This document shows, piece after piece, positions 1 to 64,000 of a stretch of DNA of 64,000 nucleotides (position 1 is its first letter; each line of letters starts with the position of its first letter). The notes beneath the pieces were generated by a model. That model saw only the letters and a program-made list of their open reading frames with translations. It did no database searches and was not told where the DNA came from. Source of the stretch: Obelidium mucronatum (Eukaryota > Chytridiomycota > Chytridiomycetes > Chytridiales > Chytriomycetaceae); the NCBI GenBank assembly GCA_025765595.1, contig JAIVFH010000019.1:1-64000 (forward strand), in the 5' to 3' direction. Position numbers and translations under genes: made by a program.

Positions 1-1775
1 AACTGTTTGATGTCACGGTTGAAGGCGTCGACCTCTGGGGTCGTATTGTCTCGACTCAAGACCAACCGGTTGAATCGCAAGTTTGGTTGGTTTGAGCCAA
101 GAACCTTTTCAACTGCGTCTCGAAGACATACACGCAAGTTGTGCGAAATATATACACTGATCGCATTCATGATCAAATCTTCATGCTTCTGAGACAGTTG
201 CTGTAACACTGCTTCCTTCATTGCATCGGAAAGCTGTTCCTTCGTCACTTCAGACTTGTGCAATTCACGAAACATGCGCGCAAAGTTAATATCGTCCGGG
301 TTGTGTTGGTCGAAAAGTCTCCACACTCCATCAACTTCAGACCGCAGACGATCAAACTGAGCAAATGTAAAGTTGATTGTGTTGCGCTGGAAATAATTGA
401 GGACTTCCACGTCTTCCTGGATCTTCTTTTTGACAATTCGGGACATTTGAAGCGGACTTATCACACTCTTGATTTGAAACAGATCGACTAGAGTATCACC
501 CAATTTGTCACACAACAACGCCAGCCGACGGTCCTTGTCCAGAGATGGCAGGAAATAGTGGTTTTGAAGACGACCGTCACGAATCAAAGCTTCATCCAGA
601 TTCTCCTTGTAGTTGGTTGCGCCGACAACAATCAGATTGGAATATTCAGGCTGTCCAACAATCGCCAACAGGGTGTTGCAGTAATCAATTTTGTACGATT
701 CTCCGGATTTCTTTTTGTATAATTACGCGGTAAGAACGTTTTTTCGTCACATCGCTCATCATAGAAAATACCTTGTTACGATCAGCACCAATGGAATCGA
801 TTTCATCAATAAACATGAGATACAGTCTAGTGCGATCCTCCTTGCATTTACTTGCTTCTGCCACCATCGCGGCTTCTCCCTCTCCGACCTTTCCCTTCTG
901 GAACCGCGATGCGGCATAGTTGGTGTTTGTGAGTGTCAAACCCAGTTTCGTCAGGTACTTGTCAAACAAAAAAGTCTTTCCGTTTCCTGTGGGTCATTGG
1001 CATGATATTTAGAATGAGTGTTATTATTACCTGTATTATTTCATTACCTGGCGGGCCATACAGAAGGATACCCATAGGTCTGCTCTTGAATCCCTTGAAA
1101 GCCCATCTGAAAAATACATCATGCAGAATCTGTGCGACAATCGTTCGGTTGGGGTCTCTGTGAAAAGACTGTCGCTTTAGTGCGATAGAGTCACGTGACC
1201 AATTAGCGACTCAACTCGTCGTTCCACAGTCTGTCCCATGTTTCCTGCACGTTTCTCGCCAGCTCGAATCTGAAGGCCCCTTCATCGTACTTTTGGTGAT
1301 CGAATTTTACGCTGGGGACATCGGTAGGAGGTGTTTCGGGGTTGCTAACGGGAGCAGAAGCACTTCGAGGCGCAACAATTCTTTTGGGAACAATCATTGG
1401 TTGAGTTGTTTCGACAGTGCCAAGAACCTCAGGAATGAACACCAGAACTTCCTTCCGCGGGTCAAAAGGGTATGGCCCACCACCATCACCGTCTCTGTCA
1501 TTCAACCGCATCACAAACGCACGGGCGGATTCGACTGGATTTCTCACATTCGCAAGAGGCATTCTGAAGAGCGTCTTCGGGTTTACATTGTCTCGGTCGA
1601 AGTTCAGTTCTCGAACCAAGTCCTTGGCAACAGGGAGGATGCCTCTGTCCTTGGACCGATGACTAAGAGTACCGTCTTTGTCCAAATATACATCCTTCCA
1701 CGTTGAGAAGAGAGTGGTGTACGATGGCGCAACCACATAGTGGATCAAGGTGCGTACTGGCGTCTCAGTTGCCAT
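1..1775 (-). CDS. NSF/Cdc48-like AAA ATPase, left arm, partial at window edge
   Basis: The gene reads leftward from ATG at 1773-1775 and runs off position 1. The first exon encodes about 190 residues of an unrecognised N-terminal domain. A 58-nt intron (1215 to 1158, 5' GTTGAG, 3' TTTTCACAG) then joins it in frame to an AAA module. The module shows Walker A GPPGNGKT, which is split by a second intron, Walker B LMFIDEID, a sensor-like VVGATN and an arginine-bearing DEALIRDGRL. A third intron covers about 773-712. By family, NSF/Cdc48 proteins use ATP to disassemble protein complexes such as SNAREs. The N domain does not look like classical NSF, so the substrate is unknown. No frameshift is visible in this arm, unlike its inverted partner at 1910. 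Confidence is good for AAA and low for NSF proper. Confidence 0.8.
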
Positions 1776-1909
1776 GATTTATTTGGGTTTTCCCAAGAAT
1801 ATTGAATACTGTAAACTGAACAGAACAACAACGAATTTCTAAGTTAAGAAAAGGAACTTTGATTGTAATAATGCATTGCCTCAAGTTTTTGCACAAGTAT
1901 TTTTTGAAA
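1776..1909. promoter_or_regulatory. Divergent promoter between the two AAA gene arms
   Basis: These 134 bp separate the two head-to-head start codons (ATG on the minus strand at 1775, ATG on the plus strand at 1910). They must hold both promoters and 5' UTRs, and they form the unique centre of the inverted duplication. The sequence is AT-rich; I see no confident TATA element. Confidence 0.5.
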
Positions 1910-3918
1910 ATGAGCGGTCAACTTCAAAGGATCCGTATCTTTTACTCAACTGCTCCAGACTACCCAAGTATTCGGCCTGTCTGGAAAGACTGTATTTTGG
2001 ATGTGAATGGCAAGCTCAACCATCGCTCGGACGACAAAGGAGTCATGCCAGCGGCCAAAGCCCTTGCTAGGGACTTTGGCTTCAACCCGGACAATGTTTC
2101 CGCGAAAACGATGCACCGCATGCCAATGAGCAGTGCTAAGTTGACCAAGGAGGCAGCTGCCGCGACTGTTGTTTCGATGAGTGACCCCAACGGACGTCTT
2201 CCATTCGACCATAACAGTGAAGTCCTTGTATTCATTCCCTGAACTCCTTGGAAAGATCGGAGATTCCTCGAAACCAGCCGTGCCTGCCAACAGCCAAGTC
2301 GAGCAACTTTGCCGAGCAACTTGGTGGCAGCTACAACTCCCAACCAAGTCAATGCCCCCAGTGTCAAATTCGATCACCAAAAGTACGATGAAGGGGCGTT
2401 CAGAGAGGAACTGGCACACAATGTACAGGAAACATGGGACAGACTGTGGAACGACGAGTTGAGTCGTTAATTGGTCACGTGACTTCTCATCGCACTAAAG
2501 CGGCAGTCTTTTCACAGAGACCCAAACCGAACGATTGTTGCACAGATTCTGCACGATGTGTTTTTCAGATGGGCTTTCAAAGGATTCAAGAGCAGACCCA
2601 TGGGTATTCTGCTGTATGGCCCGCCAGGTAATGAAATAATATTCTGTTATCCCAACACTCATTCTAAATATCCTCGATGTCAATGACTGCAGGAAACGGA
2701 AAGACTTTTCTGTTTGACAAGTACCTGACGAAACTGGGTTTGACGCTCACAAATACAAACTATGCCGCATCGCGTTTCCAGAAGGGAAAGGTCGGAGAGG
2801 GAGAAGCCGCCATGGTGGCGGAAGCAAGTAAATGCAAGGAGGATCGCACGAGACTATATTTGATGTTTATTGATGAAATTGATTCCATTGGTGCTGATCG
2901 TAACAAGGTGGGAGGATTGATTATCAAAAATGAACGAAGCAGAAGGCTGATCATGTGCTGCCTTTAGAAATCCGGAGAATCCTACAAGATTGATTACTGT
3001 AACACGCTTTTGGCGATTGTCGGTCAGCCAGAATATTCCAATTTGATTGTTGTCGGCGCCACCAACTACAAGGAGAACTTGGATGAAGCTTTGATTCGTG
3101 ATGGTCGTCTTCAAAACCACTATTTCCTGCCATCTCTGGACAAGGACCGTCGGCTTGGCGTTGTTGTGTGATAAACTAGGTGACACTCTAGTCGATCTGT
3201 TTCAAATCAAGAGTGTGATAAGTCCGCTTCAAATGTCCCGGATCGTCAAAAGGAAGATCCAAGAAGACGTAGAAGTGCTCAATTATTTCCAGCGCAACAC
3301 AATCAACTTCACCTTTGCTCAATTTGATCGTCTGCGGTCTGAAGTGGATGGAGTAGTGGAGATTGTTTGACCAACACAATCCGGATGATGCCAATTTTGC
3401 GCGCATGTTTCGTGAATTACACAAGTCCTAGTATTACGACGGAGCAGATTCTGAAAAACATGTCTGAGGACTTGATTATGACGGCCATTAACGTGTATAT
3501 TTCGCATAACTTGCGGGTGTGCTTACGAGATGCGGTTGAAAAGGTTCTTGGATTCAAACCAGCCAAACTTGCGATTCAACCGTTTAGTGTTGAGTCGAGA
3601 CAATACGACCCCAGAAGTGGACAACTTCAACCTGGAAATTAAGCAGTTTTTTGAATTCCATGAAAGTTATCGCAGTGCTGTTGCCAGTCCAACAGGGCGA
3701 ATGATACTGAACCTGAAAAATTCAAGGTATATGAGACGTCTTTGATGACCCTGCTGTGCTGTGAATTAATGAAAGGAATACAGCTTGAACGTTGAACTGT
3801 CCAACAATAGTATCATTACCTCTGTTACAAGTCCCGTTCATAGGAGTTTTAATTTTCCCCAAACGTTTTTCCGGGCAAACAAGCTGGCACGCATGCTTGA
3901 GCCTGTTATTGCAGCGCG
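1910..3918 (+). pseudogene. Second AAA ATPase copy, frameshifted
   Basis: This is the right arm of the inverted duplication, starting at ATG 1910. The exon order matches the left arm: N-terminal domain, intron 2458-2517, Walker A exon, intron in the P-loop, Walker B exon. Compared with the left arm it has single-base insertions near 2239 (extra C), 3155 (extra T in CGGCTTGGCG), 3355 and 3911 (AAA before CTACGG). There are further shifts near 2325, 3430 and 3790, and an in-frame TAG near 3427. The end of a D2-like region (FFRANKLARMLEP, about 3870-3905) can be followed through the shifts. Real divergence between the arms makes this more than read error, but some indels could be consensus errors. 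Downstream, the same reading path continues into the gene at 3919-8314. Confidence 0.65.
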
Positions 3919-6900
3919 GAAACTACGGATACGTTCAAATCATTGACCGTGAGACGATTGATCTTGAAGATGAAGATCGAATTTTCAAGCTGCTGAAGGC
4001 AAAGTACGAAGAAGCGATGGCACTATCCAAAACAGATACCGCCTCTTTGCTTGTGATTAATTTGAGTGATATTGTTGGAATGATTACTAAGGTTGGGCGA
4101 AAGATATGTCTATCCGTCAGCTGATCTATTTTCAAACACAAACAGATCCAACAATCTGCACGAGTTTCAACTCGAACGGAAAACCGTCAACAAAAGTCCA
4201 AAGTGAAGGAAACCGCGGATACAAAAGCAAAGTCCAGAAAAGTGGAGAACGTGAAAAACAACTCAAATGAGCAAGTGATTATGAACTCATTTGAAGCCAG
4301 CTACAAGCAGTCTCTCAAAGACAATGAGGATACTCTGAACAGCTATGAAAATCAGCTGCAGTTCAACAATGATTTGGTCAAGAATTCAATGGAGAAGGAA
4401 TCAACGTCAGAACGCCAAGAAGACACTGAAGAGTTTACCTCTCGGACTGCTAGAAATCGTGCAACGCGAGTTAACGAGAACGAATCTTTTCTTTCAAAGC
4501 TGATGAAGCGCGCTAGAAAAGAAAATACCACCACTGTTGGAGAATCAAAAACTGAGTCTGTCAACATTGAACACATCAAATCAACTGAACAAGAAAGGAC
4601 TTATCGTCGAGAAGTCAGTGATATTGAATCTCAAAGCAAAACTGGTTGGATTATTTTGTTCGAATTTCTTCGGCGAAGTTTTAATCATTGACTCTTTTGA
4701 TAAAAGCCGAGATGTCCACGATTGATACGAAAAGCCATTCAACTGAGTTTAGACAGGACAGTTCTGAGACACGGTCAACCTCTGACCTTGAATTCACTTC
4801 ACGCAAAACGCACGAACGAAACACAACTTCAACAAATGAAAATTTGACTCAGCGAGACACATTTCGTCAAGAGCAGTCGAACGACAAGTCTCGCACAGAC
4901 CAATCAATCCACGAACAAATTACATCAGTTCAGAGTTTTCCATTCACTGTTCTACTGTTTTTTTTTTCTCAACGATCGTTTTTTGGTATGTGTTTTAGGA
5001 CGAAAATGAAGTTTCTTTTGGAACCCGCTCTTCTACTGCACACGAGGAGAAAAGAGAAAGAGTCACCGGAATTAACGCAAGTCCATGCTTTATTTTCAAA
5101 ATTTATTTTTGGGAGATTGAAATAACCATATCCACTTGCCAAAAAAAAAAAAAAAAAAAAAAAAACAGAAAAGCAAACTGACAACGGAATCCCTTTCAAC
5201 AACCGACAATATCAGAGACTTTGACAATTACACAAACACCAAAATCCGCTCCGAAACCGAACGCACAGAGCACAGCGAAATTGACGAACGGGCGAATGAA
5301 GTCAACAACTTGAAGGAAACTCAGAAACAAACCACTAATTCCGAGTCTAAAACCGAATCGACAAATGAAACCAAAAAGAAGGATGACTCAACCAATATCA
5401 GTTCATCCGAGAAATCAGGTGTCGGCTCCAAAAACACTGTTGATGATTCATTAGGTGTAGGTACTTCTTCGAGTCTCTCTATTGGCGCTACAGAGGAAAT
5501 AAGAGGCGGTGGCGGTGCTAGAATTTGGGGTGGTATCAAAACCGATACAGATTATTTGATTCCGCTTCCACAATTCGGTGGTGTTTCTGCATCCTCTAAT
5601 ATCGGAGGAGGTATCAGCGGGACAGTGACAAACGAGAACTCAATGAACTTGAATACGAACCACAAGACAAACGATTCGTCAACAATATCTTCTTCTTTGG
5701 ACACAGACTTGACAGTCGCCAAATCGAAAACAGAGTTGAATCAGGGCACGAAAAGCACTGATAAGACTAAAGCCACGGACGAGTCAGATACAACGTCAGA
5801 TTCAAACAAGGAGTCAAAAACCAAAACTGTTGCGTATAAAGCCTTTTTTTTGTGTTTGTTTCTCTCAAAACTTAACAAACAACTTCACAAAAAAAAACAC
5901 AAACACACAACGATAAATTAATCTAGATACAAGACACAAAATCCACCACAAACATCCATTCCACCGACGATCGATCCGAAACCGGAAAAACAACCGAACA
6001 TCTCACATCCAAACTCGAAGACGTGACAACACGAACCGAACAATTTGAACGAACCCAAAAAAGCGTTTCCGACACAAAACGAGAAGAAGAGTTCAATGAC
6101 ACACGCCATACTGTTCGTGAAAACGTGCGCGACATCAAATCCATCCAAGAGTCCATCAACACTCAGGAATCCACATCCCAAATCAATGAAACCGTGCGCG
6201 ATCGGATCGAGTCGCGGGTTAAGGAGACGGGGGAACTCGAGGAGTTTGGAACTCGCCAGGAAAAGAAATATGAGACTTCTGATCGGATTACAAAAAGTGA
6301 AAGGGAGAGTACCTCGCATGAAGAAAGGTATGGAGAGACAATGACGGCGAGTGTGGAGCAGCGCATCACAAAGACTTTTGCGGAGACGGATAAGGAAACT
6401 GAAACGCACAAGAAAACCGTTGGGTTCAGAACTGAAAGTAAGGTTGAATATGGTAGAATGCGGAAAGTCTAAGCACTCCTCAACAAACAACAAACAAACA
6501 CACAGAGGAATTTCGAGAACAAGAATTACACAGTACCGAATCCGCACAAGAACAAGAACGTGGCAAGCAAAGATCCGTCGAAACAATTGAAAACGCTGTC
6601 CGCGAAAAGGAAAACGTGATTCGCCAATTGATTACAAAGGATACCGAGAAAATGAAGGAAACCTCAATGTCGGAGGAATACCGCAAGAGACTGAATGACG
6701 TCATTACATCGCGAAATGAGCTCCTGAATCAATTGAGGAAGGAAAAAGATGAGATTCAGAGGTCCAACAAGGAAAATACTACGAAGAATACGGAGGGGTC
6801 TGCTACCACTGTGGGCACGACTGCGGAACGTAACAAGACGGACAAAGAACGTGACGAGAATGCGAGGTAGACCCAAGAAATTCCTTTTTTCCCTTCCTTA

Positions 6901-8314
6901 AAACACAAACACACACAGTGCTGTCGTCACTCAAACTTCTACTGAAGTTGAAATCTCCCAAGAAATGCTTCGGTTAAAGATTATCGACGTGATTGGTCGT
7001 TTCGCAGGAATCGCCAGCGAGTACTTGAACAACTTTGACTTGAAGCGAGGCCCTGATGTTGTATTTGCAATTGACAACCCGCTTTTGGGCACCGTAGTAG
7101 AAAAGACAATTCAATGGGGATTTCTTGAAAGTATGTGTTTTGTTCTTTATTGACTCTCTGGTGACTGATTGTTTACTTTCCAGCGCCATGCCCCGAAGAC
7201 TCCCTCAGTGTTCCCCAGATCCTGTTTTCTGACCTCTACGAAGAAGATTTCTGGTCTGAAGTGATTGAAATGGGGCTCTTGGAACACTTGCGGATCATTC
7301 TCACACCTATTGAGGCAAACTCGCAAATCGAAATCAGTTGTCCCAACTTTATCTACAAGGTATGCAATTATTTTTTGTGCTATTGTGGTGGATACAATTA
7401 TTCACGATTTTCGCACCAGACGAATAGAAAAAACAACACATCCATGGCTTCCCAACTCGCGACCCTCGAGCTCCAAGGACCTCTCGACTCCAAAAACAGA
7501 CCATCCCTTTCGTTCACTGACAGCATGTTTCGAATGTTTGCAGACAGGGGTAAGATACAAGCTATATAGGATTCCATCAGTCTTGTTTTTTAAATCGGTT
7601 TTTAATCATTGTATAGACAAATTCTGTCACATTACAACGCTCAATCTCTCAGGTCTCGAACTGAGGTTCTCAAACGAACGAGACAACATCAACATGTCTT
7701 GTAGTACACTCAAAAGCATCAACCTGACGCTCTGTCACGTTGGTAGTGGCTCCGCATGCCCTACCGGCGAAAATACTCCCGTTTCACTGTCTCTGATTTT
7801 GCAGTATTTTGCAGGGAATTTGGCTGTTGAAGCAGCGTTCCCACAGCTGCTTGAATTCTCATTCCGTAATCCGTGCAGTGACTCTGCAGGTGGTGTAGCT
7901 GTATGGGAGGTGGAAGATTACTGTTTGGAGTTGTTTGAAAGATTGAATTTCTTGGATATTACAAAGACGCGAGTTGTTGCGGATGCGGTTGAGAAACTCT
8001 TTGGTTATGGCGCCGACAGTACCAGCGGTAACGCGGCTATTAGTATTGGCAAAAAGAGGATTGGATTTGGGGAGACTTTAAGTACTCTTGTCTTGGATGG
8101 GTGTACTGTTGATGGAGAGTTAAGGATTCCAAGTGAAGAAGAGACAAGTGGTGGTTCTGGTAGTAGTGGTAGCAAGATGAAGGTACTGGATTCCGTAAAG
8201 AATGGACTCAAGTTGAACTGCTTCAACCTGAAACCTGTTGAAAGTGCCAGGATTGTATCCTTCTGGGCCAATGAAGCCAGTAAACGAACTGGAAAAACTG
8301 TTCAGATATTATAG
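3919..8314 (+). CDS. Long Glu/Lys/Ser/Thr-rich protein with AAA D2-like start and folded C-terminus
   Basis: I assign eleven exons: 3919-4091, 4146-4644, 4707 to about 4927, about 5000-5075, 5163-5828, 5927-6466, 6508-6866, 6919-7130, 7184-7359, 7420-7549 and 7617-8314. The first exon resembles the NSF second ATPase domain (NYGYVQIIDRET, then LLVINLSDIVGMI). About 800 residues follow that are rich in E, K, S, T, N and Q, probably disordered or coiled coil, with a glycine-rich patch near 5500-5640. The last four exons look folded and leucine-rich (HITTLNLSGLELRF). Nearly all exons are open without frameshift, in contrast to the AAA part just upstream. It may be the 3' part of that gene or a separate gene, and the true start is unclear. 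Several introns begin GTTG. Function unknown. Confidence 0.6.
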
Positions 8315-8419
8315 ATTAAAAAAATAGTTTTTGTATGTTGACTTTAATATCAGTTATCGATTTATGTATTTTCGACTGCTTCCATCATACACACCCCCAC
8401 AATCATTCATCCAGTTCAA

Positions 8420-9146
8420 TCAAATAGGTAGAGAATCAGCAGCGGCAGCAATTGGTGGTGTTTGTGAGGCAGTTGACGATGATGACACTGATTGCGAGGA
8501 GGAAATTGATTGAGGTTGTTTCCAAGCTTCGGGAAAAGAAAGATCGCGTTTTGGTTTCTTGATATGTCTCAAATCAACTGGAGTTGCAGCGAGAGCCTCG
8601 GGTGAATTCGCCGCTTCCTTCAAAAGCGAGTGTACGGTCTTCAGCAATTCCAGCTTATTTGCTGTTGGCGAAGCACTTGCCGACGCCGGAGTAAAGACCC
8701 ACGCGCGCTGCTCCGGTTTGAAGAACGGCGCGGCCAGCACTTTAAACTTGTGCAGCGCCGGCTTGTCCGCCGCCAGCGCGGCCTCAACCGCGGCTTGCGC
8801 CAGGTGCAGGCGCGCGGCGGCGACGGCGCCGTTGCGTGCGAAGGCCGGCGCCAGGTCGTACGCGAAGGCGCGGTCCTCCTGCAGCAGCAGCAGCGCGGGC
8901 GCCTCGGCCGCTTCTGATTGGGCGCCGATCCGTGCGGCGGTCGCCGGCGCGGGCGCCGCCATGTCGGCCAGCAGCCGCTTCGTCCACGCCGCCGTCTCGG
9001 CCAAGTCGACCTCGAAGCGGCTCAGTCCGTCCACCCGCAGGTCGCCCGTCAGTCCACGGACGCCGTCGTCGAGCGTGCGTCGCCCGGACTCGCCCGGGAG
9101 CGTACGTCGGGCGGCGGCGCGCAAGGGCGGTGAGCGAAGGCCGCAT
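8420..9146 (-). CDS. GC-rich alanine-rich protein, unknown
   Basis: An open frame of about 234 codons reads leftward to a stop at 8420. Its codon pattern, with G or C at third positions in the 5' two thirds, marks the minus strand as the coding strand. The only nearby ATG (9144-9146) is out of frame with it by one step, so either a base is wrong in the GC-rich CACCGCCC stretch or an upstream exon is missing. The protein is Ala/Leu-rich and probably helical, with a Ser/Pro-rich tail (SISSSQSVSSSS). The last 70 codons drop to ordinary base composition. I recognise no family. Confidence 0.55.
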
Positions 9147-9313
9147 TTGTTGGGAAGGCGATAGAAAAAATAAAAATAAATAGAAAAAAGGAAAAAAGAA
9201 AGAAAAGTAGAAAAGAGAAAGAATGCTTGGTCTTTCGTTCAGATCAGCCTCAAAGTAGAATCCCTCATTTCTCGGTGTCTCACTATCACTCTTAATCGCT
9301 CTCTCCCGCACAG

Positions 9314-10393
9314 CAATCCTCAATTGACTCCCAAATCACAAGAGTCGCCGCTGCCAAAGGTGCCGCCAAAGCCAGGGAAGCGTTCGCCAAAACCACTGCC
9401 AACTCCACCCGCTGCCGCTACTCCTACTTCTTCCACCGACTCAATGGTCGAGCCACAAGAAGGATCATCAGATTCATCACTGCCTTCAATCTGAAACGGC
9501 AACAACCTCCAATAGCAAAACCAACAACAGCAGCAATTCGGATTCAAACAGATCCATTCTCTTCATCTCAGACGGCGATCGATCAGACTCTACTACTCTG
9601 GTCCTACAGCTAATTGAGAGTGTCCGCCACTTGCTCACCACTTCACCAGCTGCTGCATCACTGTCTTGGAACTTGATTCACTCTCAATGGCATTCGGAAC
9701 TGGATTTCAATGACCCTCTATTGTTTCAAGTGGATCGAGTTGTCTATGTTGCCAAAACGGAAATGAGAATCAGGGAAAAACTTGTCGGAAAAGTCGCTGA
9801 GGAATACAAGAGTTGAGTTACAGCTGCATTAGCAGTAGTTGTATGGTTTTCTATTCTTTTCTCTCTATTCGAGTATTTCTTGGTGGTTGGTTGGTTGATG
9901 GGTGTTATTGGCTGCCGTATAACCCCAGAATGGAATTTTTTGGGCTTGGGTTTTCCAAGAAACCCAGATAATAACCTCCGCCGCCCGCTTTCCGCCGTAG
10001 GCGGATTTGCTGATTTTTCCATTCGCCGAAGGCACATTCTATCTCGTAGGCGGTGTAATTCTTCCGTCAAAAAGGAACGTCTACTGCTGTAAGCGGTGTC
10101 ATCTTGTTTTGCTCTACAACCATTGCCGTAAGCGGGGCATCTTCTTCTTTCCGGAAACCATTACAAAAACCAAAGCGAAATTGTCATTTAACTAACAATA
10201 CATTATTGCAGGAATATGCGGGGACAAGTTCTTGTTAGTGTTCTACGAAACAATGTCAAGTACAGCGATTGATCCAAACCCGTATTGGGAAGGCGGTGTA
10301 ATGCTGCGGGCAACTTACCAGAGCTCTCTTGTATCTTCATCTGCATTCAATGATTCGCAGTTGAAGGAAATTGTAGACATTTTGTCCAAGTAA
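9314..10393 (+). CDS. Unknown protein, paralogue of the gene at 37.3-38.5 kb
   Basis: The exon after the acceptor CCCGCACAG (ending 9313) encodes a proline-rich stretch with ESPLPKVPPKPGKR, a likely SH3-ligand-type segment. After a probable one-base shift near 9490 it continues as a conserved domain beginning ILFISDGDRSDS and containing DFNDPLLFQVDRVVYVAK. A 400-nt intron (9812-10211, 5' GTTGAG) follows. The last exon encodes RICGDKLLLVFYET and ends at TAA 10391-10393. The gene at 37333-38483 on the other strand has the same two-exon conserved domain with the intron in the same place. The 5' exon is not certain. Function unknown. Confidence 0.6.
9972..10140. repeat. Intronic hairpin repeats (CCGCC-GTA-GGCGG type)
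   Basis: Inside the 400-nt intron are short inverted motifs such as CCGCCGTAGGCGG near 9990 and degenerate relatives (GCCGAAGGC, GCCGTAAGC). They are members of the family seen again at 15.6, 17.6 and 55.6 kb. Confidence 0.6.
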
Positions 10394-10530
10394 TAGGTGG
10401 CCGATTTAATAGATGATTCCTGTTCAGATCCTTTTTTGTTTTAGTTTTCTCTTGATAAAAGTTCTATTCTGTACGTGTTTTCTATTTCGGCTCCTGTTTG
10501 AACTCTTTTCCTTCATATTTTTCTCAAGAC

Positions 10531-12042
10531 ATGTCAGGACAACCAGATCTCAACTCGCCTTTCCTAACGTCGCAGGATAAGGATGCAAGCCAGAGTGCAT
10601 TGGAACAGCAGAGCAGTGGCAAGAAGAAGTGGCATCAGATTCTCTGGGTTCGAATTGCCGCTGTAGTTGTTGTGTTGGCTTTACTGCTTGGCCTTGGTCT
10701 TGGACTGGGTCTGAAGGCATCCAATAATAGCGGCAGTAGCAGCAACAGTCTCAGCAATTCCGGTTCTTTACCCACGGCAACTGCCTTCGGCGACTGCCTC
10801 GAGCGATCTGCCTCCTCCTATAACAACCGCACTCCCCGAACTCAAAGTATCTGGACCAAACGTAGTGTTTCCCAATGGAACCATCTGGACTGGTCGTGGT
10901 GTCAATCTTGGAGCTTGGTTCATGTGAGGAAACATCTTTTTGTTTTTGAAGACGTCAAATGCCTAAAAAGATGAACACATTGAAGCATGAATGCGATTTT
11001 TGGCGGGTTCCAAAACACGGCAGAGTTTGATTTTTTCAAAGTTGTTCAGGCACGGTGGGACGAGGCGACTGCATACAACTTGATGAACATTTATATTGAC
11101 AATGCAATGACGGACAAGGACTTTGTGTTCATCAAGGAGCTCGGATTCAATTTCGTCAGACTTCCAATTCACTTTCGCAATTTCCAATGGACGAATGGAA
11201 CTTGGATCCGGAAACCGGATGGGGAGATTGATTTCTCAAGGTTTGGATTCCCCTTCAAGTTGTATCAACACAATTTTTTAATTAAACCCCCCAAAAGACT
11301 CGACAAGGCAATTTCAATGATTACATCTCGCGGTCTCTACGTATCCATCGATTTCCACAACTGGTTCGGCCAAGACGTTCTCTACGAACGAATTTCCAAA
11401 GCTGAACCCTGGCTCCCCGCCGACCTCGCCGCCCAATGCGAAAACGACCGCGCCATGGCCATCGAATTCCTCACCAAACTCACTCTCCACATCAAAGGCC
11501 GACCAGGCCTTTTCGGCCTCGACATGATCAACGAACCCGTCCCTTCCTACGACGACACCCTCACAAAAGTCTTGCACAAGGCGATCCGCGCGGCAGACCC
11601 CGATCGAATGCTGATCCACTATTTCGCAACCGAGAGACCCGACCCGATCGTAAACAACTGGACAAACGTGGTTTATTCCTTCCACGTGTACAACTACCCG
11701 GCAACGATTGACGGGTTCAAGGACGCATTGGCGAATAAAACTGCCGAGCGGTGGAATGCGCCTTATTACTTGAGTGAAATCCAGTTTGCAGAGTACACGG
11801 ATTTCCCGAAAGCGCTAGTGGCCATGCAGAATGCGAATCCTGTGATTCCGATATGGGCGCTTTGGACGTATAAAGCTGTGCATTATAATAATTGGGCGTT
11901 GGTTAATTACGATGATTCTTTTAAAGTTGATTTGCAGGTGGACAGTTTGGAGAAGATTATATCTACATGGAAGAGGCTGCCGGAGCTGGATTTGAGGAAT
12001 TCCATGTCACCGTGGGGGAAAACTTTTGTTGGTGGAGTTTGA
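10531..12042 (+). CDS. Membrane-anchored GH5 glucanase-like enzyme
   Basis: ATG 10531 opens a short cytosolic tail, a single hydrophobic segment (IAAVVVVLALLLGLGLGLGL) and a Ser/Asn linker: a type II anchor. The catalytic part follows with RGVNLGAWFM (frame +1 relative to the anchor), an intron from about 10930 to 10974, and exons to TGA at 12042. A second intron covers about 11240-11298. GH5 signatures are present: the acid/base Glu in DMINEP and the nucleophile Glu in YLSEIQF. The family cleaves beta-glucans; fungal members close to this remodel beta-1,3-glucan in the wall. Two frame breaks are needed, one between anchor and enzyme near 10730-10790 and one just after the first intron near 10990. 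They look like small indels, so the gene is either misassembled or recently broken. Confidence 0.75.
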
Positions 12043-12194
12043 GAATTAATAACTTTGAAAGGCTTTGTTTTTTTTGTGCTCAATTTGTTTTTTTAATCAC
12101 GGCAAAAGGAAGGGGGGTGCTTGAAGGTGTAAATGAGAGAATTTGCACATTTCATCACACGATTTTTTCTTCGTTTTCCAACAGACAAGTGGAG

Positions 12195-13487
12195 ATGCAA
12201 GCGGTTCATATTGTGCTCGCCGTGGTCGCTCTGCTGGGGAGCGTTGCGATCGCCGTGGTCCCCTGCCGCTTCTTCATATACAACACTCCTGTATACTACC
12301 ATGAAGACACTCTTGCTTGCTTTGACAAAAGTAACTTCCTACCAAAATGCTATTTCTTGGGACTCAAGACTGGAGGAAAGTGGCAACTGAGAGTCGATGT
12401 AAGGCCTTTTTCCCCTTGATTCCTGCCCAACGAATGGTTCGAATGCTCAACCCTTTTTGCACCCACCCCTTAGGAGTCAAGTCTCTTCGCCATCGAACTT
12501 GCGACAAACAAAACCGGTTGGATGTATACACTACCTGAGCAAAAATATGAGTACTTTTCTACAAGAATGCAATACACTTCGGAAGGGAACTTGTTCATTA
12601 GTGCAAACGGGACTCTGTATCATTCCTTCAACACATTTGGATCGGATGGAATGTTTTGCGTCGATACTGATACCGGAGTAGTAACGCTCCACAATGCTGG
12701 AAACGGAACTCTGGGTTCTGAGATTTGGGACTCCCGAAATGGACTCAACCTGACGGAGCAATCGAAAGCGTGGGGGTTTCCATCAACCAACGTGACAATG
12801 GGAAGAGGTCCAATTGCCCCAACGACACCTCGACCAACTAAATCTAAATCCGTAACGCCCACGTCCAGTCAAACGGCGGCACCAGAGTCCGGCGGTGGAT
12901 CCAATGTGGCATTGATTGGTGGCATTGCGGGTGGAGTTCTTGGGCTTGCTCTGATTGGAGGAATTGGGTTCTACGTGAGCAAGAACAAGAAGCGGGACAA
13001 TGGTTTCAACTACCAAACCAACCAAGTCCAAAACAATAACAACCGTGTCCAGTCTATCGACCCAAGAATCAACTACAGCACGCACCAACCTATTGCTGCA
13101 CCCGAACCAAGCTTGCTATCTGGAAACGGCCAAGCAAACAGAACCTCTGTTGCTTACACCAGCACCAACAGTCAAGCCAACTTCAAAAGCTACAACGGTC
13201 AATACGGAAACCCCCCAATGTCACAAATCGGTGAAGACTCTTCTATTACTGGTGGTCCAACTGTGTCCGTGACGACCACTTCTTCCGAATTCGTGGTCAC
13301 GTCGGTTCCAGGTTTCTACCGAGCGATTCAAGATTACCCAGGACGGGAAGAAGACGGCGAGTTGACCCTGCATGCGCATGCGCGTGTGTATATTCTGACG
13401 AAGCCTGATGAAGAGGGTTGGTGTATGGGTCGTATTGGAGGACAACAAGGGAAGGTGAACTCCAAATACTTGGGCTTGACTGGTTAA
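12195..13487 (+). CDS. Lectin-like ectodomain, one TM, cytosolic SH3
   Basis: Start ATG 12195 gives a clear signal peptide (VLAVVALLGSVAIAVV). Exon 1 ends at 12398, and the intron 12399-12473 (GTAAGG...TTAG) leads to one long exon. The ectodomain shows a diverged bulb-lectin-like beta pattern (GNLFISANGTLYHSF, then TGVVTLHNAGNGTLGSEIW). A Pro/Thr linker, one transmembrane helix (VALIGGIAGGVLGLALIGGI), a basic stop-transfer and a disordered tail follow. The last 60 residues are an SH3 domain (VPGFYRAIQDY...DEEGWCMGRIGGQQGKV). Topology resembles yeast Fus1 (one TM plus SH3), but the ectodomain differs. It is a divergent single-copy relative of the tandem family at 41.5-48.6 kb. Confidence 0.75.
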
Positions 13488-14039
13488 GAAGAAGAGTCCC
13501 TTTTTTTTTTACTTCCGTTGCTCCCTATTTAGATTTTTTGTTTCTTCTTCTTTACCCCCCTCCCTGCTTCTCCCTACTGTTCTTGAATTTTTTTCTTTTT
13601 TGTTCTTCCGTGACCCTCTCTTGTACACCCACTCCAACTATGGTTCCAGCTGTTATAGAAGCCAAAAAATAAACATAAATGTTATGGTTAAAATTGATTT
13701 GGAGCCGTTCTTAAGTTTTATCGGATGGTTGTTTTTCCATGTTCTTTTTTCACATATCCGACAGGGGGGTGCTTCAAGAGACTCCCGGTTTGCCGCCTAC
13801 CCCCAGAGCCGGCAGCTGAGAGTCCCCACTCAACAAAACAAGTCTTTTGACTTCCTTTGTCAGTTATATGTCTTTGTTTTCCCTCTACAAGTGACAGGTT
13901 CAGCAATGCCGCTCTTCCCTATTACAACCAAGCCCATTGTTTTAATCAAAACAAGCCCGCGGAACTATCCAAGAAAACTGCTATAAATAGGAAAAACGGA
14001 AGGAGGAGAAAAAAAAAATTAATCAAAAACAACAAGAAG
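13488..14039. other. Intergenic: 3' UTR and promoter of the GPI protein gene
   Basis: The stretch holds T/C-rich 3' flank sequence of the preceding gene and the upstream region of the gene at 14040. I see no convincing coding exon. Confidence 0.5.
13982..13989 (+). promoter_or_regulatory. TATA box of the GPI protein gene
   Basis: TATAAATA lies 51 bp upstream of ATG 14040, followed by an A-rich leader. It is one of the few canonical TATA elements in the window and fits a highly expressed structural gene. Confidence 0.5.
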
Positions 14040-14642
14040 ATGAAGGTTGTTCTCGCCCTCGCCGCCATGGCCGCCTCCGTCCGCGCCCTCGCCGACGTCA
14101 AACCTGGTTCCTACAGCCTCTCTTCCGGTACCCCTAACGGCGCCAAGGAGGACAAGAACTTGAAAGCCCTCTTCCCAGACTGCTACAAGGACATCATCGT
14201 TGCTGTTGATGCAAACAAGCAGGTTTCCTACACCTTCCCCAACGTTGCCGGAGAGTGTAATAAATTGCCAACTGACTCTACAAGATGGGCTGTCGCATTC
14301 AGCTCTGTCGTCGGTTCCCTGGGTGCTATTGACGACAACTCTGCAAAGTTGAGCTTTGTGTTTGAGTCTGTTTCTGCCGATGTCGTGTACTCTAAGCCTG
14401 CGGAGCCTGTTCCTGAAAAGACCACCACCACTGTCGCCACTACTACCAAGGCCGCCGAGCAAACCTCCAAGGTTGATGAGCCAAAGCCTACTACTGAGTC
14501 AAAGCCGGACCCAAAGCCTGAAGACCCAGCTGCCGCTACCACTAACGGTGCCACTCTCCCACCACCGACCAACCTCTTCAGCAGTGCTTCCTCTGTTGTT
14601 GTTGGCGCTGCTGTTGCCCTCGCTGCCGTTTTCGCTCTTTAA
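14040..14642 (+). CDS. Secreted GPI-anchored wall-type protein
   Basis: This intronless gene of 200 codons starts at ATG 14040 (in a good A-rich context) and ends at TAA 14640-14642. It has an N-terminal signal peptide (VVLALAAMAASVRA) and a folded part of about 110 residues with a Cys pair (FPDCYKD, AGECNKL). A Thr/Pro/Lys/Glu stalk (KTTTTVATTTKAAEQ) follows. The hydrophobic C-terminus (ASSVVVGAAVALAAVFAL) has the form of a GPI-attachment signal. Codon use is strongly biased toward C-ending codons at the start, which suggests high expression. The folded part matches no family I can name. Confidence 0.75.
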   Translation: MKVVLALAAMAASVRALADVKPGSYSLSSGTPNGAKEDKNLKALFPDCYKDIIVAVDANKQVSYTFPNVAGECNKLPTDSTRWAVAFSSVVGSLGAIDDNSAKLSFVFESVSADVVYSKPAEPVPEKTTTTVATTTKAAEQTSKVDEPKPTTESKPDPKPEDPAAATTNGATLPPPTNLFSSASSVVVGAAVALAAVFAL

Positions 14643-15093
14643 AATGAGGGAAAAAACACAGTCATAGACACACACACACCACACACACTCTCTCTATCCA
14701 CCACACAATCAAAAAAATCTTTTCTTCATACTATGTAGAGCGCAAGAAAAAAAAACTTCTTTGCCACTTCCCCTTCCCCTTTCTTCCCTGTTTAGATGCT
14801 TTTTTGTTTTGTTAATAAATAAAAGGGACGAGTTTTTGATTAAAATTGAGCGGCATTGTTTGTTTTTTTGGAGGCTGGTTGTGATTAAAAAATCACGTGA
14901 TTTTGGTTGGCGCGAAGGAGTTATGGAAGATCTTTACTATATTCACGACCGCAGTACCGCTCATTGCTTTGTTTTTTGTTCTGTCGAGATGCGCAGTTCT
15001 TTATCGAAAAAAAAAGAAAAAGCTTGGCATCCAAACTTCATCAACTATGACTTTTTCTTTTTCTTTTTTATTATTTATATATATCTCCCTCCT
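14643..15093. other. Intergenic between convergent genes
   Basis: T-rich, low-complexity sequence with a CA/CT microsatellite near 14668-14700. The open frames here are random AT-rich runs; I see no gene. Confidence 0.5.
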
Positions 15094-16298
15094 TTACGCA
15101 GACATGGAAGAAGTGGCAAGGTCATTGTTGTTAAAGAGTTCATGATCCTTTTGTTCTTGCAATTGTTCTTGCTGTTGCCGGATACGCTGTTGTTCCACTT
15201 CACGATCAGCAGCAAGCACGCCTTGATCAATATGATTCTTTGCACCCTTCTCCAAAGACTCTGCAGCATTCCCAATATGATCCACCAGATTCCTCACATT
15301 CTTGGCATCGTCTTCGAGTCCATGAACCGCCTTGACAAGCCCCTTCACCGCGGCGTTATTCTGGATTTGGCCCAACGTGTTGTCTGCAAATGATTGAAGG
15401 ACAGCAACGCCTTTATCCTTGAGTTTCTTAAAGTCGAGCTTGAGTTCTCCGAAACCAAATGCTTTTGCAAAGAAGGAGATGATGTCGCCGACGGCTTTTA
15501 AGGCTTTGTCTCCGTGGGATTGAAGCATTTTGACGGTTTTTTCAACGAGCTGTGTGTGTTTTTAGAGGAGGTTCTTTCTGCGGATGTCTGCGGCAATCAA
15601 CTTATCAAGAAAGCAAAGAGCATACACCACCTTCGGTGGTACGGCACAAACCATAAAGACCTGGCCTCAAGAAAACAAAGAGAGTATACCGCCTTCGGCG
15701 ACGCCTAAGCAAAGAGCATACACCACCTTCGGTGGTACGGCACAAACCATAAAGACCTGGCCTCAAGAAAACAAAGAGAGTATACCGCCTTCGGCGACGC
15801 CTTCGGCGATTGAAAACATCTAAAGAAAAAAGTACCTCAGCAGATAGTTTTCCTGCGGCAGCGGCGGCAGCGGCAGCAAGTGGGGCAGTCACACCGACGG
15901 CAGTAACAGCTTTATAGAAGAAACAGCAAAAGAAAGGTTAATCAAATGTGAAAAGCAAGAAAGTAACTTTGAGGAGTGGACTTTGGATTGGATCCATCTG
16001 ATGATGAGTGACTGAGTCGACGGACTACCGAAGTTGACGCACCAGCAAAAACACCGGTAGTGACAGCAGCGCCGACCGTCAGCTTTGCCTTGTCGCTAAA
16101 CTCCTTCATGGACTTGTCCATTGCCTTCTGCTGTTCCTGCAGGGGATTCAGCGGCTTCTTGTCCTTCTGCCTGTTTGGGTCTCTGACGCTGTCCTCGGCG
16201 ACCTGGCGGGAGGCAGCGGGCAGCAGGTGTGCGGGCAGCGGCTGTGGGCCGACATCGCTGTTGCTGCCGTGGCCTTGGCTGCCGTTGAACAAGTCCAT
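15094..16298 (-). CDS. Small helical protein, divergent partner of the MACPF-like gene
   Basis: There are three exons on the minus strand: 15968-16298 (ATG at 16296-16298), 15836-15909 and 15094-15549 (TAA at 15094-15096). The introns are GTTACT...AAG and a 286-nt intron holding a tandem repeat. The product is about 285 residues. It has a Gln/Lys-rich N-terminus, a small Ala-rich hydrophobic segment (APLAAAAAAAAGKL), then amphipathic helices (FFAKAFGFGELKLDFKKLKD) and a Gln-rich coiled tail (QQRIRQQQEQLQEQ). It shares a 53-bp spacer with the gene at 16352, so the two are probably co-expressed. I recognise no family. Confidence 0.65.
15611..15802. repeat. 96-bp direct tandem repeat within an intron
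   Basis: Two head-to-tail copies (15611-15706 and 15707-15802) begin AAGCAAAGAGCATACACC and are practically identical. Each copy contains two hairpin motifs, ACCACCTTCGGTGGT and ACCGCCTTCGGCG, which belong to the intronic hairpin family read on the opposite strand. Confidence 0.85.
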
Positions 16299-16351
16299 TT
16301 TATCAAATTGATGAATTGAGCAGAAACCAATTTAATCTCAGACAAACCCAA
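16299..16351. promoter_or_regulatory. 53-bp bidirectional promoter
   Basis: Only 53 bp separate the start codons at 16298 (minus) and 16352 (plus). This AT-rich gap must serve both genes or continue into GC-rich coding sequence. Confidence 0.45.
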
Positions 16352-17529
16352 ATGAGCGACACGTTCTCCGCGTCCGAGCAGCGCAACATCTACGACGCCG
16401 ACACCGGGTCGACGTGGTCACTCGCCGTCAGCATCCTGCCGACGACTGCGGCGGCGGCGGGCGGCGGGTTCGCGTTCTCGCTGTCGCTGTACAACTTCTC
16501 AGATCCGCTCAACGAGTATCTGCGCACGGAGGCGTTCCCGGCGGCGCGACTCGGGCCGTACCGCGCGCAGCTGCAGGCGATCCTGGCGCCGAACCGCCAC
16601 ATCCTCGTCGCGCCCGAGGCCGGCGGCGGCGCCGTGGTCGTCGACGTGCGCGGCGTCAACAAGTACCGGCTCGACGTGCAGGTCGGCTCGAAGGAGGCGC
16701 AGAACATCGTGCGCAGCCACAAGATCCTGGCCCACGAGCTGACTGCGCTGCACAAGGCCCTCGCCACGCCCAAGAACGCCGCCGCTCTCAACCACAGCGG
16801 GGCCAGCGGATCCGCCCAGAACCCAATGACAAAGATCATGCAGGAGCTCGAAGCGTCGCGCCCGTCGAACGCAAAGATCGAGAAGGACGGCGGCTACCGC
16901 AAGGTGCGCAAGGAGAAGAAGGCCGTCGCCGCCGACATCAGCGAGAAGACAAAGGCCGCCCTGTCGACGCTGCAGGCGAAGCAGGCGCTGGCCGATGCCG
17001 CGAACGCCGCCGCTGAGTCCGGCGAGTCCGCAACCATCGTCGTCAACGGCATCGCGCTGACCGTGTCCAAGGACGAAAACGGCCAAATCATCTTTACCCC
17101 CACAAACGGAAGCGGTCCCGCAATGACCATTGACCCCACCACCGGCGAGCTAGTCGCCGTGAAAGGGGAATCCATCTTTGAAGAGGTCGAAGCCATCAAC
17201 TTGATTTGCGACAACAACATCTTTATTGGTCTCGACAATGCCGGTCTCAGACCCTTGCTTGCCCACATTCTTGCCGATGATCGCTTCACTTCCACTTCCT
17301 ACATTCCTCAAATCGTTTTGACTCAAAATGCTTTGAAGGTTGTCAATTGTACTTTTGAGACAAAACCTCAAGGTGGTAACTTGGAATCTTCTTGGCAAAC
17401 TACTTATAGTCATCTTGAATCTCTTTTGAATCTCGGTGGTCAAATGCAAATTGTTTTTGTCGTTAATACAAATGGGTCAAAGATTTCTGAGTTGGATTCT
17501 CGTTTATTGGCTTTTATTTTGGGCAGGTT

Positions 17530-17565
<36 letters not shown>

Positions 17566-19265
17566 GGTGATTTCGCCGAAGGCGGATCTCATACCGCCAT
17601 ACATACCGCCTTAGGCGGTGATTAATACCGCCGTAGGCGGTGAATTCTTTTTGTGTCATACCGCCGAAGGCGGTGAATTCTTTTTGCGCCGAAGGCGGTG
17701 AATTCTTTTCATTTGGTCTTATACCACATACCGCCGAAGGCGGTGAATTCGTCTTTTTCTACCCGTCTCATGTCTCATTAATACATCTCAATCTCATACC
17801 ACTTCTTCTCACATCGTATACCATGCTCTCTGCATGATATACTAGACTACGAAAACTAAACTACGGAATCATCTTCAACAACATCTCCGAGATGGACTAC
17901 ACCCGCTGGTCCAACTCTGATGAAACCTGGGACTTTCTTGGAAATGAAATCCTGGCTTCCATGGAACCCCTCCGTCTTGCCGCTTGTGTGGCCAACCACT
18001 TTCAACCCTCCTACCTCTTTATCCCTTACGGAACCAACCTCAACAACAGCTCCTCTCGAATCGAAGGACTCTCTGAATTCCTTCAATCCTTCCAAATCTA
18101 TTTGGACCCCGAAGACACTTCCTCCACTCAATCCCTCTCTCTCCAAGCCGAATTTTTCAACCCCGAATTCGCCAATGGCTTCGACGAACAACTTACCGAG
18201 TGCTGGGCACTCCATTTGGCGAGGCATATTGCGGTCGGTGATGATGAGTCTCCATTAAGTTTGGAAGGAAAGTTGGGAAAAAGATCGATTCTTGATTGGA
18301 CTTCTTTCCGCGACTTTGTCAGTGTTCAGTTTTTGAACGAAACAAAGTCTTACACCAAGGTGCTTACTGCTGAAGGTGCAAGAAAGGTGCGGAACGAGCG
18401 TTTGAGTAACCATGCGTTTTATGTTGGAAAAGCACAGTTGAGTTTTCCTTTTTTTTTTAAAAAAAAAAATTCATTCTTTTTGATTTGGTTTGGTTGTTTA
18501 TCTTAACACCCTTTTTTTTTTGATAGAAAGCACTTGTACGACTCGAAAGCAAAACGTACACAATCGAAAATCACAGATGACAAAGCAAAGACTTCCGTTA
18601 TATCAATTGGTTGTGACGTTCGTACTGCGCTCGTCAGCATCAATCCTTACAAGCTTACAATCTTTCCGGATGTGATTTCTCGGTTGGAAGCGATTCTCGA
18701 AGAAAGCAATACTGTTGCATCTGGTTTATTGGTCAAGTTCTTTGAAGAAGTCGGGACAGTCGTTCCAACGCAGATTATTGTTGGTGGAAACTTTGAAAGA
18801 AACGTGGAGATTGAGTCAAAGGACGTGAGTGCTTCTGTGTTTCTTTTTTTTTGGGCTTCATATACTAAAAATGTAACAAACAAAACATTTAGTCCATTTT
18901 GACGGAGTTGGAGAAGCAGCTTTCTCAGAAAATGATTAAAGTCCTGTTGTTTAGTTCCAAAGCTGCCTCTGAAAGTGCAGACAAAATGTGGGAAGACAGA
19001 AGCGTCATGACCAAATCTGATAACCTAACAATCAGAGTATGTACACTGTTTGCTCTGTTTGGTTTTTCAATGGCATTCTGATTTGTAATCCAATCAGGGA
19101 GGACAAATCTGGCACCAATCTTACCCACTCTGGAAAACTACCATCAATGCCGCCGATCCAAAAACATGGGATCTGGTCGAGATCCGTGAAGTTACGCCAG
19201 TATTGGATTTGTTGCCAAAGCATTTGGCGGAAAGAATCAACCAAGTACGCTCTGGTGCCATGTAG
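16352..19265 (+). CDS. Degenerate GTPase-like / MACPF-like fusion protein
   Basis: Exons are 16352-17526, 17846-18436, 18527-18824, 18894-19036 and 19098-19265. Exon 1 is GC-rich up to about 17160, then abruptly normal. The N-terminus (FAFSLSLYNFSDPLNEYL) is a probable beta domain followed by an Ala-rich helical linker. Next comes a P-loop-like core (NNIFIGLDNAGLRPLLAHIL) whose Lys is lost, with QIVFVVNTNG and YGIIFNNIS at the G-domain strand positions. The last third resembles a MACPF domain: FFEEVGTVVPTQIIVGG matches the family's YGTH/GG signature, and the end has the W...W...VLDLLP pattern. Members of the family form membrane pores or act in adhesion. No signal peptide is visible, so it is probably cytosolic. 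Its paralogue is the gene at 54.9-58.7 kb. Confidence 0.65.
17527..17845. repeat. Intron with poly-T tract and hairpin repeats
   Basis: The 319-nt intron (5' GTTGGT, 3' ATACTAG) begins with a run of more than 30 T. It then carries about seven hairpin motifs (CCGAAGGCGG, CCGCCTTAGGCGG, CCGCCGTAGGCGG, CCGCCGAAGGCGG), several followed by TGAATTCTTTT as a repeated spacer. Confidence 0.8.
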
Positions 19266-19666
19266 ATTTTTTTTTATATTCCGGTGGTTTTTGTTCTATC
19301 GCTTTCCATTTTTTTTTTCATTTTTTATGTTTTTTGAAGTTTTGATAAAGGATAACCGAATGATTTTATCTTGTGGCTGTGTTTTTTGTCCTTATCTACA
19401 CTGCACGCCGCAAAGTTCGTTGCAAAGTTCAAATAGTTACAGAGTAAAGACTTTGTTCATGAAGCAAGACATTGGCTTTCCTTTTACCTTTTTGATTTCA
19501 AATGGATATGCCTGCGCACCCTTTATCCAAGATCTTTTTAGTCCTCCAATATCCCGCGTGGCTGTGGCCCACAAGCCTTAGATTTCCCAATTAAAGAAAA
19601 TCAGAAGAAAAAAAATTTTGAGAATCTTTTTTGTTTTTGTATCCTTTCATTCCGCAATCTCTCAAC
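19266..19666. other. Intergenic upstream of the megasynthase
   Basis: About 400 bp with T-rich 3' flank sequence and the presumed promoter of the gene at 19667. A GCAAAGTTC motif is repeated near 19411 and 19422; its meaning is unknown. Confidence 0.4.
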
Positions 19667-22600
19667 ATGAAGGGCTTTTTTGCAACCCTTGCGGCTGCCA
19701 CAAGGAGTAAATCGCCCGACGGACGCAAGGCCTCCCCGCTGTCGCCACCAACCTCTCCAAATACCAAACCAGCCACAATTGCCATCCTTCCAAAATCTAG
19801 TGATGAATTGCCTGGCATGCTCTCATGGAATGATAAGGACGTCACTACAAGCAGTGGGAGTACCACACAGCTCGAACTATTCAAACGTCTTCACGAACAG
19901 TGGAAACAAGCCGAAAGCCAAGGAGTCTTTATAGACTCCAAAGCCCACATCAGTTTATCAGCTTTCCTTGCCGTTATGCACGGATCCGCGCATCTATCCA
20001 TTGCAGACCGTAAAGCCCTGGAGACAGCGCTTCAACAAGCCTCGATAGACATTGTTGCTGACAAACAACAAAACCCCCATGCTGGTGACAACACTGCCAT
20101 TTACGGCGTCCACACCGGACTCGGTGGGACCGCAGATACAAGATCAAGAGATGCTCAAGCCGCTCAAGCTAGTCTCATCACGCATTTGAATGCCGGCATG
20201 TCCAACCATCTTCATGATGCACGCGTTACAAGGGGTGCCATGGTATTGCGGGTTCTTGCAATGACGCGTGGCGGATCTGCTGTTCGTTTGGAGGTCATTG
20301 AAGCTCTCGTCAAGTTGATTGAGGCTCGGGTTGTTCCGTGTGTTCCACTTCGTGGGTCTATTGGTGATAGTGGGGACTTGATTCCGTTGTCTTATGTGGC
20401 GGGGTTGATTAGTGGGCGGTTTAATCATGATGCGAAAGCTGCAACTGGTGAGTTGTTTTCCGTTTAGCACTGTTGCCTTCAACATGTATTCTCATTTTTT
20501 TTTTTAATTTCAATTTTTTTTTCACCTGTCAAGATTTTAAGGGACACTTCCTGACAGGCCACCAAGCCCTTTTGTTGGCTGGAGTGCCGAAGCCAATCAC
20601 TTTTACTGCCAAAGAAGCGTTGGCTCTTGTAAATGGCACGTCTTTCTCATGTGCCATGGCTGCCTCATGTGTGTTGGACGCCCATGTAAGCTCTATTTTG
20701 TCATCTATGAAAACAAAGACCCTCTCTAAAAAACAACAACTATCCCAGTCACTGACACTGCTTGTTCAAATACTGACGGCTTTTAGCACTGAAGTCCTTG
20801 CGGGAGATGTTGATGCGTTTGACCCCGCCGTCGCTCGCTTACGTCCCCATCCTCGACAAGTAGAGGTCTGCACCAACATCACCCACCTCCTTCGTGATTC
20901 CAAACTAGCGGCAAAAGATAAATCCGCGCGGGTACCACTTCTATGGCGCCACACAATGCCCCGGGATCGCTACAGTATCCGCGCAGCTTCACAATGGCTA
21001 TGCCCCTTGGTAGAATGCCTAGGTCAAATTACGAAAACGCTTGAAATCGAAATCAACTCTGTCACAGACAATCCACTCGTAGATGTCGAAACAAAGTCTA
21101 TACTCCATGGCGGCAACTTCCAAGCACTCTCGGTGGCAGACGCGATGGACAGACTAAGACTCCAATTGCACAACGCGGGCCGTTTGATTTTCGCCCAACA
21201 TTCCGAGCTTATGAATCCAACCACGAATCAAGGGCTCCCAGCAAACCTGGCTTGGGGACCCGCCGGAACCGATTTTGGGTTCAAAGGACTAGACGTTTCT
21301 ATGGCTTCGTATTTGTCTGAACTAGGAGACTTGGCACTGCCAATGTCTGTGCAGTCGGCTGAACTGCACAACCAATCTGTCAACTCGCTTATTTCAGCAC
21401 GTAAAACTGCACACGCGATTGAAATCCTGCAGATGATGTGCGCTTGTTTGATGGCTGCTCTTTGTCAAGCAGCTGATTTGCGCGCCGTGGAATCTGCCAT
21501 TTGTAAACGGGTCTTTATCACCATCTCAAAACAAGTCCGGGATTTGGGAATCCGTAACTCAAATCGTCTAATTCCTCTTTTGGAAGACGCGATTGCTGTG
21601 AAACTTACTGAACATCGGGAGTTGGAATTGTCTGATTGTATCACGCTTGCGGTGGAAAGTGCTTCGGGGAAGCTTGTCGCGAGCCCGGAATGCGCCCACT
21701 TGACGGTCTTGCAATTGAAAGGGTTTTCTGACAGCCTATTTCAAGGGATTCAGAAAGATATTGATGCTTCGCTCCAAGAGGTTGGCAATGGCCTTGGATA
21801 CTCTGTGCTGTCGTCATCTTCGAGAAATTTATATTCTCACATCCGTAATCGTGTCAAAATGTGAGTTTTTTTCGTTTCAGTTTTTTTGTTGAAACAAAAC
21901 GCGCTTATATGGGAACTTTCAGCCCAATGTACAAGGACTCGACATCATTTAACATGGGGAAAATGTTGGATCAAATTCTCTTGTTTGTTCAAACTCGGCA
22001 AGATCTTGACAAAACTATTTTGGAATCCTTTGATGGAACAGATAATCATGGGACAGGTCCCAGATCCAGCAATGATTCTATGACTCCAGATCTCGATACC
22101 GACTCTGTCACTGCTCATTATACTCGCGATGTATCCCTTGACTATGAAATCCCCCCTTCTCCCTTCAAGATTCAGAGAATGAATAATTCCACTGAATCGG
22201 CGGAAATTCCGATTGTATCCAACGTTGACGTGATGCCAGTGGCCTCAATACCACCATCTCTTGCCAGTTCCAAATCAGCTGTCACGCCCTGCCCACCTCT
22301 GGACTCAAAACCCGAAGAAATTGCAATCATCGGAATTGGCTGTCGCTATCCTAATGATATCTACTCGCCTGACGAGTTTTGGGATAGAACCTTGGTGGAT
22401 GCAAACAGCTTCATTACAGACATTCCAACAACAACGAGAAAATCATTCCGCCGAGCATCACCAACCATTCGCGGAGGATTTCTATCAAAGGAGGTTGTGG
22501 AGGAGTTTGATTGTGGATTCTTTGGGTTGTCTCCAAGTGAAGCAAAATCTATGGATCCTCAGCATCGACTCATTTTGGAGACTGTGCATAGTGCATTGGA

Positions 22601-25600
22601 AGACGCGAATATTCCGCTGGATTCGTTGAAAGGAACAGATACTGGTATGTCTTGGCTGGTTTTTTATTTGGGCTAAGGGGTTTTTATAAAGGTGTTTTCA
22701 TTGGATGCCGACCCAGCGGACATGATGTTCGCAACTTTGAGTTATTTGGAATGGATGATTCACCACGATATACCGCCGTTGGGACAGACTTGACCTTTTC
22801 TGCGAATAGAGTATCGTTTTGGTTGGATTTGAAAGGGCCATCGCACAGCGTCACATCTGCGTGTAGTACAGGCGGGGTCCTTTTAGATATTGGTGTTCGA
22901 TCGATTCTCCAGGGTCAATGCAAAATGGCAGTCGTCGGCGCCGTGTCTGTTATGACCCATGAATCAGTGTTTGGCATTTTAAAAGCAGCTGGTAAGCAGC
23001 CGAATTCCAATGCATTCCAGAATTTTTTCCAATTGCGTGTTTTTTTTTTAGGAATTCAATCCGTTGCGGGAAAATGTGCTTCCTATGACAAGGATGCGGA
23101 TGGCTATGTTCCAACAGAATCTTCGGTTGTTTTCATTATCAAGAAACTCAGTGATGCTGTCAAATGCGGCGATCGAATTATCGCGACTGTTTCTGGCATC
23201 TCCAATCGACACAAGGGAAGAGAGGGTCTTGGAATCAGCTACCCTTGTGGTGACGCCAACACCAACGCCATCAATGAAGCTCTTGCAGCGGCTAAATGGA
23301 CTAGTGATGAAGTAGAATTTGTTGAAGCGCACGCAACCGGCACTAAAACGGGAGATCCTGTGGAAGCAGCTGCCATTGCGAAATCTTTCCAAAGCGAAAC
23401 ACGGTCTTCTCCTGTTTACATTGGAGCAGTGAAATCTATTGTCGGACACACTGAAAATGTCGCAGCGCTGACATCTATGGTGAAAGTTTGTTTGGCAATG
23501 CGTGAAGACATGATTCCACCTACTCTGCTTGACTTGTCGAGGCTGAATCCAGCTGTGGCCAAATCGTTCGACATTATTCCTGCTGAAATTCCAACAAAGT
23601 CAACTCCCTGGAATTCAATCTCATTCGGTAAGAAGTCGCTAGTGCTGGCAGCTGGCTTGGGAGGGTCGGTTATTGCAGTGGCAATGAAGGCTGCACCTTT
23701 CAATTCTGCAACGCAATCAATATCGAGTGTTTGTAGAGTTTTGACCATTTCAGCTGCCAATCCTAGCTCTCTATTAGCGCTGCGGGACTCCTACGTTGCT
23801 CTTATTTCAAAATCTGGTGAGGACGTTCTGAACCGAATTGTAGTGTCGTCCAACTTGGGCCGCCAACATATGCGACAACGAATCGCCATTCCTGTTGAAA
23901 ACAAAGCGTCCTTGATCGGTTCTCTCCAACGGAGCGAACTCCACAAATTATCACCCAAAAAGCCAACTTTCATTTTCGTCTTCCCGGGTCAAGGATCTTT
24001 GGACCTTGAAGCGTGCGCGGAAATGCATCGCACAGTAGCAGCGTTTCGACAATGCATTCAGGTGAATTTATTGAGGAATGGTTTCTCAGGCATCTAACGA
24101 CGAAACCCTGAAACTAGCTTTGTGTTTTTGCCTTGAATGACCTTGGTTTTCCGACGTCAATTTTGACAGATGTCGTTCAAGGAGTCAACACCAATATTCG
24201 CGGTGAATATGAGCAGACTGTTCTCCTATTGTTGCAGTACTCCATCGCTAAAACTATGATCGATATTGGAATCTCACCAAGCTGTTTAGTTGGGCATAGC
24301 TTTGGAGAGATCGTTGCTGCTACCATCTCCGGCGCATTGTCTTTGAAGACTTCCATTTTATTGACTCATGAACGCCATAAACCTATGCTTCAGCCTGAAT
24401 GCGCAGGAATCATGGTTTCCGCTTTTGCTTCAGCTCAAATTCTGCGGGAAGCCATCAAGGAATGCAAGGCCCTTGTTGATATTGCTGCATTTAACGGCAA
24501 GGATCAGCACGTGATATCAGGAGAATCCAGTCAAATTGAAAAGCTTATCATCAAGCTCTCCAAGTCAAATATTCGGATCCATCGTCTTCCAAATGTTATC
24601 GCGTTTCACTCGCATCGAGTTCAAGATGCTTCACAAGTTTTTGAAGAGGCCATGGAGGGAATCTACAAGTCGGATAAAATACAAATTCCACTGGCGTCAT
24701 GTTTGACTTCACTGGTGATGTCCAAAGGATCTTTCATTCCTTTAAAGCACTGGGTCAGCCACATTGTGCAACCAGTGCTGTTCGCAGGAACGATCTCGGC
24801 TGTGGATTCCGACTACCCCAATGCTACCTATATTGATATTGGTGCTGGTTCCATATCTTCATTGGTAAGGCGCCATTTGACTCCGACTCCTGGAAGTCGG
24901 CAGTATCTGGGTGCCCTCAATTCGTTCGCAACTGTTATTGCCACTCTGTACAATCAAGGTGTTGAAATTGACTGGAAAGAATTGCACGGGCATGAATTTC
25001 CTCGTTCAAATATGGCCACCCTTCCTTTATACAAGTATACCCGTGTCCCTGTTTGGGATGATGTAGAGCAAAATATGAACCAGCGAGTGGCGAATCTTCC
25101 CATGACCGTTTCGAATGCAATGCCTCGACCAAAAATTGCCATCGTCGGTATGGCGGTACGATTGCCAGGAGGAGTAGTGTCACTCGAGCATTTATGGAGG
25201 GCGCTGAAGGCAGAATCGGTTATGGGAGGATCTCTACCCAGTGACAGACCAGAATTCCTTTTTCAGAATCCAGAGCTCAGAAAATTAAAGGCAGCATTCA
25301 TTGATGAAGCGTTTATGTTGGACACGTCGTTGTTCAAGATCCCGGAAGCTGAGGCTTACACTGTTGCCCCGCATTTACGAGTTCAACTAGAAACGGCTTG
25401 GAATGCAATTGAGTCAGCCAATATTATTCCCTCTGCAGTGGGGTCTTATCGGGCGGGGGTGTTCAGTAATACTTCTGCGGGATCCCACGACTTGTATTCA
25501 AACCGACTTGTGGCCAGCGGAATCATCGCGAAGCCTGCGGGGAGCAAGGGCCTATTTATACCCGAAGAAAATGGCTTCCTTGCACAAAAGGTTTGGTTTT

Positions 25601-28600
25601 GCCGCTTGTCTGCCTTGCAATATCAACATTGACTTATGTTATTGATCAAACAGCTTGGATTCAAGGATGCCCTCACAATCGCCATCAACGGCTATTGCGA
25701 AGGCTCCATAACTATGTTGCAGTCTGTCTCTGATGCTCTGCAGCAGAATCGAATTGATGTCGCGATTGCTAATTCAGTTCGTGTGTTTGAAACAGAAGAC
25801 CACTTGAAGCAGGATTGTTTCTTTAATGCGGTCGGTGGCGGTTTGGTTGGAGAAGGGGCTATATCGATAGTTTTGAAACGGTATGACGATGCTGTTCGTG
25901 AGCAGAACCCCATTTATGCTGTGTTGGGTGAAACCGCAATAGCAAACGACTTTGATCGAGGAAACGCGCGGGCGATGACAACTCTCACCGCTGCAAAAAC
26001 TTCTGGAATTAATGTCAAAGACATGGATTTAATTTTATGGAGTCCGAACGTAGCACGCACAGGATGTATACGTTTATTTTCGGACACAATGCCAAAAACT
26101 GATGACCCAGTGCAAGGCTCTTACTCTATGGCTCTGTTTGGAAAAATATTTCATGCCGGGGGGCTATTTGGATTGGTTGCTGGGAGCTTAATGATGAAGT
26201 ATGGCGAAATCCCAGCATCAGATCCTTCCAGGTTCCCGGCTATGTTCACTCCTGCTCAATTACGCCAAATGAATATGAGCTGCAGCGGCAAACTGTGGCC
26301 TAAAAAGCAGAGCGGACTGGTGAGGAATGCTACAATATCAATCGGTGGACTGCATGGCTCTTCTGGAGCCGTGACTCTTCTTGAACCACCAGAATCGTCA
26401 ACGGTTTCTGCACCAAGTAGCTCGAGAAAATTCAACTTCTGGTTATTTCTGCCGAATCTTGGAAGTCTATTGCGGCTCTATGCTTGGAGTATGCATACGC
26501 CGTCCTGAAAACGTCGGACCTTCCAGCATTTTGTCAAGCCACCAGATTGTGCAGAGTGGCATTTAAACATAAAGTAGGATAGTTTTCTATTATCAATATT
26601 TATTGAGCCTCTTCTATTCTACTCATAGATTGCTGTGACTGGTAGATCTGCAACCGAAATCTGTGCTAAGTTGAAGAAAATTTCGTTGTCAGATTTCAAT
26701 AGTTGCAAACCCCAAGACGTATTGATTATATACCAAAGCTCCTTGTATTTGAAGCAATTGGTTCAAGGTTGGAAATTGGGTGGAAGAGGCGGCATTACTG
26801 AAACGAATGGATCACAAATCCTTGAATCAATTTTGCATGGTTTGGGGCTAAAGGCAGCAGTTTCCTCCATTGATGATATCAAAAACCTCAAGATCCCGAA
26901 TAACACGTTAGTTCTCGCTGTTGGCGAGTCTGGTTTTACAACCAGCATCAGCGAGCTACTTCCTACTTCTGTGCTTGAAATATCGGATCAGTTATCCGTG
27001 GAAGAGTTATTTGCTGAGCTGTATCCATATTCTATGACTACAGTATTTAGCGCTTACGATGACTTTTTGAGAGTTCCTAAACTGTCACCAGAAATTTTGC
27101 CGAGCTATATCTTTGATCGTCAAAATGTTCAAATGCCAGATATTTCTGGGATGGACTTGAACCGCTCTGCAACCTTATCGTATACCCCAACAACCTTCAA
27201 AAACTTATCAGGATCTTTCAAACCGAATGTGCAACAAGTTCGAAACAGTGAAAATGCTTGGATTGTCGATCATAAACTTCGAAGTGGCGCAGTGATTCTT
27301 CCTGGAGCCGCGTTACTGAGTATTGCACTGTCGGCTTTATCACCACACACGGTAGCATCCCTTTCTTTTATCAAGCCTGTTGTACTGGAAGAAACCGCAG
27401 ACGCCGAATTCTTGATCGCTCGAACATCAACTCAACTAGACTCGTTTCAAGTTCGCCAAGGGGGCATTGTACACTGCGAAGGAATTTTTATAACTGAAAC
27501 CGCTCAGGTTGTAAGGACCAATATCTTGGAGCAATTACCAAGCCTCCTTTCGTGTGGGAAAGAAATCGATACCAAAAAGTGGTACGAAAGCGACCAAGGC
27601 TCTATCGCCTACGGAAGTCGATTCAGAAATGTGAATTATCTTCGTACTTATGATAATGGTGATGCGCTGGCGTGTATTGAGCTACCATCCGATATCACTG
27701 CTGGGGGACTGGATGATCCACCCAACTCTGTTGGACGCCTGCTTCCACATGATGGCCATAATAACTACCGATGGCTCTCTTCCTGTTTGTGTGGAAAAAG
27801 TCTGGGTTTCTGAATCTTTACGAAATGGCACACATCCAAAGTCTGTATGGTGCCTACGGTCTGAAGTTGACATGCAGAGTGAACTTCAAACAGGAAATAA
27901 GCTGGAAATTTTTGATGCCAACACTGGAGACTGTTTAATGGTTGTTGGTGCATTAATTGTTCAACTTATTGGGGAATCGATGCGACCCGAGTCTCTTGTT
28001 TGGGTCAAAGAATGGGCTCAAATCGAAATGCCAGAAAAACTGGAGCTAAGCTGCATCCATCTTCTAATAGGAGACAATGATCTAGTGATAAATATGCTAG
28101 AGAAAGAGTTGAACAATGTTCACAGGATCATAATCGGGGACAATATTGCTGAGCTTATAGACGCAATTCCATGGGACAACTTGATGATTGGTTCGTTTAT
28201 TTTAACTTTGTAACTTTGTGTAGCTTACTTAGACACCGATTATGGTTATTGCAGCAGCGACAAACACGCTCCAAATTGTTTACTGTGGTACGGCTTGTTC
28301 CCTCTATTACCACTTCTGCTGCAAATACTTGGTGGGAAATCGGAGGTTACTTCCCTCTTTATGGCTGTATGGAGGGAGTTGACAAGTAGGAGAGTTAAAG
28401 GGATCGATTCAATTACTGCCACATACATCAGCCCAGCATTAAAAACCACCAGTGGCGTAGTTTCAAGCGATCCAGCGCTCGCGGGACTAATTCTCAATAT
28501 TCACTGTGAACTACGGAATAAGGCCAATGTCTTGCTACTGAACCCTGAAGCACTTACCGCTTCCTTAGAACAGTGTAAATCAATTCTACATGGGCCTCTC

Positions 28601-31600
28601 GATATTGCATCTGGATCTTATTATCTGGAAGGCAGCAGTTTGTCAAAGCTTTCTTTCACCCCCTTCCGAAAAATGTCTAGACACCAACAAGTCCAAACAG
28701 CAACTTTCAATTATGGTCACAGGTGGTGCTGGTGGACTGGCTACTTCTCTGGCTCTCCATTTTATTTTAAATGGTCATAAGGTTACTCTGGCGGGGCGGC
28801 GGGATTCAAGTGATGAATCATGTGATTAATTTCGTTAAAAAAGTTGCAAGTGAACGTTTGACATACATCAAGCTCGATGTTACAAAGGAGCAACAAGTTT
28901 CGAATGTGCTGAACGCTGGGGACTTTGACGGAATTGTCCACACAGCCGGTGTATTGGATAACAGCTTGTTGAGTAATCTTACGACTGCGTCTTTGAGATC
29001 CATAGGAAAGCCGAAGATTGAAGGAGCTCTGGCGATATTGCAAAATGTTCCGAGGCACAAGCATTGCACCGTTGTTTTCACATCATCCGTTGCCGCAGCT
29101 ATTGGCTCCTTTGGCCAAACTGGATATGTTATGGCCAATACCGTCATGGACTCGATTGCCACACAATATTGTGACAAAATTTCCCTATTTGAGCGTTCGA
29201 TCTGTGCAGCTGGGACTCGTTGATGGTGTCGGAATGGCAAATGTTGCAGATGCTTCTCATACACAAGGAGATGTGACGATAAGCAAAGATGAAACCATCA
29301 AAATTATTTCTTCTATTTTGCAGTCTCCACGGGCATTTGCTCCTGTGGTGATTGCAGCTCCACTTGGAAAGTTTTTGAAATCTCAAGAGGTGGCTGTACA
29401 ACCGGAAATTGTCGAAAAAGTGGACAAAGATGGAGCTTTGCTGTTCATTACGGAGCAAATGTCGATATTGATGGGTTTCGAATACCATCGACAGTTTTGC
29501 TACCTTTTCCCAGCTGGGCGTTGATTCGGTCTCATCCATCACGTTGCAGAAGAATATTGAAATCAAATTTGGAGTCAATGTTCCTCTTCTCAATTTGTTT
29601 CAAATGACTCCAGATGCCCTTGCGGAGGATATATCAGAAAGAATGAGGGCTCCCAGCAGTGTGGCGCAACAGAAGCAAAGTACCCCTGTGGAACATAGTA
29701 AGAGACTTACTATTGAGATCGTTAAAATTGACTATTGAATGTAGCAGTTTTGGCTGTGGAAGCTGAGGGACGCGAAGGAGAACTTACCATTATGAACAGC
29801 TTTCAGGAATTAAGTATGTTCCATTGCAGTCCTTGAATTTACAACTAACTGGTTTTTTAGTTCATAAAAGCAGAATCAACACTGTGCCCGAGATGTTGAA
29901 ACACCATACAGTGGTTCGCCCGAAATCGCCATTTATTCAACCGTCGAAGAATTCAAAGGACGATATCTCATTTGAAAAGTTTGAAGCCCTATCAGATGCA
30001 GCAATGAACATTATCGCAGATTCCTTCGGAAATATTGTTGCTGGTTCATCTCCGCCTGTAGTCTCCATTATGGCTGGAACCAGTTACGAAGCAATGATAA
30101 TTACAATGGCCGTTTGGAAGCTCGGATGGACCACAGCCATGCTCAACCCAAAGGCTTCAGTGGATCTTTTGATTCGCCAGGCTCAAGCGGTTTCTAGTGC
30201 TGCACTTATCTCTGTTGATAAACGCGACCTCTCTAACGCTGCAACTGTATCTGAAACTTTGGCCATCCCTTTGTTGATGACGGACTCAAATGTACTCTTG
30301 ACTCCACCTCGAATTTCGGAATCAGAGACAGCGAAAATCCTTGCGGTCAAACTTCCTTTGAAGCCGGACACCCCCCTTTGCTTCCTCTTTTCGTCTTCAT
30401 CTGTTGATGGCACTTCTATCAAAGCTGCTCGTCTCTCTCATGGACAGGTGCTTGAAAACTGCAAGATGCGAGATATGTTGTGGAATTCGCCATATACAAC
30501 AACCACTTCCAAGGTTTTGACGTGGCTTCCCTTTTCGCATGTTATGGGATTGATTGTTGATTTTGTCAACAATGGGCTTGTTGCCGGTATGACACTTTGC
30601 CTGAGACCATCTCGAGAGCATCCTGCCACACCTGAGTTTTTATTGGATGATGTCATTGCCGTCAAACCGTCGCTGATGTACACCGTTCCTTGGGTTTTGG
30701 ACTCCTGGGTATCCAAATTCGACACAAACCAAAACAGTGGAAATCACGTGGATATGAGTACCGCAGTGAGCGTGTTGAGAGGAATGAACGCCCTCATTGC
30801 CGGTGGGGCGCCTTTGAAACCAGAGACACGAAAATTCTTGGTTTCACGAGGGATACATATTTTGGAAGGAATGGGAGCAACTGAAGCGGCCGGTACGATT
30901 TTCACGGGGCTGCTAAAACCTGCAAGTAGTTCAGCTCAAGACGAGGAAGGTTGGATGACCCCTCTTCCAGGATTTACTATTGTATTGGAACCGACAGAAG
31001 GTTGGCCAAATGAAAATATGGGAATGTTGGCGATTTCGGCGCCATCTATTTCAAAACATGTTGTGTCGGCGCGTTCTGGAGAGACATGTCTTGATCTAAT
31101 TCCAAGAAATTTGTTGGTTGATGGCGGCCTGTTCCGTACTGGTGACATATTCGAAAAGAGAATAGTGGTTCTTGGTGAAGGGTCTGAATTGACAGAGTAT
31201 CGGTTTGTCTCTCGAGCAGACGATGCTGTGATGCTGAGGTTAGTTCTTTGATATTATTTTCTCCCTTTGTTCTAAAAATTTGATCAGTACGGGCTTTGCT
31301 GTCGCACCAAGTATGTTGGAGGAGTCTTTGGTTGCCGAATTCTCTGATGTCTCGTGCGCCTGTTTATTGGCTGATTTCCGCAGCATACCCCACCTCATTC
31401 TCAAAATGAATGAAAATGGCGCGCTTCGTTCCAACATTGATACTCTCAAGATGATCTCTGCATGCATTCGTAGATGCGCCCCTGAACTTCAAATTGATGG
31501 CTCACGCTTAATTGTTGTTGGACCAGACTTTGTCATGCCAATGAGTCCGAAAAACACAATCCTGCGCGGTCGCCTGCGCTCAACGTTGTTCAATAACCGA

Positions 31601-31603
31601 TAA
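19667..31603 (+). CDS. Aromatic ammonia lyase-PKS-AMP ligase megasynthase
   Basis: One gene of about 12 introns and about 3,700 codons. The domain order is ammonia lyase, linker, KS, AT, degenerate KS, DH, KR, ACP and AMP-forming ligase. Lyase and PKS are joined because intron 21861-21922 (GTGAGT...TTTCAG) splices the lyase through its own C-terminal segment (MYKDSTSFNMGKMLDQ) into the PKS linker. ACP and ligase are joined by in-phase introns near 29699-29746 and 29814-29862. Predicted role: deaminate Tyr or Phe, activate the acid on the ligase, load the ACP and extend it with malonyl units. Frame breaks occur near 26430 (A run), 27707 (G run), 28300-28350, 28700, 28830, 29190 and 29485. Several lie in homopolymers and conserved motifs resume at once, so consensus error is the likeliest cause; a dead gene is the alternative. 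Confidence 0.8.
19820..22020 (+). other. Ammonia lyase domain (PAL/TAL/HAL family)
   Basis: Family motifs in order: catalytic Tyr in IYGVHTGLGGTADTR, MIO region GSIGDSGDLIPLSYVAG, NGTSFSCAMAA, DRYSIRAASQW, NSVTDNPL, HGGNFQALSVADAMDRLRLQ and AQHSELMNPTTNQGLPANL. The MIO triad, normally Ala-Ser-Gly, reads Asp-Ser-Gly at 20366-20374. The selectivity position reads THLNAGM (His codon 20183-20185), where plant PAL has Phe (RFLNAGI) and tyrosine lyases have His. An 86-nt intron interrupts at 20448-20533. Confidence 0.85.
22310..23700 (+). other. Ketosynthase domain, catalytically complete
   Basis: It begins EIAIIGIGCRYP. The active-site Cys lies in SVTSACSTGG (codon 22862-22864). Both His are kept, in EAHATGTKTGDP and KSIVGHTENVAAL. 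Introns lie at 22646-22691 and 22992-23051. Confidence 0.85.
23960..25060 (+). other. Acyltransferase domain
   Basis: FVFPGQGS opens the domain, an intron lies at 24062-24117, and the active Ser is in LVGHSFGEIVAA. AFHSH near 24602 is of the type found in malonyl-selective ATs, so a malonyl extender is the likely substrate. Confidence 0.8.
25125..26400 (+). other. Second, degenerate ketosynthase
   Basis: It opens KIAIVGMAVRLPGG and keeps the KS fold pattern, with an intron at 25591-25653. A Cys is present in NGYCEGS, but the EAHGTGT block is replaced by LWSPNVARTG, which removes the first His. FHAGGLFGLVAG retains the second. It probably does not condense. Confidence 0.65.
27230..27990 (+). 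other. Dehydratase domain
   Basis: The HxxxGxxxxPG motif is present as DHKLRSGAVILPGA. The second catalytic region is LLDACFHMMA, one base out of frame after a five-G run near 27707. The stretch between the degenerate KS and this domain (26430-27230) looks like a decayed AT remnant. Confidence 0.65.
28250..29420 (+). other. Ketoreductase domain
   Basis: NADPH-binding MVTGGAGGLATSLAL lies near 28713, and catalytic Ser and Tyr/Asn are kept in FTSSVAA and GYVMANTVMDS. The domain is spread over several frames because of indels near 28340, 28700, 28830 and 29190. Confidence 0.65.
29440..29690 (+). other. Acyl carrier protein
   Basis: The phosphopantetheine Ser lies in LGVDSVSSITLQ near 29518-29553. 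A frame change of one base at a GGG run near 29475 precedes it. Confidence 0.7.
29860..31603 (+). other. C-terminal AMP-forming ligase (ANL) domain
   Basis: Typical ANL blocks are present: a start like NTVPEMLKHHT, a Ser-rich P-loop (FSSSSVDGTSIKAARLSH, longer than usual), LEGMGATEAAG, LFRTGDIF, SRADDAVML split by an intron at 31237-31287, and a C-terminal Lys in SPKNTILRGRLR. Position after the ACP at the end of the protein is unusual; in hispidin-synthase-type enzymes the ligase comes first. Confidence 0.75.
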
Positions 31604-31680
31604 TTCTTCATAATAATGTCGGAATTTTTTTTGAAACTATTGTTATTTCAATTCAACATTAGAGAGAGTAAATTGTGCTA

Positions 31681-32571
31681 TCAGTATAAATAGGGAATCA
31701 TCCGCTTCCAGTTTTTGGGTAATTTATCACACCCAAAAGCCGTTCGGTACCACTCTCGATTATCATGCGCCGATATTCCCAGTTCAACGGTTACACACAC
31801 AAGAATCAAAATTGTCGTCAGGTCCCGGAATCCGTATAATACCACAAAGGATGTGTAAATGCAGACTTCAAAAAAGTAGTGTGGAGCTGCAACCAGTGCA
31901 AAGTATCCTTGGGTTGGAAGTTTGTAGGCGCGTAGATCAGTTCTTTTGTTTTCTGTGTTGGGCCGAGAATCGTTGGATCTCAGACTCGCCAACTGCAAAT
32001 GTGCAACAGTTTGTTGGAGGCTGGCGAATCCAAAAAGTCCACACGCTAGAATATGGCGCCATTCCAGAAACTCCATCGCACTTAAACTTTCGAACGGTTT
32101 GTCATATTCCACATGCTCAATGACAACTGCGACTGGTGTTAGAGAGTAGAAGAGCATCCCGTTCACATAATGGAACACGTGGATTCGAGCACCTGAAGAC
32201 GGCTGATGAACAAAAAGGCATTCAAATAACCTGCGAAATACTTGAACTATCATGAATGACATTGCCAAGAACGTTTCTGGACTTGCTGTCAAAGACACCA
32301 TATCCGCCCATTGAAACACCAGGCCCGAGTACAACACCAGACACCACAGAGAGCCAAGAATATAGAAGTGCGTAAAATAAGACTTTGGTATTGTCAGTCC
32401 GACAACATGATCAAGCCACGTTTGAACATGAGATGAGGTTGGGGCTGACCCGGCAAGGACTTTTCCATAGCTCTTCAGCTGGCTTAGACCCAGTACGTTG
32501 TAGTGAAGCGCCACTATTGCAGCGGGAACTGCAGCATAGAAGCTTCGAATGACCAAAACAAGTGTATCCAT
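31681..32571 (-). CDS. Polyprenol reductase, SRD5A3/DFG10 type
   Basis: This single-exon gene of 296 codons has its ATG at 32569-32571 and stop at 31681. It is a polytopic membrane protein with about six hydrophobic segments. The C-terminal steroid-5-alpha-reductase signature is present: HYFFEVCIYTSFVVLYGFRD, then NREWYRTAFG and NWKRMIPYLY at the very end. VFRRLFECLFV and HYVNGMLFY also fit the DFG10/SRD5A3 branch. That branch reduces polyprenol to dolichol in the ER for N-glycosylation. Its stop lies 77 bp from the end of the convergent megasynthase gene, and its start lies 63 bp from the TIR gene. It is probably a housekeeping gene, although double-bond reduction of a product next door cannot be excluded. 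Confidence 0.8.
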   Translation of the reverse strand: MDTLVLVIRSFYAAVPAAIVALHYNVLGLSQLKSYGKVLAGSAPTSSHVQTWLDHVVGLTIPKSYFTHFYILGSLWCLVLYSGLVFQWADMVSLTASPETFLAMSFMIVQVFRRLFECLFVHQPSSGARIHVFHYVNGMLFYSLTPVAVVIEHVEYDKPFESLSAMEFLEWRHILACGLFGFASLQQTVAHLQLASLRSNDSRPNTENKRTDLRAYKLPTQGYFALVAAPHYFFEVCIYTSFVVLYGFRDLTTILILVCVTVELGISAHDNREWYRTAFGCDKLPKNWKRMIPYLY

Positions 32572-32634
32572 TTGCGTGCATCAATAATCAATTTACAAAC
32601 ATTCCCCGAAAAACAGTCCACATCGCTCTTTAGG
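32572..32634. promoter_or_regulatory. 63-bp bidirectional promoter
   Basis: This spacer separates the start codon of the polyprenol reductase gene (32571, minus) from that of the TIR gene (32635, plus). No element is recognised. Confidence 0.4.
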
Positions 32635-35600
32635 ATGGCCACAGAAGCAACAAAGAAATACCACATTTTCATGTAAGTTTAGAAAAGTCAATTTCGACCA
32701 CTGGTTTGGTTTTCTCAAATCCCAATCAACCAGATCGTATCGAGTAAACACTGACGCCGATCTTGCCGAGAAACTTTGTGACAAGCTGCAAGCACTGTCG
32801 ATTTTGGTAAGATCCCTGATTAATGGTGGCTATTGCGAGCCGTCTTTAACGTGGTGTTCGTTCAACTTAGAACGAAGAGAGAGATGTTCGCATCAGCTGC
32901 TTCTTTGACAAACAGAGCTTGAAAGAAGGACGTGACTTTACCGAGCAGTTCATGGATGGTACAGTGTGTGTGCCTATTGACCAAGTCTCAACATCCCCAT
33001 GTACAGCTCTTCAAGGCTCCTGTCTTGTCCTTCCGCTAGTCTCTGAAGCTTGCTTATCATCCATCATTCCGCTCCAGCCCGAATGGACGGACAATGTAGT
33101 CAAGGAATGGCAACAAGCTCTGCTGTTCCAGCGAGAAGGAAAAGTCGATGTGATTCCAATTATGGTGGGAAACAACGAGATCACTCCGGCTGGCGCCAAA
33201 GTTTATCGCAAATTCGAAGGATTCGGAATGATTGGGAAAATGCCAAGTATGTTTATACACAACTACCTTCTCCCTGCTGTCTTTTGCCCAAGTTAAAGAT
33301 CTAAGCTTGTAGACTTTCGAGTACCAAATGCCCCAGACGAATTCAGTGTCAAAGAAGTCGTATCCAACATGTTTAAACTCCAAGGAATCTTTCTTAATCC
33401 TTTAGAATTACAAGATAAACTTCCAGTTATTCAGGCAAGACTGTCGAATGAAGTCTGGAGAAAATACCGAGGCCAATGGTCAAACCAACTTGAACTAGGA
33501 CCGGAACCGAAATTCAACTGTGTTCAATGTGACCAAGAATATTCAGAAACCACCAATGGGGAGGGATCGTGTCGTTTCCATCCACAAACTGGTTCAAAGT
33601 GTTGCAAAAAGGGATCTAAGGAAGGATGTACGCGGGGTCGCCATTCCAATAAGCACCACAACAACTTCAAGTATGCAAATTGGTACGAGTGGCGATACAA
33701 TATCTTCCAGTATACAACAACTCAGACGGCGTTGGCCCAAGTATCTGCCGATGACAACACTATCTGCTGGGAGGAACGGCGAAGAAATAGTCACTGTCAC
33801 AATTGGTTCTACCCAAAAGGCAGCAGGATTGTACTCGAATGGGCTCCTTGTTTCGGCCGTTGTTTCCGACAACAATTGGTTCCAAGTATTTTCCAAGCAA
33901 GATGTAGCGTCTGCAGATATACGCTTCTCCTGTAATTGTCTTTTTGAAAGGATCCCATGGAGACTGGGCACGCGTCTCGTGGGTTATAGGCGAAAACAAT
34001 GATATTACTGCAATCAAGTTGGAGTGTGGTGCGGGTGGCTCAGAGACACCTTCCTCTTCTGGAGTCCTCCACTTTGAATGGCCTGTTCCCGATTTCAATA
34101 ACGGACCTATCGCAAAGAAGCTCGAGTTTGCCTGAGTCTGTTGCGTTTGGGGAATGTCCGCTTCCAGTCCACCTGGCTGGCTCAAAGAACCCATTACAAC
34201 TTCCCAGAAGATGTTCTTGTTTCGGGTCAGCCAATCAATCCCCTGATTCCAAGAAAGAGAGACGACGATCTGCCCCGCTGGTCTGGCCCAAACAGCTCGT
34301 TGCGGATGAAAGTGAAACAAACGGATGCGCGTCATGATGCGTATCGCAAAAAAGACTTTCTTACCACAGAAGTGACCATCATGAATGCATCAAAGGACCC
34401 CGTAATGGTTGTGGAAGGACGAGTGTATGCGCGCTTGCGTACGACAAAGGAGACGCCCCTTCGTGTTCCCGAAACGGGCCAGGGTGATGAAGATGGCGAT
34501 CAACTCATTCTTACATCTGAATGGAAGAGATTGGAAACTGTGTTTTTATCTGTCGGTCGTGATGGTGGAGTTCCATTAACAATTTCTGGATCCTCGTCTT
34601 CAGAACTGAATGTTGCTGTAACTCTTCCGGCATCTCGTTACTATGTCCCAAATGCGCCATCTCCGGACAACCAAAGCTATTCTTGGATAGTTTATCGTGC
34701 TGGCTGTCCTGTCGTGTTGGATATTGAGTTGGAAGATATTCATGGAAACGTGTTTGGAGGCATGGTTGAATACTGCCTGCCCAACATCAATTACACGGAT
34801 TCAACGGCAGGCGCAGTTTTCTCAATGTACTGCTCTGACTTGAATTCAGCGAATTATAGTCTTCTTCAGGTTGAGCTCGCAAAGAAATCCGTGCATGACT
34901 ATTGTGATCCAATTGTGTCCAGAGATCGTGAATCGAGTGTCAATGGTAAATGAGTGAGCGAGCGGGATAAAACTTTTTCAACAAGAAATGAAGTCTTATT
35001 ATCTAAAAAAAATCAAAAAAAACAGTGTCGGTTCGCAACTTTCTGTACGGCAACTTTGACCCACACTACTTGCGCTACATTTTCCTCCAAGCCGAAAAGC
35101 AGCAAACTCCATCCACCACCCCCACAAGTTCCCTTGGAGTCCGTTGATATCACTGATTTGCTGGTTCTCGACGGAAAACTTCCATACACTGATTCCTTCG
35201 AGTCTCTAAAGTTCCAATGGCACGTTCATGCCATTGTTGATTTCACCCGGAAATCTGTAGGTTGGGTTCCGCTTCAAAGCGGTGAGCTTCGCAATGACGA
35301 CTGTTGGCTATTTCCCTGTTCCCGTGTATGGAGATGCATTGACAAGTTCTACGTCTCCCAAGACGATCGAGGATTTTTCAAGTAATGTGTCCTCGGAATG
35401 TTGTTCAGGAATGGAGACGTGAGGAGAGGAACATGACAGTTCCTCGACTCGAGCCCAGCAAGCAAGGAAAAGATTCCTGTTGGGCAGCGTGTTTCTTTTG
35501 ACAGCAAGAATTCTCACGGCTCTTCTGCTATAGATCAGCCGCATAAATCAAATGGTGGAGGCGCGGTGTCAATTGATGTTGTCCGCGCTTGCTGCTGCTT

Positions 35601-35689
35601 TGCGACCAGTCGTTGCGGGAGAGATAGAGGCGGCCGTTCCGGACCTTGTCAAAAGGGTAGAGGCAGTTGTTGAAAAAACCGTGAACTGA
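32635..35689 (+). CDS. TIR-domain protein with zinc-binding-like module, frameshifted
   Basis: Exons 32635-32672, 32734-32806, 32871-33246 and 33313 onward are clear. The first three encode a TIR domain: YHIFISYRVNTDADLAEKL, CFFDKQSLKEGRDF, CLVLPLVSEACL and a helix with NVVKEWQQAL, whose Glu lies where TIR NADases keep theirs. A Cys/His module follows (CVQCDQEYSE, CRFHP, CCKKGSKEGCTRGRH), then beta-rich regions without a name. An intron near 34947-35026 ends in AACAG. Frame changes near 33765, 33930, 34135, 35140 and 35400 break the downstream part. The end at about 35689 (VVEKTVN) is a guess. TIR domains act as NAD-cleaving enzymes or adaptors in immunity; the role here is unknown. Confidence 0.65.
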
Positions 35690-35989
35690 TGCAATGAAAG
35701 ACTTGCTCGGTGAGAATCCAAGAGCTTGAAAGAGAGAGAGACGTGTTGCGCGATTGCTGCGCCACAAAACCCTCCAGTTCCAGTTCTTGAGAAGCAAGTT
35801 GTCAAAAAGTCTGTAGGTTGGTTTTCGCGATTTTCTGTCGTGATGAATGGCGTGATTCCCACACATTAGTAATATTTGAAATGGGGGTTTGAATACAAAA
35901 AAAGACTTTTTTTGGAGATCCGACCCACCAAGATTTAAAAAAAAAAAACAAGGCCAGCCCTTGCATTATTAACTCCCCTGAACAAAACC

Positions 35990-37213
35990 ATGACTGCGCA
36001 ATTCGAACAAGTATACGCTATCGGTAGGTTAAAAAAAAACTTCAGACATCCTCCATACAAAGCTCAGAGCTGAACCGAAAAACAAAAAAAAAAGGCGTCA
36101 CTGACAGCAACCCGAAGCTACACCTTCTCCAAATCCCACGTCGCCCACTCGGCCCCAACTGACGTTCACATTGCCATCGAATACTGCGGAATCTGCCATT
36201 CAGACCTACACCACTCCCGTGGAGAATGGGGCACTGCCAAGAAACCCGCTGTCCCCGGCCACGAAATCATTGGAACAGTCACCGCCACAGGTGAAAACGT
36301 GACAAAGTTCAAAAAGGGCGACACTGCAGGCGTTGGCTGCTTTGTGGATTCTTGCCGCTCCTGCAAGGAATGCACCCAAGAACTTATCCAATACTGCTCC
36401 AAGGGGACAACGGGAACATATGGATCCCCTCTGACTGATGGAACGGGACATACCTTTGGAGGTTATTCGCAGGCAATTGTTGTTGACGAGAATTACGTGT
36501 TGAGAATCCCAAGCACTTTGGATAAAGCTGCTGCCGCCCCGCTCTTGTGTGCAGGAATCACTGTTTGGTCTCCAATTCGCCATTACGGGATCAAGAAAGG
36601 GGATGATGTGGCCGTTCTTGGGCTCGGTGGTTTGGGGCATATGGGTGAGTTTTGTTGTGTAACAGTACAACTGTTTTTATCTGACGTCAAGCTAAAAATA
36701 TGATAAAAAACCAAAGCCGTCAAACTTGCGTCTGCAATCGGGGCCAATGTAACTGTCCTCTCTCGCTCCCCATCCAAGAACGAAGATGCACTCCGATTGG
36801 GTGCACAAAGAATCTTAATCACCAGCAACGAAGCAGAATTCAAGGCAGCCAACCGAACATTTGATTTTATCATTGATACTGTATCTGCAGAACACGATTT
36901 GGCGGCATACCTTTCACTCCTGCGAACTGATGGAACATTGATTCTTGTTGGTGGAAGTCCAGACCCTTTCACATTGCCAGCATTCAGTTTGATTCCTCGT
37001 AGAATCAAGGTGGGTGGAAGTCTTGTTGGTGGGATCAAGGAAACCCAGGAGTTGCTTGATTTTTGTGGGGAGAAGGGAATTGTATCGGATGTGGAAGTTG
37101 TCAAGGTTGAATACGCGGAAAAGGCGTGGGAGAGAATGCTTGTGAGTGACGTCAAGTTCCGGTTTGTTTTGGATATTGGTGGTGGCTTGGGCAAGGACAC
37201 TGTCGTTGAATGA
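35990..37213 (+). CDS. Zinc alcohol dehydrogenase, cinnamyl-alcohol-dehydrogenase type
   Basis: Exons are 35990-36023, 36107-36644 and 36717-37213. The acceptor at 36106 (CACTGACAG) was chosen because it keeps the frame into the conserved ATRSYTFSKSH start. Catalytic zinc ligands lie in YCGICHSDLH and PGHEIIG, and the structural-zinc Cys quartet in CFVDSCRSCKECTQELIQYC. The Rossmann motif is GLGGLGHM. The protein is about 355 residues, the normal size for CAD/ADH6-type NADP-dependent reductases of aldehydes such as cinnamaldehydes. It lies 4.4 kb downstream of the megasynthase; a shared phenylpropanoid role is possible but unproven, since this family is common in fungi. Confidence 0.85.
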
Positions 37214-37332
37214 GGGAGTGAAGAAATAAAACCCGGAATAATAAGATTCAAAAAGAGATTGAACAGAAGTGATATGTATGTATTCAATATGAGTAAAAAG
37301 TAACAAGATATAGCTAAGTAAACAACATAATT

Positions 37333-38483
37333 CTACTGTTGTTTCATGAGAAGCAATCGAGCACCAATTTCAGATATTTGGGAATCATTGAATGGACTTG
37401 GATTTACAAGTGTTGATTGGTACGTTGCTCGAACAACAACACCATCTTCAAAGAAAGATGCTGGGTCGGTATCGCGACTTGAAATGCAGTCATAGAAAAC
37501 AAGCATCAGTTTATCACCGCATATTTCTATCAAGTCAAGCCAATCAAAAAAAAAAAGCATGAGTCAGATTGCTTGGCATACACAGGGAGAGAGAACAAAG
37601 ATTGAACATTACTCTTGTACTGCGCAGACACATGACCAATCAACGTCTCCTTTAATCTCAAGACCTTCTTTGCAACATATATAACACGATCTGCTGTTTC
37701 TAACAGAGGATCGTTGAAGTCTTCTTCCGACTTCCATGAAGTATGCATCAATTTCAAGTAATGAAAGTCTTTGACAAATTCAAGGGATTGCAAGCGGTGC
37801 ATAAGTTCCAGCGTGATTTTATCAGCGTCGGCAGTATCGCCGTCTGAAATGAAGAGGAATGATGTGCCCGCTTGTGGATTTTGATGTTGAGTTTCGATAA
37901 GTTCCAGTTGTTGAAGTTGTGGCTGTGTGGGTGCAGGAGCAGCAGATGACAGAGGAATGATGATGGAGACCCGAAGCCGTCGCTGGCAGCGGAGGCAATG
38001 GTTCGTGTTCTCTTGCTGCGGCGGATTGTGGCTGGTGGGGTTGTGCATTTTGGGTGCTGGAAGTGGAGATCAGTCAGAAGCCTCGAAGCAAACACGCAAA
38101 GCACGCACGCATACCTCGCAGCTGGTTTGTTTCCCGCATACAGCGGCGATTCTTGGAACTGCAAAGCAGGCGAAGTTGAATGGCATGGAATGAAAGCTGA
38201 AGCAGTGTTTACCGTCTGTGCCAACATGCTCGCAAGCCACGCAAGAGGCTTTTCCTCCTTTCTTTTCTGCTTCTCCTTTTCTTTTCTTTTCTTTTTCTTT
38301 TTCTTTTCCTTTCTCGGCGGCGGCCTGCGACGAGCGCGAGGCCGAGCGCGGGCCCACGGAGACGCCAGCGTCGGGCGAAAGGGTCGCTCCGTGGCCGACG
38401 CTGACGTCGATGCTGCTGGTGCGCGAGGCGCTGTCGCCGGGCAGCGAGAGCGACGGCGGCTGGAAGTCGTCGAGGGTGCTCAT
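37333..38483 (-). CDS. Unknown protein, paralogue of the gene at 9.3-10.4 kb
   Basis: ATG at 38481-38483 opens a GC-rich exon (38213-38483) with a Ser/Thr-rich start (MSTLDDFQPPSLSLPGD) and a Lys/Glu run (KGKEKEKEKKRKGE). A 37-nt exon (38116-38152) encodes ESPLYAGNKPAA. The next exon reaches the conserved domain (FLFISDGDTADADKI, EEDFNDPLLETADRVIYVAK) after an apparent one-base shift near 37990. An intron at about 37527-37608 splits it at the same codon as in the paralogue, and the last exon (KICGDKLMLVFYDC) ends at TAG 37333-37335. Function unknown. The two copies lie on opposite strands about 28 kb apart. Confidence 0.6.
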
Positions 38484-38537
38484 TTCTCTTTGATGGGAGA
38501 TTAAAATATTGGTTCTATTCTATTCAGCTTTACAGTC

Positions 38538-39756
38538 CTACTGGAGGGCACCGGCAACAGACTGCGAAAATTCGGACTGCATCTGCCCATGAGCCGCTTG
38601 CACTACTGCATCGCTGCTCTCGGGCACGGGAAGAACCGCTGTCACAATCCGCTGCAGACAACTCTCGCGCACTTTGCCTTGGTCTGCGGCCGCAATATGC
38701 GTCACAAATACAACAGCAAACGCATGAACGTGTTTTACAATCTCTTGACTCGCTCCAACCAAGCCACCACGACCGGCGAAAGAAGGCCCCAACGTATCCA
38801 CAAACATTGCCACAAGTTCCTCAACCAGCTCCCAAAACAGCCCCTCGCTTCGAGTCCACAGAAATCCATCATGCCAGCTTTGTCGAACCAACGCTGCTAC
38901 AAGTCCCCAATCGATTCCATTCTCAAAAATTCCAAGTTTGAGAATCAAGGTGCTCAAAACACAGCTACCCTTTCCTTCCCCAAACCCGTCTAGATATCCT
39001 TGCATGAAGTATCCCCAAGTAGATGCCCATTCGGAACCCTGGCTATGACTGTCCAAGTCTGCAACTACTTTTGGGAATCCATTGTTGACAATAAGAGTCC
39101 CGAAAACAGCATGCGTGAATTCTGCTGTTAGTGTTGTACTTGAATCATTGTTTCTGAGTATCTGCTTGGCAACAAGTCCACTAATGCAGCCCCACTTGTG
39201 GAATAAAGCCTGATAAGATGCGACAAATGGAGGAAAATGAATCAACGAGGAGCTGATTATGAATAAATTCAATCCTGAATCTTTTTCTTGGTTGCCGCTG
39301 CTGCTGATGGACTTGGTATCGTTATCGTCAGTTGTGTCTATGGAAAGAGGGTAGCGCTGCTGATGAGAGACGCCAAATGCTCCATTGGAGTCGTGGTTGT
39401 AATAGCATGGGAAGATGAAGTAGTAGTAGAATTGACAAGAGTGCTCTCTTCGCTGATGCATGCAAGCGTCCACAAGCAATCTGCCACAAGCTTGCATTCC
39501 TCAAAGTCCGCCGCCATCCCCATCGTCGTCACTTCCTTCTCCTCTGCTGTCCTTCTCAGGGCAGCTTCGAAGAATCGGGAATCCTTGGTTCACAAATAGT
39601 TTCTGGACGGTCAAGTCTCTCAAAAGTGGCTGGTTGTCCAGAACCGATTGATGTAATACTGTCAAACGCTCTATAGCTTCTTGATGATGCAGTGTCGTAG
39701 TTAAAAGCGTCTCGAGGAGTCAGGCAAATCATATCGTCGCCTTCCTGCTCAATCAT
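38538..39756 (-). CDS. Unknown helical protein
   Basis: ATG at 39754-39756 starts a frame (MIEQEGDDMICLTPRDAF) that needs one shift near 39578 and another near 39350 to join the long open frame ending at 38538. The main part is about 230 residues of predicted helices (WASTWGYFMQGYLDGFG, FWELVEELVAMFVDTL). It has no signal peptide and no motif I know. It could be an armadillo-like scaffold; that is only an impression from the helical pattern. Confidence 0.5.
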
Positions 39757-39972
39757 TTCTTTGGGTCGATATTCTAATTTCTAAAATGCTTGTATCTCAG
39801 TTCCCTCTTTTTTAAACAACCAATGTCACGTGAAACCAAAATCGATCAATTCTTTGCTGGTCGAGTCAAAAACAAATATAAGTACTTTTCCTTTTTTTTT
39901 TACATGGCTCGACTTGTAGATATATATATTTCGGGGAAAGACAAAATAGAAAAGACGGCAAAAAAAAAGACT

Positions 39973-41388
39973 CTACAAAAAGTGATCCTGTCCTGGAACG
40001 AAACTGGCAAAATCGACGCGAATGGCTCGTTCATATTCAACGTCCAAATCATGATTGACGACATTATCTGGATCCAGTCCCATTCCAGCCGCAAGAGATC
40101 GCTGGACATTCTTACGCTGAAAACAGAGACCCTCGTTTTTAATAACACCACATTAATTAGAAAAATTAACACGAATTTTACCTGATAGGCAGTGGCGTAA
40201 CGCTTGGCACTCTTCAAATCAATCAAATCGTTGGCGCAATCGGAAGTGATGTTGTAGAGTGGAGACTCGGCAGGTAATTTCAAACCACCAGATCCACCTT
40301 TACCCCCACCACCACCACCACCACCACTTCGATCAGTGGCATCCGCGAAAGGATCCCCTTCTTCTCCTGCTCCTCCTGCTTTTCCTCCTTGGCCTTTCCC
40401 TCCATCATCGCCCTCTTCCTCATCACTTTCGTCCTCGTCGTCATCATCCCCAGCAACACGGACTCCATCAATATTGGGACGGAAATTAATAGGAAGCTTT
40501 TCGACATGGTACTCCAACACATCCAAAATATCATCAATCTCCTCCGCCGAATCGATTTCAGGACGAGCAGTGGGCTTCAAGATTCCATCTTCAACGAGTT
40601 GATAAGACGCAGTTTGGAGATCTACGATGGGTTCGTTCTTTGGAAGGAATGGGAAATTTGCATTCGAATAGGATTTACGGAGACGGCGTGGGTGTTGTTG
40701 CTTCTCAATATATGCACTTGGATGGGTAATTTGGCGGTCGATGCTATCAGATATATCTAAAAAAATTGTATTATATGAGAACGGTGGGTTGGATCAAGGT
40801 TAGAGACCAAAAAGTATATATATGTAAAAAACGTGAACTAACCGACTTCAACCACTTTGGGAAGAATTCACTTTGTACTCGGTAGAATTCCAAAGAGCAT
40901 TCAAGATATCTTCCTTCTGCTCATCATCCACAAACCCGCGCTCCTTATGGTCAATTAACTTGTAGCATAAATCAATTGATGTCTCTCTCAATCGACTAGT
41001 CCGACCCGCCGGCAGCGGGCAATTTTCAAGCACATCCAGTAGATCGTTAAAGTCATTAGCGATACGAATCAAATACAGACAGGATTGCGGGAGGATGCCG
41101 TCGTAGGCCAGTTTGAACAATGCAAGCTTCAGCTCCTTCAAGGGACCGTCTCCAGCAGCGCCCGCCTCATTCACTTGAGCAAACGCCTCGTTTCGGGCTT
41201 TGAGGGCCAGTGCTAGGGCGGATGTCTGGGTGTGGGTGGGCGGGAGGGGCTAGGGGCTGTCGGTTGTATACTGGATTTGGGTTCCGTTTCCCCTTTGGTG
41301 CTGTCGAGAAGGAGATTTCGCGCTTTGGCGGCGCCTGGATTGTTGCCACTGTGTTGGCTGACCGGACTTCTCCTGCCGTTCGCTTCAT
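39973..41388 (-). CDS. Unknown protein with acidic/glycine-rich insert
   Basis: ATG at 41386-41388 gives a basic N-terminus (MKRTAGEVRSANTVATIQAP). A one-base shift near 41225 leads to a conserved-looking helical region (LKLALFKLAYDGILPQSC, LCYKLIDHKERGF). An intron near 40755-40850 precedes a second exon. That exon holds an Asp/Glu block and a poly-Gly run before a short conserved end (CANDLIDLKSAKRYATAYQ). A last small exon (VQRSLAAGMGLDPDNVV) ends at TAG 39973-39975. No family recognised. Confidence 0.55.
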
Positions 41389-41481
41389 GTGTGTTTTTTT
41401 TTTTTTATAAAGTGTTTGGCGGTTTTGTTGCGAGACCAATTTGAAAAATCTGAGTGGAGAAATTAAGATTAAAACAAACCA

Positions 41482-42831
41482 ATGGTGATTCTGCTTCTTG
41501 TCTCGGCGGCTCTGGCGGCGGCGCAGAAGCTCACGCCGTGCGCTACTTACTACCCCGCCGACGCTGAGAGCGGAGACTGGGTGTGCATGGCGCCAGGCCG
41601 GTCGATGGGCGCTTGCCATGATCAAGGATTGGGCAGGCCGACGGGAGTGTTCAACTTGGCCATGCAGGTACGTGTGAACTGGCGGCCCGTCCCTGGCGTT
41701 ACCCGCTATCTAAACAAGCCTTTTTGGATCTGGCCTCATGCAGCAAGATTCAAACTTGGTCATGTATCGCTCTTCCGACGGGTTCGTCAAGTGGGCTTCA
41801 AACACTATGAACACAAAGGGGGAACGGCCACAAGATACCACCTTCTTTTATAGTCCAGATGGAAACACTGGTATCTTTTCTGGTGGCATCGTTGTGAATG
41901 CGGTAAAGCCCTAATCGAGATTATTTAGCGCATTTTATTTCACACTGACGGAAAAAAAATGAAATAGGCAAGCCAGAAACTCGGAAATACATGGGGAAGC
42001 AATGGTCTTCTTTGCTTGGATGTAATGAATGGGGTTCTAACTTTGTTCAATGCGGGTCAATCATCCCTTACGAATCCGATTTGGACTTCCACTGCAAACA
42101 ATGGCGCTGGAGGATTTGTAATGAACGGATACCCTTCTTCACCGGCTAGACCTGGTCCTGCTGCTATTATTCCCGCTCCTCCTCCTCCACCACCACCTAC
42201 TGCGGATCCAACCACTACTACTGCTGAGGTTATTGTACCAACAACTTCCACTCTGACTGGATTCGCGGTCATGACACCCGCGGTTGCCTTACCCGGACTC
42301 GCTCCATCGACAACAACCCCAACAAAGAGTGACACCACAAGCCTCAGCACGGGTGCAATTGCAGGAATCGCAACAGGCGCTGCGGTCCTTGTTCTCATCC
42401 TTGGCGGAATAATCTACACCTATTCAAGAAACAGAAGAAACCGCCAGGAACAGTTTGGAATATATGCGACTGACGTTCACCTCAATACGGTGGTGTCTCC
42501 TCCGGCTTTTGCCTCTCATAAATTCGAGAAGCTTGATGATTCTAGGAGCACCACGTCAAAGGTGTCGTCGTCTAATTCAGTGGGGCGTCTTCCTTCGTAT
42601 GCCAATGCCCCTGCAGCTGCGGCGGTGGCAGCTGCGAATGTCGTTACGGCGGTTCCTGGATTCTACAGGGCAATCACAGATCATCATGCGGTAGTGGAAG
42701 GTGAACTATCATTTTCTGAACACAGTCGTATATACGTAGTATCGCAACCTGATAGGCATGGATGGTGTCGTGGTCGCGTTGGTGGTGAAGAAGGGTGGAT
42801 TCGGGTGGAACATTTGGGTCTTTTAGGTTAA
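41482..42831 (+). CDS. Bulb-lectin/TM/SH3 protein, tandem member 1
   Basis: Exons are 41482-41667, 41744-41902 and 41968-42831. A signal peptide (VILLLVSAALAAAQ) is followed by a Cys-bearing start (YYPADAESGDWVCMAPGRSM) and the bulb-type lectin mannose-site pattern QDSNLVMYRSSDG, then WASNT. A second lectin-like repeat follows (GSNGLLCLDVMNGVLTLFNA). A proline-rich linker leads to one TM helix (AIAGIATGAAVLVLILGGII), a basic stop (SRNRRNR) and a C-terminal SH3 domain (VPGFYRAITDHHAVVEGELS...HGWCRGRVGGEEGWIRV). Predicted: carbohydrate or ligand binding outside, recruitment of proline-rich partners inside. Confidence 0.8.
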
Positions 42832-43191
42832 AAATAAATAAATAAGTCAGTACATGTATAGATTGCTCTTTCTTTCGACATTTTTAGCCCTAAGGGTTTC
42901 TACATTTCGAATGGCATGACATTGTGTTAACGGTCAAGGAAAATTTTGTTCGTTTTGATTAAAACCTTGAAAAACGGCAAGAGTCGACACCTCCCATTTT
43001 ATGCCTTTCTGTGTCTGAGTTAACTGCTCCATTCCAGCGCCGAAACTCTATTTTGAGACAAATTGTCCATACATCAAGTCTGAGGGAAACTTGGGAATCC
43101 ACTTGTGGGTGACATGTACACAAATCGACCAAAAGAGATTAAAAAACGACCAAAAAAAAAAATTAAAATTTGGGCTGAACATTAAGAAACG
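42832..43191. other. Intergenic between lectin genes 1 and 2
   Basis: 3' flank of member 1 and promoter of member 2. No coding signal or recognisable element apart from A-rich sequence before the start. Confidence 0.4.
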
Positions 43192-44550
43192 ATGGTGGGG
43201 ATCCTTCTCTTCAGTCTTCTCTTATCTCATCTGGCTGCCGCCCAGTCTTGCGGCTTCTACCCTGCTGATTACCAGAGCGGAGACTGGGTGTGCATGGCGC
43301 CAGGACGCTCAATGGCCATTTGCTTCCTTGAAGGATTGGGAAGGCCAGGGGGAGTGTACCACTTGCAAGTGCAGGTACGGTTTTTTTTTTCAAGATGCCC
43401 CTCTGTCCTGCTTGTTTGCACTGAAATCTGCTCTTCTAGGGAGACGAAAACTTGGTCATTTATCGCACTGCCGATATGCGTCCCATTTGGGCAACAAACA
43501 CTCCGAATAACAAGGCGCAGTTTCGAGATACCAGCTTCTTTTATAGCTCAGACGGAAACACTGGTATCTTCTCTGGTGGCATTGTTGTGAATGTGGTAAA
43601 GCACACTCCAACCAATTAAAGATGTTTAGATATATAATAACAACGTATAAATAGCCGAGTCAGAAGCTGGGCAACACTTGGGGAACCAATGGCCTCCTTT
43701 GCTTGAATGTAGCGAATGGTGCTTTAACCTTGTTCAATGCCGGCCAGTCATCTCTAACCAATCCGGTTTGGACTTCCACTGCAAATAATGGCGCAGGTGG
43801 ATTCGTGTTGAGCGGATATCCTTCGTCACCGACTAAACCCGGTCCTGCTGCTATTATTCCTGCACCACCACCACCACCTCCTGCCCCAAGCAACAACGGT
43901 GAAGTCGGAGGTACGGCTCCAGGCCTACCCACTGAAGATTCTCCAGCAATTACTTCTATTACTGCTGTAGTTGAGCCTCTTCAAACAACAGTCGCAGCAA
44001 CCAGCGTGGCAACTATCTCCACCGACACGTCCAATAAGGCCATCATTGCACCGCCTTCTGTACCAGACGACAATTCTACCACTCCCAAACAAAGCAATGG
44101 TCTCGGTATCGGTCCCATTGCAGGAATTTCCGTCGGAGTCCTATTGGCTTTCATTGGTCTTGGCTATTTCGTGTATCGCTCAAGAAAGAGAAACAAGAGC
44201 TTTACCAACGAAAAGGACACCAACAAGAACAACGCGTATTCCATGGCCGAGATGCAGAAGAATCCATACACTGAAATCCCCCCAGAAAAAAGGGATCCTG
44301 TTCCACAATACATTGATTACGCTACATCTCCAGAGTATGCTGGAAAGGATCTGCAACGTATTCTGTCACGGCTGTTCCAGCCTTCTACCGAGCTATTGTA
44401 GACCACGAGCCCTTAAAGCATGGACAGTTGCGTCTTAAGGACTGATATGAGAGTATACGTACTGCCGTAGATAAGAACGGGTGGTGCAAAGCGTTGGCTG
44501 GTAGAGAGGAAGGGTACGTGCACGCTAACATGCTGGCGACGTTGGGTTAA
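43192..44550 (+). CDS. Bulb-lectin/TM/SH3 protein, tandem member 2, SH3 broken
   Basis: Exons are 43192-43374, 43440-43595 and 43655 onward. A signal peptide (GILLFSLLLSHLAAAQ), lectin core (GDENLVIYRTADMRPIWATN), poly-Pro linker and TM (IAGISVGVLLAFIGLGYFVY) are intact. The SH3 part is not: compared with members 3 and 4, a base is missing near 44346, one is added near 44437 and one is missing near 44460. The reading frame therefore stops at 44401 before the SH3 domain. Restoring the family frame would end the gene at 44550. It is either recent decay, consensus error or a genuine lectin-only form. Confidence 0.7.
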
Positions 44551-44669
44551 AACATCGTGTATATTTTTTCTTCTTCTTCTTTGATTTTGTTTGGAGATTA
44601 TCTTTTGAATACACGTGCTATGGCTTTTTTTTTGTGACAGTCCCAAATGAATACTCGATTTAATCTTAA

Positions 44670-45848
44670 ATGAACACACCACCACCTTTACCAGCAGCTT
44701 GTGGCAAGCTACTATACCCCCGACTTTCAGCAAGGCAACTCTGTGTGCATTAGCTCCTGGAAGATCAATGCCAGGCATGCCATTCGTTGGGACTGGGACG
44801 AGACGGTGGAGCTTATACTCTCCACATGCAGGTACTTTACCCCCTTATACGGCCCGCCTATCATCATCATCCTCTTTAAAAGAACTCTAATTAGTTTTCT
44901 GGGAACCTGGTGCTCTACCGCTTCAGCGACGGATTCATCAGTTGGGCGTCCAACACACAGAACATTGAGTCGCCCGACACCAACTTTTTCTACTCGAGCG
45001 ATGGAAACATTGGAATCTTTCGCCAGGGGATGATTGTCAGCACCAAGAACAAGATTGGTGATACCTGGGGCAGCAATGGACTTTTTTGTCTTGACGTCAT
45101 GGAGGGAGTTGCGACGCTGTACAATGCCGGGCAAGCATCGCTGACGAATCCAATCTGGAATTCTAGACTCGATGGCGGATACCTGGTGGATGGGTATCCG
45201 TCGACGCCCACTTCTCCGGGACCAGGGCCGAGAATCCCGAGTTCAGCTACTGGTGTACAACAACCGCCGTCGCCTGGTCCAACGATTACAGGAGGTGGTT
45301 TCTCGACTGCGGTATCTGGTATACCTGCAGAAAAAACGGGAATTGCATCGCCTTCGGCGCCAGACAACAATTCTACCACTCCAAAACAAAGTAATGGCCT
45401 CGGTATAGGTCCAATTGTAGGAATTTCCGTCGGAGTTCTATTCGCTTTCATTGGTCTTGGCTATTTCGTGTATCGCTCGAGAAAGAGAAGCAAGAGCTCC
45501 ATCAACAACAACAACCACAATCACAATAACAACACGTATTCCATGGCCGAGATGCAGAAGAAGCCATATTCTGAAATCCCGCAAGAAAAAAGGGATCCTG
45601 TTCCACAATACATTGATTACGCCGCATCTCCAGAATACGTAAACGGATCTGCAACGTATTCTGTCACGGCTGTTCCAGCCTTCTACCGAGCTATTGTAGA
45701 CCACGAGCCCTTAAAGCAAGGGCAATTGCGTCTTAAGGCTGATATGAGAGTATACGTTACTGCTATAGATAAGAACGGGTGGTGCAAAGCGTTGGTCGGT
45801 AGAGAGGAAGGGTATGTGCACGCTACCATGCTGGCAACGTTGGGTTAA
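44670..45848 (+). CDS. Bulb-lectin/TM/SH3 protein, tandem member 3, 5' exon damaged
   Basis: Exon 2 (44895-45848) is intact and encodes FSGNLVLYRFSDGFISW, a second lectin repeat, a Pro/Ser linker, TM (IVGISVGVLFAFIGLGYFVY) and SH3 (VPAFYRAIVDHEPLKQGQL). The first exon (44670-44831), which begins like members 4 and 5 (MNTPPPLPAACG), carries three one-base insertions relative to them near 44705, 44750 and 44773, which scramble the conserved Cys region. The start is therefore uncertain. No signal peptide is seen. Confidence 0.65.
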
Positions 45849-48000
45849 AAAAGCGCGTATATTTTCTTCTTCTTCTTTGATTTGTTTGACGATTGCCTTT
45901 TGAATGCACGTGGTATGGCTTTATTTTAGGTAAATTTTGCCAATTTTTGTAACAAGACAATAATAAAAACTCGATTTAATCTTAAATGGCCACACCACCA
46001 CCATTACCAGCACCATGTGGCAGGTACTATACCCCAGACTTTCAACAAGGCAACTCTGTGTGCATAGCTCCTGGAAGATCAATGCCTGCATGCCATTCGT
46101 TGGGGCTGGGACGAGACGGTGGAGCTTACACTCTCCACATGCAGGTACTTTCCCCCCTTATACCGGCCCGCCTATCATCATCATCATCCTCTTTAAAAAC
46201 TTGGAGAACTCTGATTAGTTTTCTGGGAACCTGGTGCTCTACCGCTTCAGCGACGGATTCATCAGTTGGGCGTCCAACACACAGAACATCGAGTCACCCG
46301 ACACCAACTTTTTCTACTCGAGCGATGGAAACATTGGAATCTTTCGGCAAGGAGCGATCGTCAGCACCAAGAACAAGATTGGTGATACCTGGGGAAGCAA
46401 TGGACTCTTTTGTCTTGACGTCATGGAGGGAGTTGCGACACTGTATAATGCCGGGCAAGCATCGCTGACGAATCCAATCTGGAATTCTAGGCTCGATGGC
46501 GGGTACCTGGTGGGTGGGTACCCGTCGACGCCCAATTCTCCGGGACCTGGACCGAGAATCCCGATTTCAACTGCTGTTGTACAACAACCGCCGTCGCCTG
46601 GTCCAACGATTACAGGAGTTGGTTTCTCGACTGCGGCATCTGGTATACCTGCAGAAAAAACGGGGATTGCATCGCCTTCTGCACCAGACAACAATTCTAC
46701 TACTCCAAAACAAAGCAATGGCCTCGGTATAGGTCCAATTGCAGGAATTTCCGTCGGAGTTCTATTGGCTTTCATTGGTCTTGGCTATTTCGTGTATCGC
46801 TCAAGAAAAAGAAACAAGAACTCCATCAACAACAACAACCACAACAACACCACGTATTCCATGGCCGAGATGCAGAAGAAACCATATTCTGAAATCCCGC
46901 AAGAAAAAAGGGATCCTGTTCCACAATACATTGATTACGCTGCATCTCCAGAATACGTTGGAAACGGATCTGCAACGTATTCTGTCACGGCTGTTCCAGC
47001 CTTCTACCGAGCTATTGTAGACCACGAGCCCTTAAAGCATGGACAGTTGCGTCTTAAGGCTGATATGAGAGTGTACGTCACGGCCGTAGATAAGAATGGG
47101 TGGTGCAAGGCGTTGGTTGGTAGAGAGGAAGGGTATGTGCACGCTACCATGCTGGCAACGTTGGGTTAAAAAAGCGCGTATATTTTCTTCTTCTTCTTTG
47201 ATTTGTTTGACGATTGCCTTTTGAATGCACGTGGTATGGCTTTATTTTAGGTAAATTTTGCCAATTTTTGTAACAAGACAATAATAAAAACTCGATTTAA
47301 TCTTAAATGGCCACACCACCACCACTACCAGCACCGTGTGGCAGGTACTATACCCCCGACTTTCAGCAAGGCAACTCTGTGTGCATTGCTCCTGGAAGAT
47401 CAATGCCTGCATGCCATTCGTTGGGGCTGGGACGAGACGGTGGAGCTTACACTCTCCACATGCAGGTACTTTACCCCCTTATACCGGCCCGCCTATCATC
47501 GTCATCATCATCCTCTTTAAAAACTTGGAGAACTCTGATTAGTTTTCTGGGAACCTGGTGCTCTACCGCTTCAGCGACGGATTCATCAGTTGGGCGTCCA
47601 ACACACAGAACATCGAGTCACCCGACACCAACTTTTTCTACTCGAGCGATGGAAACATTGGAATCTTTCGGCAAGGAGCGATCGTCAGCACAAAGTACAA
47701 GATTGGTGATACCTGGGGAAGCAATGGACTCTTTTGTCTTGACGTCATGGAGGGAGTTGCGACGCTGTATAATGCCGGGCAAGCATCGCTGACGAATCCA
47801 ATCTGGAATTCTAAGCTCGATGGCGGGTACCTGGTGGATGGGTATCCATCGACGCCCACTTCTCTGGGACCTGGACCGAGAATCCCAAGTTCAACTACTG
47901 TTGTACAACAACCGACGTCGCCTGGTTCAACGATTACGGGGGATAGTTTCTCGACTGCGGTATCTGATATACCTACGGAAACAGCGGGGCGCATTCCGCA
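45849..48000. repeat. 1,321-bp tandem segmental duplication
   Basis: Starts of members 4 and 5 are exactly 1,321 bp apart (45986, 47307). The 137-bp intergenic piece before each (from about 45849 and 47170, beginning with the same GCGCGTATATTTTCTTC sequence) is essentially identical. Identity continues through exon 1, the intron and the lectin part of exon 2, then stops near 47960. Confidence 0.85.
45986..47169 (+). CDS. Bulb-lectin/TM/SH3 protein, tandem member 4
   Basis: Two exons, 45986-46144 and 46219-47169, are both intact. The N-terminus MATPPPLPAPCGRYYTPDF has no hydrophobic signal peptide, and an in-frame TAA directly precedes the ATG, so none is hidden upstream in that exon. The lectin core follows, then a Pro/Ser linker, TM (IAGISVGVLLAFIGLGYFVY), basic stop YRSRKRNK and SH3 with NGWCKALVGREEGYV. 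If it enters the ER, the TM must act as a reverse signal-anchor; the basic flank after the TM supports N-out, C-in. Confidence 0.8.
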
Positions 48001-48592
48001 AAGTATATCGATTCCAGTGACTGCTAGTGCTCCAACAACGTACTTGAGTCTTGTATCCACAGTAGCGACAGCATCCCCCACATCAACAACGAACGGGAAA
48101 GAAAACCCAGGCGGTATGAACTCCAGCGTAATTGCCGCCATATCAAGTGTTGGGGGAGGACTGCTCTTGATTGCGATTGGATTGGCCTATTTCTATTATT
48201 GTTGGCGATCCAAACGAGACACGGACAAAGGCGCACACCAAGCTGCCAATCAATACTTTTCGCGCCTCACTCCCAGTTTGGTATCGTTGGACAAGTGGAA
48301 TGATCGACATGACCACCATCCTCCATCATCGTCAGATCCAGCCGATGTCTTCTCAATCACAAGTCTGCCAGTCTATGCGAATGGATCGATTGTAGTAGTG
48401 ATGGCGAATGTCCCGGGAGTGTATGTCGCGACGACGAGTCACGAGAGTTTGTCTGATGGGGAGCTCTCGTATTCCGAGAACGATCAAGTGTATGTTCTAT
48501 CGAGGCCGGGGAGACATGGGTGGTGTCGTGCCAAGATTGGGGAGGCGGAAGGATGGATAGAGGCTGTTAATCTTGAGCCCCTGGATATTTAA
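47307..48592 (+). CDS. Bulb-lectin/TM/SH3 protein, tandem member 5, chimeric
   Basis: Exons are 47307-47465 and 47543-48592. From upstream of the start through the lectin domain, to about 47960, the sequence is nearly identical to member 4. After that the linker, TM (VIAAISSVGGGLLLIAIGLA), cytosolic tail and SH3 (VPGVYVATTSHESLSDGELS...HGWCRAKIGEAEGWIEA) are different and resemble member 1 more. The product therefore pairs a shared ectodomain with a different signalling end. Confidence 0.8.
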
Positions 48593-48829
48593 TCTCGAAA
48601 TGATAGTAATACATACAATTAATTTAACATTGAAAAAGATATTTGACGAAAAGTTTTTTTTAGCACAGACAGTCTTTGGCGGACTAGGAAAAAGAAGTCC
48701 GACTGGTATTATAGAGCCTATGGCAGAAAGAAAAAGATGAAAAGAACACATTAATGTGGGCAAGAGACTTGTTGACCGTTTGATTGAATTGACCTGGAAA
48801 CTGAAAATTTTGCGAATTTGGTCAAAAGT

Positions 48830-48850
48830 CGGGTCGACCCGGTCGACCCG
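48830..48850. repeat. 21-bp palindrome with two GTCGAC cores
   Basis: CGGGTCGACC and its mirror flank a single central base, giving a perfect inverted repeat with 10-bp arms. It lies 211 bp from the 3' end of the serine-recombinase-like gene. A recombination or protein-binding site is possible; nothing proves it. Confidence 0.7.
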
Positions 48851-48854
48851 AGCA

Positions 48855-49055
48855 AATTTTTGAAAATTTGGACCAAAATGGACCAAATTCGCTCATTCCC
48901 AGCACTAAACCAAAGCAACCAAATTGACCAAAAAGACCAACCAAACGGACCAAATATCACACTTTATTATTAGACCGACCAAATAAAACCCTCAAAACGA
49001 ATCCCCAAAATCCTCCAGACCAAATACCATTTGAACCCCTTCCAGACCAAACCCA
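48855..49055. repeat. Dispersed GACCAAA heptamer cluster
   Basis: About a dozen copies or near copies of (G)ACCAAA(T/C/A) lie within 200 bp with irregular spacing, such as TGGACCAAATTCG and CGGACCAAATATC. They do not form an exact tandem array. Confidence 0.6.
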
Positions 49056-49060
49056 GCACA

Positions 49061-50544
49061 CTAAACCACCACATTGCATCCCGACCCACTGCTACTTACT
49101 GGACTCACCACCGAAGCGGAAGACTGGTTGAAAGATTGCAGTAACTTGTCCAGCGCTCGACGTTCTTTCAATTGCTTCATGTAGCTCTGGATATTGCGAT
49201 GAAAGTTGTAGATTTGGCGTTTCTTCGGTCCTAATTTACAAATGCTATTAATGGAGGGAAGAATAGATTATGACTTAAATACTTACTTGAAGATCCAGCA
49301 TTCGATCTTGGATCCATGTCCAGTCCCAATAAAGAAACATGATTAAAGACAGCCGTCCGTTTAGATTGAGTCTTTTGCAAAAGTTGGGTCCATGAAAACT
49401 TGATTGCAGTGGTCGCAAGTAGCTCCTCTTGAGGACATGGCACAACAGTTACACTGACAAGCCGATCCTTTGGCAATGTGTTTAGAACGTAACTTAAAAG
49501 AATACTTCCGTCACTGTAGTGAGCACAGAACCGAGTCCCATATGCCGACTTGTTGCTGACTGGAGAACCAGCGTTCTTCTTCATACGCATATGCTGCGCA
49601 GTCGTTGCCGCAATACCAATACGTTCGGCCTCAGCAAGTGTCGATTTGAAGAGAAGGGTCATTTGTGCGTTCATCTGCAATATGATCGATTTCAGCGATG
49701 TCCGAACTCACACACAGAAAGAACACAAACCTCAAACTGGCCTGGTGCGAAGAAGAGGTCAGGCTCTGCTGCAGACATGTAGAACTTGGCCCCGGAGCTC
49801 AGCCGAGCAAGAACCGCCTTGGTAAAGCCGCCGTCGCGCGAGAGCCGGTCCACCTTGTAAGTCACAAGTCCGGACATGGAGGAATCTGCCAAGACTTGGT
49901 TCAGAGCAGCTTCCAGCTGTGGCCGATCCGCTTTGGCGCCAGACTCGACCTCCTCAAAGACGGCTGCGATTCGGAACCCCTTAGACGCGGCCCATTCGCT
50001 GACGAAGTCGCGCTGCTGCTGGCAAGACTGGCTCTTGCTTTCGACGGACTTGCGGACATACAGAACAAGTGAGGCGCCACGCCCAAGAGTTGGAGCACTG
50101 CAACGGTACATTGCAAGGAGTTGATCTACTATTGAGGGACTGTAGAGATATGTGTTGGGCGGTTAGGGGAGTTCGTTGTTGGTTAAATTTGGGAAGTGAA
50201 AAAAGCGAAAAACACTTTAACGCACCTTCCGAGATCAGCCATTTGTGATGATCAAATAAACTGAGCAAAGCGAAAACAGTCCCTGCTTATAGAGAGGTTT
50301 TTTAGATGATAAGACGATGAAACACGGGGTTGGAATGAAATTATTGCAAAAAAACGAAACTGAATTTACCTGGCTTCTTTGAAGCACCCCGGAAGAGGGC
50401 GGAAACGATGTGAGGTCCGAATGGGAACCCATTGGGGACCTGTTTGATTTGTTGACAGACGTGGTGAATGGTTGGAGGACTTGAGTTATTTTTTGGATCT
50501 TTTTTTTTCTTCATCAACATTCCACGAAGTTCTAGAAAATCCAA
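49061..50544 (-). CDS. Serine-recombinase-like (resolvase N-terminal domain) protein
   Basis: Four to six exons on the minus strand start at ATG 50542-50544 and end at TAG 49061-49063. The N-terminal exons encode a Lys-rich, HTH-like helical region (IHHVCQQIKQVPNGFPFG, FDHHKWLISE). The next exon carries the resolvase signature: LVLYVRKSVES with the nucleophile-position Ser (codon near 50047), CQQQRDFVSEW, then YKVDRLSRDGG with the conserved D-R-S-R pattern. A further 150 residues and a helical C-terminus (QSYMKQLKERRALDKLL) have no known name. Resolvase-type serine recombinases cut and rejoin DNA. In eukaryotes they are rare and usually come from mobile elements or viruses. The introns show it is resident here. 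Confidence 0.7.
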
Positions 50545-51608
50545 ACTGTACCACCAACAACCAAAGACTTAAACGGAGACTGAAATAGGTAAATGAAAGC
50601 ATCAAAATATGGCCAGAAATATTCCTTTATTCTCGCTCTTGTTTCAGATATGATTTTTGAAAATCGTGTCGATCATTGTAAATCATCACAGAATACATGT
50701 CTTCGGGCCCACTACCTTGCTGAAAACGCGCTCCTACAAAGAGCAAACAAGTTCAAGAATGGAAAACCAACCATGGCTCTGTTAGTTTCGGACTGTAAGG
50801 TGGTAAAAACAAGTGTTGCGTTCAACTTGACATCTATTCTGCCACATCCTAAGAAAGCATGAGAGTATAATCCTCCGATACCTATAACTATGACTTAATA
50901 TAGCATATAAAATCATGATGTGATGTTTTGTTACTTGTGTTTAGGCATCTCAAAACCTCAATGTTTTCCCAGTTGGTTGACTGTTGAAGTAAGAAACCCA
51001 AACAACAACCTCAATATAAGAGCTAAAACAAAACCCACTAATGAGTTATTTAGTACGCATAGAATGTGTGATAGAAGTTTCAGACTCCACCGCTCATTAT
51101 TTGACTTCAAGGATTGCTGGCAGATTCAAACATCACGCTCTAGACGTGCACCAACAAGCGATCCAAGGCTCAAATTTTAGTAAATCGTGCAAAATATATT
51201 ATCGATACATTTGCCAAAGTTTTGGATTTTTATTTTGATTGGTACGTACGTTTATATTTTGGTTTTCTATGCCTACTCACACCTTCTGGAAGATAGAAAT
51301 AAAGGAATCTTGTCCACAAGCGTCTACTTTATAGTATCAATTATTGGAATTTGGATTATCTTGACCGTGGGAAATCTGGAAGTGCTGTTGGCCAGTAGTT
51401 TTCCTCAACAACGTCCCCATGAGATCAAACAGTCCAATAGCCCAATGAAACTGAGCTTTATACAAACAAAAGCGATTGAAGTTGTATAGCATTCAGGATT
51501 GAGCTGAGATTTTTTTTTTTTGATCAACTTGGCAGAACTCCAACACACAACAACAACACAAGAGGAACACACCAATGATTCAATTTAATGGCACAATAAC
51601 TTTATTAT
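50545..51608. other. Gene-poor AT-rich stretch
   Basis: Two small open frames occur on the plus strand (50593-50862, basic; 51187-51489, with two hydrophobic segments such as IVSIIGIWIILTVG). Neither shows codon bias, a clear promoter or similarity to anything I know. I do not call them as genes. Confidence 0.4.
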
Positions 51609-54600
51609 TCACACAGGTTTCGATTTTCGATGCTTCTCATCATAACAAATCGTATCCTCACGTTTAATCTTGTGCATAAATGTCTTTCCCTTCAGAGCCG
51701 CTGCCTCCTCTTTTGATGCATAGTACTTGACTTCCGTATAGAGCGAGTGAATTCCGTCAGCGCAGAATTGGGGATTGTGACCCTTTTTTTTCTCAATGTG
51801 GCAGCGGCGGCAGACTTGAGGTGCGTTTTTTTTGCCTGCAACAGATCCTTGCTTTGGGATGCGGACAGGAGATGCTTTCCCTTGAATCGCTACATGGGGG
51901 ATTGAAACGCTGGGCGCTACAGACATTGATGCAGGGTGTTGCACTGGAAGCTCTCCTTGAATTGGGACTGGTGTGGCAGGTGTTGCAACAAATCCACGAG
52001 ACTTTGATGGGGATAGTGTTTGTTGCACTCGTTTTGGAATCCTTGACGTAACCGATGCTGGATATTGTATCGGAGATTTGCCATCTATTAATCATCATTT
52101 AGCCACACACTGCAGAAAACACGGACACTAACCATATCTATTTTCCGCAGCAAAGTTGAGAATTGCTTGAGATGGAACTAAATTCAAGAAAAATTCAGCC
52201 CTGAAAATGATTAAGAAACAGGATTTCGTACCAATCGAGAGGTCCCTTGAATAAACATAACAAATGGCTTCGATTTGTTTCTTCTTGCGCACAATCTGCG
52301 AAAATGACCAGTCACTCAATAGAAAGTTCTGAGAACCTTCGACACGTTTCTCGCAAAAGTTTTGGAAATGCTTTGTTTCCAACGCTTTGCAATATGTTTG
52401 GAACTGTGCACGCGTTTTTGGAGTTACAACTGAAGGAAGGAAGCATTAACTTGGGATGAGATAAGAAAAAAAGGTAAGAAATACTCGCCCCCAGAAAGAA
52501 AGGATCCTTTAAAATCAGGAATAACTACTTCATTGTCCTTTACGAGCTCATTCCAACGATCAACCAATCGAGCGAGACTATTCTCATCATCTGACGTCAC
52601 CTTCCGTTCTTGCCGAAAATAGAAAAACACCTTTTTTTCAAAATCGTCCCATTGTGTCACAGACGAAACACGAAATTTCATCCTGTTTTCAACAAAGCTG
52701 GCACTTGTTGAACCAGAAACACGGTGACTAGTTGAGAGTCGTTTTGGAGAAGTTGATACTGCAAAATCCAATGTTGTAGGCAGCGGCTCTTTTTTGCGCA
52801 CAAACGAGTCCAGTGTACTTTGTTTTTTTGAAGGAGGCTTTGGTGCAAGCTTTTGTGAGACATCCATGGCTTGTTCAGACATGGAACCAGTGACCTGCGA
52901 GATTCTGCCAGCCCAACCAGAAGCCAATCCAGCTGCATGAGACAAACTTTCCGTAATGTAGCTTCCTAGGGCTCCAGAAATCCAGTCGGATTGAGGATTT
53001 TCGTAGGAGATTGAAGGTGCCGAAAGCCTGTTTTTCGTCCCCATTGTTTCGGAAACATCTGTTTTTCGTTTTCGCGTCAAGGGGATCTCCACCTCTTCAT
53101 CGGAAGAAAGGTTCAAGTTGGGATTGATGTTGATGGTTTGATGATGACGCTTTCTTTTTGAAGCAGAGGACATGCACTCTACATTGTTGGTATTAAGAGG
53201 CAGGGAGGAAGCAGAGGCCAAAGAAGGACCTGAAGAGCGAATAGATGAGGGAGGAGTAGCAACTGAAGGAGTGGATGGAGGAGGCGTATCTTTCAAATGA
53301 ACCTTAGCGGCTTCCATTGGAGTGGAAGCCGGACTCGCGGCTTTTGGAGATGAAAGAGCGGCTTTAATTGGATCGGACGCTGGATTTGCCGCTTTTGGAG
53401 ACGGCGAAAACTCCGCGAAAGTGGGAGCCGGACTCGCGGCTTTCGGAGATGAAAGAGCGGCTTTAATTGGATCGGACACTGGTTTTGCGGCTTTTGGAGA
53501 CAGTGAAAACTGCGCAAAAGTGGGCGCAGCCAAAACATCTACAAATAAGATAAATAAATAAGTCAACAGAAAACCAACCGCAACACACCTTTTTTTGCTG
53601 AGAGAGCATTGATTTCTGCCACAATTTCGTGTTGCAGACCCACATCAATGAACAAAAATTGCTCCCTTGGATTTCGAACAACAGAATCCAGCCCCTTCCA
53701 ATTTTGTGATTCGCTGACATTCAATCCGTTCTTTGTCATCGATTTGCAAGCCATGACTTTTTGAATCAGTGGCACATTTGTTGAGAATGCCGCGTTTTTA
53801 ATAGGATGTGGCTCCTGCAAAGACCGGGCTTTTTCAAGATTCCATCTGAGTACACAAATATTAGAAAAAGCTCTCCATACTGAAAGCTTAACAAACATTG
53901 CGGTGAAAACCAGAATCAAACAATACCACAGCGCTGCCCCAATTTTCCCTTCTCGTTTGAGTGTATTCAGATGATGGTGAAAGTTTTCGATTCCCGCCCG
54001 TCCCGAAATGCGCTCACCGCCAACTTTCGTGTATTCAGAGGCCATTTGATCAAAAAAACTAAATTGAAGTCAGAAAAACAAGTGAAACAGTAGAATAGGA
54101 CATAGTACTGACCCAGACTTTGTGAAGTCCATCAGCTTCTTGAAAGCGGTTTGGACTTTGTCTGTAAAATCCGGATGGGGCAAACATTGCTCCCATAATG
54201 CATTGAAGTTCTTTTGCGCTTCTTCTCTTGAGTGAAGCGATCGGAAGCCTAGTAAAAACATGTTAGAATGAAAATAAAGATATGAATTTCTGATTTACCA
54301 TCCGTCTCCTTCTTTTGCATCAGACAGTCGTAAAGTCCTTCTTTAAGTAGGCTGTGTAAGTAGGAATCCCTTTTGGCCTCAGTGATGACATCCACCACTT
54401 TATGCCACATGTCCAAGAACCGTGCTGGATTACTTAAAGAAAATGCCCGAGAAATCAAACTGGCGTATTTTTCGTCGTCGGTCGTTACAGAAAGCACTTT
54501 TAAAGCGTTCAAATGCACTCGCTTCTCGTACAATGCAAGTGCCGCAACCAAGTCCGAAAATTTCTTGGCTGGAATCGCCATCAAATTGCAAATTCGTCCG

Positions 54601-54892
54601 TCCCGCGCCATGATGGTGAGAATTCCAGCCATCATTGTTTCAATGGAGTCGACAGTGAGGTTGGTTGCCACTTTGAATGTTTCATCAAAGCTAATATGTT
54701 CACCTCAAAAGCAAGCAATCTTAGCCATCCACAAATAAATATAAAATATGAGCTTACTTAAAACAGTATGAATTGAATCCAATAAGGATTCTTCATTGAG
54801 GAGCGTGGTGTGGATGAATTTTTCCGTAATGACCGCTGCTGATGGCACTCTTGAGGTGTCTATATACCGAGACTTTGATTCTGGTTTTCTGT
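51609..54892 (-). CDS. Nuclear-type protein with PCNA-binding-like motif, 5' end unknown
   Basis: At least eight exons run leftward from about 54892 (after acceptor CCTTTAACAG) to TGA at 51609-51611. The first half is helical (VHLNALKVLSVTTDDEKYA). The middle exon contains two tandem 40-residue repeats (each with SDPIKAALSSPKAASP). It then has basic clusters resembling nuclear signals (SKRKRHHQ, TRKRKT) and KKQSTLDSFVRKKE, which fits a PIP-box, Q-x-x-L-x-x-F (52799-52822). The C-terminus has a small Cys/His group (CRRCHIEKKKGHNPQFC). Start exon not found; upstream lies the GC-rich beginning of the opposite gene. A DNA-replication or repair link is inference from the motif only. Confidence 0.55.
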
Positions 54893-54942
54893 TAAAGGGT
54901 TATGAATGAGAGAAGGATAAAAAAAAGAAGAAAGGAGACCGG

Positions 54943-57900
54943 ACGACGACGCCGCCGCCGCCGGCAAAAACCCCGCGCGCAAAACGACGCTGCGCGGCGC
55001 ACAAGCCGCAGCCAATCAGAATCCAGGCGGCCCCCACGCCGCAAACGGCGGCGGCGGCAACTCCGGCAACGGCAACGCTAGCGGCAGCCAGGTCGTGCTC
55101 GATGCGAACGGCGTGCCGCTGCCCCAGCAAAGTGGTGCCGCGTCTGCGACTCCGGGTGCCGCTGCGGCCGCTGCGGCCCAGTCAGCCATTGCGGCTGAAG
55201 ATGCCTTCTTGCAAAAGATTCAAGTTGCCCGTAAGTATTAACGTGTCTTTGTGTGACACCATGTTAGTAACACACTTTTTTATTACATTATTACATAGAA
55301 AACACCATCTTCATTGGACGAGACAACACGGGTAAAAATACTCTGATCCACAACATTCTGGGTCCTACGGTTCGCAAAACTGCTGAACTCGAAGAAAATC
55401 TTTCTCAATACTCTAATTCCGATGGTTCTTCCATTTGGAAATATGAATTGAGTTCTAGTGAAAATGGTGGTTGGAGTATGAATGCTTTGAAACCCATTTT
55501 GGATAAGGGTGGTGTCTTTCAAATTGTTGTCGTTGTTCAAGCAAATTCTACCGGTGTTGTTGATGTCGCTCCTATTTCTGCTGTTTTGTATGGGTATGTG
55601 TTTTTTTTTGTATATACCGCCGTAGGCGGTTTCTGTCTTTTTTTTTTTGCTTTCATTGCCGTAGGCAAGATCTTACCGCCGTAGGCGGGTCCTACCGCCG
55701 AAGGCGGGTCCTACCGCCGAAGGCGGTGTGATTCTTTCTTTTTTATCAACCGCCGAAGGTGGATATTCACCGCCGAAGGCGGTGTCTGTCTTTTTTTTTT
55801 TGCTTTCATTGCCGTAGGCAAGATCTTACCGCCGTAGGCGGGTCCTACCGCCAAAGGCGGTGTGATTCTTTCTTTTTTATCAACCGCCGAAGGTGGATAT
55901 TCACCGCCGAAGGCGGTGTCTGTCTTTTTTTTTTTGCTTTAATTGCCGTAGGCAAGATCTTACCGCCGTAGGCGGGTCCTACCGCCGAAGGCGGTGTGAT
56001 TCTTTCTTTTTGAAAATCCCACCGCCGTAGGCGGTGTCTGTCCTTTTTATTTTTTGCTTTAATTGCCAAAGGCAAGATCTTACCGCCGTAGGCGGGTCCT
56101 ACCGCCGAAGGCGGTGTGATTCTTTCTTTTTGAATATCCCACCGCCGTAGGCGGTGTCTGTCCTTTTTATTTTTTGCTTTAATTGCCAAAGGCAAGATCT
56201 TACCGCCGTAGGCGGGTCCTACCGCCAAAGGCGGTGTGGTTCTTCTCAACCGCCGAAGGCGGATATTCACCGCCGAAGGCGGTGTCTGTCTTTTTTTTTT
56301 GCTTTCATTGCCGTAGGCAAGATCTTACCGCCGTAGGCGGGTCCTACCGCCAAAGGCGGTGTGGTTCTTTCTTTTTGAAAATCCCACCGCCGTAGGCCTT
56401 TTTAATTTTTGCTTTAATTGCCAAAGGCAAGATCTTACCACCTACGGCGGTGGTCTTAATCATACTTCATCACTTCTTGTTACATCTTCTAAACATCCTT
56501 GCTTTCCATCGATACAAAACAAAACAGCATGAAAGTCATGGGACACAAACTGAGTTACGGTATCATTGTCAATGGCTACGCCTGCTCAAACTTCCGATCC
56601 GAGTTCCCGGAATTAAACACTGCGGGTATTAACTCCACCTTTTCAATCTAATCATCAAAACGCACACACACTCATTACCACACAAAAAAAAAAAAAGCTG
56701 CCCGCGAATGGCACTACGTTCCTTCCGTATTCGCCCTTCCCGTGACAGAAGGCCTCAAAACGCTCTCCTTGGCGAAAGCCGCCAAGGTCCCAGGCCTCTG
56801 GAACTTTTTCGAATCCTTCCGCATCACAATTGCACCCCAACAAGTGATTGATGGTTCCTCGGAGCACGATGGTCAAATCATTCCACAACAAAATCTCACA
56901 AATCAAGTTCACGATCCAAATGACCCGAACGCCGGTCTTCGACCTGTTGCCAGACCCAAAGACATGTTTGCTCGATTCTTTACTTGGCAGCTCCACAAGG
57001 GTCACATTGCCGAGCCGCCAAAGTACGACAAACCGGAAGACATTGACGATGACATTGAGTTGAGAGAAATGGGTGCTGCCAAGGAGCCGCTCTTGAATGG
57101 AGAGAAATTGAAGGAATACGTTTCCGTGGTCATGAACAATGAAATCAAGACTGATATCATGCAGGACGAGGAAGGATACGGACAGAATGTGTTGAAGAAC
57201 AAGCACCGTGGACAAGGTTTCGATATCAAGTTGAGTTGACTTTTTTTTTTTAATTTCTTTTCTATGTCGTGTTTTTCGTTTCATCAAGCACATACTAATC
57301 AAGCCCTGAAACCAACCAAAAAAAAAATAATAATAACAATAAAGGGGTCAGAACGGTAAAAAGAAAATCACAATCTGGCAAGCCAAACGCGAAACACGTA
57401 ACGTTGAATCCAAGAGAATCCAAAACAAGGACGCAACTACAATCACACAATCAAAAGTATACCGTGCAACAATCACAATTGACGTGTTGCGCCGCCCAGA
57501 AGAAGCCGTCACAAAGGAATTCCGCGCCAGAGTCAAGAAGATGATCAATGCCAGTGGAAATGACTATTCGAACCAAATTTCCAAAATCAAGGAAGATTAT
57601 GGTGAGTATGTGTTTACGCGAATTGTTGTGGGTGGGTTGTTTTCAGATGAACGCAAGATGGTTACTCAAGAAGAGGTGTGAAATACTATGTCTTTTTTTT
57701 AGCAGTAGATCGCTCGTTTACTAAACACAACCAAAAAAAAAAAAAGAAAACGAGTGAACTCGATAGAAAAGACATGTCCGCATCCGCAATGACACAAGCT
57801 CAAGGAGCCGGAGAAAAGGACGTCAACACCAACACTGAAAACAACCTCCGTCTCATTGAGCAAAGCAATGTCGTTGTTGGTGGAATCCCATCCCACTCAC

Positions 57901-58738
57901 AAGGTAGATACTTGTGGTCTCGCAGTGTCTACCGTGAAGACGTTGATTCCTGGGAAGTCATTGACATTTTGGAGTCCATCCCCATCGAGAAAGTGATTGA
58001 TAGAATCAAGGAAATTGAGGAGGAAGCTCAGAGACTTGAAATGGCTAAGCCAAAGTGGTATGTCTTTTTTTTTTTTTCTTGTAAAATATCTTGAAAACTG
58101 ACTCTTGGAAAAAAAACAACAGGTGTCGTCAATGTAACGCTGAGATTTACGGAGGCATGGACCTCTGTGGCGACTGTATCTGCAGTCTCTGTGGCGAACA
58201 CTCGATCGCCATCTGTTGCTGTGGAAACGAAATGCCACCCAACGCAGCTTCCCTAATGTGTCCCGCATGCACTTGGAACGCAGCGCCTACCTGCTTAAGC
58301 TGTGGCGCAGAATTGGAATCCACGGAATACAGTACTTGCCACAACTGCGCATGTCCTCTTTGTCGTAAAGGACATACTGCCGAAGAATGCTGTTGTGGGC
58401 GTTCCTTGGAGTTCAACAGTGCTTCGTTTTACTGTGAGATATGTACCTGGGAAATGGCTCCATACTGTAAAGGAATTGGATGTACTGTCCAGTTTGATGA
58501 CGCCTCGCGCGAACTCTGCAATAATTGCTTGTGCTTGCTTTGCGGTAAAGACTGCAACATGTGTGGATGTGGACCACGTATTTGTGGCAGTTGTGACGCT
58601 TCTTTGGGGAAAGCGCCTTTGGATGTTTTGTTTTGTGAGGACTGTTTGTGTCCATTGTGTGAAGGGCATGGATTGGGTAAGTGTTGCTGTGGGGCTGCTA
58701 TTCCTCGTTCCCAGTTGACTTGTGAGAATTGTGCGTAA
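54943..58738 (+). CDS. GTPase-like / MACPF-like fusion with Cys-rich tail
   Basis: A GC-rich, Ala/Gly/Asn-rich first exon (about 54943-55230) has no in-frame ATG, so its start is missing or shifted. The next exon has NTIFIGRDNTGKNTLIHNIL, a P-loop-like motif with GKN. An intron of about 900 nt holds the hairpin array. Downstream exons encode YGIIVNGYACSNF, a central region (56697-57229), and DYGEYVFTRIVVGGLF, which matches the MACPF signature, then GRYLWSRSVYREDVDSWEVI. The last exon (58123-58738) encodes about 200 residues with some 40 Cys in repeated C-x-x-C blocks (CRQCNAEI, CICSLCGE), probably zinc ribbons. It is a paralogue of the gene at 16352, with a homologous GTTGAG intron, but that gene lacks the Cys tail. 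Confidence 0.65.
55594..56503. repeat. Intronic array of GNA-loop hairpins in 117-134-bp units
   Basis: More than 25 hairpins of the form CCGCC-GAA/GTA/AAA-GGCGG, plus shorter TTGCC-GTA-GGCAA types, fill about 840 bp. They are organised into about five longer units containing TGTCTGTC, a T-run, TTGCCGTAGGCAAGATCTTA, GGCGGGTCCTACC and GTGTGATTCTTTC. TGTCTGTC recurs near 55783, 55917, 56034, 56154 and 56283. The array lies wholly inside one intron. Confidence 0.9.
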
Positions 58739-58945
58739 TAAAAGAAAGAGGAAAGAAAAAAGGAATCAAGAGGTTGAAAAAAATAAAAGTTCCAAAGTAC
58801 TGTTTCATGTTTCAAAATTCGCATGTTTACATAGAACAAAAGAAGGAGTTTCTATCAAACTGGGTCATGTTGGCGAAACACATTTTTCCAACATCATATA
58901 TAGCCATAATATAATATTCCAACAAACGAAAAAAAATTACTGTTC

Positions 58946-61591
58946 TCACGCTTTACGTGTCATGATCTGCACCAAAGCCTTCTTCACAGTCTGGTTATCT
59001 CTGTCCTGAACCACACCAAGAACAAGACCTGGGTTTCTAGCATTGTTAAAGAGAGCACGACCATTCACTTGATCTATATCATTGAACAAAGACATTATAA
59101 GTCATCACACACAACAAAAAAAAACAAAATGCAGTTTTACCTTGATCAATTTTTTGCAGAATAGAGTACCCGTCCGACAAGTTCAAGGTCCTTACCCAGT
59201 CCTTCACATCCGCGACTTTCCACCCCGTCAACGGCCCCACTGGAACACCTGCCCCTGGAATGGGTGGCTGCTGTTGACCAGGCAAGGGCTGGATTTGCTG
59301 TGGCCGCGGTTGTTGAGGAACCGGTTGATACTGTGGTTGTGCCACAGCAGGTGACCTTCCTCGTTCCTGCTCAATGAAAGAATCCGAGCTCGGTCGGAGT
59401 GAAGCATCTGAACTCAATCGGAAAGCGTTTGGATCTCGCGATGTTGTACGTGGCCTGTAGCGCATTGGGGGAGCGGGTGCATTCTGCTGCGGGTTCGAAA
59501 CATTTCGTGGAATGACATGTGCAGGTGGCGCATATTGTTGCTGCTGTTGCTGCTGGGGTTGTCCACCCAGTGGACGGTGTGAACGAGATTCAATTTCCAA
59601 AGCCATCATTACGCGAACAATCGATCTTTCTTTGAAGGCGTCGTGACTGGAAATCTTTGGAGTGAAATTGGAAAGCGGGAGTACTTTGGCAAACTTGATT
59701 TTTGCCGCAAGCCTGGCATATTCAACTGTTTCTTCTCTTCCGTCGACCCAAGAAGCCGCCCAAACGACAGTCTTGTCTGAATATGTTTTTAAAAAAAATC
59801 AATAAAAAAGAGGCAATATTGGAAAAAAAAAAACAAGCACTCAACTCATGCTGGCGAACCGCTGACTCAAGTACTCCATCTTACTAACAATCGCGTCAGA
59901 GTTTAACGAATCCCACTTGACGATTCCCAAAACACAGTTTATCTCTTTTGGAGAAAAGATTGCATTCTGTGGATGGTTCTCTGTATATTTCTTGACAACT
60001 TCAAATGTCAGTGGTCTGTCACCAAACTGCATCGATGTCTTGTTGTGATAGAATTGCAGCATTTCAACCCATTTGACTCCAATTGGCATTTGCTTTGTCA
60101 AGATCATTTCAACTTCATCTCCAGTGTATGATGCTTCACTGTAACCAGTCACCATACCCATGGTATCAAAGAGAGTGTGTCGACCGATATCAAGTTGATC
60201 CAAAGAGCTCGTCATTTGGGCGTTGTATCCTCCGACTTGTGCGGCTGGAATTGGGTCGTTCAAGGTGACAAACTTGACAGAGTTGATAAACGACGATTTT
60301 CCGCTTCCAGAGAACCCAATAACGAGAGGAGTTATAGGCTTGAATGTAAGCAGAATGTGACCTTGTGTTTACATGTCTGTCAAGCCATGACAGAAGAGAT
60401 AAAGGAAAACAAACTTACGAAAACTAAATAAATATCCAACAGTTCGGCAATCCAACAGAATTCGAGACGCAGGATCAGCACCTTTGAATATATGAATTGT
60501 AAAGCGCTCTGGGATGTTTTCCAGCAAATCAACATCATTGATAATTTGGGATAGGTGATCATTGAACTGAAGAGTCTGAGTATCCGTGTAGCTGCTTGAA
60601 TTTCCAGGAGCCAAGACTGGGACAGTAAACTCAGCTGGCTCGAAATACTTTCCACCACCGATTTTAACAGTATATGTGACTGTTTTTATGGAAGGTCGAC
60701 GATGAGGCTTGAAAAAATAAATCTCAAGCAGAACTTCAGCAACTTACATCGCGGATCGTACATGGTCACGTCCTGCAAAACAAACCCAAGCTTCATTCGA
60801 ACATCCTGCCTGAGGCCGAAGGGACGTGGGATCTCACAAGAAACCGAAAATGGATTCTGAAGAACACGGCTCTCATTGGCGAGCGGCAACAACTGGGCCC
60901 CATGTTTCTGCAAGAGATCCAAGGTCGGAGACACAGACCCAGTGTGATAAATTACGACGGGGATCTAGGAATCGATGGATAGGTTTCTTTCTGTTAGCCT
61001 TCCGCCTCCCATACACAGAAATGGAACTCACGTCTTTGGAGTGCAGCGTCCGCATGACCACCTGCAGGTCGTTGTGCTTGTCCCGGGCGTTTGCGACATC
61101 GCCGCTCGTAAAGACGACGAGCTTGTGCAGCAGGTCCTGCGAGGCCAGCTTGACCGCATTGTCGAGCACGGGCAGCACCTGGGCTTGCTTTGCCGCAGCC
61201 AGAAAGCCCTTGCGGCGCGCCTGGTCCTTGTCCTTCAGCAGGAAGCCGCGCAGCGGCACAATTCCTTTGGCGTCTTCCGCCGTTGAGAACACGCCGGACT
61301 GCTCGAAGTCCGCCGTGGTTGGCGTCCGCTCGGCCGGGTTGTTCTGGTACAGCTCGGCCTGCACGCGGAACGAGCCGCTGGCGGGCAGCGAGTCGAGGTA
61401 CTGCATCGCGCGGAGGCACAGGTTCGTGCTGTTGGCGTCCGGCATCACCAGCGCCTGTGCTCAACATGTTAAATTGGTCGGTCTTCTCGGAACAACGAGC
61501 GGCAGCAACAACAGCTCCTTACCAGTGTCGTGATCTTGTCGTGCGGCGATACCTGCAGCTCGGATAACAACGGCAGTGATTGGGCCATCAT
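58946..61591 (-). CDS. vWA-like / IFI44-like GTPase / SAM protein
   Basis: Eight exons, all GT-AG: 61523-61591, 61032-61454, 60748-60964, 60419-60679, 59846-60361, 59141-59776 and 58946-59073, with ATG 61589-61591 and TGA 58946-58948. The N-terminus has a vWA-like fold with a degenerate metal site (LVMPDANSTN, LVVFTSGD, VIPVVIYH). A beta sandwich follows, then a P-loop GTPase with G1 GFSGSGKSSFINSV, G3 DTMGM and a G4-like SWVD. These match the IFI44 pattern GKSSF..SV, DSLGL and THVD. A Gln/Pro-rich linker precedes a C-terminal SAM domain (WKVADVKDWVRTLNLSDGY). IFI44 proteins are interferon-induced in animals; here a cytosolic self-assembling GTPase is inferred. Exon 61032-61454 is very GC-rich. 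Confidence 0.75.
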
Positions 61592-62137
61592 CGTTGATTG
61601 GATGAAAGTCGAAGTCACACTGTTTTGGAGATTTTTCTGGATACTCGTCGCCTTGCTTGAAATCCTCAGACATACCAGCCCACTGCCTAGATCTACGCTG
61701 GAGAGTAGTACCAGAGACCTCCCAAATCCGCCAAATCCGTTAAGTCGGAAGCTGTGATATGCGTAGAATTTCGTTCAGAGTTTCGAGTGCTCACCAGGTT
61801 GTCAGCAGCCGCTTCAGGAGGAGGACTGTGAAAGGTTCGTCTGCTACTGCTAGTCAAATGACTCTGGTGACTCCCACCTGGAATGGGTCTATCTTTGACA
61901 AAGGGAGGATTCTGAATTTCTGAATGTTAGAGAAAAACATGACGGAGTCGCAGGTGAGTTGGACCTGGGGGTCAAAGGAGGAGCTCAGAAATATCCTTTC
62001 ATGAAACCTTGCTTTCCTTGGCAATGTCCATGATTTTTGATTCTCTGGTTCAACAGTTCCCTAAACTTTAAAGAGACTGGCTTTCAAAGCACGTGCAAAC
62101 CATGTTATTTATTGTTGATGGTTTGACCGCTTGACAG
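61592..62137. other. Intergenic upstream of the IFI44-like gene
   Basis: It holds the promoter of the gene starting at 61591 and sequence without coding signal. No recognised element. Confidence 0.4.
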
Positions 62138-62367
62138 GGTTGTTCTGGTACAGCTCGGCTTGAACGCGGAACGAGCGGCTTTTGGTCAGCGCGTCGAGAT
62201 AATTCAAGGCGCCGTTCATCCGGCATGACCAGCGCCTGTGGTCAATATGTTAAATTGGTGTCTTTCTTCGAACATGCGCAACAGCAACTCCAGCTTACCA
62301 GCGTAGTGATCTTTCCGTGCGGCGGTACTTGCAACTCGGATAACTTGGGCATTGATTGGGCCATCAT
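62138..62367 (-). pseudogene. 5' remnant of a third IFI44-like gene copy
   Basis: Reading leftward from ATG 62365-62367, this matches the first exon, first intron and start of the second exon of the gene at 58946-61591 (for example GGTTGTTCTGGTACAGCTCG on the plus strand appears in both). It has small deletions and shifts and then loses similarity. No further exons are present before the next gene. Confidence 0.75.
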
Positions 62368-62466
62368 CTTAGACTACAGGCTACTGTAGATTTTTCTTCT
62401 TGAACTATTTTTTTTTCATATCACTGCAACAAATAAAACCTTCCCTTTCTTCCTTCTGGATCCTCT

Positions 62467-64000
62467 TTATCTTCTTTTCATAACCTGAACAAGCGCCTTC
62501 TTCACAGTCTGAATGTCTTCTTCCTCAACAACACCCAACACAGCAGCGGGATTTCTAGCATTTGCAAAAATAGCACGTCCATTCACTTGATCTGTATCGA
62601 CAATGCAAACTGGTCAAAACCACCAACAGAAAAAAACATTAAAACTCACCCTGTTCAATCTTTTGTAGGACAGTGTATCCATCCATCAAGTCCAAACTAC
62701 GGATCCAGTTCTTGACATCCGATACCCTCCACGCAGTCAGAGGAGTCAATGGGGCGATTCCACCGTCTTGAGAAGGTGGTGGCGGTGGTTGTGACGGCTG
62801 TTGGTAGTGAACTTCCTGAGGAGTAGGCGGGAGGTCTCGGAACAAGTTCTGAGAGTCTTTTCGTGGATTGGGAATCACAGGAGCGTATTGAGACTGGGTG
62901 TATGGGGAAGCATCGACGTGAGCGTATTGAGAAGGAACTGGTGCGTATGGGGACGTAACAGGTGGTGTATTGAAAGCAACTGGTGCGTATGGGGACGTAA
63001 CAGGTGGCGTATTGAAAGAAACTGGAGGGGCTGAGTAAGCATCGTATGGCAGCTGGTTTTGAGAGGTTGCATCAGAAAAGAAGCTGTCCTTTGAGATGCG
63101 GCGAGCCAGACCACCTTGCTTACTTCCAAATCGGGAGCGGTGGGAACGAGATTCAACATCTAGAGCCATCATAACTCGAACAATAGACCGCTCCTTGTAC
63201 GCATCGTGGCTTGAAATCTTGGGGGTGAAGTTGGACAGGGGAAGAACCTTGGCAAACTTGATTCTGGAAGCGATTCTGTCAAATTCAGCCATCTCTTCCT
63301 TTCCATCAACCCAAGAAGCGGCCCAAACAACAGTCTTGTCTATTTTTAAAATATCAGCATACGGCCATAACGAAAACACGAAAAAAAAAACTCACTCATG
63401 TTGGCAAACTGCTGACTCAAATACTCCATTTTCAACACAATCTTGTCAGAGTTCAAAGAATCCCACTTGACAATTCCCAGAACACAATCAATTTCTTTTG
63501 GTGAGAAAATAGCGCTGTCTGGGTTCTCGGCCAAATACTTGTTGACGACTTCAAACGTCAATGGCTTCTCACCAAACTCCATCTTCTTGTTAAAGTAGCG
63601 ACCAAGCATATCGGCCCACTTGACACCAACAGGCATCTTGTTCGTCAAAATCAATTCAACTTCGTCTCCGGAGTAGGAGGCTTCTGTGTAACCTGTCACC
63701 ATACCCATAGTGTCAAAGAGTGTGTGCTTTCCAATGTCCAATTGGTCAAGAGAACTGGTCATTTGAGCATTGTATCCTCCGACTTGGGCGGCCGGGATTG
63801 GATCGTTCAAGGCCACGAACTTTACAGAGTTAATGAAGGACGACTTTCCACTTCCAGCAAAACCAATAACCAATGGAGTGAGTGGCTTCAGGGTCAAAAG
63901 AATGTGACCTGAAAAAAAGGACGGGAAAATCAGGATTGAAAAAATAGAACCCTAACCCGCAAAAAAAGGCACTTACGGAAACTAAACAAGTATCCAACGG
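62467..64000 (-). CDS. vWA-like / IFI44-like GTPase / SAM protein, second copy, partial
   Basis: Exons are 62467-62591, 62650-63339, 63396-63908 and one starting at 63977 that runs off the window. All intron positions match the neighbouring copy. G1 is GFAGSGKSSFINSV, G3 DTMGM and the G4-like motif SWVDG; the C-terminal SAM domain is WRVSDVKNWIRSLDLMDGY. The GTPase core is close to the neighbour. The linker has diverged into Tyr/Pro/Ala repeats (NTPPVTSPYAPVAF repeated). The stop is TAA at 62467-62469. The vWA-like N-terminus lies outside the window. Confidence 0.75.

Follow-up and report, generated by a model that had tools for sequence, protein, structure and literature searches.

The genome assembly of the chytrid Obelidium mucronatum comprises 48.3 Mb in 694 contigs, and the window analyzed here is a 64,000 nt stretch of one of these (contig C19). 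On one strand of the window, between positions 19667 and 31603, there are consecutive coding regions for an aromatic ammonia lyase, a KS-AT, a degenerate second KS (KS'), DH, KR, ACP and a C-terminal AMP-forming ligase. The first seven exons (19667-25590) provide 1850 open codons from a Met, extending through the lyase, a linker, KS1 and AT into the start of the second KS, and are separated by six introns of 47–86 bases, all GT-AG. The coordinates of the features are collected in Table 1.

Table 1. Features of the fused gene in the window; the bounds of KS1 and the acyltransferase were derived from residue numbers.
Feature	Position	Strand	Evidence
Aromatic ammonia lyase domain, exons 1-3 (19667-20447, 20534-20685, 20749-21860)	19667..21860	+	PF00221, E 2.3e-33 and 9e-67
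Intron 3, GTGAGT...TTTCAG, phase 2, from lyase to C-terminal tail/linker/KS1	21861..21922	+	
Exon 4, with the C-terminal tail of the lyase (to ~22030), the linker (to 22313) and the N-terminal portion of KS1	21923..22644	+	
KS1, exons 4-6 (exon 5, 22692-22991; exon 6, 23052-24061), introns 22645-22691 and 22992-23051	22314..23697	+	PF00109, PF02801
Acyltransferase (AT), exons 6-7 (exon 7, 24118-25590), intron 24062-24117; GHSFGE, IAFHS	23961..24871	+	PF00698, E 5.7e-22
Degenerate second KS (KS'), intron 25591-25653	25129..26385	+	PF00109, E 2.3e-17, first half
Remnant: KS-AT linker, shortened AT, post-AT linker; intron 26574-26628	26430..27147	+	Our reading of linker motifs
Dehydratase (DH), DHKL...LPGAAL, HPTLLDACFH; frame change near 27700	27148..27982	+	PF21089, 28.3 bits (cut-off 27)
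Region preceding the KR core, read as the structural KR half; frame shifts near 28290 and 28350, with a presumed intron between them	27983..28670	+	
Ketoreductase (KR), TGGAGGLA, TSS...GYVMAN; frame changes near 28690, 28830 and 29180	28671..29430	+	NCBIfam matches
Acyl carrier protein (ACP), LGVDSVSS; frame change near 29480	29431..29697	+	Motif; PF00550 on homologue P0121
Intron 29698-29744, 69-base exon 29745-29813 and intron 29814-29860, from ACP to ligase	29698..29860	+	
AMP-forming (ANL) ligase, presumed last intron 31239-31287, stop 31601-31603	29861..31603	+	PF00501, E 4.3e-32

Exon 4 carries the tail of the lyase, the linker and the beginning of KS1 in a single open frame and is uninterrupted in two other copies of the gene (C7 and C624, described below), so the fusion of lyase and KS1 is firm. 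The joining of the ACP to the ligase rests on the two introns between them, which are matched in the C7 paralogue. These two introns and intron 3 are GT-AG and are spliced in frame, C7 has matching introns at all three places, and the public model of the C7 copy (P0001) is spliced in the same way as the window.

A preliminary description of this DNA, made from the sequence alone, had proposed a single-gene megasynthase with these domains in this order. All of the named domains were recovered in the named order by Pfam (PF00221, PF00109/PF02801, PF00698, PF21089 and PF00501) or, for KR, by NCBIfam, and the ACP is represented by a GVDS motif in the window copy and a PF00550 match on the Siphonaria homologue P0121. 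The in-phase introns said to join lyase to PKS and ACP to ligase were also found to be correct. The fused lyase-PKS-ligase order is confirmed, and the interpretation placed upon it is partly supported. Three features were absent from that description: eight frame changes that are not explained by introns, an Asp-Ser-Gly triad in the lyase, and, following KS', the remains of a further KS-AT linker and AT.

Copies and relatives of the fused gene

The entire domain order is repeated at 122–141 kb of contig C7, with about 42–86% amino acid identity per matched stretch to the window copy. As this paralogue lies on another contig and retains the whole order, a chance succession of motifs is ruled out. 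The 12.3 kb contig C624 contains a third copy, mostly 94–98% identical to that of the window; the similarity begins ahead of the gene and runs to the end of the contig, inside KS'. This copy may be a second allele or stem from a recent duplication. A second allele of the 3' half was not found in the assembly, where the three matches were the window itself and C7 (twice). Besides the window, lyase sequences are present at five places (C7:124.6 kb, C624, C7:468.7 kb, C61 and C347). A KS follows the lyase at C7:124.6 kb and in C624, and none is near those at C7:468.7 kb and C61; the C347 lyase has no KS behind it, but there the match reaches the contig end. The stand-alone lyase at C7:468.7 kb carries about two frame changes as assembled. 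Behind the same intron it has this tail too, followed by a linker-like stretch and a stop, which supports the view that the tail belongs to the lyase.

For the 5' half of the gene, the best match among public proteins was P0001 (BDR26DRAFT_852386, Obelidium mucronatum, partial). Among the matches listed for this query (the best 120 of 800), two carry a lyase domain, P0001 and P0002 of Nowakowskiella. When the KR-ACP-ligase part of P0001 was the query, a lyase domain was present in 4 of the 120 listed matches (the best 120 of 214), namely P0001, P0121 of Siphonaria, and P0122 and P0123 of Podochytrium; the other matches listed had E values of 1.4e-27 or weaker, and the list is without P0004, a true relative retrieved with the 5' half. 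A search of long proteins with the Siphonaria lyase (7989 scored candidates) gave five matches, these same four and P0240, which has no KS in its Pfam list. Among the matches listed, the fusion occurs in chytrids only.

The preliminary description had proposed looking for the same order in other chytrids, and it is found there in single predicted proteins, one in Siphonaria (P0121, 3807 aa) and two in Podochytrium (P0122, 3818 aa, and P0123, 3863 aa; copies 1 and 2), all with lyase, KS, AT, DH, KR, ACP and AMP-binding domains in their Pfam lists. Together with the exon shared by lyase and KS and the C7 paralogue, these three full-length models from two other genera support a predicted single-gene architecture. 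In Nowakowskiella, the lyase model (P0002) ends where the PKS-ligase model (P0004) begins, at the residue of intron 3, and the two have adjacent locus numbers on contigs of equal size. A missed splice is the simplest reading of this split. P0002 also has a halogenase-like stretch before the lyase (RadH, E 3.5e-10).

We propose that these genes represent a chytrid family of single-chain enzymes in which a PAL/TAL-type lyase, an iterative type I PKS and an AMP-forming ligase are combined, and that the lyase of the window copy is probably dead, a reading to which we assign a probability of roughly 0.6. The family order is N-terminal lyase, KS-AT-(dead KS)-DH-KR-ACP and C-terminal ligase.

State of the lyase and of the window copy

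The lyase of the window copy is readily recognized, with Pfam Lyase_aromatic scores of 116 and 226.2 bits (cut-off 27.3) and a best E value of 1.9e-99 against PAL structures. Residues 138–575 match PAL/TAL-type lyases (PDB 6at7, 6rgs and 1y2m; 337 bits with 6at7), from which it differs in being fused to a PKS and in having D-S-G (with the D at about 20366) in place of the A-S-G triad that forms MIO. In C624 the triad is Val-Ser-Gly, RYSIR is replaced by RYSIQ and there is at least one coding indel. Thr- or Cys-Ser-Gly variants of the triad occur naturally, but we know of none with Asp or Val at the first position; a paper on the Thr-Ser-Gly triad was not found in the open-licence literature. 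As the triad is D-S-G, and V-S-G in the near-identical C624, it is doubtful that the window copy makes its own starter, as the preliminary description had suggested, and its lyase has probably lost MIO formation and the active centre. An intact Ala-Ser-Gly, together with the catalytic Tyr, Asn, Arg and Glu motifs, is present in C7, Siphonaria P0121, Podochytrium P0122 and Nowakowskiella P0002, and it is possible, judging by these residues, that the lyases of these four do supply a starter. In alignments the selectivity site is His-Leu, as in the sorghum PAL 6at7 (Phe-Leu in 6rgs), which presumably denotes acceptance of tyrosine. In Podochytrium P0123 the triad is A-G-G, and the model is without the Tyr loop and the RYSLR region. 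The missing lyase parts of P0123 may be partly an artefact of the gene model; the A-G-G is in the sequence itself.

Differences were counted, leaving out gaps, at columns that do not vary among Siphonaria, Podochytrium copy 1 and Nowakowskiella. The window copy differs at 40/309 such columns in the lyase, 10/190 in KS1, 14/101 in AT, 10/69 in KS', 15/64 in DH, 3/19 in ACP and 19/199 in the ligase, and its count for KR (21/88) is inflated by a frame switch placed about 60 bases too early. With gaps counted, p is 0.039 for the lyase against KS1 plus AT and 0.17 for the lyase against the ligase. As AT and DH vary as much as the lyase, the rates argue only weakly for decay of the window lyase alone. 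In Podochytrium copy 2, the corresponding figures are 45/271 in the lyase, 3/190 in KS1, 2/101 in AT, 0/90 in KR and 7/200 in the ligase, or 90/320 for the lyase against 5/291 with gaps counted (p 2.4e-22), and this predicted protein appears clearly to have lost its lyase alone. The control, C7, differs at 5/199 columns in the lyase and 4/176 in KS1. Trees of the lyase (eight rows) and KS-AT (six rows), in which 2/5 and 2/3 of the inner branches, respectively, are unsupported, gave the window copy branches of about 0.42 (C7 0.07) and 0.556 (C7 0.102), and Podochytrium copy 2 branches of 0.371 against 0.073 for the lyase and 0.089 against 0.042 for KS-AT. The whole window copy evolves fast, so a long branch does not single out its lyase, and decay of the entire copy is possible.

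A rival reading, in which the fused family is real but the window copy is a pseudogene undergoing decay and only the C7 copy works, is rather unlikely in our view. The altered triads of the window and C624 and the fast evolution of the whole copy would both fit such decay, as would eight frame shifts without an intron within 3.1 kb (near 26.4, 27.7, 28.29, 28.35, 28.69, 28.83, 29.18 and 29.48 kb). At least seven changes of this kind also occur in the C7 copy, which argues against giving them this meaning, and 6.7 kb at the 5' end of the window copy and its ligase are frame-clean. Among control genes, the gene at C10 for the second subunit of an RNA polymerase, which we read as Pol I, has two such shifts in conserved motifs, and an HSP90-type gene at C48 appears with one, making assembly error plausible; two other HSP90 genes have none, which speaks against it. 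We attribute the frame changes between 26.4 and 29.5 kb in part to noise in the assembly, but real decay of this copy is possible too. The window copy and C624 are separated by 72 nonsynonymous and 89 synonymous changes (dN/dS 0.25), and the low overall ratio, with 0.13 and 0.11 in the KS1 parts, runs counter to a pseudogene; the ratio is 0.20 in the AT-KS' exon, 0.35 in lyase exons 1–3 (Fisher p 0.010 when lyase exons are compared with the KS parts) and about 1.0 in the lyase tail and linker (10 against 3 changes), the last speaking for a pseudogene.

Proposed enzyme and comparison with known systems

Returning to the fused family with a probably dead lyase in the window, the remaining active sites were compared in a motif table of six rows. 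All rows that reach the KS1, AT, ACP and ligase motifs retain them, and 5/6 rows retain those of DH, which are altered in Nowakowskiella. Siphonaria, Nowakowskiella and the two Podochytrium copies retain the Tyr motif of KR, which can be read in one frame of the window and is garbled in the P0001 model. KS1 of the window has its catalytic Cys (TSACSTGG) and both His (EAHATGT and KSIVGH), and the AT, by its IAFHS, is taken to be malonyl-type. KS' lacks the HGTGT-type motif in 6/6 rows (LILWSPN in the window) and its Cys is lost in Nowakowskiella; in the window the Cys is kept (INGYCEG), a His lies in the altered second motif (GKIFHAGG), and the second half gave no Pfam match. The linker/AT remnant between KS' and DH is nearly absent in Nowakowskiella. 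The KS, AT and ACP active-site motifs share one chain, which in the window copy holds only if the frame changes at 26.4–29.5 kb are bridged, and one KS with full motifs plus one ACP is consistent with an iterative type I PKS. The window copy retains its PKS motifs and most motifs of the ligase.

The AMP-binding domain of the window ligase scores 111.8 bits (cut-off 29.9), and the A10 lysine is present (MPMSPKNTIL). The P-loop, SSSSVDGTSIKAARLSH in the window, follows the pattern SSSSVDGxSxKxxRL(S/T)H in 6/6 rows and departs from the standard ANL form, approximately SGTTGxPKG. At E ≤ 0.001 there is one PDB relative, an anthranilate-CoA ligase (3.3e-5), and with this single match and the unusual P-loop there is weak support for an aromatic substrate; that the predicted domain would activate an aromatic acid is plausible. 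It is improbable that the ligase has some other role, for example in supplying a fatty acid starter or releasing the chain, with the lyase product used elsewhere. Such a role might be suspected from its divergence, its P-loop, its one weak solved relative and its position after the ACP, given that adenylation is N-terminal in the accessible descriptions of FnsA and hispidin synthase. Against this, the A5, A8 and A10 motifs are kept in all rows reaching them and in the C7 DNA, the sole solved relative is an aryl-CoA ligase, and an aryl acid is suggested by the presence of a PAL-type lyase in the fusion. The idea that lyase, PKS and ligase are separate head-to-tail genes joined only by gene prediction draws on the two annotated genes of Nowakowskiella and the stand-alone lyase with the same tail, and is very improbable, being rejected on the exon shared in the window, C7 and C624 and on the homologues, since the Nowakowskiella models part at the common intron, the outcome expected of a missed splice, three full-length single models come from two other genera, and the ACP-ligase introns are matched in C7.

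For the fused family, the domain order, its recurrence in other genera, the joining of lyase and KS1 within one exon and the altered triads are observed, and we infer every reaction, substrate and product, as well as the single transcript. In the C7, Siphonaria, Podochytrium copy 1 and Nowakowskiella enzymes, the lyase would make cinnamate or p-coumarate, which the ligase would adenylate and load on the neighbouring (and only) ACP. KS1 would then take over the aryl starter and extend it with malonate. Loading by the ligase and initiation by KS1 are suggested by analogy with FnsA and the orthologues of hispidin synthase. No thioesterase was found in Pfam scans of the full-length homologues P0121 and P0123, so the product may leave by ring closure, as a pyrone or chalcone-like compound. 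The window copy, if expressed, could be primed with free aromatic acid from the C7 copy or the stand-alone lyase at C7:468.7 kb, and some sister copies that have lost the built-in lyase would probably likewise take free aromatic acid through the ligase. Pairs of lyase-kept and lyase-lost copies are seen in two genera, Obelidium (C7 against window/C624) and Podochytrium (P0122 against P0123). We suggest, tentatively and with less than even confidence, that chytrid megasynthase duplicates repeatedly divide the work, one supplying acid via its lyase and a lyase-dead sister being primed in trans through its ligase. The dead lyase of such a sister would perhaps be kept as an oligomerisation scaffold.

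Comparable chemistry is found in the enterocin, squalestatin and strobilurin clusters, but is split there over several proteins, with separate PAL, ligase and PKS genes. Closer in organization is FnsA, a fungal NRPS-PKS naringenin synthase, in which, according to the accessible text, an in-chain adenylation domain loads p-coumarate and the PKS part gave no product from p-coumaroyl-CoA (PMC9606254). It shares with the chytrid proteins in-chain adenylation (of p-coumarate or p-hydroxybenzoate), the KS-AT-DH-KR-ACP content and the use of a free aryl acid, and differs in its N-terminal adenylation domain with its own T domain and in having a TE; its architecture as given in that part of the source is without a lyase or second KS (PMC9606254). 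Hispidin synthase orthologues carry AMP-binding, ACP, KS, AT, DH, KR and ACP domains; AMP-binding, ACP, KS and AT are shared, as are KR and DH in the orthologues of non-luminous fungi, but the AMP-binding domain is N-terminal and there are two ACPs; the word 'ammonia' does not occur in the accessible text of this source (PMC9866795). The N-terminal adenylation-carrier pair that precedes KS in enzymes of the FnsA and HispS type is not seen in the chytrid proteins, where the ligase is C-terminal and follows the single ACP. The preliminary description knew of no described enzyme with this architecture; this holds for the open-licence literature, where no lyase-PKS fusion enzyme was found among the matches listed, but predicted proteins of this type, without names, are publicly available.

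If the family model is true, amino acid deamination, acid activation and polyketide assembly would take place on one chain in early-diverging fungi. The family also makes it possible to test directly if a built-in lyase supplies the PKS to which it is joined, a copy in the same genome whose lyase is probably dead being a natural control. In anaerobic gut fungi, which are another early lineage, a compound to which the accessible text assigns no gene has been read as a styrylpyrone, or as a flavonoid by other software (PMC8106346).

Stand-alone lyases and a Nowakowskiella model

The lyase L012, on another contig (C7) of the Obelidium mucronatum genome, has the C-terminal tail seen in the fused lyases, followed by a linker-like stretch and a stop codon. 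Its reading frame, as assembled, changes about twice, and its position in the tree is weakly supported. A near-identical partner (L013) lies on contig C347; the two are perhaps a former fused gene that has since lost its PKS. In the lyase model P0002 of Nowakowskiella sp. JEL0407, residues 186-407, N-terminal to the lyase, are flavin halogenase-like (match to RadH 8gu0, E 3.5e-10), which suggests that the product is halogenated or that separate gene models have been merged.

Frame changes and neighboring genes

Features in the window and on other contigs
Feature	Location	Strand	Observation
Steroid 5-alpha-reductase-like gene	window 31681-32580	minus	PF02544 match
Three tandem genes	window 44895-48592		N-terminal parts near-identical
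Stand-alone lyase L012	G000:C7:468681-470600		A-S-G (Ala-Ser-Gly) triad present
RNA polymerase second-subunit gene L019	C10:125305-125833		two frame changes, both within conserved motifs

The interrupted motifs of the polymerase gene, which we read as Pol I type, are a sign of consensus indels in the Obelidium mucronatum assembly. The reductase-like gene and the megasynthase lie tail to tail, with 77 bases between their stops. The first tandem gene has weak SH3-like and syndecan-like matches, under the cut-off.
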